DNA from: Mycobacterium sp.
GTDB lineage: Bacteria > Actinomycetota > Actinomycetes > Mycobacteriales > Mycobacteriaceae
Reading direction: 5' to 3'
DNA: 38,838 nt
Assembly (NCBI GenBank): GCA_025965975.1
Contig: JAOPVX010000383.1
Coordinates: 1-38,838, forward strand
Positions 1 through 38,838 of this stretch are shown in pieces. The notes below the pieces were generated by a model that worked only from the letters and a program-made list of their open reading frames with translations, had not been told where the DNA came from and ran no database searches. The position numbers and the translations under genes are program-made. Position 1 is the stretch's first letter; every line of letters begins with the position of its first letter.

Positions 1-1488
<1,488 letters not shown>

Positions 1489-1494
1489 TCAGCA

Positions 1495-1585
1495 TCTCCC
1501 TACGCCGGCATTACCCGGTCAGGTTCATACGGTCGACAGCCCCAGCTGTCCTCTCAGCGCACTGGGTGTGCGCTCCCGCGTGTGG
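1495..1585 (-). promoter_or_regulatory. TPP riboswitch (THI box) of thiC
   Basis: Read on the minus strand the leader carries the conserved TPP aptamer pieces in order: a hairpin arm pair around CGCTGAGAG (1551-1559), GAACCTGACC (1517-1526), and GGGTAATGCCGGCG leading to TAGGGAG just before thiC. These are the pyrophosphate and pyrimidine sensor signatures of the family. The Shine-Dalgarno GGGAG sits at the 3' edge of the aptamer, so control is most likely by hiding the ribosome site when TPP binds. No run of U typical of an intrinsic terminator is visible. Confidence 0.93.
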
Positions 1586-1706
1586 ACAGCTCCCACGCTA
1601 GCGCAGCCGTCCAGTGGATGGGAAGAGGAATTGCTCATGGTTGCTTTGTATAGCTAACATATGTGTTTTGCGCCGTTGCTGCGCCATAGGCACGTGAGTG
1701 AACTAG

Positions 1707-3476
1707 ATGACGACTGAGATTGAGATGACGAAACCCCCGGGTGTGGCGGACGCCGATATTGCGCTAGTCGAGACGGCTCGCCGACGCCGGAGCATGGACC
1801 ACGACCACCCCTCCTACAGGTGGATCGTGTTGTCCAACACCACGCTCGGCACGCTTTTGGCGACCATCAACGCGTCGATCGTGTTGATCTCGCTGCCGGC
1901 AATCTTCCGCGGCATCGGCCTCAACGCGCTCGCGCCGGGCAACGTCAGCTATCTGCTGTGGATGCTGATGGGCTACCTGGTGGTGACCGCGGTGTTGGTC
2001 GTTCCGTTCGGCCGACTCGGCGACATGCTCGGCAGGGTCCGCATCTACAACCTGGGCTTTGCCGTCTTCACGTTCGCCGCCATCGCGCTGTCCTTCGACC
2101 CCTTTGATATGGGCAGCGGGGCGCTCTGGCTGATCGGCTGGCGCGTGCTCCAAGGTGTGGGCGGCGCGATGCTGATGGCGTCGTCTTCGGCGATCCTGAC
2201 CGATGCCTTCCCCGCCAATCAGCGCGGCATGGCGCTCGGGGTCAACATGGTGGCTGCCGTCGCGGGATCTTTCCTTGGACTGTTGATCGGCGGCTTCCTC
2301 TCCGAATGGCATTGGAAAGCCGTGTTCTGGGTAGGTGTGCCGATCGGCATCCTTGGCACCATCTGGAGCATTCGCTCACTCAAGGAGCTCGGTGTCCGTA
2401 CGCCCGGCCGACTGGACTGGGCCGGCACCCTGTCCTTTGGCATCGGCCTTACGGTGCTGCTGACGGGAATCACGTATGGCATTCAGCCGTATGGCGATTC
2501 GACGACCGGGTGGACCAGCCCGTGGGTGCTGGGGTCGATCGCCTTCGGCCTGCTATCCCTTGTCGCGTTCTGCTTCATCGAACTGCACGTCGAGTCGCCG
2601 ATGGTCGACATGCGGCTGTTTCGGTCCGCCTCATTCGGGATGGGCAACCTGGCTGGGCTGATGTCCTCGATGGGCCGCGGCGGCCTGCAGTTCATGCTGA
2701 TCATCTGGTTGCAGGGCATCTGGTTGCCGTTGCACGGCTACAGCTTCGAGTCCACCCCGTTGTGGGCGGGTATTTATCTGCTCCCGGTCACAATCGGCTT
2801 CCTGGTGGCCGGACCGGTCGCCGGATCGCTATCCGACCGCTTCGGCGCGCGGCCGTTCACCGTCGGCGGGATGCTGCTCATGGCGGCGTCGTTTGTCGCG
2901 CTGGTGCTCATCCCGGTCGACTTCAACTACTGGGTGTTCGCCGTGCTGGTGTTCCTCAACGGCCTCGGCGGCGGGATCTTCACCGCCCCCAACACCGCGG
3001 CGATCATGTCGAGCGTGCCTGCTGCCCAGCGCGGCGCCGCGTCGGGTGTGCGGGCGACATTCTTCAATGCGGGCTCATCGCTGTCGATCGGAGTCTTCTT
3101 CTCGCTCATGATCATCGGCCTGGCGAATACGCTGCCGGGCGCGATGAGCACGGGGCTGCAGGCGCAGGGGGTGTCCGCGACGGTGGCGCACGACGTGGCG
3201 AATCTGCCACCGGTCGGCAGTCTGTTCGCGGCGTTCCTTGGGTACAACCCGATCGCCGAACTGCTGGCGCCGTCGGGTGCGCTACAGCAGCCGGGTGTCA
3301 ACGTCGAGTTGCTAACGGGCAAGACGTTCTTCCCTCATCTGATCACCGAGCCGTTTCACTCCGGCCTGGTCGTGGTGTTCATCGCCGCCGCGGTGATGAT
3401 GGTGATCGGTTTGATCGCCTCGATCTTCAACCCGGGCCGGTATGGCGACGAGCCGGGCGCCGACAACGAGGCGTGA
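1707..3476 (+). CDS. MFS drug/proton antiporter, DHA2 (14-TM) type
   Basis: A 589-residue multi-span protein of the EmrB/QacA branch of the major facilitator superfamily, expected to export small hydrophobic compounds with proton antiport. After a polar N-terminus of about 45 residues there are many hydrophobic segments. The loop between helices 2 and 3 has motif A (FGRLGDMLGRVRIY), and helix 5 has the glycine-rich motif C region (GSFLGLLIGGFLSEW). Length fits the 14-helix group. A polar loop near residues 480-550 precedes the last helix. The ATG at 1707 has only a weak ribosome site. The gene diverges from thiC and is 30 bases ahead of the acyltransferase, so the two may be co-transcribed. 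The substrate cannot be told from sequence. Confidence 0.9.
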   Translation: MTTEIEMTKPPGVADADIALVETARRRRSMDHDHPSYRWIVLSNTTLGTLLATINASIVLISLPAIFRGIGLNALAPGNVSYLLWMLMGYLVVTAVLVVPFGRLGDMLGRVRIYNLGFAVFTFAAIALSFDPFDMGSGALWLIGWRVLQGVGGAMLMASSSAILTDAFPANQRGMALGVNMVAAVAGSFLGLLIGGFLSEWHWKAVFWVGVPIGILGTIWSIRSLKELGVRTPGRLDWAGTLSFGIGLTVLLTGITYGIQPYGDSTTGWTSPWVLGSIAFGLLSLVAFCFIELHVESPMVDMRLFRSASFGMGNLAGLMSSMGRGGLQFMLIIWLQGIWLPLHGYSFESTPLWAGIYLLPVTIGFLVAGPVAGSLSDRFGARPFTVGGMLLMAASFVALVLIPVDFNYWVFAVLVFLNGLGGGIFTAPNTAAIMSSVPAAQRGAASGVRATFFNAGSSLSIGVFFSLMIIGLANTLPGAMSTGLQAQGVSATVAHDVANLPPVGSLFAAFLGYNPIAELLAPSGALQQPGVNVELLTGKTFFPHLITEPFHSGLVVVFIAAAVMMVIGLIASIFNPGRYGDEPGADNEA

Positions 3477-3488
3477 GAGCCCGCACAA

Positions 3489-3502
3489 CCTGGGTACCCA
3501 GG
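3489..3502. repeat. 14-bp perfect palindrome before acyltransferase start
   Basis: CCTGGGTACCCAGG is a perfect palindrome lying in the 30-base gap between the MFS stop and the acyltransferase ATG, ending 4 bases before it. It occupies the place where a Shine-Dalgarno should be. It could be an operator or could affect ribosome loading. Function is unknown. Confidence 0.5.
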
Positions 3503-3506
3503 CTGC

Positions 3507-4445
3507 ATGACTACCAACACCGACCATCGGTCTGATGATGTCAAGAATCAGGCGCAGCAACATGCCGACGAGGCCCGTACCAGCATGGACGCCCGGCGTC
3601 GGCAACACGATGAGGGGCTCGCGGGCTGGCTGAACAAGCGAGCCGGCGACTGGGAGCTGAGCGGTCCAGCCGAGGCGACGATGCAGCGCCAGAAGTACCT
3701 GTGGAACTTTCTCGTCGACTACTGGTTCCGGATGGAGTTCGACGGTTGGGAAAACCTTCCCGAGCCGCCTGTGCTGCTGGTCGGCATCCACTCAGGTGCG
3801 CCGTTCGTATGGGATGCGTGGACGGTCGGCGTGCAGTGGTGGCGGCGGTTCGGCCAGGACCGGCCACTGCATGGCACCGCGCACGATGCGCTGATGGCTA
3901 TGCCGCTTATCGGTCGATATTTCCGCGCGATGGGCGTGCTGCCGGCCGCGCCGGATTCGATGGCGACCGCATTGGCCGAGGGCCGAGACGTCGCGGTATG
4001 GCCCGGCGGCGAAGTCGACTCGCTACGCCCGTGGAGCGAGCGCGACCAGGCCAACCTGGCCGGTCGAAAAGGGTTCGTCAAGATGGCAATTCGTGCGGGG
4101 GTGCCGATCGTCCCGATCGCGACGGTCGGGGGTGCCGACGCCATGCCTGTCTTGGTCCGCGGCGATCAGCTGTCGCGGGCGCTGCGGCTGGACAAGTTGT
4201 TGCGGCTCAAGGTGTTTCCGATCGCCGTCTCGCTGCCATGGGGCATCGCACCTGCCGCGCTGCCGCAGTTTCCGCTGCCCGCGAAGATCCGGACCCGGCT
4301 CATGCCGGCCATCGAGCTGGATCACGATCCGGATGCGGCCGACGACGACGAGTACATCGAAGAGAAGTACTGGGAAGTGCAAAACAACATTCAGTACGGA
4401 ATGGTCGCGTTGGCGCGCAATCGTGCGCTACCGCTGTTCGGGTAA
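3507..4445 (+). CDS. PlsC/DGAT2-like phospholipid or glycerol acyltransferase
   Basis: A 312-residue protein resembling the lysophospholipid/diacylglycerol acyltransferase superfamily, which moves acyl chains to glycerolipids at the membrane. Residues 1-55 are polar and probably helical. The likely catalytic histidine is in VGIHSGAPFVWD, where His and Asp are seven residues apart and not four as in classical PlsC. The later block VWPGGEVDSLRP takes the place of the FPEGTRS motif, and AIRAGVPIVPIATVGG matches the conserved PIVPV region. No membrane span is obvious. The start has only a weak ribosome site, so an internal start is possible. Exact substrate is not predictable; a role in triacylglycerol or envelope lipid synthesis is inference. 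Confidence 0.78.
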   Translation: MTTNTDHRSDDVKNQAQQHADEARTSMDARRRQHDEGLAGWLNKRAGDWELSGPAEATMQRQKYLWNFLVDYWFRMEFDGWENLPEPPVLLVGIHSGAPFVWDAWTVGVQWWRRFGQDRPLHGTAHDALMAMPLIGRYFRAMGVLPAAPDSMATALAEGRDVAVWPGGEVDSLRPWSERDQANLAGRKGFVKMAIRAGVPIVPIATVGGADAMPVLVRGDQLSRALRLDKLLRLKVFPIAVSLPWGIAPAALPQFPLPAKIRTRLMPAIELDHDPDAADDDEYIEEKYWEVQNNIQYGMVALARNRALPLFG

Positions 4446-4599
4446 CAGCGCGGACCCGCGGCCTGAACGGCGATTAGAACGAGGTGCAGTCGGAATATCG
4501 GCTCACGGCGAACTGCCAGCGTACTCGCAGAAATGGGTGGTGAGGCCGGACCGGGCGATAAGCAGTGTTCCCGCGACATCGGGTCATCCACAGGTGGTG

Positions 4600-5400
4600 C
4601 TAGGTCAGTTCCACCAACACGGGGGCGTGATCGCTGGGTGCCTTGCCTTTGCGTTGCTCGCGCACGATCTCGGCGTGGGTGACGCGGTCGGCGAGGGCCG
4701 GTGAGCCGAGGATGAAGTCGATGCGCATGCCGCGGTTCTTGGGAAACCGCAACTGCGTGTAGTCCCAGTAGGTGTACACGGCGGGCCCGGGCGTGAAAGG
4801 CCGCACTACATCGGCGAATTGAGCGTCGACGATCGCGGTGAACGCCCCGCGTTCGAGCGGGGTGACGTGCGTGCTGTTCGCATAGAACTCCGGGCTCCAG
4901 ACGTCCTCGTCGGTGGGGGCGATGTTCCAGTCCCCGACCAACGCAATCTGCGCCGAGGGTTCCTCAATCAGCCATCGATGCGCCGTGTCGCGGAGGGCGG
5001 CAAGCCATTCCAGCTTGTAGGCGTAGTGCGGCGAGTCCACGGTGCGCCCGTTGGGTACGTACAGGCTCCATACCCGCACACCGCTGCACGTCGCGCCGAG
5101 CGCCCGCGCCTCGGCGGCCGCCTCGACGTCGGGCTTGTCGCTCCATCTGGGCTGGCCGTCGAAACCGACCTGAATGTCGTCGAGCCCGACGCGCGACGCG
5201 ATCGCCACCCCGTTCCATTGGTTGAACCCGCAATGCGCGACGTCGTACCCGAGCGCGACGAACGGCATGGTCGGGAACTGGTCGTCGGAGCACTTGGTTT
5301 CCTGCATGGCCAGCACGTCGACGTCGGCGCGCTCCAGCCAGTCCACGACGCGGTCGACGCGGGCGCGGATGGAGTTCACATTCCATGTCGCCAGTCGCAT
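4600..5400 (-). CDS. xthA: Exodeoxyribonuclease III (AP endonuclease)
   Basis: A 266-residue member of the exonuclease III / AP endonuclease family, which cleaves DNA at abasic sites and trims 3' blocking groups in base excision repair. The catalytic set is visible: Asn7 in TWNVNS, Glu34 in QETK, Asp and Asn in GDWNIAPTDEDV near residue 152, and Asp257-His258 in PSDHAPV. Length is normal. The next gene upstream on the same strand, the GNAT gene, ends 3 bases before this start, so xthA is the last gene of a def-GNAT-xthA unit. This trio matches Rv0429c-Rv0427c of M. tuberculosis. About 150 bases without a recognisable gene or strong hairpin separate it from the convergent acyltransferase. Confidence 0.95.
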   Translation of the reverse strand: MRLATWNVNSIRARVDRVVDWLERADVDVLAMQETKCSDDQFPTMPFVALGYDVAHCGFNQWNGVAIASRVGLDDIQVGFDGQPRWSDKPDVEAAAEARALGATCSGVRVWSLYVPNGRTVDSPHYAYKLEWLAALRDTAHRWLIEEPSAQIALVGDWNIAPTDEDVWSPEFYANSTHVTPLERGAFTAIVDAQFADVVRPFTPGPAVYTYWDYTQLRFPKNRGMRIDFILGSPALADRVTHAEIVREQRKGKAPSDHAPVLVELT

Positions 5401-5403
5401 GGC

Positions 5404-6294
5404 CTACAGGCTACGAGCATCGACGTATCGCGAGCGGTGGTGAACGGAAAAGCCCATCGACTCGTACAACCCTTTCGCCGCGGTGTTGTCGGCGAGCACC
5501 TGCACGTAGGCGCGCGTCGCACCGCGATCGGCGCCCCACGCCAACAGCGCTTTGCACAGTTCGCGGGCCATGCCGCGCCGCCGCGCCGCCTCGACCACGT
5601 GGACCGCCGACAGCCCCACCCAGCGTGTGCCGTCGGGCGCCGTTGTGGTGGCCGCCCTTCCGACGGCGCCGCCGGCGGTCGTCGCGAACGCCACCTCGCC
5701 GTCGATCACGGCGGTCAACACGTCGACCGGGACGTCGCGCCGGTATAGGCCCAGCCACTCGTCGTCCGGCCGGGCCGCGATCGCCACCGTCGACGGTCGC
5801 TGCGCCGTCACATCGCCTGTCATGACCAGGTTTTCGGCGTCGGTCGGCACTCCGAGCGGGATGCGCAACAGTCGATCCGGCGCGGCCACTAACGGTGCCG
5901 CCGCGCGGGCCGCATACCAGTCGACGAGCGCGCCTACGTCGTTTCCCGTCGGAACATCGAGCGGGACAGCCGAATTCGCGCGACGGGTGCTACCACGGCC
6001 GAAACGCAGCAGCCAGCCCTCGAGCCACTGCTGTTCGACGCCTGGCCATGCCAGCGCCGCCGCGTACTCGATGTTGCGAATTTCGCCGGTGCGCACCGGT
6101 GCCGCGGCAAGTGCTTTGATCGCCACCACGTCGGCGAATGCGACGTCCACCACGTCGCCGCGTTTGGTGCGAACGCTCAGCGTCGGGCCGATGGCGAGTA
6201 GATGGCCGATCACGTCGGTCAGCGGCGGCACTGATCCGACCGGCAGCCGGTATCGCAGGCTGACCCGTGTCCCGACCGGGGGCAGTTCGCCCAT
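5404..6294 (-). CDS. GNAT family N-acetyltransferase (Rv0428c-like)
   Basis: A 296-residue protein with a C-terminal GNAT fold that would use acetyl-CoA to acetylate an unknown amine. The C-terminal part has the pattern VEAARRRGMARELCKALL, which is the R-x-x-G-x-A loop that holds the CoA pyrophosphate, followed by ADNTAAKGLYESMGF, typical of the last GNAT strands. The N-terminal 80 residues form a separate beta-rich part (RVSLRYRLPVG, GDVVDVAFADVVAIK) of unknown role. It begins 3 bases after the def stop and ends 3 bases before xthA, so translational coupling is likely. The substrate is unknown. Confidence 0.85.
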   Translation of the reverse strand: MGELPPVGTRVSLRYRLPVGSVPPLTDVIGHLLAIGPTLSVRTKRGDVVDVAFADVVAIKALAAAPVRTGEIRNIEYAAALAWPGVEQQWLEGWLLRFGRGSTRRANSAVPLDVPTGNDVGALVDWYAARAAAPLVAAPDRLLRIPLGVPTDAENLVMTGDVTAQRPSTVAIAARPDDEWLGLYRRDVPVDVLTAVIDGEVAFATTAGGAVGRAATTTAPDGTRWVGLSAVHVVEAARRRGMARELCKALLAWGADRGATRAYVQVLADNTAAKGLYESMGFSVHHRSRYVDARSL

Positions 6295-6297
6295 GAC

Positions 6298-6891
6298 CTA
6301 GTGACCGAACGGATCGGGATCTATGCCGGGCGTCCAACTCAGCCCCGGCACCCCCCAGCCGTGCGACTTCACCGTCCGCTTCGCGCTGCGCGCGTTCCGG
6401 CCGACCAGCCTGTCCAGATACAGGAAGCCGTCCAGATGGCCCGTCTCGTGCTGCAGCATCCGCGCAAACAGGTCGTTGCCCTCGATCGTGATTGCGGTGC
6501 CCTCGGCGTCCAAGCCGGTAACCCGCGCCCAGCTGGCCCGCCCGGTCGGGAACGATTCCCCTGGAACCGACAGGCAGCCCTCGTCGTCGTTCTCGGGGTC
6601 TGGCATGGTCTCGGGCACCTCGGACGTCTCGAGTACCGGGTTGACGACGACGCCTCGGCGGCGGGTGGTGCGGCCGCGCTCGTCGGCGCAGTCGTAGACG
6701 AATACCCGCTTGGAGACGCCGATCTGGTTCGCGGCGAGCCCCACCCCATTGGCAGCGTCCATCGTGTCGTAGAGGTCCTTGATCAACTCCGCGACATCGG
6801 CCGGCAGCGAACCGTCGTCGCCGACGGGCACCGGCTCGGTCGCGGTGTGTAAGACGGGATCTCCCACGATGCGGATGGGTACGACGGCCAT
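6298..6891 (-). CDS. def: Peptide deformylase
   Basis: A 197-residue metalloenzyme that removes the formyl group from the N-terminal methionine of new proteins. All three family motifs are present: [10 protein letters not shown] (motif 1), EGCLSVPG (motif 2, metal-binding Cys) and QHETGHLDG (motif 3, HExxH with the two metal-binding His). I chose the ATG at 6891 because [21 protein letters not shown] is the typical mycobacterial N-terminus and the length equals the M. tuberculosis enzyme. The frame stays open further upstream without family similarity. The sequence runs TTAAGCTTGCCGACC just before the start, with no strong Shine-Dalgarno. Confidence 0.96.
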
Positions 6892-6925
6892 GGTCGGCAA
6901 GCTTAATGAGCCGACTCGCGGGTCT

Positions 6926-6941
6926 GGCTGACGCCTCAGCC
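6926..6941. repeat. Small hairpin in def / DUF3263 divergent gap
   Basis: GGCTGA and TCAGCC form six-base arms around the loop CGCC between two divergent genes. It may be a regulatory site or chance; no promoter elements could be placed with confidence in the 124-base gap. Confidence 0.3.
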
Positions 6942-7015
6942 TGCCAACCCGTGGTTGAATGTTCGCCGAAACCCCAGTGTTGTCAATTCGACTGTCGGAA
7001 GGGCCCAGGAGCGAT

Positions 7016-7324
7016 ATGGACGGCGCGATCGCGCGGACTGAGCGATCCGGGGACGACGCTGATCTCACCGATGGGCTGACCCGGCGCGAGCACGACATCT
7101 TGGCGTTCGAACGTCAGTGGTGGAAGTACGCCGGCTCCAAGGAAGACGCCATCAAGGAACTCTTCTCGATGTCGGCCACCCGGTACTACCAGGTGCTCAA
7201 CGCGCTTGTGGACCGCCCTGAGGCGCTGGCGGCCGACCCGATGCTGGTCAAACGGCTGCGGCGGCTTCGGGCCGGTCGGCAGAAGGCCCGGGCGGCGCGT
7301 CGGCTCGGCTTCGACGTCACCTAA
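7016..7324 (+). CDS. DUF3263 protein (Rv0430-like)
   Basis: A small basic protein of 102 residues conserved in mycobacteria and relatives. It contains [20 protein letters not shown] followed by [25 protein letters not shown], a pattern resembling a helix-turn-helix, and ends in a strongly basic tail ([18 protein letters not shown]). DNA binding is therefore a reasonable inference, but I know of no proven function. The ATG at 7016 was chosen because AGGAG lies 4 bases before it and the length equals the M. tuberculosis homologue. The open frame extends upstream to 6959 without a good ribosome site. It diverges from def and precedes virR. Confidence 0.88.
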
Positions 7325-7326
7325 AG

Positions 7327-7344
7327 CCCGGGGCGAGCCCCGGG
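7327..7344 (+). terminator. GC-rich hairpin after DUF3263 gene
   Basis: CCCGGGG and CCCCGGG form a perfect seven-base stem around CGAG, starting 2 bases after the TAA stop. There is no T-run, as is common for mycobacterial hairpins, so it may terminate weakly or protect the 3' end. Confidence 0.5.
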
Positions 7345-7389
7345 GAGACTGCACGGGCCGAGTGGGCCCCCTCGATACAGTGGGCGGTA

Positions 7390-7857
7390 ATGAACCAGCG
7401 AAGTTCCTCCGGGCTGCCTCTGCGCGCCATGGTGATGGTGTTGTTGTTCCTCGGCGTGGTGTTTCTGTTGGTCGGGTTCCAGGCGATGGGCTCCGGCGAC
7501 TCTGAGGGTGACCAGTCGTCGTCGCTCGCCACCACCACCGTCTCCACATCGAGCTCGGCGACGTCGTCCCCGTCACCGGCGCCGGCGAAGGCCGACGTGC
7601 GCGTCTACAACATCTCGTCGACCGAAGGCGCCGCCGAAAGCACAGCCAATCGGCTGCGGGGAGCCGGCTGGAACGTCACCGAAACCGGCAACCTTAGCCT
7701 GCCGGAGGTCGCGGCCACCACCGTGTTCTTCAGTGACGCGCCGGGCGAGCACGAGGCCGCCGACCAGGTGGGCAAGCTGCTCGCGGCGCCGGTGCAGCCG
7801 CGCGTGCCCGCGTTGGCCGAGCAACCGCCGGGCGTGGTCGTGGCGGTCACCGGCTAG
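7390..7857 (+). CDS. virR: LytR C-terminal domain membrane protein (VirR/Rv0431-like)
   Basis: A 155-residue protein anchored by one N-terminal transmembrane helix (about residues 12-33), then a Ser/Thr/Pro-rich linker (about 35-65), then a LytR_C domain beginning ADVRVYNISSTEGAAESTANRLRG. In M. tuberculosis the homologue VirR (Rv0431) is linked to cell-envelope integrity and release of membrane vesicles. The LytR_C domain would sit outside the membrane near peptidoglycan. It is directly followed by sodC after 9 bases, the same neighbour as in M. tuberculosis. The gene symbol rests on that order and on the domain layout. Confidence 0.85.
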   Translation: MNQRSSSGLPLRAMVMVLLFLGVVFLLVGFQAMGSGDSEGDQSSSLATTTVSTSSSATSSPSPAPAKADVRVYNISSTEGAAESTANRLRGAGWNVTETGNLSLPEVAATTVFFSDAPGEHEAADQVGKLLAAPVQPRVPALAEQPPGVVVAVTG

Positions 7858-7866
7858 GCTCTTGCC

Positions 7867-8571
7867 ATGATCAAGACCGCCGCTGCCGCCGCCTTGTTCG
7901 CAGTTCCCGTTCTCGCCTTGAGCGCGTGCAGCCCGAATGAACCCGTTGCTACCTCACCCGGCACCACGCCGTCGATCTGGACCGGCTCGCCGTCACCCTC
8001 GGCGTCGCCCAGTCAGGGCCAGGGCGGACCCGGTACCGGCCCTGCCGCCACCGGCGAGAAGCTCACCGCCCAGCTGAAACTGGCCGACGGCACCACGGTG
8101 GCCACCGCCGACTTCGAGTTCGCGGGCGGCTTCGCCACCGTCACGGTGCAGACGACCGCGCCGGGTGCGCTCACGCCGGGCTTCCACGGTATGCACATCC
8201 ACTCGGTCGGTAAGTGCGAGGCCAACTCCGTCGCGCCGACCGGTGGCGCACCCGGCGACTTCAATTCCGCGGGTGGGCATTTCCAGAAGGCCGGCCACAC
8301 CACACATCCGGCCAGCGGCGACCTGACGTCCCTGCAGGTCCGCCAGGACGGCACCGCGAAGCTGGTGACGACGACCGACGCGTTCACCGCCGAGGATCTG
8401 CTCGGCGGCGCCAAGACCGCGATCATCATCCACGCGAAGTCGGACAACTTCGCCAACATTCCGCCGGAGCGCTACCAGCAGGTCAACGGCAACCCACCGC
8501 CGGACGAAACCACCCTGGCCACCGGCGACGCCGGAAAGCGCGTGGCGTGCGGTGTTATCGGCACCGGCTAA
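7867..8571 (+). CDS. sodC: Cu/Zn superoxide dismutase lipoprotein
   Basis: A 234-residue periplasmic or surface superoxide dismutase that converts superoxide to hydrogen peroxide and oxygen. The signal peptide ends in the lipobox LSAC, giving a lipid-modified Cys21, followed by a Ser/Pro/Gly-rich linker to about residue 65. Copper ligands appear in [13 protein letters not shown], bridging and zinc ligands in [21 protein letters not shown], and the last copper ligand in [10 protein letters not shown]. The closing CGVIG holds the disulfide partner. It follows virR by 9 bases and its 3' end overlaps the next gene by 20 bases, so the genes are probably read as one unit. Confidence 0.95.
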
Positions 8572-9685
8572 CAGCCACATAGATTTCGCCGGCTCGCCCC
8601 GGCCGACCCTTGGGGTCGAGTGGGAGTTCGCGCTCGTCGACGCCGAGACCCGCGACGTGAGCAACGTGGCCACCGAGGTGATCGAGGAGCTGGGCGAGAA
8701 CAACCCGCATGTGCACAAGGAACTGTTGCGCAACACCGTCGAGATCGTCACCGGCATTTGCGATTCAGTGCCGCAGGCGATGGAGGATCTGCGGTCGACA
8801 CTGAAGACTGCGCGAAAGATCGTTCGCGACCGCGGGATGGAGCTGTTCTGCGCCGGTACGCATCCGTTTGCGAAATGGTCCCATGAGAGTCTTACGGACG
8901 CGCCGCGCTATGCCGAGCTGATCAAGCGCACCCAGTGGTGGGGGCGCCAGATGTTGATCTGGGGTGTGCACGTACATGTGGGCATCTCGTCGGCACACAA
9001 GGTGATGGCGATCAACACGTCGTTGCTCAATCACTACCCGCACCTCCTGGCGCTCTCCGCGTCCTCACCGTTCTGGGACGGCGAGGACACCGGCTACGCC
9101 TCCAACCGCGCGATGATGTTCCAGCAGCTGCCGACGGCCGGGCTGCCGTTCCACTTCCAGACCTGGGCGGAGTGGGAAGGCTTCGTCAACGACCAGAAGA
9201 AGACCGGCATCATCGACCACATGAATGAAATCCGTTGGGACATCCGGCCTTCACCGCACAAGGGCACGGTCGAGGTGCGGATATTCGACGGCGTGTCCAA
9301 CATCCGCGAGCTTAGCGCGCTTGTTGCGCTGACCCATTGCCTGATCGTCGACCTCGACCGCCGCCTCGATGCCGGTGAGCGGCTGCCGACCATGCCGCCC
9401 TGGCACGTGCAGGAAAACAAATGGCGCGCAGCGCGTTACGGCCTTGACGCCGTCATCATCTTGGATGCAGAGAGCAACGAGCGATTGGTGACCGAGGATC
9501 TCGACGAGCTGCTGAACCGGCTCGAGCCGGTGGCCAAGTCGTTGCGCTGTGGCGACGAACTCGCCGGGGTCGCCGATATCTACGGCTCAGGTGCGTCCTA
9601 TCAACGACAGCGCCGGGTCGCCGAAGAGCACGACGGCGACCTGCGAGCGGTGGTTGACGCGCTGGTTGGCGAGCTGGATATCTAG
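8552..9685 (+). CDS. YbdK-type glutamate-cysteine ligase family protein (Rv0433-like)
   Basis: A 377-residue member of the carboxylate-amine ligase / glutamate-cysteine ligase 2 family. Bacterial relatives show weak gamma-glutamyl-cysteine ligase activity, but mycobacteria use mycothiol, so the true product is uncertain. Family landmarks are [12 protein letters not shown] (metal-binding Glu residues), [21 protein letters not shown] and [17 protein letters not shown]. The chosen GTG at 8552 overlaps the sodC end by 20 bases and gives a length close to the M. tuberculosis protein. Its first ten residues are not conserved, so a later start is possible. It ends 2 bases before the Lon-domain gene. 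Confidence 0.88.
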
Positions 9686-9687
9686 CC

Positions 9688-10323
9688 GTGCCCGTCACGC
9701 CGATGTTTCCGCTCGAGGTGGCGATGCTGCCGGGCGAGGAACTACCGTTGCGGATCTTCGAGCCGCGGTATTCCGCACTGGTTTCCGATTGCCTTTCGTC
9801 GGATGATCCTGCGTTCGGCGTTGTGTTGATAGCGGCGGGCCGCGAGGTCGGCGGAGGAGATGCGCGCAGCGATATCGGCGCGCTGGCCCGTATCACCGAG
9901 TGCGCCGATTTCGGCGATGGGCGCTACCGGCTGCGATGCGTGATGGCCGAGCGGATCCGGGTGCTCGAGTGGCACCCCGACGATCCCTATCCGCGCGCGG
10001 CGGTCGAGGTTTGGCCCGACGAGCCCGGTGCGGCCGTCGACGTCGAGGCGATCCGTGATGTCGAGGACCGGATGATCGCGTTGTTCGAGCGGATCGTCGC
10101 CGCCCGGGGCGCGCAGGTGGACGCGCGGGACGTCGTTGTCGGTGCCGACGCGTCCGGCGATGCCGCAATGTGGTTGTACGCGTTGGCTTCCCGGGTACCG
10201 ATGGGTCAGGCCGACCGGTATGCGGTGCTGGCGGCGCCCACCGTCGCCGCACGGGTTGGGGCGCTTCGGGACGCGGTGGAGACCGTGACCGCGATGGTGG
10301 AGTTCCAGTTATCGGACGGCTAG
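9688..10323 (+). CDS. Stand-alone Lon substrate-binding domain protein (Rv0434-like)
   Basis: A 211-residue protein consisting only of a Lon N-terminal (LAN/PUA-like) domain, without ATPase or protease parts. The opening MFPLEVAMLPGEELPLRIFEPRYSAL is the typical Lon N-domain start, and ADFGDGRYRLRCVMAERIRVLEW continues it. It may bind unfolded proteins or act as an adaptor; this is inference. Start is GTG at 9688, 2 bases after the upstream stop. Its TAG stop overlaps the TAG of the convergent methyltransferase in the shared palindrome CTAG at 10320-10323. Confidence 0.88.
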   Translation: MPVTPMFPLEVAMLPGEELPLRIFEPRYSALVSDCLSSDDPAFGVVLIAAGREVGGGDARSDIGALARITECADFGDGRYRLRCVMAERIRVLEWHPDDPYPRAAVEVWPDEPGAAVDVEAIRDVEDRMIALFERIVAARGAQVDARDVVVGADASGDAAMWLYALASRVPMGQADRYAVLAAPTVAARVGALRDAVETVTAMVEFQLSDG

Positions 10324-11225
10324 CCGGTCAGATGCGCCTCGACGAAAACCGTACGGGGCGACGTCTCGTCGACGTCCCCCTGCTCTCGGCGACCGTAGCG
10401 CGTCATCAACTCGGCCGCCTCGACGGACGTCACGTCCCAGCAGTGCTCGGCCAGCCACCCCGCAACATCGGTTCGCTCTTCGATGAACCACAGATCCTGG
10501 GTATCCGGGACATCGTCATCGGCCGCGCCTGCCGACTCGCGCATCTGCCGCAACTTCTCGCGACGGCTGGCGAGATAATCCGGGTCGAAGAAGTCGGCGC
10601 CGAAAGACTCCACCGCGATGCGACTGTCTCGGGCACTGTGTTGATGGATGCGGTCGAACAACAGATCCTGCGCGTCGGCCGGCAGATAAGGCAGCAATCC
10701 CTCGGCCGCCCACGCCGTCGGTTCGCTCGCGTCGAAGCCCGCGTCGCGCAACGCTTTCGGCCAATCGTGTCGCAGGTCGGCAGGTATTGCGACGTAACGT
10801 GAAACGGCGGGCCGGACGTCGTGCTCGGCGAGGGTTTGCGTTTTGAACTCGAGCACTTTGGGCTGATCGATCTCGTAGACCACGCTGCCGTCCACCCACG
10901 GCAGCCGCCACGCCCGCGCGTCAAGGCCGGCGGCAAGGATGACCGCCTGCTCGATGCCGCTGGCCCCGGCGGCGATGAAGAACTCGTCGAACCACTTGGT
11001 GCGCGAGGCGGCGTACGCGGAGATGGACCGAATCCGCTCGACCATGTAGGGCGGCGGGTGCCGCCACCCATGTTCGGCGGCGGCGTCGAGGAACAGCTGC
11101 GCGTACGGGTCGGTGAACAGCGGGCATTCGCTGGTCGCCTCATCGGCGCGTGCCATCGCCACACCCAGCGCGGTCTGCCCAACGCCTTCGGTGATGTCCC
11201 AGCTGTCGTCGTCAGTTCTGGCCAT
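10320..11225 (-). CDS. SAM-dependent methyltransferase, TIGR00027/LCMT-like mycobacterial family
   Basis: A 301-residue member of the large mycobacterial putative methyltransferase family. The start MARTDDDSWDITEGVGQTALGVA is typical. The SAM pocket is marked by VILAAGLDARAWRLPW and VYEIDQPKVLEFK, and WAAEGLLPYLPADAQDLLFDRI follows. The ATG at 11225 overlaps the mnhG end by 14 bases (ATGGCCAGAACTGA contains the mnhG stop), which makes this the seventh gene of the mnh operon; an in-frame ATG at 11258 is less likely. Substrate unknown. Being coupled to an ion antiporter is unusual for this family. Confidence 0.88.
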   Translation of the reverse strand: MARTDDDSWDITEGVGQTALGVAMARADEATSECPLFTDPYAQLFLDAAAEHGWRHPPPYMVERIRSISAYAASRTKWFDEFFIAAGASGIEQAVILAAGLDARAWRLPWVDGSVVYEIDQPKVLEFKTQTLAEHDVRPAVSRYVAIPADLRHDWPKALRDAGFDASEPTAWAAEGLLPYLPADAQDLLFDRIHQHSARDSRIAVESFGADFFDPDYLASRREKLRQMRESAGAADDDVPDTQDLWFIEERTDVAGWLAEHCWDVTSVEAAELMTRYGRREQGDVDETSPRTVFVEAHLTG

Positions 11226-11574
11226 TGCCACCGGTTTCCCTATTATCGGCGAACTCATGCATTTCGTCCCTGGTCAACAGATCATCGCGAAAGTTCTGCT
11301 CCCGGTAGGCCAGTTGACCGACACGGTTGGCCACCACCGGCGCAGTGATCACGGTGAACAACCCGGTGAGAATGACCATGCCGACGTCGACGTTGCCGCG
11401 CAGCCGGATCGCAGCGCCGGCCAGCACCAGCAGCAGGCCCAGCACCTGCGGTTTGGTCGCGGCGTGCATCCGCGTCAAGGTATCCGGGAAGCGAACCACG
11501 CCGATCGCGGCGGTCAGCGCCAGCGTCGAGCCAGCGAGGACCAGCACGGCGGTGAGGATGTCGATGGCCGTCAT
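11212..11574 (-). CDS. mnhG: Mrp Na+/H+ antiporter subunit G
   Basis: A 120-residue small membrane subunit of the Mrp multi-subunit cation/proton antiporter. It has three hydrophobic segments, the family signature GVVRFPDTLTRMHAATKPQVLGLLL near residues 25-50, and a charged C-terminal tail. The ATG at 11574 overlaps the mnhF stop as ATGA. A longer upstream reading in this frame is only the shadow of mnhF. It is followed with a 14-base overlap by a methyltransferase gene. Confidence 0.92.
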   Translation of the reverse strand: MTAIDILTAVLVLAGSTLALTAAIGVVRFPDTLTRMHAATKPQVLGLLLVLAGAAIRLRGNVDVGMVILTGLFTVITAPVVANRVGQLAYREQNFRDDLLTRDEMHEFADNRETGGNGQN

Positions 11575-11858
11575 CGCGACCCCCCTGCAATTCGGGGCTT
11601 GTCGGTATCGGGCACGCGGAACCGCGCGACGCTGACCGAGCCGACGAAGCTGATCAACGCCAGCGCTGTCAGGCCGTATGTCACGGTGGTGTCCAGGCTG
11701 AAGGCGGCCCAGGTGCCGATCGCGCACATGGTCACCGCGACAAGTGTGTCCAGCGCCACCAGCCGGTCCAGTGTGCTGGGCCCGGCCAGCAGTCGGACCA
11801 TGGTCACGACGGCCGCGGCGCCCAGCATGACCGCCGCGATGACCCACACGATTATCAC
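11571..11858 (-). CDS. mnhF: Mrp Na+/H+ antiporter subunit F
   Basis: A roughly 95-residue three-helix subunit of the Mrp antiporter. The pattern RLLAGPSTLDRLVALDTLVA is the hallmark of MnhF. I prefer the GTG at 11858 because GAAGGCGGAT lies just before it and the product begins with the first helix. The frame is open to a TTG at 11888 that would add ten polar residues. The gene starts about 30 bases after mnhE and ends inside the mnhG start (ATGA). Confidence 0.88.
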   Translation of the reverse strand: MIIVWVIAAVMLGAAAVVTMVRLLAGPSTLDRLVALDTLVAVTMCAIGTWAAFSLDTTVTYGLTALALISFVGSVSVARFRVPDTDKPRIAGGSR

Positions 11859-11889
11859 GCGCGATCCGCCTTCGCTACTCGCTCGCAAA

Positions 11890-12459
11890 TCATGCGCGAT
11901 CAGCCTCCTCTCGAGCCGCCGGCCGCCAGTCGGCTTCGCGCTCGAACGTGGACAGCAGCAGCCGCTCCACCTCGGCGACCTGGCGATAAAACCGGTCCAC
12001 GGCGCGGTCGGAGTCGACGTCGATGACGTGTACGTAGATCATGCGGCGGACCTGGTCGATCTCCAACGCGATCGATCCAGGGATCAGGTTGACGATGTTG
12101 ACGGCCAGCGCCAGCACCAGATCCGACTTGATCGCCAGGTGGGCCCGCAGCACCGCGGACACCGGCGGCGGCCCTGGCTTGAGCGCCAGCCAGGCCACCT
12201 GAATCGACGACAACACCAGGTAGTACGCGACCGTGACGATCAGCCGCAGCAGCGACAGCGGGTGGACCCTGCCCTCGATCGGCACCACCGGTAACGGCAA
12301 CAGCAGGGTGATCAGCAATGCGATCGCCAGGCCGGACAGGATGTTGGCCGCAGAGACCGTGCCCCACAACAGCATCCACACCAGGATCAGCCAACACAGC
12401 ACCCAGGCCCGCAGTGCCACGCGCCTCATTTGCAGTTTGCTCTTCGCGCGAGCGCTCAT
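11890..12459 (-). CDS. mnhE: Mrp Na+/H+ antiporter subunit E
   Basis: A 189-residue subunit with two to three N-terminal helices (WVLCWLILVWMLLWG, NILSGLAIALLITLLLPLP) and a cytoplasmic domain with the family stretches SSIQVAWLALKPG and NIVNLIPGSIALEID. The first ten residues, MSARAKSKLQ, are encoded by the last of three perfect 32-bp tandem copies, each with its own ATG. The copies at 12491 and 12523 lead to stops after 11 codons, so only the ATG at 12459 yields full MnhE. Before the duplication mnhD and mnhE must have been joined by a simple ATGA overlap. Confidence 0.9.
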   Translation of the reverse strand: MSARAKSKLQMRRVALRAWVLCWLILVWMLLWGTVSAANILSGLAIALLITLLLPLPVVPIEGRVHPLSLLRLIVTVAYYLVLSSIQVAWLALKPGPPPVSAVLRAHLAIKSDLVLALAVNIVNLIPGSIALEIDQVRRMIYVHVIDVDSDRAVDRFYRQVAEVERLLLSTFEREADWRPAAREEADRA

Positions 12460-12524
12460 CTTTGCAGTTTGCTCTTCGCGCGAGCGCTCATCTTTGCAGT
12501 TTGCTCTTCGCGCGAGCGCTCATC
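12429..12524 (-). repeat. Three perfect 32-bp tandem repeats over the mnhD-mnhE junction
   Basis: Three identical 32-base units occupy 12429-12460, 12461-12492 and 12493-12524. On the minus strand each unit begins GATGAGCGCTCGCGCG and ends GCAAACTGCAAA. It contains the short palindromes GAGCGCTC and TCGCGCGA. Because 32 is not a multiple of three, each junction shifts frame and makes a TGA that overlaps the next ATG. Slippage at the similar sequences AATGAGGCGC and GATGAGCGC is a likely origin. Confidence 0.97.
12456..12523 (-). other. Two coupled 11-codon mini-ORFs ahead of mnhE
   Basis: The first (12523 to 12488) and second (12491 to 12456) repeat copies each encode MSARAKSKLQR and stop. 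The chain of overlaps is mnhD TGA/ATG, mini-ORF1 TGA/ATG, mini-ORF2 TGA/ATG, then mnhE, so three stop-restart steps follow one another. Whether ribosomes pass through all of them, and at what yield, cannot be judged from sequence. Confidence 0.6.
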
Positions 12525-14121
12525 GCTGTCGGCCTCCCACCACGGCAGTGATGTACTGGCCGCGGTCGAGCACCTCGTCGGCGGCCCGGCCGGCGTAGGC
12601 GAAGATCGGACCCGCCATCACGGTCAGCGTCAGGCCAACCGCGATGAGCGCGCCTGTCGGCACCACCATCCCGACCGGCATCCGCCCCACGTGGTCGCGG
12701 TCGACGAACTGGATGTCCTCCGGTTCGTCGAGGAGCACAGAAGGCGCCGCGCCGGAGAGATGGCCCTCCGGGGCTTCTTCCCGAGACCGCCAGAACGCCT
12801 TTGTCCATACCCTGGCAACCACATAGAGCGTCAACAGGCTGGTGAGGACGCCTCCGCCGACCAACGTCCATGCGAGTACCGACCCGTTCTGTGCGCCTGC
12901 CTGCAGCAGCGCCACCTTGCCGATAAATCCCGAAAATGGCGGAATGCCACCGAGATTGAGCGCCGGAATCACGAATACGAAGGCCAGCAACGGGCTGGCG
13001 GCGGCCAGCCCACCCAGCCGCTGCAGCGTCGACGCACCGGCCTGCCGTTCGATCAGGCCGACCACCAGGAACAGCGTGGTTTGCACCAGAATGTGGTGCG
13101 CCACATAGTAGATCGCGCTCGACATGCCAAGCTGGCTCGACAGCGCGATGCCGAACACCAGGTAGCCGATGTGGCTGACCAGCGTGAAGGACAGCAGCCG
13201 TTTGATGTCGCTCTGCGCGATCGCGCCAAGGATGCCGACCAGCATCGTCAGCAGCGCCGCGACCAGCAGCACCTGGTCAAGCCCGCCACCAGGGAAGAGC
13301 AGCGAATGCGCCCGGATGATTGCGTAGACACCGACTTTCGTCAGAATGCCTGCGAACACCGCGGTAACGGGTGCCGGGGCGGTGGGGTAGGAATCGGGCA
13401 GCCACGTCGACAGCGGGAAGACGGCCGCCTTGATGCCGAACGCGACGAGGAGCACCGCGAACAACGCGGTGCGGGTGCCCGCGCTCACGCCATCGAGACG
13501 CACGGCCAGCTCGGCCATGTTCAGTGTCCCGGTGGCGGCGTACACCAGGGCGATGCCGAGCAGGAACACCAGCGACGACACCATCGACACCATCACGTAG
13601 GAGATCCCTGCCCTGACGCGGTCTGTGCTGGCGCCGATCGTCAACAGGACGAAGCTGGCCGACAGCAGCACCTCGAACCCGACGAACAGGTTGAACAGGT
13701 CCCCGGCCAGGAACGCCGTGCACACGCCCGCTGACAGCACCAGGTAGGTCGGCAGGAAGATGGACACCGGCTGGCGGTCGTCCCCGTCGCGGATGCCCTG
13801 CCCGATGGCATAGAGCACCACCGCCAACAGCACGATCGACGACACCACCAGCATCAGCGCCGAAAGCCGATCTACGACCAGTGTGATGCCAAGTGGCCCC
13901 ATGCCAGGCACCGATTGGCCCCAGCCGCCGACGTGTAACGCAAGCGTGCCGTCGCGGTCGGTGAGATGGAGCAGGGCCGCACACACGACGGCGACCACCG
14001 ACAGCGCTGCCAGCGTGATGGCCCGCTGCAGCCGAGGCCTGCGGCCCGCGAACAACGTGAGCGCGGCACCGACCAACGGGATCAACACCGGCAGCGGCGT
14101 CAGCGAGGCAGAGAGCGTCAT
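12520..14121 (-). CDS. mnhD: Mrp Na+/H+ antiporter subunit D
   Basis: A 533-residue polytopic subunit related to the proton-pumping NuoL/M/N proteins of complex I. The conserved helix-5 glutamate is Glu150 (NLFVGFEVLLSASF) and the helix-7 lysine is Lys231 (FGIKAAVFPLSTWLPDSYP); relatives need both for ion exchange. QSDIKRLLSFTLVSHIGY and NLGGIPPFSGFIGK are further family blocks. Between about residues 430 and 475 there is a charged loop (RSREEAPEGHL to VDRDHVGR). The start overlaps mnhC and the stop overlaps the first repeat-borne ATG, both as ATGA. Confidence 0.95.
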   Translation of the reverse strand: MTLSASLTPLPVLIPLVGAALTLFAGRRPRLQRAITLAALSVVAVVCAALLHLTDRDGTLALHVGGWGQSVPGMGPLGITLVVDRLSALMLVVSSIVLLAVVLYAIGQGIRDGDDRQPVSIFLPTYLVLSAGVCTAFLAGDLFNLFVGFEVLLSASFVLLTIGASTDRVRAGISYVMVSMVSSLVFLLGIALVYAATGTLNMAELAVRLDGVSAGTRTALFAVLLVAFGIKAAVFPLSTWLPDSYPTAPAPVTAVFAGILTKVGVYAIIRAHSLLFPGGGLDQVLLVAALLTMLVGILGAIAQSDIKRLLSFTLVSHIGYLVFGIALSSQLGMSSAIYYVAHHILVQTTLFLVVGLIERQAGASTLQRLGGLAAASPLLAFVFVIPALNLGGIPPFSGFIGKVALLQAGAQNGSVLAWTLVGGGVLTSLLTLYVVARVWTKAFWRSREEAPEGHLSGAAPSVLLDEPEDIQFVDRDHVGRMPVGMVVPTGALIAVGLTLTVMAGPIFAYAGRAADEVLDRGQYITAVVGGRQR

Positions 14122-14588
14122 CGTGACCCCTTTTGCCCGGGCAGCGCGTCGAGCTCGTCGGGTGCGTCGCTGTCCTTTGCCTTGTCGGATTCGGGGCGGT
14201 CCTCATCGCGCGCGACGGCGTCCTTGTCGCTCAGTTGCGAAACCCGGGTGTCCTCGGGGTCGTCGCTGACTTCCTCTCCCCTTGTCAACCGATAGGATCG
14301 ATAGATCAACGCAAGCACGAACGCCGCGATGCCCATGGTGATCACGATCGCCGTCAGGATCATGCCCTGAGCCAACGGATCAGCTGTTGCTGTCTCGCCG
14401 TCGCTGATGCGGCCTCGCACTGGCGGGTTGCCCGACGGACCGCCGACTGTCAGGATCAGCAAGTTGATTGCATTGCCGATCAACAACAGCCCCAACAACA
14501 TTCGAGTCAGGTTTCGCTCCAGCAGCAGGTAGACGCCGACGCTGATGAGACCGCCGATCAGCACCAGGGGAAGGAGGTAGGTGGTCAT
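14118..14588 (-). CDS. mnhC: Mrp Na+/H+ antiporter subunit C with acidic tail
   Basis: A 156-residue NuoK-like subunit. Three helices occupy roughly residues 3-110 with the family stretch GVYLLLERNLTRMLLGLLLIGNAINLLIL and, later, GMILTAIVITMGIAAFVLALIYRSYRL. It then carries a charged C-terminal extension of about 48 residues rich in Asp, Glu and Lys (EEVSDDPEDTRVSQLSDKDAV and onward). Such an extended polar tail may be a docking or regulatory part; this is inference. The ATG overlaps mnhA and the stop overlaps mnhD. Confidence 0.93.
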   Translation of the reverse strand: MTTYLLPLVLIGGLISVGVYLLLERNLTRMLLGLLLIGNAINLLILTVGGPSGNPPVRGRISDGETATADPLAQGMILTAIVITMGIAAFVLALIYRSYRLTRGEEVSDDPEDTRVSQLSDKDAVARDEDRPESDKAKDSDAPDELDALPGQKGSR

Positions 14589-17461
14589 CGCAACCCCACC
14601 TTCGAGGCCTGGGCCATCTCAACATCGACCCGCGCACCGAGGCTGCGCAACACGTCGAGCACCAGGCCGACGACGATGAGATACACGCCCAGATCGAAGA
14701 ACAACGCAGTGACGAACTTGACCGTGCCCAACACGGGCAGGTCGACGAGAATCAGTGCGGACGACAACACCGGCGCACCCACCAGTAGCGAGGCCACCGC
14801 GGTGCCCGCGGCAAGGCCGAGACCGACGCCGAGGATCTTGCCTGCGTCCAACGGCAGCGTTTCGCCGAGTTCGTAACGCCCACCGGCCAGGTAGCGCAGC
14901 ACCAGTGCCAGCCCAGCGGTCAGCCCCCCGGCGAACCCGCCGCCCGGGGTGTTGTGTCCGGCGAAGAAGAAGTACGCCGACAACACCATGATCAGCGGGA
15001 AGATCAAGCGGGTGGCGACCTCCAGCACCAAAGACCGGTGCCGCGGGTCGCGCAGCTCGCTGCCGCGCAACCAGGTGACATCGCCTGCGGCCGGGCTGAT
15101 CGCGATGTCCGGCAGCCTGCCGATGTCGGGTTGACCCGCGTCGGCGACCCTCGGTGCGGCACCAAAACGCCTGTGCCGGAACACCAGCGACGCAACGCCT
15201 GTCGCCGCGACCAGCAACACCGAGATCTCGCCGAGGGTGTCCCAGGCTCGGATGTCAACGAGAAGCACGTTGACCGTATTGGCGCCGTGGCCGCGGTAAT
15301 ACGCTGCGTCGGGGAGCAATTCGGCGATCGGTGTGCCGGTGCGGGCGGCCATCGCGAAGGCTGCCAGCGTGGTCACGGCGGCTCCGACCGCTAGTCCCAG
15401 CGCGGCGCGAGGTAGCCGGAACCTCTTGATATTGGCGCTGTCGGCTTCGGCGGGCAGCGTACGCAGCACGAGCACGAAGATCACCAAAGTCAGTGTCTCC
15501 ACCAAGAACTGGGTGAGCGCCAGATCCGGTGCGCCGTGGAACACGAAGATAGTGCCGCAGCCGTAACCGGTCACCCCGACCAGCAGCACCGCGGCCAACC
15601 GGTTGCGCATCACGGTCGCTCCGAGCGCGGCGGCCAGGATCAGCAGCCCGACGACGACCTGCAGCGGCGAGTCCCACAGCTTGAAGTCGGGACGGTCGCG
15701 AGCTCCGAGGGCCAGCACGACGACGGGCAGCAGCACCAGCGTCGACAGGATGACCGATTGCGTCGCGGGGATGGAGCCCCGCTGGGTGAGCGCGGTGAGC
15801 CGCACCGACAACACATCCGCGCCCCGCAGGACGGCGTCGTAGATGCGGTCGGCGTTGCCCAGCGGCTGGTAGGCCACCCGCACCCGCCGTAGCCGGGCCC
15901 GACCGAAGAAGGCCGCGGTGCCGACCGCCAACACGAGCACCGACAACAGCAGCGGAAGGCTGATGCCATGCCACAGCGCGAGGTGGTAGTCCTCACCGCC
16001 GGGCACGGTGTCGGCGTAGTCGTCCAGCAGGTCGTCGAGCCGGGCCGGCCACAGCCCGAACACCAGCCCGGCCAGCGCGAGGATCGCCGGCGCGGCAAGG
16101 AATGTGGCGGGCGGGCGGTGCATCTCCGCGACACGGGTGCTCGGTTGTGGTAAACCCTTGCGGCCGAACGCTCCCCACAGAAATCGGAGGCTGTAGATCG
16201 TGGTGAACACCGATCCGATGACAATGCCGGCGAGTACGTACGGCGCGGCCGCGCCGAGCGTCGGGCTGTGCGCGACGGTTTCGAAGTCGGCCTCCTTGGC
16301 GACGAAGCCGAGAAACGGCGGAAGCGCGGCCATGCTTGCGGTCGCCCCGACGGCGATGATCAGCATCGGTCTGCTGTGCTGCCCGAGCCAGGCGAGCCTA
16401 CGGATGTCACGGGTGCCGGTGGCGTGGTCGATGACGCCGACGACCATGAACAGTGACGCCTTGAACATTGCGTGCGCGCACAGCATGGCCAGCCCGGCGA
16501 GCATGAGGTCTCCGCCGCCTGCGCCGACCATCAAGGTGATCAAACCGAGTTGGCTGACGGTGCCGAACGCCAGGATCAGCTTCAGGTCGTACTCGCGCAC
16601 CGCACGCCAGCCGGCCAGCAGCATGGTCAGCACGCCGAGGATGATCACGGTCGGTCGCCATGGCGGGAGGCCGGCGAACCCTGGCGTCATCCGGGCTACG
16701 AGGTAGACGCCTGCCTTGACCATCGCCGCCGCGTGCAGGTACGCGCTCACCGGTGTCGGTGCGGCCATCGCGCCGGGGAGCCAGAAGTGCATCGGCACAA
16801 TGGCCGACTTGGACAGCGCTCCGACGAGCACAAGCATCACCCCGATCGACGCGGCGAGGCCGGTCGGGGGCGCCGCGATCAGTTCGGACAGCAGATAAGT
16901 GCCTGCCAGGTTGCCCAGCACGACGATGCCGACCAGCATGGCCAGCCCGCCGAAGGTCGTCACCAGCAGTGCTTGGGTGGCGGCGCGGCGACTTGTCGCG
17001 CGTTCGGCGTAGTGACCAACCAACAGGAACGACAGCACGGTGGTGAGCTCCCAGAAGACATAGAGCACCAGCATGTTGTCGCTGCAGACCAGTCCGAACA
17101 TCGCGCCGGAGAACGCGACGAGCTCCGCGGCGAAGCTGGGCAGGCGTTTCTCGGTCTGCCCGTCGTGGTGGTGGAAGTAGTCGGCGCAGTAGAACAGCAC
17201 CAGCGCGCCGATGCCCAGCACGAGCACGCTCATGATCGCCGCGAGCCCGTCGAACCGCAGCGTGATGTTCATCGACAGTCCGGGAACCCACTGCACGTCG
17301 GCCGTTGTCGCCCGGCCCGGCTGCGGCCAGTTCAGCGCGACCCAGCCCAACGAGCCCAGCGGCACCAACGCGAGCGGATAGAACGCCATCCGGCCCCACC
17401 GGTACACAAGCAGCGGGGCGACCGCCGTTGCGACGGCATGGGCGAACAGGATGGCGAGCAT
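14585..17461 (-). CDS. mnhA: Mrp Na+/H+ antiporter subunit A fused to subunit B
   Basis: A 958-residue fusion. Residues up to about 650 form the NuoL-like MrpA part, with Glu138 in LYVFWELTTVLSFLLVGH and a lysine in LSKSAIVPMHFWLPGAM matching the ion-path residues. A DUF4040 (MbhD/MbhE-like) region follows near 600-680 (APDLALTQFLVETLTLVIFVLVL). The last 130 residues are MrpB-like, recognised by FPLIMVLSAYFFFAGHNTPGGGFAGG. Thus there is no separate mnhB gene. The ATG at 17461 has CCGGAG four bases before it. It is the first gene of the operon and diverges from the monooxygenase gene. Confidence 0.95.
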   Translation of the reverse strand: MLAILFAHAVATAVAPLLVYRWGRMAFYPLALVPLGSLGWVALNWPQPGRATTADVQWVPGLSMNITLRFDGLAAIMSVLVLGIGALVLFYCADYFHHHDGQTEKRLPSFAAELVAFSGAMFGLVCSDNMLVLYVFWELTTVLSFLLVGHYAERATSRRAATQALLVTTFGGLAMLVGIVVLGNLAGTYLLSELIAAPPTGLAASIGVMLVLVGALSKSAIVPMHFWLPGAMAAPTPVSAYLHAAAMVKAGVYLVARMTPGFAGLPPWRPTVIILGVLTMLLAGWRAVREYDLKLILAFGTVSQLGLITLMVGAGGGDLMLAGLAMLCAHAMFKASLFMVVGVIDHATGTRDIRRLAWLGQHSRPMLIIAVGATASMAALPPFLGFVAKEADFETVAHSPTLGAAAPYVLAGIVIGSVFTTIYSLRFLWGAFGRKGLPQPSTRVAEMHRPPATFLAAPAILALAGLVFGLWPARLDDLLDDYADTVPGGEDYHLALWHGISLPLLLSVLVLAVGTAAFFGRARLRRVRVAYQPLGNADRIYDAVLRGADVLSVRLTALTQRGSIPATQSVILSTLVLLPVVVLALGARDRPDFKLWDSPLQVVVGLLILAAALGATVMRNRLAAVLLVGVTGYGCGTIFVFHGAPDLALTQFLVETLTLVIFVLVLRTLPAEADSANIKRFRLPRAALGLAVGAAVTTLAAFAMAARTGTPIAELLPDAAYYRGHGANTVNVLLVDIRAWDTLGEISVLLVAATGVASLVFRHRRFGAAPRVADAGQPDIGRLPDIAISPAAGDVTWLRGSELRDPRHRSLVLEVATRLIFPLIMVLSAYFFFAGHNTPGGGFAGGLTAGLALVLRYLAGGRYELGETLPLDAGKILGVGLGLAAGTAVASLLVGAPVLSSALILVDLPVLGTVKFVTALFFDLGVYLIVVGLVLDVLRSLGARVDVEMAQASKVGLR

Positions 17462-17527
17462 GGCACTCCGGATCTCGTCGGGTCGGCGATGAGCCGTCAG
17501 GCGAAGAGCGGATGGCGGGGTGTCAGC

Positions 17528-17555
17528 CTGGTTAAGGGCTTTGGTTTAACGCCAG
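17528..17555. promoter_or_regulatory. Imperfect inverted repeat in mnhA / monooxygenase gap
   Basis: CTGGTTAA and TTAACGCCAG form imperfect arms, with a two-base bulge, in the 107-base divergent gap. It could be an operator for either gene. The evidence is symmetry and place only. Confidence 0.3.
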
Positions 17556-17568
17556 TCTACGTGGGCGG

Positions 17569-19014
17569 ATGCAGCTACCATCCGGCGTCGTGGAGACTCC
17601 CGATGTTGTGGTGGTCGGCGCTGGACCGACCGGCTTGATGCTGGCGTGCGAGCTCGCGCTCGGCGGGGCCAAGGCACGGCTGCTCGAAGAACGCACCGAT
17701 ATGCCCAATATCACCAGGGCCTTCGCGGTGCATGCGCGCACACTCGAGCTGCTTGACGCGCGTGGGCTGGCCGACGAACTCCTTACGTGCGGGGTGCCCG
17801 TGTACGAACTGGCCCCGCCGGGCGGGACCACGATGAACCTGCGTGAACTGCCCACCCGGTTCGGGATGGTGTTCATCGTGCCCCAGAGCGGAACCGAAAG
17901 GGTCTTGCAGGCCCGCGCGGAGGAACTCGGTGTCGAGATCGTCCGCGGCGCCAAGGTGGTCGGGCTGACGCAGGACGACACCGGCGTGACACTTGACCTT
18001 GGCGGCGGCGACAGTGTGCGGGCCGAATATGCAGTGGGGTGCGACGGCGCGCACAGCACGATCCGTCAGCTGGTCGGCATCGACTTCGTCGGCAAACAGT
18101 ACGAGACGCACATCTTGCTTGCCGATGTGCATCTCACGAATCCGCCGGGCGAGACGTTATTCGGGAGAACGAACGAGAAGGGTGCGGTGGTCGTCATCCC
18201 GTTCGGCGACGGTTGGTTCCGCGCCATCGCGTGGGACCGGCTGCGCGAGCAGGCTCCGATGAACGAGCCGGTCGCGCTGGAGGAGATGCGCGACGCGTTC
18301 GTCCGGATCGCCTTCGAGGACTTCGGGATGACCGACATGCGGTGGAGCTCGCGGTTCCTGTCCGAGCGCAAGCAGGCCAGGCACTACCGGGCCGGGCGGG
18401 TCTTCATTGCCGGCGACGCCGCCCACGTGCATTCACCGCTCGGCGGGCAGGGCATGAACACCGGCATCGGCGACGCGATGAACCTGGGCTGGAAGCTGGC
18501 CGCTGCCGTCCGCAGGTCCGCGCCGCCGTGGCTGCTGGACAGCTATGAGAACGAACGCCATCCGGTCGGCGCTACCGTGCTGAAGCTGACCGACGCGTTC
18601 AACCAGCTGGTGCTGGGCCGTTCCAAGGCACAGCGCAAGGTGCAGAGCCTCGCGGTTGGAGTCCTGACGCGGATTCCGCGCACCAAGCGGATGATGGGCG
18701 AACGGCTCAGCGGCATCGGTATCGCCTATCCCCATGGGCGCGACGACGACTGGATGGTCGGCCGCCGGATGCCGGACATCGATTGCGACGGGACGCGACT
18801 CTACGAGCGGTTGCGCGAAGGGAAGTTCGTGTTGGTGACGGCCGAGCCGGTCGAGCTGGACCGGCCTGACATCGTGCACACCGTCGACAAGCATCCTGAA
18901 CTGCCCGACGCCGTGCTGGTCCGCCCCGACGGCTACGTCGCCTGGGCAAGCGAACGAATGCCTGGTGCCGCCGAACTATCAGCGGCGATCGACCGCTGGC
19001 GCCCCGTGGCATAG
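17569..19014 (+). CDS. FAD-dependent aromatic monooxygenase
   Basis: A 481-residue flavoprotein of the p-hydroxybenzoate hydroxylase class (PheA/TfdB-like, FAD_binding_3), expected to hydroxylate aromatic or polyketide-like substrates using NAD(P)H and oxygen. The ADP-binding GxGxxG is GAGPTG at residues 17-22, the DG motif is in GCDGAHSTIRQ, and the flavin ribityl GD motif is in RVFIAGDAAHVHSPLGGQGMN. The C-terminus is short and lacks a full thioredoxin-like domain. The ATG lies in a frame that opens only here, with weak GGGCGG before it. It is separately transcribed from mnhA and its last 36 bases overlap the convergent DUF1707 gene. Confidence 0.87.
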   Translation: MQLPSGVVETPDVVVVGAGPTGLMLACELALGGAKARLLEERTDMPNITRAFAVHARTLELLDARGLADELLTCGVPVYELAPPGGTTMNLRELPTRFGMVFIVPQSGTERVLQARAEELGVEIVRGAKVVGLTQDDTGVTLDLGGGDSVRAEYAVGCDGAHSTIRQLVGIDFVGKQYETHILLADVHLTNPPGETLFGRTNEKGAVVVIPFGDGWFRAIAWDRLREQAPMNEPVALEEMRDAFVRIAFEDFGMTDMRWSSRFLSERKQARHYRAGRVFIAGDAAHVHSPLGGQGMNTGIGDAMNLGWKLAAAVRRSAPPWLLDSYENERHPVGATVLKLTDAFNQLVLGRSKAQRKVQSLAVGVLTRIPRTKRMMGERLSGIGIAYPHGRDDDWMVGRRMPDIDCDGTRLYERLREGKFVLVTAEPVELDRPDIVHTVDKHPELPDAVLVRPDGYVAWASERMPGAAELSAAIDRWRPVA

Positions 19015-19434
19015 TCCATGGGCCGCCAAACGCACCGGAATGGCATGGGAGACAAGACCGATCCCGGCGCCGAGGATCGGCCAGATCGGCCAGAAGTACC
19101 AGGCGCCTTCGGTCAACCCCACCGTGAGCCACACCGATAGCACGATGACGACCATCGCGGCGTACCCGGCGAGGTGGATACGCACGCTGCGCCGCGCGGC
19201 TTTCCTGAGGGCGTCGCGACGCCGCGGATCGTTGCGCCGGAGGCGGTCCAACGGCAGATCGGCGAGCAGTTGACGGAGCTCGGCAGTGGTGTGGGCGGCG
19301 AACACAGCCTGCAGCCGGGTCTCGTACTCATCCATCGCGAGGTAGCCCTGGGCGAGCGCCCGGCCGAGCTGGTTCGCGGTCCTGTCCCGCTCGCGATCGC
19401 CTGCGCGAACGGCTGGTGCTGTTGGGGTGGTCAC
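18979..19434 (-). CDS. DUF1707 domain protein with two transmembrane helices
   Basis: A 151-residue protein. The N-terminal half is a DUF1707 domain (VRAGDRERDRTANQLGRALAQG, then GYLAMDEYETRLQAVFAAHT and RQLLADLP), a short SHOCT-like module common in actinobacteria. The C-terminal half has two hydrophobic segments (AAMVVIVLSVWLTVGL and YFWPIWPILGAGIGLVS) separated by a short loop. Starts at GTG with GAGG six bases upstream and is served by a near-consensus promoter. Function is unknown; these proteins are often called membrane sensors or adaptors without proof. It overlaps the end of the monooxygenase gene on the other strand. Confidence 0.82.
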   Translation of the reverse strand: MTTPTAPAVRAGDRERDRTANQLGRALAQGYLAMDEYETRLQAVFAAHTTAELRQLLADLPLDRLRRNDPRRRDALRKAARRSVRIHLAGYAAMVVIVLSVWLTVGLTEGAWYFWPIWPILGAGIGLVSHAIPVRLAAHGLCHGAPAVDRR

Positions 19435-19479
19435 GGCGCCTCACTTGCTCGATCTTGGCAGTGTCTAGTTCTGGAACCG

Positions 19480-19508
19480 ACTATGCATCCTTAACTTGTC
19501 AATGTCAA
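19480..19508 (-). promoter_or_regulatory. SigA-like promoter for the DUF1707 gene
   Basis: On the minus strand TTGACA (19508-19503) and CATAGT (19485-19480) are separated by exactly 17 bases. The -35 box is a perfect consensus match and the -10 matches four of six. A second TTGACA overlaps the spacer. A start near 19474 would leave a 40-base leader before the GTG at 19434. Confidence 0.65.
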
Positions 19509-19575
19509 GATCTCGGTCGGTGACGGCGGCCACCCGGCTTCGCCACGAAACGGCACGGAATCGGCAAAAATGCAG

Positions 19576-19605
19576 ATTGGCGTCATTCGTCTGATTAACG
19601 TCAAT
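19576..19605. repeat. Two 12-bp direct repeats upstream of methyltransferase
   Basis: ATTGGCGTCATT (19576-19587) and ATTAACGTCAAT (19594-19605) share 9 of 12 bases and start 18 bases apart. They may be binding sites for a regulator of the downstream methyltransferase; AT content here is higher than in the surroundings. Confidence 0.4.
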
Positions 19606-19625
19606 GTCTGACGCGGGGCTTCGCT

Positions 19626-19671
19626 TGGCCGCCGCTATTGGTGAAGTCCAACCAATGAAAAGAGGCGGCCA
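19626..19671 (+). promoter_or_regulatory. Nested hairpin covering the ribosome site of the methyltransferase
   Basis: Outer arms TGGCCGCC (19626-19633) and GGCGGCCA (19664-19671) pair perfectly and include the A of the start codon. Inner arms ATTGGT (19637-19642) and ACCAAT (19651-19656) pair within. The Shine-Dalgarno AAAGAGG lies partly in the internal loop and partly in the outer stem. Such a fold would be expected to limit translation unless opened. Confidence 0.5.
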
Positions 19672-20723
19672 TGGCTGTCGACGAAACCAAGTTGAATCAG
19701 TTCCTCGGCATCGCGGTGGGTGATCTCGGCGCGGCGATCAGCGCGACACTGATCCTTGTCGGCGATCGACTGGGGCTGTATCGCGAACTGGCGAAGGGCG
19801 CCCTGACCTCGGGTGAACTGGCGCAATGCACCGGAACCAACGAGCGCTATGTCCGTGAATGGCTCGGCAATCAAGGAGCCGGCGGATATGTGCAGTTCGA
19901 CGCCGCATCCGACACGTGGTCGCTGAGCCCGGAGCAGGCGCTGTGTCTGACCGACCCGAATGGTCCTGTCGACATGCCAGGGGCATACAACATCGTCGAA
20001 GCGACGTTTCATGCGCTCGAACACACGCTCGACAACTTCAAATCCGGACACGGCATGGAGTGGGGCGAACATCATCCCTGCCTGTTCGAGGGAACGGAAC
20101 GATTCTTCCGCGCGGGCTACAACACAAATCTGATCAGCTCATGGCTGCCTGCCCTCGACGGTGTCGTCGACAAACTTCAGCGCGGAGCCAAAGTTGCCGA
20201 TGTGGGCTGCGGGCACGGCGCCAGCACCATCCTGATGGCGACGACCTACCCGGATTCGGAGTTCGTCGGCTACGACTATCACGACGACTCGATCAGGGTC
20301 GCACGCGAAAAGGCAGCGGCGGCAGGTGCCGCGAACGCGCGATTCGAGGTCGCGGACGCGGTCGGCTACGAGGACAAGGAGTTTGACCTCATCGCATTCT
20401 TCGACTGCCTGCACGACATGGGCGATCCGATCGGTGTGTCTCGGCACGCGCGCGAGGCGATCAGCGACGACGGCACTGCGATGATCGTCGAGCCGTTCGC
20501 CAACGACCGGGTGCAGGACAACCTCAATCCGGTGGGTCGAGTGATGTACGGCGCGTCAACGCAGATCTGCGTGCCGGTCTCCCTGGCGCGCAAGGGCCCC
20601 GCTCTCGGCGCTCAGGCCGGTGAGGCGCGGCTACGCGAAGTCGTCGTTGACGGCGGCGGCTTCACACGTTTCCGGCGGGCCACCGAGACTCCGTTCAACC
20701 TCGTGCTCGAGGCCCGGCCGTAG
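19671..20723 (+). CDS. Class I SAM-dependent methyltransferase with N-terminal winged helix (Rv2258c-like)
   Basis: A 350-residue protein with two parts. Residues about 15-90 form a winged-helix or dimerisation module (LGLYRELAKGALTSGELAQ, NERYVREWLGNQGAGGYV) as in O-methyltransferases. Residues about 170-320 form the Rossmann fold with motif I KVADVGCGHGASTI, acidic motif II FVGYDYHDDS and motif III-like DLIAFFDCLHDM. The general layout recalls Rv2258c of M. tuberculosis, sometimes annotated as a regulator. Substrate unknown. The leader is structured and contains direct repeats. It stands alone, ending 16 bases before the convergent AAA ATPase gene. Confidence 0.85.
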   Translation: MAVDETKLNQFLGIAVGDLGAAISATLILVGDRLGLYRELAKGALTSGELAQCTGTNERYVREWLGNQGAGGYVQFDAASDTWSLSPEQALCLTDPNGPVDMPGAYNIVEATFHALEHTLDNFKSGHGMEWGEHHPCLFEGTERFFRAGYNTNLISSWLPALDGVVDKLQRGAKVADVGCGHGASTILMATTYPDSEFVGYDYHDDSIRVAREKAAAAGAANARFEVADAVGYEDKEFDLIAFFDCLHDMGDPIGVSRHAREAISDDGTAMIVEPFANDRVQDNLNPVGRVMYGASTQICVPVSLARKGPALGAQAGEARLREVVVDGGGFTRFRRATETPFNLVLEARP

Positions 20724-20739
20724 TCACTCGGCCAGGCTG

Positions 20740-22938
20740 TCAGCGCGCGGCCGAGAAGGCCCGCAGCGACTCGATCTGGACCGGGTCAAGCGATGGCCGC
20801 ACGGCTTGACGGGCCTTGGCGACGTCGTCGGCGGTGACGTCGGCCGCATCGATCGAGCGGCGCATCGCGGTCAGCGCGGCCTCGCGCAGCAGTGCCACGC
20901 AGTCGGCCGCGCTGTAGCCGTCCAGCTCTCCTGCCAGCGCGTCGAGGTCGACGTCGTCGCTGAGTGGGATGGATTTGCCTGCGGTGCGCAGGATTTCGCG
21001 GCGCGCCTCGGCGTCGGGCGGCTCGACGAACACCAGCTTCTCGAGCCGGCCCGGTCGTAGCAGCGCGGGGTCGATCAGATCGGGTCGGTTGGTCGCGCCG
21101 AGCACCACCACGTCGCGCAGCGGCTCGATGCCGTCGAGCTCGGTCAACAGCGCGGCGACCACGCGGTCGGTGACGCCGGAGTCGAAGCTCTGCCCGCGCC
21201 GGGGTGCCAGCGCGTCGAACTCATCGAGGAACACCAGCGAGGGCGCCGAGTCGCGGGCGCGCCTGAACAGTTCGCGCACCGCCTTCTCCGAGGCGCCGAC
21301 CCATTTGTCCATCAGTTCGGCACCCTTGACCGCATGCACCGACAGCCGCCCGGAGCTGGCCAGCGCGCGCACCACGAATGTCTTGCCGCAGCCGGGCGGG
21401 CCGAATAGCAGAACACCGCGCGGCGGGGCGACGCCGAGCCGCTGGAAGGTGTCGGGATGCTGCAGTGGCCACAACACCGCCTCGGTGAGTGCTTGTTTGG
21501 TGGCGGCCATGTCGCCGACATCGTCGAGTGTCACCGACCCGACCGAAACCTCTTCGGTGGCCGAGCGCGACAGCGGGCGGATCACGGTCGTCGCGCCGAT
21601 CAGGTCGTCCTGCGTCAACATCGGCGGCTTGCCGTCCGCGCTGGCCCGCGCCGCCGCGCGCAGGGCGCCCTCGCGCACTAAAGCGGACAGATCGGCGACG
21701 ACGAAACCCGGTGTGCGTTCCGCGATTTCGTTGATGTTGAGCTCGTCGGCCGGCACGCCGCGCAGCAGCACCTCCAGCAGCTGCTTGCGGATGGCGCCGT
21801 CGGGCAGGCTCAGCCCGAGTTCGCGATCGCACAGGTCGGGTGCCCGCAGTCGTGGGTCGAGGCCGTCGGGCAGCGCCGAGGTGGCGATGAAGGCGACCCC
21901 GCGGGTGGCGACCGCGTTGCGCAGTTCGGCGAGGATCAGCGTCGCCACCGGATCGGCGGTCAACGGCAGCAGGGCGTCGACGTCGGTGATGAGCAGCACG
22001 CCGCCGCCGTCGCGCACCGTGGCCACCGCCGACGAGACGCTCTTGAGCCGGTCTTCGGGGCGCAGCGCGCCCACTTCGGGGCCGTCGAGTTCGACGAGCC
22101 GTCGGTCGGCGCATACGGCACGCACCAGCGCGGCCTTGCCTACCCCCGCGGGCCCTGACACCAGCACGCCGAGATTGGCCGTGGCCCCGAGCTTTTCGAG
22201 CAGCTCGGGCTGGTCGAGTGCGAGCTTGAGCCACTCCGTGAGCCGGCCGGCCTGAGCGTGGGAGCCCTTGAGGTCGTCGATGTTGACCGTTGCCGACTGC
22301 TTCGGGGTTGACACCGTGTGCTGGCCCGCCGTGGCCAATGCGGCCGGGGTGACGCCGTCGCCCCAACTCACCACCGAATTCGGTTGCACACTGACCGGTC
22401 CCGCGGGGTCGACGCCGGTGACCGTCAACAGTTCGGAGGTCCAGGTGATGCCGACGGACGACGCCAGCGCCGCGGTGGCCTCCGACGTCGGGATGTCGGG
22501 GCCGAGCTCGCGCGGCAGCAGCGACACCGTATCGCCGACGGTCATCACCTTGCCGAGCAGGGCCTGACGCAGTGTCGCCGACGAGATCGACTGGGTGGCC
22601 AGGTTCGAGCCGGTCAACGTCACCGACCGAGCGCCGTACACGGTCACCGCCGAGACGATCACGGTCGTGTCCTCGCGCAGCCCGGCGTTGGACAACGTCA
22701 CGTCGTCAAGAAGCGCAGTGCCCGTCGGTGTTCCCGCAGGCGCCACCCCTGCCACCGCGGCGGTGGTGCGCGAACCGGTCAGCGACACCGCGTCCCACTC
22801 CCGAATGCCAAGGGCTGCAATCGCTTCTGGATGCAATCGCACCACGCCGCGCCGCGCGTCAAGAGCCGACGTGTTGAGGCGCGCGGTCAGCCGCAGGTGG
22901 CTCAGCGGCGGATCCTGCGCCACCTCGGTCTGCGTCAT
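20740..22938 (-). CDS. CDC48/p97-like double AAA+ ATPase (Rv0435c-like)
   Basis: A 732-residue AAA+ protein with an N-terminal CDC48-type double-psi barrel region (RLNTSALDARRGVVRLHPEA and on to about residue 200) and two ATPase modules. Module D2 is canonical: Walker A GPPGCGKT (513-520), Walker B VFLDEFDA (569-576), and GATNRPDLIDPALLRPGR. Module D1 is degenerate: Walker A ends GKA and not GKT/S (261-269), and Walker B reads LLITDVDA, with Val where the catalytic Glu should be. Hydrolysis is therefore likely confined to D2. It would unfold or extract proteins; the target is unknown. Start ATG at 22938 is one base after the pssA stop, so the two are coupled. Confidence 0.92.
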   Translation of the reverse strand: MTQTEVAQDPPLSHLRLTARLNTSALDARRGVVRLHPEAIAALGIREWDAVSLTGSRTTAAVAGVAPAGTPTGTALLDDVTLSNAGLREDTTVIVSAVTVYGARSVTLTGSNLATQSISSATLRQALLGKVMTVGDTVSLLPRELGPDIPTSEATAALASSVGITWTSELLTVTGVDPAGPVSVQPNSVVSWGDGVTPAALATAGQHTVSTPKQSATVNIDDLKGSHAQAGRLTEWLKLALDQPELLEKLGATANLGVLVSGPAGVGKAALVRAVCADRRLVELDGPEVGALRPEDRLKSVSSAVATVRDGGGVLLITDVDALLPLTADPVATLILAELRNAVATRGVAFIATSALPDGLDPRLRAPDLCDRELGLSLPDGAIRKQLLEVLLRGVPADELNINEIAERTPGFVVADLSALVREGALRAAARASADGKPPMLTQDDLIGATTVIRPLSRSATEEVSVGSVTLDDVGDMAATKQALTEAVLWPLQHPDTFQRLGVAPPRGVLLFGPPGCGKTFVVRALASSGRLSVHAVKGAELMDKWVGASEKAVRELFRRARDSAPSLVFLDEFDALAPRRGQSFDSGVTDRVVAALLTELDGIEPLRDVVVLGATNRPDLIDPALLRPGRLEKLVFVEPPDAEARREILRTAGKSIPLSDDVDLDALAGELDGYSAADCVALLREAALTAMRRSIDAADVTADDVAKARQAVRPSLDPVQIESLRAFSAAR

Positions 22939-22939
22939 C

Positions 22940-23788
22940 TCACGCGCCCGGCCTGCGCAGCCCGAGCCGCAACATGGACCGCCGGTGTGGTTGCGCCCGG
23001 CGGATCGCCCGTCGCGCCGCGCGCTGCTGTCGCGGTTTGTCGCCCCACACCTCCGGATGCTCCGCGAGGAAGCGCCTGGTGCGGATGGCGAACGGGATGT
23101 GAATGACGTAGGCGACGATGATCGCCAGGATGGTGAGGTACCCGTACAGAATTGACGCCGCCACCAGGATCGCAAGCGCCGCCAGTAGCGGGGCGACCAT
23201 GTTCGGCGACACGGCGAAGGTGTGGATCTTGCGCATCGGGAGGGTGCTCACCACCAGCAGCGAGACGCCGATCATCCAGATGACGACCGCCAACTCCGAT
23301 GTCCACCAGCCCTCGCCGAACTGCATCTTGGCGGCCAGCGGTCCGATCGCGCCGATCGCGCCGGCCGGGGCGGGCATGCCGACGAAATACTCCTTCTCGT
23401 AGGCGGGTTGGTCCACATCGAGCAACGCGTTGAAGCGGGCCAGCCGCAGTACGATGCAGACCGCATAGAGCAGCACCACGATCCACCCCACTCGCGAGTG
23501 CGATAGCAGCGTGGCGTATACGATGAATGCCGGTGCCACACCGAAATTCACGGCGTCGGCCAGGGAATCGATTTCCTCGCCCATCCGCGAGGTCGCCTTC
23601 AGGATCCGGGCGATGCGGCCGTCGAGCGCGTCGAGGATTGCGGCGACCGCCAGAAATGCCATCGCCTCGGTCGGGCGGTTGTCCAGCGCCATCTTCACCG
23701 CGGACAGCCCAAGGCAGATGGCCGCCACCGTCATGGCGCTTGGCAGGATGCGCAGGCTAACGACGGGCGCCTTGATGTGCGGCTTCAT
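22940..23788 (-). CDS. pssA: CDP-diacylglycerol-serine O-phosphatidyltransferase
   Basis: A 282-residue integral membrane enzyme that makes phosphatidylserine from CDP-diacylglycerol and serine. The CDP-alcohol phosphotransferase signature D-G-x2-A-R-x8-G-x3-D-x3-D is exact: Asp56, Gly57, Ala60, Arg61, Gly70, Asp74, Asp78. There are about seven to eight hydrophobic segments and a basic C-terminal tail of about 45 residues. Its start overlaps the end of psd by four bases (ATGA), and the AAA gene follows after one base. The psd-pssA pair supplies phosphatidylethanolamine, a precursor in the mycobacterial membrane. Confidence 0.95.
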
Positions 23789-24483
23789 GGCAGCTCGGCC
23801 AGCACGGTTTCGCCTGCCAGCGTCCGCTGTCCGGTGGTGATCAAGACGTTGGAGCCCACGGGCAGGTAGGTGTCCAGCCGCGAGCCGAAGCGGATCAGGC
23901 CGTAGGTGTCGCCGATCGTCAGCTTGTCGCCGACCTTGACGTTGCAGACGATCCGCCGCGCGAGCAGTCCTGCGATCTGCACGGCGACCACCTCCACGCC
24001 GCCAGAGGTGCGGATCACGATGCTGTTGCGTTCGTTGTCGGCGCTGGCGGCGGCGAGGTCGGCGGAACCGAACAGCCCGGGGCGGTGCTCGACGGCCACC
24101 ACCTCACCACTGACCGGGGCACGCTGCACGTGCGCGTCCAACACCGACAAGAAGATGCTGATGCGCGGTAACGGCGTTGCGGGCAAGCCGAGTTCGGCGG
24201 GCGGCAACTCCTCGTCGACGACACAGATGAGACCGTCCGCCGGAGCGACGATGAGGCCTGGGCGCGTCGGTGGCACTCGCGGCGGGTGCCGGAAGAACGC
24301 GGCGTTGGCGGCCGCCGATGCCAGCCCCGCCCGGCGCAGCCACTTGTTGCGGCGGCCCGCCGCGGCCACCGCGAGGCTGATTCCAACGAACGGAAGGCCC
24401 TCGGGGTGCATCGGTGGTACTGCGGAACGCACCAGCGCCACGAGTCGCGCGGGGCCTGTCTTGAGGTCGGGGCGTCTGGCCAT
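23785..24483 (-). CDS. psd: Phosphatidylserine decarboxylase proenzyme
   Basis: A 232-residue pyruvoyl enzyme that converts phosphatidylserine to phosphatidylethanolamine. Self-cleavage would occur in LIRFGSR between Gly200 and Ser201, giving the pyruvoyl group on the small alpha chain. APADG (Asp83) and [12 protein letters not shown] (His118) are the catalytic helper motifs. Length is that of the short actinobacterial class. A hydrophobic N-terminal region ([13 protein letters not shown]) may attach it to the membrane. It begins 40 bases after the moeA stop and overlaps pssA. Confidence 0.95.
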
Positions 24484-24523
24484 CGTGCAGCGATTCTACG
24501 GGCGGGTAGCCCGGCCCATATGC

Positions 24524-25720
24524 CTATGCCAGGTCCCACACCTGCACGGTCGACCCCGCGGCGACCTCGGCGACGTCGGCGTCGATCTCAAGCAGACAGT
24601 TGGCCGAGGCCAGCCAGCGCAGATGGTGTGACGCCGGCGGGCCGTAGCTGGTGACGGTGCCCGCGTCGCGGTCGAGCACACCGCGGCGGAACTGACGCTT
24701 TCCGCGCGGCGAGGTCAGATCCTCTGACAGCACAGCCGTGCGCCGCGGCCGGTCCGGATTCGGCAGCCCCATCGCGGTGCGCAGCGGCGCGCGGATGAAC
24801 ACCTCGAACGACACCAGCGCGCTGACCGGGTTGCCCGGCAGCGTGATGATGGGCGTGCCGCTCACGGAGCCCGCGCCCTGAGGCATGCCTGGCTGCATGG
24901 CCACCTTGACGAATTCGACCTCGCCGCCGCCGAGTGCGTCCTTGACCACCTCGTAGGCGCCCGCGCTGACGCCTCCGGTGGTGATGATGAGGTCGGCGTC
25001 GCCGGCGTGGCGGCTCAGCGCGTCGCGGAACCCGGCGACGTGGTCGCCGGTCATCGGCGCGGCGACCACATGGGCGCCGGCGTCGCGCACGGCCGCGGCC
25101 AGCATCACCGCGTTGGACTCGTAGATCTGGCCTGGCTGCAGCGGCGTACCCGGTGCCACCAGCTCCGAGCCGGTTGACATCACCAATACCCGTTGCCGCG
25201 GAAGCACTTTCAGCTCGCCCAGGCCCAGCGCGGCCGCCAGGCCCAGCGCGGCGGGCGTGAGCACCTGGCCCGCCCGCAGCACCGTGGTGCCCGCCGTGAC
25301 GTCCTCGCCCGCGCGGCGGATGTGCTGGCCTGCGTTGGCGCTCGCGCGGATGGAGACGGTGTCGATTGCGCCGTCGGTGGCCTCGACGGGCACCACCGCG
25401 GTTGCGCCCCCGGGCAGCGGCGCGCCCGTCATGATTCGGTGTGCCGTACCGGGTCTCAGTGTGAGCGCGTCGGTGCGGCCTGCGGGAATGTCCTCGGCGA
25501 CGGGCAACAGCACGGGCTGATCGGGTGTCGCGGCGGCGATGTCGTCGGACACCACGGCGTAGCCGTCCATCGCCGAGTTGTCGAACCCTGGCAGCGAAAG
25601 GGGCGCAACGATGTCTTCGGCCAGCACCAGGCCCAAAGTGTCGGCGAGCGGCAGCGTGACAGGTGCGCGGCCGGTGATCAGGCCCGCGACGACACGCCGG
25701 TGCTCTTCGACTGACCGCAT
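24524..25720 (-). CDS. moeA: Molybdopterin molybdenumtransferase MoeA (Rv0438c/MoeA2-like)
   Basis: A 398-residue enzyme that inserts molybdate into adenylylated molybdopterin, the last common step of molybdenum cofactor synthesis. The N-terminal region has LPGFDNSAMDGYAV, and the central part has IMTGAPLPGGATAVVPVE and HIRRAGEDV. The MogA-like domain shows VLVMSTGSELV, YESNAVML, and IITTGGVSAGAYEVV, followed by MQPGMPQGAG and ITLPGNPVSALVSFE. The ATG at 25720 shares its first base with the last base of the SDR stop (TGATG), indicating coupling; a longer upstream reading lacks family similarity. Position suggests the MoeA2 paralogue of M. tuberculosis. Confidence 0.94.
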   Translation of the reverse strand: MRSVEEHRRVVAGLITGRAPVTLPLADTLGLVLAEDIVAPLSLPGFDNSAMDGYAVVSDDIAAATPDQPVLLPVAEDIPAGRTDALTLRPGTAHRIMTGAPLPGGATAVVPVEATDGAIDTVSIRASANAGQHIRRAGEDVTAGTTVLRAGQVLTPAALGLAAALGLGELKVLPRQRVLVMSTGSELVAPGTPLQPGQIYESNAVMLAAAVRDAGAHVVAAPMTGDHVAGFRDALSRHAGDADLIITTGGVSAGAYEVVKDALGGGEVEFVKVAMQPGMPQGAGSVSGTPIITLPGNPVSALVSFEVFIRAPLRTAMGLPNPDRPRRTAVLSEDLTSPRGKRQFRRGVLDRDAGTVTSYGPPASHHLRWLASANCLLEIDADVAEVAAGSTVQVWDLA

Positions 25721-26637
25721 CAGACGGGATAGGTGACGCCGGTGAGCTCTTCTGACACAGTCCATAGCCTGCGTTGGATGTCCTCGTCGTGCGATTGTGC
25801 GCTGGACTCAACGACTTTCGGGTGACCCCGCTGTTCGCCGAAGCCGTCCGGACCGTAGTACTGCCCGTTCTGCGCCGCGGGATCGGCGGCCGCGCGCAGC
25901 GTCGGAAGCGCACCCATGTCGGGCGGCTGGGCGATGAACTGCCAGAAGAACTCGGTGACCTGTCTGATGCCGCCCGGCATGTTGCGCAGAAGCTCGGTCT
26001 GCGAGCCACCGGGGTGGGCGGCGAGCGCGATGGTCGGAGCACCCTTGGCCGCCAGCCGCCGCGCCAGGTCGTAGGTGAACATCAGGTTGGCCAGCTTGGA
26101 CTGGCCGTAGGCGGCGACCCGGTTGTAGCTGCGGTCGGCCTGCAGGTCGTCGAAGTGAATCTTGGCGATGATCCTGTGGCCGACGCTGCTGACCGTCACC
26201 ACCCGCGAACCCTCGACCGCCAGCATGTTGTCGAGCAGCTGACCCGTCAGTGCGAAGTGGCCGAGGTGGTTGGTGCCGAACTGGGACTCGAAGCCGTCCT
26301 TGGTTGTCCCCTTGTCGGTGTACATCACTCCTGCGTTGTTGATCAGCAGGTCGATGCGGGGAAAGTTGGCACGCAGTTCGTCGGCCGCCTTGCGGATGTG
26401 GTCCAGCGACGTTAAATCGAGTTCCTGCAACGTGACGACGGCGCTAGGGCTCGCGGCCGTGATTCGACTGACGGCGTCGTTGCCCTTGTCGAGGTTGCGC
26501 ACCGCCAGCACGACGTGTGCACCCCTGCCTGCGAGGACGGCGGCGGCCTCGTAGCCGATGCCGGTGTTTGAGCCGGTGATGATGGCGACCCGGCCGGATT
26601 GATCGGGCATGTCGGTCGCGGTCCACTTGCTGCTCAT
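25720..26637 (-). CDS. Short-chain dehydrogenase/reductase (Rv0439c-like)
   Basis: A 305-residue SDR of the retinol-dehydrogenase/protochlorophyllide-reductase-like group. The cofactor loop is TGSNTGIGYEAA (TGxxxGxG), followed by NNAGVM (NNAG) and the active site Ser in VTVSSVGH with YGQSKLAN (YxxxK). Arg in AVRNLDKG suggests NADP(H) preference. Substrate unknown. The ATG at 26637 was chosen because MSSKWTATDMPDQSGR fits the family; the frame is open to 26865 without similarity. It has a close paralogue at 36856-37764 in the same orientation. It leads the SDR-moeA-psd-pssA-AAA gene row. Confidence 0.9.
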   Translation of the reverse strand: MSSKWTATDMPDQSGRVAIITGSNTGIGYEAAAVLAGRGAHVVLAVRNLDKGNDAVSRITAASPSAVVTLQELDLTSLDHIRKAADELRANFPRIDLLINNAGVMYTDKGTTKDGFESQFGTNHLGHFALTGQLLDNMLAVEGSRVVTVSSVGHRIIAKIHFDDLQADRSYNRVAAYGQSKLANLMFTYDLARRLAAKGAPTIALAAHPGGSQTELLRNMPGGIRQVTEFFWQFIAQPPDMGALPTLRAAADPAAQNGQYYGPDGFGEQRGHPKVVESSAQSHDEDIQRRLWTVSEELTGVTYPV

Positions 26638-26690
26638 GGGCTCAACATACTCAGCGCGTGGCGCCTTGCGCCGCCGGTTAGTTTCGTTCT

Positions 26691-27170
26691 GTGGGTAAAC
26701 GAGTAGGGGCGACGATTGTCGGCACGCTGATCGGTGCCGCTGTGGTGCTGCTGGGACTGCTGGTGGCCGGGTTTCGATGGCAACTGGGGCCGGTGGTCGA
26801 TGCTGTCCGGCGGGTGAACCGGTCGGTGACGAACCCGCGGGTGATGCGCACCGCGGGGAGCGCACATACGCAGACTTCGGTCATTGCGCACGTCGGGCGC
26901 AAGTCCGGCCGGGTATACGAGACTCCCGTCGACATCATTTCGGCAACGACCGGCTTGCTGATCGCGCTGCCGTACGGCACCCGCGTCGACTGGCTGCGCA
27001 ACGTGGTCGCCGCAGGCTCTGCCACCGTGGTCACACATGGCGACCGCGTCGACGTCGAGCGGCCGACCATCGTCGCCACCGCCGATGTGGCGGCCCTGAT
27101 TCCGCGACGGACGCTGCGAACGCTGCGGTTGCTCGGCGTCAACCAATGCCTACACCTCGAAAAATCATGA
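26691..27170 (+). CDS. Membrane-anchored Ddn-type (F420H2-dependent) reductase family protein
   Basis: A 159-residue protein with one N-terminal hydrophobic segment (residues about 8-28) and a domain like the deazaflavin-dependent nitroreductases (PF04075). The family pattern is clear in SVIAHVGRKSGRVYETPVDII and LIALPYGTRVDWLRNVVAAGSATV. Relatives bind F420H2 and reduce quinones or nitro compounds such as pretomanid. Starts at GTG, in a 53-base divergent gap from the SDR. Its stop overlaps the next ATG (ATGA), tying it to two PH-domain proteins. Actual substrate and F420 use are inferred. Confidence 0.82.
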   Translation: MGKRVGATIVGTLIGAAVVLLGLLVAGFRWQLGPVVDAVRRVNRSVTNPRVMRTAGSAHTQTSVIAHVGRKSGRVYETPVDIISATTGLLIALPYGTRVDWLRNVVAAGSATVVTHGDRVDVERPTIVATADVAALIPRRTLRTLRLLGVNQCLHLEKS

Positions 27171-27649
27171 ATCTGGTTGACCCCGCCCATCCGCCGAGCC
27201 GGAAGGCGCCACTGGTCTGGGCGATCGGCGCCGCCATTCCGTGGCTCCTCCTGGCGACGGGCCAGGTGGTGTGGTTCGCTATCGATCCGCGGCTGCGCTG
27301 GGTGCACGCTCTTGCGGCCGTGGTGACGGTGCTGGGCATCGTGGTGTTCGTCGTCGTGGTGCCGTTGTGGCGATACCGCGTGCACCGCTGGGACATTGAC
27401 GCCAAGGCGGTGTATACCCGCACGGGCTGGCTGGTGCAGGAACGCCGGATCGCGCCGATCTCCCGCGTGCAGACGGTCGACACCGAGCGCGGCCCGCTCG
27501 ACCAGCTGTTCGGACTGGCCAACGTGACGGTCACGACGGCGTCGTCGGCCGGCGCGGTGCGCATCGTCGCACTGGACTCCGACGTGGCGGACCGGGTGGT
27601 CGCGCAATTGACCGACATCGCGGCGATCGGCGCCGAGGACGCGACTTGA
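27167..27649 (+). CDS. bPH_2 (DUF304) membrane protein
   Basis: A 160-residue protein with two transmembrane helices (about residues 15-35 and 47-68) followed by one bacterial pleckstrin-homology domain, marked by YRVHRWDIDAKAVYTRTGWLVQERRIAPISRVQTVDTERGP in two parts of the family pattern (PF03703). It corresponds to the small YdbS-type partner of YdbT proteins. ATG at 27167 overlaps the reductase stop and the TGA overlaps the TTG of the next gene. The pair likely forms a membrane complex; the role of such complexes is poorly known. Confidence 0.87.
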   Translation: MNLVDPAHPPSRKAPLVWAIGAAIPWLLLATGQVVWFAIDPRLRWVHALAAVVTVLGIVVFVVVVPLWRYRVHRWDIDAKAVYTRTGWLVQERRIAPISRVQTVDTERGPLDQLFGLANVTVTTASSAGAVRIVALDSDVADRVVAQLTDIAAIGAEDAT

Positions 27650-29103
27650 CCGCCCCGGCCGGCGAGGCGTGGCACCGGCTCAGCCCCCGCATGCTGCTGG
27701 TGCATCCGGTACACGAGGTGCTGCGCCAGATCCCGCTGCTGATCGGATCGGTGGTGCTCGGCTCGGCGACCGGCAATCCCATGTGGACGCTCTTCGGGCT
27801 GGCGCTCATCGTCGGCTACGGCGTGGCCCGGTGGTTCACCACCACTTATCGGATCGACTCCCAAGAGGTACGGCTGCGAACGGGCGTTGTGCAGCGCAAA
27901 GTTCTTTCAGTGCCGCGCAACAGGATTCGCTCGGTGTCGACCGACGCGCGGTTATTGCACCGGCTGCTCGGGTTGACGGTGCTGCGGGTGAGCACGGGTC
28001 AGGAGGCGCGGGGCGCCGCCGCGTTCGCCCTCGACGCGGTGGAGGCCGCGCAGGTGCCCCGCCTGAGGGCGATTCTGCTGGCGGACTCGCTGGCCCCCGC
28101 CGTTAACGAGGCGTCCGCGCCGGGCCGGGAGCTGGCGCGCTGGCGGCCGTCGTGGCTGCGGTACAGCCCGCTGAGCTTCACCGGGCTCGCGATGATCCTT
28201 GCCGCGGCCGGACTGGTGTACCAGGCGGGAGTCGGTGCGGCACTGCAGAATTCGCGGCTTGCGAAGTCCGGGCTTGACGCGGCGGAGCGCTTCGGGGTCG
28301 TCGCGAGCGCGGTGGTGGCTGCGGTTGCGCTGGTTGTCGCGTCCGTCGTGCTGTCGGTGCTGCGGTCGTTGGTGACGTACGGAAATCTGGAGCTGCGTAA
28401 GGACGCCGACGTCTTGCACCTCGAGCACGGGCTGCTGCGGGTGCGCGAACAGACCTTCGACATGCGGCGGTTGCGCGGTGGAACACTGCGGCAGCCGCTG
28501 CTGGTGCGGCTGTTCGGGGGCGCGCGGCTTGACGCGGTGATGACGGGTGTCGGCGGCGCGCGGGAGGCGTCGCTGCTGCTGCCGCCCTGCCCCCTGGCGA
28601 CTGCCGAGGCGGTGCTGTCGGAGTTGATCGCCAGGCCCGACGCGGTGACCGGCCCGCTGCGCGGGCACGGCCCGGTGGCGACCCGCAGGCGCTGGACACG
28701 GGCGCTGGCGCTGCCTGCGGTGCTGCTTATCGCGATGGTTGCGCTGTATCCGTGGACGCCGGTGTGGCTGTGGCCTGCGCTGGCCGTGCTCACGGTGTGC
28801 TGCGCGGTTCTGGCGTTCGACCGGTCGCGGGCCCTTGGTCATCGGGTGGATACGCAGTGGCTGGTGGCGCGGGCGGGCAGCATGGATCGGCGGCGAGACT
28901 GCATCGCCGCGGCGGGAATCATCGGGTGGACGGTGCGCCAGACCCTGCTGCAGCGGCGGGCGGGGGTGGCGACGTTGACCGCTGCCACCGCGGCGGGGGT
29001 GAAGGGCTATCGGGTGATCGACGTTCCTGCGGACCTGGCCTGGTCGATCGCCGCGACCGCCTCACCCTGGGTCGCCGACAATGACTGGGCCAGCACGACT
29101 TGA
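27646..29103 (+). CDS. YdbT-like membrane protein with multiple bPH_2 domains
   Basis: A 485-residue membrane protein with paired helices and repeated PH-like domains. Domain 1 is near residues 60-140 (YRIDSQEVRLRTGVVQRK, VPRNRIRSVSTDARLLHRLLG), domain 2 near 245-320 (LRKDADVLHLEHGLLRVREQ, FDMRRLRGGTLRQPLLVRLFGG), and a third weaker one near 400-470 (LVARAGSMDRRRDCIAAAGI). Helix pairs lie near 25-50, 165-230 and 340-385. Start is TTG inside TTGA, overlapping the previous stop. The stop lies within a 12-bp-arm hairpin. Known only as a membrane protein family; function not assigned. Confidence 0.86.
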   Translation: MTAPAGEAWHRLSPRMLLVHPVHEVLRQIPLLIGSVVLGSATGNPMWTLFGLALIVGYGVARWFTTTYRIDSQEVRLRTGVVQRKVLSVPRNRIRSVSTDARLLHRLLGLTVLRVSTGQEARGAAAFALDAVEAAQVPRLRAILLADSLAPAVNEASAPGRELARWRPSWLRYSPLSFTGLAMILAAAGLVYQAGVGAALQNSRLAKSGLDAAERFGVVASAVVAAVALVVASVVLSVLRSLVTYGNLELRKDADVLHLEHGLLRVREQTFDMRRLRGGTLRQPLLVRLFGGARLDAVMTGVGGAREASLLLPPCPLATAEAVLSELIARPDAVTGPLRGHGPVATRRRWTRALALPAVLLIAMVALYPWTPVWLWPALAVLTVCCAVLAFDRSRALGHRVDTQWLVARAGSMDRRRDCIAAAGIIGWTVRQTLLQRRAGVATLTAATAAGVKGYRVIDVPADLAWSIAATASPWVADNDWASTT

Positions 29104-29119
29104 CGGGGTCAAGTCGTGC
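29093..29119 (+). terminator. Perfect 12-bp-arm hairpin at end of PH-domain operon
   Basis: GCACGACTTGAC (29093-29104) and GTCAAGTCGTGC (29108-29119) pair perfectly around GGG. The arms contain the last codons and stop of the PH gene. There is no T-run. I see it as a likely transcription end or mRNA-stabilising hairpin, placed 15 bases before the VOC start. Confidence 0.6.
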
Positions 29120-29134
29120 GCCACAATCGAGGGC

Positions 29135-29614
29135 ATGATTACGGGCATGGCGCACGCCGGTGTGTGCGTTTCCGACTGCGAAGCCGCGGTGGCGTACTAC
29201 CGCGACGTGCTCGGATGCACCGTGCTCTCGCCGCCGTACGTGATGGATGGCGACGCCATCCGCGCCGACATGGGCCAACTGTTGGCCGATCCGGCGATGA
29301 AGGCCGCGATCGTGGGGTTCGGCGATGACGGCGACCGGGTGCTCGAGGTCATCGAGTACCTGCGCGCTGACGGGAGCGACGCCCGGCGGGCGGCCGGCAT
29401 GGCCGACCCAGGGCTTTCGCACATCGGACTGATCTGCGACGACCTGTATGAGACCCGGAAATCGCTGGAGGACAAGGGAGTTCACTTCCTGGTCGACGGG
29501 ATCGCCGATATCGCCGGGGTGCGCACCACGTGGTTCGCCGATCCGTGGGGTGTGGTCTTCATCCTCGTAGAGAAAAGCAAGCCGGAGCGTCCGTACTTCG
29601 CGCAATTCGGGTAG
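29135..29614 (+). CDS. VOC (glyoxalase/dioxygenase) superfamily protein
   Basis: A 159-residue protein with two beta-alpha-beta-beta-beta units of the vicinal oxygen chelate fold. First unit: GMAHAGVCVSDCEAAVAYYRDVLG, with His7 as a likely metal ligand. Second unit: GLSHIGLICDDLYETRKSLEDKG, then FADPWGVVFILVEKS, with the Glu near the C-terminus. Such proteins bind divalent metal and act as lyases, epimerases or dioxygenases; the reaction cannot be named here. ATG at 29135 follows GAGGG closely. A reading from 29081 would run through the preceding gene end and hairpin and is unlikely. Confidence 0.83.
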   Translation: MITGMAHAGVCVSDCEAAVAYYRDVLGCTVLSPPYVMDGDAIRADMGQLLADPAMKAAIVGFGDDGDRVLEVIEYLRADGSDARRAAGMADPGLSHIGLICDDLYETRKSLEDKGVHFLVDGIADIAGVRTTWFADPWGVVFILVEKSKPERPYFAQFG

Positions 29615-29655
29615 CCCCGACTTGCGCTGATCCGATTGCCGTTTACTGTCGGGCC

Positions 29656-30471
29656 ATGGCTATCGGTGGCGTGCTCTTCGACATCGATGGCGTCCTGGTA
29701 ACGTCGTGGAGGCCGATACCTGGTGCGTCAAAAACCCTGCGGACATTGTCCGATCACCAGGTTGCGTGCTCGTATCTGACCAACACCACGACCAGGACCC
29801 GGGTGCAGATCGCCGAGCTGCTCACCGAGGCCGGCATGGCGGTGCGCGCCGACGAGGTCATCACGGCGGCGGTGCTGACCGCGGAGTATGTTCGCAGCCG
29901 CTATCCGCACGCGCGGTGCTTCCTGGTGAACAGCGGTCAGATCGCCGAGGACATGCCCGGCATCGACATCGTGTACTCGAGTGAGTGCATCGGGCCGAGG
30001 GCGCCGGAGACCCCCGATGTGGTGCTGCTCGGCGGGGCCGGGCCGGAGTACAGCCATCTGACGCTGTCGTGGGTCTACGACTGGATGGCGAAGGGGGTGC
30101 CGGTGGTCGCCATGCATCGCAGCACTGTGTGGACCACGACCGACGGGTTGCGGGTGGACACCGGCATGTACCTGATCGGGATGGAGGAGACCTCCGGGCG
30201 CAAGGCCACCGCCGTCGGCAAGCCCGCGCCCGAAGGGTTTCTCGCCGCCGCAAGCCGTCTCGGCGTCGATCCCGACGAGATGTACATGATCGGTGACGAC
30301 CTCAACAACGACGTGCTGGCCGCGCAGGTGGTCGGCATGGTCGGGGTGCTGGTGCGCACAGGCAAGTTCCGCCAGGACACGCTGGACCGCTGGGCCGCAG
30401 ACGAATTCGCGATGCAGCCCAATCACGTCATCGAATCGGTCGCGGACCTGCCGGAGCTGCTGGGGCTGTAG
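29656..30471 (+). CDS. HAD-IIA family hydrolase (NagD-like phosphatase)
   Basis: A 271-residue phosphatase of the haloacid dehalogenase superfamily with a C2 cap. Motif I is FDIDGVL with nucleophile Asp9 and acid Asp11; motif II is LTNTTTRT; motif III is Lys in VGKPAPEGF; motif IV is MIGDDLNNDV. The final region (VGVLVRTGKFRQDTL and HVIESVADLPELL) matches family members annotated as phospholysine phosphohistidine pyrophosphatase-like or NagD. The substrate is probably a small phosphate ester, not predictable. ATG at 29656 follows GTCGGGCC. It ends 27 bases before the convergent helicase gene. Confidence 0.88.
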   Translation: MAIGGVLFDIDGVLVTSWRPIPGASKTLRTLSDHQVACSYLTNTTTRTRVQIAELLTEAGMAVRADEVITAAVLTAEYVRSRYPHARCFLVNSGQIAEDMPGIDIVYSSECIGPRAPETPDVVLLGGAGPEYSHLTLSWVYDWMAKGVPVVAMHRSTVWTTTDGLRVDTGMYLIGMEETSGRKATAVGKPAPEGFLAAASRLGVDPDEMYMIGDDLNNDVLAAQVVGMVGVLVRTGKFRQDTLDRWAADEFAMQPNHVIESVADLPELLGL

Positions 30472-30498
30472 CGAGGCGCCGCGGTCGAAGGATGTGGC

Positions 30499-32178
30499 CT
30501 ATGCCCGCAGCGAGCGCACTGCTTCGATGCGGGCCTTGAGCTGATCCGTCGTCGCCGCCGCGATCGGCGGGCCGCCACACACCCGGCGCAGCTCGCTGTG
30601 GATCCAACCGTGCGACTTGCCGGTGCGGTGGTGCGCGATCGAGACCAATGCGTTCAGTTCGCGCCGTAGTTCCCTCAGCTGCCCGTGCGTCGAGACGCGT
30701 GGGACCTCACCCGTCGCCGTCCGCTTGGTCAGCTGCTCTTCCTGCCTGCGCCGCAACAGATCTCGCATCTGCTCCGCGTCGAGCAGTCCGGGGATGCCGA
30801 GGTAGTCGGCCTCCTCCTCGCTGCCCGCCGGGGTCGCCGTGCCGAACGAGGAGCCGTCGAAGATGACCTGGTCCAGTTCGGCATCGGCGCCTAGCGATTC
30901 GAAGCCGTTATCCAATTCACTTGGCGCGGATTTGCGTCGCTCGACGTACTCTTCATCTTCCTGGGACTCTCGATGCGGCTTGCCCAGCACGTGGTTGCGC
31001 TGGGCTTCCATCTCACTGGCCAGCAGCAGCAGGTTGGGCACCGACGGCAGGAAAACGCTTGCTGTTTCACCGGGCAGGCGGGACCGGACGAACCGGCCGA
31101 TCGCCTGCGCGAAGAACAGCGGCGTCGACGCGCTTGTGGCATACACGCCGACCGCCAGCCGAGGCACGTCGACGCCCTCCGACACCATCCGCACCGCGAC
31201 CAGCCAGCGGCCGGTACCAGCCGAGAACTCGCTGATGCGGTCCGAGGAACCGGGGTCGTCGGAGAGCACCACCGTCGGGGCCGCACCGGTGATCGTGGTG
31301 AGCAGGCCGGCGTAGGCGCGAGCGGCGGTTTGATCCGAGGCGATGACCATGCCGCCGGCATCGGGCATGTGTTGGCGCAGCTGGCGCAGCCGAGTGTCGG
31401 CGGCGGCGATGACCGCGGGCATCCATTCGCCCGCCGGGTTCAACGCAGTGCGCCACGCGCGGGCGGTCTGCTCGGCATTGAGTGGCTCGCCAAGGCGCGC
31501 CGCGTGTTCCTCGCCCGCGCTGTCCCGCCACCGCGCCTCGCCCGAGTAGGCCAGGAAGACGACGGGCCGGACAACGCCGTCGGCCAGTGCCTCTGCGTAG
31601 CCGTAGGCGTGATCGGCCTGCGAAATCATCAGGCCGTCGCCGGTGGGTTCGTAGTTGACGAACGGGATCGGGCTGTCGTCGCTGCGAAACGGCGTGCCGG
31701 TCAACGCCAGCCGACGGGTGGCATCGGTGAAGGCTTCGCGGATGGCCTCGCCCCAGCTCTTTGCGTCGCCGCCGTGGTGGATCTCGTCGAAGACGACGAG
31801 GGTGCGGTAGTTCTCGGTGCGCACCCTGTGTCGGGCGGGGTGGCTGGCCACCTGCGCGTAGGTGACGACGACGCCGTGGTACTCCGACGACGTCTGCGCC
31901 GATGAATTGGTGAACTTCGGATCGAGGGCGATGCCGACCCTCGCGGCGGCCAGCGACCACTGGGTCTTCAGATGTTCGGTCGGCACGACCACGGTGATGC
32001 GCTCGACGGTGCCGTCGGCCAGCAGCTCTCCTGCGATTCGCAGGGCAAACGCAGTCTTGCCTGCGCCAGGAGTGGCGACGGCAAGGAAATCGCGTGGTTT
32101 GGCGCCAAGATACCGCACCAATGCCCGACGCTGCCAGCTTCGCAAAGCCTGGGTGTCGGGCGCTGCATTAGCCCGCAC
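30499..32178 (-). CDS. Superfamily 2 DEAD/DEAH-box helicase
   Basis: A 559-residue SF2 helicase-like ATPase. Motif Q-like SWQRRALVRYL precedes motif I ATPGAGKT (35-42); motif II is DEIHH (131-135), motif III is LTGTPFR (159-165), and motif VI is QAIGRFVRSR near 370. The C-terminal 150 residues are charged (SQEDEEYVERRK, RRRQEEQLTKR) and end in a domain with HHRTGKSHGWIHSELRR. The ResIII/type-I-restriction class is nearest, but no methylase or nuclease gene is adjacent. GTG start at 32178 has GAGGAG six bases upstream. Role (repair, RNA or defence) unresolved. Confidence 0.9.
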   Translation of the reverse strand: MRANAAPDTQALRSWQRRALVRYLGAKPRDFLAVATPGAGKTAFALRIAGELLADGTVERITVVVPTEHLKTQWSLAAARVGIALDPKFTNSSAQTSSEYHGVVVTYAQVASHPARHRVRTENYRTLVVFDEIHHGGDAKSWGEAIREAFTDATRRLALTGTPFRSDDSPIPFVNYEPTGDGLMISQADHAYGYAEALADGVVRPVVFLAYSGEARWRDSAGEEHAARLGEPLNAEQTARAWRTALNPAGEWMPAVIAAADTRLRQLRQHMPDAGGMVIASDQTAARAYAGLLTTITGAAPTVVLSDDPGSSDRISEFSAGTGRWLVAVRMVSEGVDVPRLAVGVYATSASTPLFFAQAIGRFVRSRLPGETASVFLPSVPNLLLLASEMEAQRNHVLGKPHRESQEDEEYVERRKSAPSELDNGFESLGADAELDQVIFDGSSFGTATPAGSEEEADYLGIPGLLDAEQMRDLLRRRQEEQLTKRTATGEVPRVSTHGQLRELRRELNALVSIAHHRTGKSHGWIHSELRRVCGGPPIAAATTDQLKARIEAVRSLRA

Positions 32179-32248
32179 CCAAGACTCCTCACTGATCGAG
32201 GAGCAGCCTAGCGCAACGGATTACGGTTGCGCATCTTCGGCGTGTCGG

Positions 32249-32746
32249 CTATTCGACGAAAAAGTTGTCGTTCTTGATGAACCATTCACGGCGCTCCTCG
32301 TCGGTCAGGTCGCCCAGCTGTGCCAAGCCCTCGAAGTAGTGCTCGCGCGGTGCGCCCGGAGCAAATAGCATCAAGATCGACGTCGGCTCGTCGGCCTCGT
32401 TGCGAAAGCCGTGGATTCCCCCTGGCGGAACGTAGAGGAAGTCGTTCGGGTGCCCGTCGATCCACTCGTTCCCTTCGTGGAGCTTGACCGTCCCCGACAA
32501 CACAAAGAACGCCTCGGACATAGCGCGGTGAAAGTGCGGGCCTGGTCCGCCGCCCTTCGGGGCGATCTCGACCCGATACAGCCCGTAGTGACCGTCGGTG
32601 GCGTGCTGGTTCGCAAGATAGTGGTACTTCACGAGGCCGAACGAGTCGTAATCCGGTGCCGCGCTACCCCGCCGAAGCCAGGCACTGATCTCAGGTTCGG
32701 CTTTGGTGTACCGGGCCGGGGGATAGGGCGGCACGACGAGAGACAT
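32249..32746 (-). CDS. Cupin domain protein
   Basis: A 165-residue single-cupin protein. Motif 1 is GPGPHFHRAMSEAFFVLSG, with two His and one Glu as metal ligands, and motif 2 is PPGGIHGFRN, with the fourth ligand His. This is the full HxH-E-H set, so the site should bind a metal. The N-terminal 50 residues are outside the barrel and the C-terminus is acidic and aromatic (EERREWFIKNDNFFVE). Such proteins may be isomerases, dioxygenases or sensors. ATG at 32746 gives the natural length; the longer frame to 32833 crosses an inverted repeat. Confidence 0.86.
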   Translation of the reverse strand: MSLVVPPYPPARYTKAEPEISAWLRRGSAAPDYDSFGLVKYHYLANQHATDGHYGLYRVEIAPKGGGPGPHFHRAMSEAFFVLSGTVKLHEGNEWIDGHPNDFLYVPPGGIHGFRNEADEPTSILMLFAPGAPREHYFEGLAQLGDLTDEERREWFIKNDNFFVE

Positions 32747-32790
32747 CGGATCCCACAATAGCCGCGCAGCCACTCTGAACGGCTCCTGGC

Positions 32791-32833
32791 GTGTCGCTGA
32801 AAGGCGCCTGCCCATGGTAGGCAGGCGCGACAC
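32791..32833. promoter_or_regulatory. Nested inverted repeat between cupin and uppP genes
   Basis: GCGCCTGCC (32804-32812) and GGCAGGCGC (32820-32828) are perfect arms around seven bases, and outside them GTGTCG (32791-32796) pairs with CGACAC (32828-32833, sharing one base). It lies in the 112-base divergent gap, so it may be an operator shared by both genes or a leader hairpin of uppP. Confidence 0.5.
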
Positions 32834-32858
32834 CGAATTGCGCAGGACAGGGGAATCC

Positions 32859-33757
32859 GTGAGTAGTCAGCTCAGCTACGTCGAAGCCGTTGTGGTTGGC
32901 GCGTTTCAGGGCGTCACCGAACTGTTTCCGGTGTCGAGCCTTGGGCATGCGGTGTTGGTTCCGGCCCTAGTCGGCGGCAGGTGGGCGCAGGACCTCAACG
33001 TGTCCGCACCGAATTCGCCGTACCTGGCGTTCATCGTCGGGCTGCATGTGGCCACCGCGGCCGCGTTGTTGGTGTTCTTCTGGCGCGACTGGCTGGCCAT
33101 CGTCGGCGGATTCATCACGTCCGTGCGCCATCGGCGGGTCGGCACTACAGCCGAACGCCTGGCGTGGCTCATGGTGCTCGCGACGATTCCGGTCGGGATC
33201 GCGGGATTGGCGCTCGGCACCTGTTCAGGACCACGCTCGGACGTCCGGTACCCGCCGCGGTCTTTCTTGCGATCAACGGCGTCGTGCTCTACACAGGGGA
33301 ACGGCTGCGCCGCCGCACTCCTGCAGTGATCGGCGCCACCCTGGCAGACAGCGCACTGGCGCCACCCGATGAACGCATCGCCAAGCTGCCGATCGGGCAG
33401 GGCGTGCTGATCGGTAGCGCGCAGATTCTGGCGCTGCTGCCGGGGATCAGCCGATCTGGGATCGCGATGGTGGCGGGGTTGTGGCGCGGCCTCAATCACG
33501 AAGAGGCGGCGCGGTTCTCGTTCCTGCTCGCAACGCCGGTGATCCTGGCGGCGGGGGTGCTGAAGATCCCTGACCTGTTCGGTCCGCTGGGTGAGGGCAT
33601 CCACGACCAGGTGCTGGCCGGTAGCGTCGCGTCCTTCGTCGCCGCCTACCTCGCGGTGCGCTACCTGACCCGCTATTTCGAAACTCGGACCCTGACGCCG
33701 TTCGCGATCTATTGCACCGTCGCGGGCATCGGCAGCCTGGTCTGGTTGCTGCGCTGA
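32859..33757 (+). pseudogene. uppP: Undecaprenyl-diphosphatase UppP/BacA, frameshifted
   Basis: UppP removes a phosphate from undecaprenyl diphosphate to recycle the peptidoglycan lipid carrier. Both halves are well conserved but in different frames. From GTG 32859 (AGGGGA upstream) the first frame has motif 1, GAFQGVTELFPVSSLGHA, and helices up to GIAGLALG. Near 33216 one base appears missing, and the second frame goes on with HLFRTTLGRPVPAAVFLAIN, motif 2 LLPGISRSG and the last helices to 33757. Continuing the first frame gives 35 unrelated residues and a stop at 33327-33329. Everything else looks under selection, so a recent mutation or a base-call error are both possible. Mycobacteria normally have another uppP. 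Confidence 0.82.
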
Positions 33758-33806
33758 AACTGCGCGCGCACAGGGCACATACAGGTCGGCGGCGCATAGT
33801 GCGTGC

Positions 33807-34736
33807 ATGGATCCGGCGAGTGTGCCGCTGACGTGGTCCACGGCGCTCACGAACTGGCGGTGGGACAGCGGTGCGGGCCTGGCGATCATCGGACTGAGCC
33901 TCGGCTACGGCTTGGCATACCGACGAGCCGCACGGCGTGGTGACTCGGTGAGTCATGGACACGTCTGGTGCTTCGCAATCGGCATCGCCGTGTTGACGGT
34001 GGCGACGTTGAGCGTGATCGGCGTCTACGACGCGGTGCTGTTCTGGGTCAGGGCACTGCAGGTGTTGCTCCTGCTATTCGTGGTTCCGTTCTTCTTGGCG
34101 ATGGGCCGGCCCGTTTCGGTGGTGCGCGGGGCGATGGGATCCGCCGGGCAGAGGGGGTTGGACAGGCTGTTGGCGACGCGGGCGGCGCGGCTGCTGGCGC
34201 ACCCCGCGACGACGTCAGTCGCGATGCTCGCCACCCCATGGCTGCTGTACCTCACACCCTGGTACGTCGCGGCGCTGGAGCACAGCGCGGTGGCGGCGGC
34301 GACCGGGGCGATCTTGCTGCTGGTGGGGTTCGGCTACTTCTACGCGCGGCTGCAGACCGATCCGGTGCCACGTCGCTATTCCCAGCTGGTGTCGCTCGTC
34401 ATCAGCATCATCGAGTCGATCAGTGACGGGCTGCTTGGCATCGTGTTGTGGCTCGGTCCGTTGATCGCCGTCGATTACTACGCACACCTCGGCAGGCACT
34501 GGGGACCGAGCCTGCGCGTTGATCAGTCGATCGGCGCCGGCATCCTCTGGATTGTCGGCGACGTGCTCGGCGTACCGTTCATCATCGTGCTGATGCGGTT
34601 GTTCTCCGCAGACGAGAAGGTGCACGCGGACGGCGTCGACAACGAACTCGAAAGCGCCCCAGAGTTATCCGGGGGGACGTCGGGTCTGTGGTGGGAGAAC
34701 GATCCGCAACTGCGCGAGAGGATGGGACGGCGATGA
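33807..34736 (+). CDS. CtaG/caa3-type cytochrome c oxidase assembly-like membrane protein
   Basis: A 309-residue protein of the CtaG_caa3 family (PF09678) with about seven to eight transmembrane helices. Landmarks are [46 protein letters not shown] and [12 protein letters not shown], matching the conserved part. Family members are linked to copper delivery to cytochrome oxidase, but few His/Met ligands are seen here, so this function is tentative. The last 45 residues are polar. The stop overlaps the ATG of the VWA gene (ATGA), suggesting that these two are made together. Confidence 0.83.
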
Positions 34737-35740
34737 CCGTACCTCTGCTCGGGCCAGTGTCGGTATCCGGTTTCGCGAACGCCTGGTTCCTGCTGTTCTT
34801 CGTCGTCGTCGCCGTGATGCTCGCGCTGTATGCGGTGGCGCAGCGGGCGCGGCGGCGACGGGTGCTGCGGTTCGCCAACCTCGAGCTACTGCAGTCGGTG
34901 GCGCGGCCTTCTCGGCGCCGTTGGCGTCACCTGCCTGCTGCGCTGCTGGTGGCCTCCCTGGCGCTACTGACGACGGCGATGGCAGGCCCGACGCATGACG
35001 TGCAGGTACCCCGCAACCGCGCGGTGGTGATGCTGGTGATCGATGTCTCGGAGTCGATGGTGGCCACCGACGTGGCGCCGAACCGGTTGGCGGCGGCCAA
35101 AGAAGCGGGAAAGCGATTCGCCGACGAGCTGACGCCGGGAATCAACCTCGGCTTGGTGGAATTCGCAGGAACCGCAACGCTATTGATGGCGCCCACCTCG
35201 GATCACAGTGCGGTCAAGGCCGCGGTCGACAGCCTGCGGGCGGCCGAGCGCACCGCGACCGGGGAGGGAATTTTCACCGCACTGCAGGCCATCGCGGCCA
35301 CGACCGCCGTCCTCGGCGGCGGGGATGGGCCACCGCCTGCGCGCATCGTCCTTGAGTCCGACGGAAAAGAAACCGTGCCTGGCGACCCTGACGCGCCGCG
35401 CGGCGCGTTCACCGCGGCGCGCGCGGCCAAAGATCAGGGCGTCGAGGTGTCGACGATCTCGTTCGGCACTCCGGACGGGACCGTCCACCTCAACGATCAA
35501 GACATTCCCGTGCCGGTGGACGACACGACGTTGCAGAAGATCAGCGAGATCTCCGGCGGGCAGGCATTCCATGCGGGCAGCCTGGACCAGCTCAACACCG
35601 TGTACGCCACGCTGCAGCGGATCATCGGATACGAGACGGTTCCCGGCGATGCCAGCGCTGCATGGATCCGGCTGGGAGCGGTGAGTCTCGCCGCGGCCCT
35701 GCTGGCCGCGGCGCTGCTCAACCGGCGGCTGCCGGACTGA
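34733..35740 (+). CDS. VWA-domain membrane protein (Rv1481-like), copy 1
   Basis: A 335-residue protein with an N-terminal helix ([19 protein letters not shown]), a second helix near 62-80, a von Willebrand A domain from about 90 to 290, and a C-terminal helix ([15 protein letters not shown]). The MIDAS metal site shows DVSESM and, later, ESDGKET in place of the usual LSDG. Length equals Rv1481, normally next to a MoxR ATPase and a DUF58 protein; neither is present here. It overlaps the CtaG-like gene and meets its paralogue tail-to-tail with 3 bases between. Confidence 0.9.
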
Positions 35741-35743
35741 GCC

Positions 35744-36754
35744 TCACACGGGCAGCCTGCGGTTGATCAGCAGTCCCAGCGCCGCCCCGATGGAGGCCAC
35801 GATGACCGCCAGCCGCAACCAGCCCGCGCTCGCAGAGCCGCGCGTTATCTGAAAACCCATTTGGTCTTCGACCGCGGTGAACTTGTTGTTCAGCTGGTCG
35901 GCGGTTTGGGCGCTCGAGGTCTGGCCACCGGAGAGTCGCGCGATGGCCTTCATCATGTCGTCGTCGACGGGCACCGGCACGGTCTCGTTCTTGACCTCCA
36001 CATGGCCGGCGGCGGTGCCGAACGCAATGGTGGAGATCGGCACGCCCTGTGCCTTGGCGGCGCGCGCGGCCGTGTAAGCCCCATCGGTGTTGTTGGGATT
36101 GTCGGGCTTGTTCTCTTTGCCGTCGGACAGCAGCACGATGCGTGCAGGCGGTGGCTTGTCCTGCGGGCCCATCAGCACCGCGTTCACGGTTTGAATCGCC
36201 TGCAGCGCAGCGAAAATCGCCTGCCCGGTGGCGGTGCTGTCGGCCGGGCGCAGTTTGTCAAGGGCGGTAACCGTTGCGGCGTGGTCGGGAGTTGGGGACA
36301 CCAGGACATTGGCGGATCCCGCGAACGCGATGAGGCCCAGATTCACTCCGGGTGTCACATGCTCGGCGAACTGCTGCGCGGCGTGCTGGGCGGCGGCCAG
36401 TCGGTTGGGCGGAACATCGGTGGCCAACATGGACTGCGACACGTCGATGACGAGCATGATCACCGCGCGGTTGCGCGGCACCCGCACGTCTCGGGTCGGC
36501 TGGGCGAGCGCGATGGTCAGCGGCAGCAGCGCAAGGAGCAACAGCGCCATGGGCAGATGCCGCCACGGCGACGGCCGTGACGGGGCAACCGAGGGCACCG
36601 CGGCAGGATCGGCGAACCGGCGCATTCGTTGACGCCGGCGGCGCTGGGCGGCCAGGTAGACCGCCAACACAGCCGCCGGTGCCAACAGCGCGAAGAGCCA
36701 AACCGGGTCCTCGAACCCGGACAACGACAGCAGACCCAAACCAGGAACCGTCAC
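35744..36754 (-). CDS. VWA-domain membrane protein (Rv1481-like), copy 2
   Basis: A 336-residue paralogue of copy 1 with the same layout: N-terminal helix (VWLFALLAPAAVLAVYLAAQ), helix near 65-83, VWA domain with MIDAS DVSQSM and LLSDGKEN, and a C-terminal helix ending INRRLPV. The GTG start at 36754 gives MTVPGLGLLSLSGFEDPVW, matching the start of copy 1 ([18 protein letters not shown]). The longer frame runs into a 51-bp tandem duplication and is not real. It faces copy 1 on the opposite strand. Confidence 0.88.
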   Translation of the reverse strand: MTVPGLGLLSLSGFEDPVWLFALLAPAAVLAVYLAAQRRRRQRMRRFADPAAVPSVAPSRPSPWRHLPMALLLLALLPLTIALAQPTRDVRVPRNRAVIMLVIDVSQSMLATDVPPNRLAAAQHAAQQFAEHVTPGVNLGLIAFAGSANVLVSPTPDHAATVTALDKLRPADSTATGQAIFAALQAIQTVNAVLMGPQDKPPPARIVLLSDGKENKPDNPNNTDGAYTAARAAKAQGVPISTIAFGTAAGHVEVKNETVPVPVDDDMMKAIARLSGGQTSSAQTADQLNNKFTAVEDQMGFQITRGSASAGWLRLAVIVASIGAALGLLINRRLPV

Positions 36755-36785
36755 TGGCTCACTGTGGCCCCTGCTTCTGGCAATC

Positions 36786-36887
36786 GGCTGTGGCCGCGCC
36801 ACACTCAGCCGACCGGGGACACCACCGAAGTCAGCTGGCTGTGGCCGCGCCACACTCAGCCGACCGGGGACACCACCGAAGTCAGCT
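36786..36887. repeat. 51-bp perfect tandem duplication at 3' end of second SDR gene
   Basis: The segment 36837-36887 is repeated exactly at 36786-36836. The right copy contains the last codons and the TGA of the SDR gene plus 19 bases beyond it. The left copy is an extra, non-coding duplicate. Each copy carries the small hairpin TGTGGC-CGC-GCCACA. The duplication lies between the SDR and VWA genes. Confidence 0.96.
36840..36854 (-). terminator. Hairpin directly after second SDR stop
   Basis: TGTGGC and GCCACA pair around three bases, one base beyond the SDR TGA. An identical hairpin sits at 36789-36803 in the duplicated copy. No T-run follows, so strength as a terminator is doubtful. Confidence 0.4.
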
Positions 36888-37764
36888 CCTCCGACACCGC
36901 CCACAGCCTGCGCTGCGCGTCGGTGTCGTGGGACGCCACGCTTGACGCCACGACCTTCGGATGGCCCCGTTGTTCGGCGAAACCATCAGGTCCGAAATAC
37001 TGCCCGCCGAGCACGCCAGGATCGGTTGCCGCGCGCAAGGTCGGCAGCGCACCCATGTCGGCGCTCTGGAAGAGCGGTTCTGCCAGCCTGGTCGCGGCGG
37101 CAACCAGCGGCGGCAGATTGCGGGTCAGTTCTGTCTTCGATCCGCCGGGGTGTGCCGCGACGGCGATGGTGTTCGTGCCCGTCAACCGGCGCTGAAGTTC
37201 GTAGGTGAAGAGCAGGTTGGCCAGCTTGGCTTGTCCGTATGCGCCGACCCGGCGGTAGCTGCGGTCGGCCTGCAGATCGTCGAAGCGGATTCCGCGGACG
37301 AAACGATGGCCCTGGCTGCTGACCGTCACGATGCGTGAACCCGTCGCCCCCAGCACCCGATCGAGCAGCAGATTGGTCAGCGCGAAGTGGCCCAGATGAT
37401 TGGTGCCGAACTGCAATTCGAAGCCATCCTTGGTGGTCGACTTCGGCGTGAACATCACGCCGGCGTTGTTGATCAACAGATCGATGGATTCGTGATTGGA
37501 GCGCAGCTCATCTGCGGCCGCGCGGATGGAGTCCAGCGACGACAGGTCGAGCTCCTGGAGCTGGACCTGCGCGCCCGGGGTGGCCTGTTCGATGCGGCGC
37601 GCTGCCTCTTTGCCCTTGTCGAGGTTGCGTACGGCTAGCACGACGCTGGCACCCTTAGCGGCGAGCGCGGCGGCCGTCTCGAAGCCAAGGCCGGTGTTGG
37701 CCCCGGTGATGACGGCGGTGCGACCCGTCTGGTCGGGAATGTTAGCGGTGGTCCACTTGGACAT
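36856..37764 (-). CDS. Short-chain dehydrogenase/reductase, paralogue of Rv0439c-like SDR
   Basis: A 302-residue SDR very like the one at 25720-26637. Cofactor loop TGANTGLGFETA, NNAGVM, catalytic Ser in VTVSSQGH and Tyr/Lys in YGQAKLAN are all present. Shared stretches such as FGTNHLGHFALT, DDLQADRSY and EQRGHPKVV show close kinship. The ATG at 37764 has AGGAGAGG five bases upstream. It diverges from a TetR gene with two operator-like palindromes between them. Its 3' end is tandemly duplicated. Substrate unknown. Confidence 0.92.
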   Translation of the reverse strand: MSKWTTANIPDQTGRTAVITGANTGLGFETAAALAAKGASVVLAVRNLDKGKEAARRIEQATPGAQVQLQELDLSSLDSIRAAADELRSNHESIDLLINNAGVMFTPKSTTKDGFELQFGTNHLGHFALTNLLLDRVLGATGSRIVTVSSQGHRFVRGIRFDDLQADRSYRRVGAYGQAKLANLLFTYELQRRLTGTNTIAVAAHPGGSKTELTRNLPPLVAAATRLAEPLFQSADMGALPTLRAATDPGVLGGQYFGPDGFAEQRGHPKVVASSVASHDTDAQRRLWAVSEELTSVVSPVG

Positions 37765-37787
37765 GAGCCTCTCCTACAATGAGTTAA

Positions 37788-37805
37788 ACGGGGCGGACGC
37801 TCCGG
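37788..37805. promoter_or_regulatory. Operator-like palindrome 1 (SDR side)
   Basis: ACGGGGCGGACGCTCCGG fits the pattern ACGGnnCGnnCGnnCCGk and lies 24 bases before the SDR start. A second site with the same pattern lies 32 bases away, about three helical turns. The likely binder is the adjacent TetR protein. Confidence 0.6.
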
Positions 37806-37819
37806 TTGATGACAACCGT

Positions 37820-37837
37820 ACGGAACGCACGCCCCGT
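37820..37837. promoter_or_regulatory. Operator-like palindrome 2 (TetR side)
   Basis: ACGGAACGCACGCCCCGT fits ACGGnnCGnnCGnnCCGT and lies 38 bases before the TetR start. Together with site 1 it makes a larger inverted repeat with arms AAACGGGGCG (37786-37795) and CGCCCCGTTT (37830-37839). Confidence 0.62.
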
Positions 37838-37874
37838 TTAGTCCATTCCCCAACGCCCGGGGGGGAGGTGTGAC

Positions 37875-38438
37875 TTGGCTCAACCCGACCGGCCATTGCG
37901 CGCCGACGCAGCGCGCCATCGTGCGCGGGTGCTTGAGACGGCATACGAGACGTTCGCCGCCGAGGTTCTTGCCGTGCCGATCGACGAGATCGCCCGGCGC
38001 GCAGGCGTCGGTGCGGGGACCGTCTATCGGCATTTCCCCACCAAGGAGGATCTCTTCCTGGCGGTCATCGAGGACCGCATCAGCCACCTCGTCGACGACG
38101 GTCGCGCCCAGCTGGCAACCGGGAATCCGGGTGAGGTGCTGTGCAGGTTGCTGCGGTCGATGGTGCTGCAGTGGGGCGCGACGGACCGCGGTCTCGCCGA
38201 CGCGCTCGCCGGGGTCGGAATCGACATCAAGGCCGCGGTGCCCGAGGCCGAGGAGGCCTTCCTGGGGCTGCTCGGCGAACTGCTGCGGGCAGCGCAGATG
38301 GCGGGCACGGTGCGCCGTGATGTCGATGTGTCCGACGTGAAGGCGATCGTGGTCGGATGCCAGGCGATGCAGGCCGACACCCCCGATGCCGCCCAGCGGC
38401 TCACGGAGGTCGTCCTTGACGGTTTGCGGGCGCCATGA
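37875..38438 (+). CDS. TetR family transcriptional regulator
   Basis: A 187-residue repressor. The N-terminal helix-turn-helix is IDEIARRAGVGAGTVYRHFPTKEDLF, in the usual TetR place (about residues 36-62 in two parts), preceded by RHRARVLETAYETFA. The C-terminal ligand domain is helical and resembles the group with SBP/TetR_C_33-like ends. Start is TTG at 37875 with GGGGGAGGTG ahead. It diverges from the SDR gene around twin palindromes, so it probably represses both itself and the SDR. The ligand is unknown. It ends only four bases before the first CIRCE of groEL2. Confidence 0.9.
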   Translation: MAQPDRPLRADAARHRARVLETAYETFAAEVLAVPIDEIARRAGVGAGTVYRHFPTKEDLFLAVIEDRISHLVDDGRAQLATGNPGEVLCRLLRSMVLQWGATDRGLADALAGVGIDIKAAVPEAEEAFLGLLGELLRAAQMAGTVRRDVDVSDVKAIVVGCQAMQADTPDAAQRLTEVVLDGLRAP

Positions 38439-38442
38439 CGAC

Positions 38443-38469
38443 CTTGCACTCGCCCTGGTCGAGTGCTAG
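38443..38469 (+). promoter_or_regulatory. CIRCE element 1 (HrcA operator)
   Basis: Left arm CTTGCACTC (38443-38451) and right arm GAGTGCTAG (38461-38469), separated by nine bases, match the CIRCE rule TTAGCACTC-N9-GAGTGCTAA with two mismatches on the left and one on the right. HrcA should bind here to repress groEL2 outside heat stress. Confidence 0.85.
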
Positions 38470-38477
38470 AAAGGCAG

Positions 38478-38504
38478 TTGGCACTCGCGACCGGCGAGTG
38501 CTAG
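38478..38504 (+). promoter_or_regulatory. CIRCE element 2 (HrcA operator)
   Basis: Left arm TTGGCACTC (38478-38486) and right arm GAGTGCTAG (38496-38504), nine bases apart, match CIRCE with one mismatch on each side. Two CIRCE boxes before groEL2 are known in M. tuberculosis. The distance between the two centres is 35 bases. Confidence 0.9.

Positions 38505-38838
<334 letters not shown>

Follow-up and report, generated by a model that had tools for sequence, protein, structure and literature searches.

Three tandem copies of a short interspersed repeat at a mycobacterial mnhD/mnhE junction as a probable stop-start cassette

The described systems closest to the array reported here are the mycobacterial interspersed repetitive units (MIRU; Supply et al. 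1997). The relevant section of a review portrays MIRU as apparently mobile, inserting at start codons with little effect on genes and carrying an internal ORF coupled at -4 nt (PMC12548453, citing Supply 1997). Excerpts from two other papers give their length as 40-100 bp (PMC2734929) and their range as M. leprae and the M. tuberculosis complex only (PMC4213456), although the review speaks of "many mycobacteria" (PMC12548453). Two systems from M. tuberculosis share parts of the arrangement. VNTR3239/ETR-F, which lies 5' of fpg1, is like our array a tandem repeat of variable copy number between two genes, and longer repeats go with higher mRNA across strains; its units are 55 and 79 bp, however, and the excerpt describes an mRNA effect and no stop-start phase (PMC2734929). 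The uPPE2-PPE2 pair has a short upstream ORF whose stop overlaps the next start, with handover at the AUGA overlap by termination-reinitiation in M. smegmatis reporters, but it is presented in the excerpt as a single riboswitch-linked uORF with no repeat (PMC11260477). Strict coupling is also reported for 13 of 14 overlapping gene pairs in Haloferax volcanii and E. coli, according to an excerpt from PMC6728339.

The window, by which we mean the whole stretch of DNA analyzed, is 38,838 nucleotides long and comes from Mycobacterium sp. (assembly GCA_025965975.1, contig JAOPVX010000383.1). The array lies in an Mrp-type antiporter operon with subunits A, C, D, E and F (five ORFs tested, NCBIfam cut-offs exceeded). 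An earlier note, made from the letters alone, had described three perfect 32-bp copies that each carry an ATG, the first two encoding an 11-residue peptide whose TGA overlaps the next ATG. Inspection of the sequence and TRF bore out this description. Three perfect 32-bp units occupy 12429..12524 on the minus strand (TRF: period 32, 3.0 copies, 100% matches, score 192), where the unit reads GATGAGCGCTCGCGCGAAGAGCAAACTGCAAA; the copy number of three is that of a draft assembly of 449 contigs. The features of the locus are as follows.

12520..14121, minus strand: mnhD, Na+/H+ antiporter subunit D (NF009308 above cut-off; Pfam)
12533..12538, minus strand: GGGAGG, a strong SD-like site 5' of copy 1 (pairing energy with the 16S tail)
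12493..12524, minus strand: repeat copy 1, the first to be transcribed (sequence, TRF)
12461..12492, minus strand: repeat copy 2 (sequence, TRF)
12429..12460, minus strand: repeat copy 3, in frame with mnhE (sequence, TRF)
12488..12523, minus strand: minicistron 1, MSARAKSKLQR, overlapping both the stop of mnhD and the minicistron 2 start (sequence)
12456..12491, minus strand: minicistron 2, MSARAKSKLQR, overlapping the copy-3 ATG of the mnhE ORF (sequence)
11890..12459, minus strand: mnhE ORF as opened by copy 3, its first 10 residues from the repeat (NF006521 above cut-off; Pfam)
12427..12429, minus strand: Met11 ATG, the start conserved in relatives without the repeat (junction comparison across relatives)

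The mnhD TGA (12522-12520) overlaps the copy-1 ATG (12523-12521), and each of the two mini-ORFs (12523-12488 and 12491-12456) runs for 11 codons to a TGA that overlaps the next ATG. As the note had proposed, mnhD, the two mini-ORFs and the mnhE ORF are linked by three consecutive ATGA overlaps, and the stop/start overlap characteristic of translational coupling is present at all three window junctions. Because 32 = 2 mod 3, the mnhD stop, the closure of each mini-ORF and the mnhE frame are all preserved at any copy number. The further proposal that a change in copy number spares both frames was upheld on this ground, with relatives carrying 0 to 4 copies.

The reading of the array as a triplicated start of mnhE had to be given up: the array is one of the places where a dispersed repeat occurs, and mnhE has a start of its own beyond the array. 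The conserved mnhE start of relatives aligns to residue 11 of the window ORF (ATGAGG, Met11 at 12429-12427). In relatives without the repeat, mnhE mostly starts at the Met11 position, with a 4-nt overlap with mnhD in 55 of 100 such junctions. This alignment indicates that the ancestral mnhE start is Met11, just past the array, and that the triplicated ATG belongs to the repeat itself and not to mnhE. Since relatives without the repeat start at Met11, the first ten residues of the mnhE ORF, MSARAKSKLQ, are repeat-derived. At three junctions (L016, L035 and L049), the ancestral ATG position is occupied by TTG or CTG and a repeat ATG lies in frame upstream; because of this replacement, the repeat has probably been turned into the mnhE start there.

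To place the array in its own genome (7.4 Mb, 449 contigs), we searched with the pattern ATGAGCGCTNGCGCGAAGAG, which gave 118 matches with up to 2 mismatches, split 65 and 53 between the strands, while the reversed control gave 0. The unit consists of a 20-base core, ATGAGCGCTYGCGCGAAGAG, usually preceded by CG, and a tail of about 12 bases, for a typical total of 32 bp; the tail varies by locus and finishes before the next ATGA. The full window unit including its tail had 3 matches in the genome (up to 3 mismatches), all at the window locus. On these matches, the core is shared between loci and the tail is local. A private triplication of the mnhE start was therefore ruled out, the core being dispersed in this and other genomes. 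An 18-base core searched within the window with up to 3 mismatches gave 6 matches versus 0.51 expected, a number reached by 0 of 100 shuffles; the exact matches were the 3 array copies only. Elsewhere in the window, a perfect 51-bp unit occurs twice at 36786-36887 (TRF score 204); on the minus strand it covers both the 3' end of a dehydrogenase-like ORF and the beginning of the ORF that follows.

Among the matches listed, the own-genome copies formed 60 groups, a few of them counted twice. The set comprised 60 regions around the 100 listed of the 118 matches plus the window, with C76:31101 left out; two regions yielded no group under our filter, and two sites (L085/L086 and L087/L149) were probably counted twice because contigs break there. 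Array spacings were 24-33 bp except in one of the 60, and mostly 32. The two bases 5' of the first unit were CG in 44 of the 60 groups and in 70 of 76 sites from other species. In one of its frames the core has no stop and reads ERLREE. As to selection on the peptide, by eye there was no third-position excess of mismatches in the own-genome copies, which had been pre-filtered for up to 2 mismatches in at least one copy. At L085, L087, L149 and L159 (own contigs C5, C24, C50 and C169), contigs begin or end inside arrays of this repeat or no more than about 65 bases away from one; since contigs break there, copy numbers in draft genomes may be undercounted.

We then asked where the repeat sits relative to genes, using a codon score trained on 21 window ORFs to choose, over the 300 bases that precede each copy group, the frame that scored best as coding. 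The other-species set comprised 76 sites from 11 genomes, taken from the listed core matches and chosen blind to context. An upstream gene in the frame stopped by the unit's own TGA was found at 44 of these 76 sites, compared to 3.6% among 365 control ATGAs taken from other positions of these loci. In the window's own genome, the upstream gene was in the unit's stop frame at 32 of 57 sites, compared to 6.5% of 726 control ATGAs. The repeat is thus far commoner at ATGA gene ends than control ATGAs are. A downstream gene simultaneously in the frame expected of a 32-base unit was found at 36 of the 76 other-species sites and at 15 of the 60 own-genome groups. At the 44 other-species stop-frame sites, the mini-ORF ended on a 4-nt NTGA overlap in 32 and was exactly 11 codons long in 32; the own-genome values were 16/32 for the NTGA overlap and 9/32 for the 11 codons. 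Outside the stop frame (32 of the 76 other-species and 25 of the 57 own-genome sites), some copies lay in frame inside genes and some were intergenic or on the other strand. The excess at gene ends may be due to harmful insertions having been purged rather than to targeting.

Arrays of period 32 or 29 stood at stop junctions in 24 of 25 cases, compared to 7 of 12 for period 30 or 33 (Fisher p 0.009), periods that are unable to relay; the test covered arrays with a scorable upstream frame, after exclusion of 2 with other periods and 3 with fewer than 150 bases upstream. In the own genome and four other species, the repeat precedes apparently the same gene start, MI..VLVAN.. (L167, L253, L274, L304 and L313), possibly that of a biotin carboxylase. 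Because the same-looking gene start follows the repeat in five genomes, junctions other than mnhD/mnhE may also have been used repeatedly.

The mnhD/mnhE junction itself was surveyed at 125 loci, representing 115 unique junctions, from an even draw of the genus and a named scan. The repeat was present at 14 of the 115, L243 (4 mismatches, a plain ATGA junction) having been excluded; in the even draw only, it was present at 11 of 74 including the window, with a degenerate copy in L005. Four copies were found in L029, three in the window, L046 and L209, two in L220 (the second degenerate) and one in the others; depending on the species, this junction holds 0 to 4 copies, or one that is fused to mnhE. 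The four copies in G079 come from a two-contig assembly. On a maximum-likelihood tree built quickly from 110 MnhD sequences (last 8 residues trimmed, L080-L084 excluded), presence of the repeat takes 14 changes to explain, and supported branches make at least 9 gains or losses unavoidable. Presence and absence of the repeat at mnhD/mnhE are scattered on the tree.

Seven pairs of filled and empty junctions were aligned, and such pairs fit gain or precise loss equally. Clean inserts were seen of 32 bp in L012/L013 and L065/L033 and of 29 bp in L030/L027; other inserts measured about 30 bp (L070/L016) and 90 bp, or three units (L067/L046). The L030/L024 insert was ambiguous and L214/L223 had no clean insert. 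Two related species with 95.9% identity over 3,450 bp had 2 copies (L353) and 3 copies (L355), and further best matches carried copies with other tails at the same junction; L353-L381 are best matches, biased to repeat-bearing junctions, and were left out of the frequencies. Copy number in the array differs between species.

Across Mycobacterium, the exact core was present in 237 of 396 genomes, and the reversed pattern had 0 occurrences among the rows listed. A family-wide draw found the exact core in 14 of 21 genomes of the window's genus and in none of the 230 genomes that represent 30 related genera. To separate slow from rapid growers, we used a 16S helix-18 stretch that we take to be typical of slow growers, which matched 56 of the 396 genomes; the split is approximate, because the motif is a presumed marker and 16S may be missing from some of the remaining 340 assemblies. 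The exact core occurred in 3 of these 56 genomes (G007, G116 and G131, one copy each) versus 234 of the remaining 340. When up to 3 mismatches were allowed, core matches in the 56 genomes came to 187 versus 155 for the reversed pattern, summed over genomes, so that the repeat is about at background there. Among the places listed, single copies with 0 or 1 mismatch were also seen in G023, G057, G075, G129 and G357; single copies in genomes with the slow-grower motif may be relics. A motif that we had presumed to be that of MIRU matched a different inverted-repeat (dyad) element, which is frequent in some slow growers. An inverted repeat around GCAGACGCAAAATCGC, with arms about 36 bp apart, was observed at L322, L324 and L326 and in G218, G091, G236, G074 and G105, occurring at tens of places in several slow-grower-motif genomes with few control matches.

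Searches beyond chromosomes were negative: IMG/VR viral contigs held 0 exact cores, and the 161-bp junction had no match to plasmids or phages at E <= 1. These plasmid and phage searches do not exclude carriage of lone cores, since a 20-base core is too short to score. The core letters and the peptides MSACAKR and MSARAKS had no match in open-licence PMC papers; we found no paper on this repeat there, which does not establish that it is undescribed. The earlier note had known of no description of such a relay, but the principle has a precedent, as coupling of an internal ORF at -4 nt is described for MIRU in the review section cited above (PMC12548453).

How the array might be translated was considered from pairing with the 16S tail, for which we assumed a sequence. 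The GGGAGG region before copy 1 pairs with this tail at -10.2 kcal/mol, compared to -2.1 for the regions before copies 2 and 3 and Met11; initiation is accordingly expected at copy 1. Over the whole family, SD-like pairing before first units was no stronger than in shuffles (-5.97 versus -5.98), and before the start that follows the last unit it was weaker (-6.07 versus -6.89). This gave no support to units that carry a strong SD of their own, and the strong site before copy 1 is a local matter, family pairing being no better than shuffles. A special RNA structure of the array was likewise unsupported (z 0.74, with 144 of 200 shuffles folding equally well or better), and Rfam over the window gave a sole match outside the array. 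A TPP riboswitch is present at 1479-1589 of the window on the minus strand, above the gathering score.

Taken together, we consider it probable that the array represents three tandem copies of a short interspersed mycobacterial repeat acting as a stop-start cassette. In the proposed mechanism, the unit's own TGA would close the upstream gene while an 11-codon minicistron opens at the same place; the minicistron would stop at the ATG with which the following unit or gene begins, and both neighbours would remain translatable by termination-reinitiation. At the window locus, ribosomes would either finish mnhD or load at the strong site before copy 1, and would then pass on at each ATGA until mnhE. 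Reinitiation below 100% would mean less MnhE per added copy, and since copies 2 and 3 and Met11 have weak SD-like sites only, each extra copy probably lowers MnhE somewhat. We infer that the unit persists as a portable stop-start cassette. Judged from sequence, its net role is most likely close to neutral, that of a hitch-hiker which affects expression mildly and is now and then captured as a new N-terminus.

The repeat invites comparison with MIRU, and the possibility that it is a true MIRU, as a short type of the repeat of M. leprae and the M. tuberculosis complex, was weighed directly. Both are dispersed, tandem and apparently mobile, and in both a short internal ORF overlaps its neighbours at start/stop junctions and is coupled at -4 nt to the gene that follows, on the review's description of MIRU (PMC12548453). 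In our data, such an ORF overlaps both neighbours at ATGA-type sites in the window and at 32 of the 44 other-species stop-frame sites, and the repeat is dispersed with filled and empty orthologous sites. The unit, however, is mostly 30-33 bp with a 20-base core, and falls outside the 40-100 bp that an excerpt gives for MIRU (PMC2734929). Its distribution also looks different: it is genus-wide and near background under the slow-grower motif, with an exact copy in 3/56 such genomes and 187 matches against 155 reversed, whereas the passage seen in PMC4213456 limits MIRU to M. leprae and the M. tuberculosis complex, a range with which the review differs (PMC12548453). Identity with MIRU is thus improbable; we call the repeat MIRU-like and not MIRU, a distinction drawn from published descriptions.

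The earlier note had suggested that copy number could adjust antiporter stoichiometry, and copy number may have been selected at mnhD/mnhE to set MnhE:MnhD, with each extra minicistron one reinitiation step. Frames that survive any copy number, related species with 0 to 4 copies and a sole strong SD-like site before copy 1 would fit such an adaptive dial, and repeat length can matter, as the excerpt on fpg1 mRNA in M. tuberculosis indicates (PMC2734929). The same repeat nevertheless lies beside many other genes, which lowers the likelihood of a function reserved for antiporter stoichiometry, and at mnhD/mnhE it is missing from most species (present at 11/74 in the even draw); we regard tuning of MnhE by copy number as plausible, but as unlikely to be the main role. 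Plain local slippage, in which the mnhE start was duplicated in place and is unrelated to other loci, draws on the three perfect copies and on a full unit with tail found only here in its own genome, and it would explain growth from one copy to three. It is already contradicted for the first copy, given the dispersed core, the other tails at the same junction in other species and the ancestral mnhE start past the array, and as a full account it is highly improbable. That the copy number of three is an assembly error could be argued from the 449-contig draft and the four contigs that begin or end in or beside arrays, but arrays stand at the same junction in few-contig genomes such as G079, with its four copies in two contigs, and we find this scarcely credible.

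Returning to the portable cassette, we tentatively propose, as a possibility that falls somewhat short of even, that a mobile repeat of about 32 nt spreads via CG-ATGA junctions in many mycobacteria, that its self-contained minicistron keeps both genes translatable at any copy number, and that it seeds reinitiation relays and new N-termini such as that of mnhE. If this is true, insertion would be nearly invisible to selection through the right length and phase for a ribosome relay. An idea proposed for MIRU could then be put to the test in hundreds of non-tuberculous genomes, where one and the same junction is empty in some and filled in others. The repeat could also provide VNTR-like markers, and it would pose the question of what moves a 32-nt repeat. 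Finally, it may account for short ORFs in mycobacterial annotation and for N-terminal extensions there (MSARAK.., MSACAK..).
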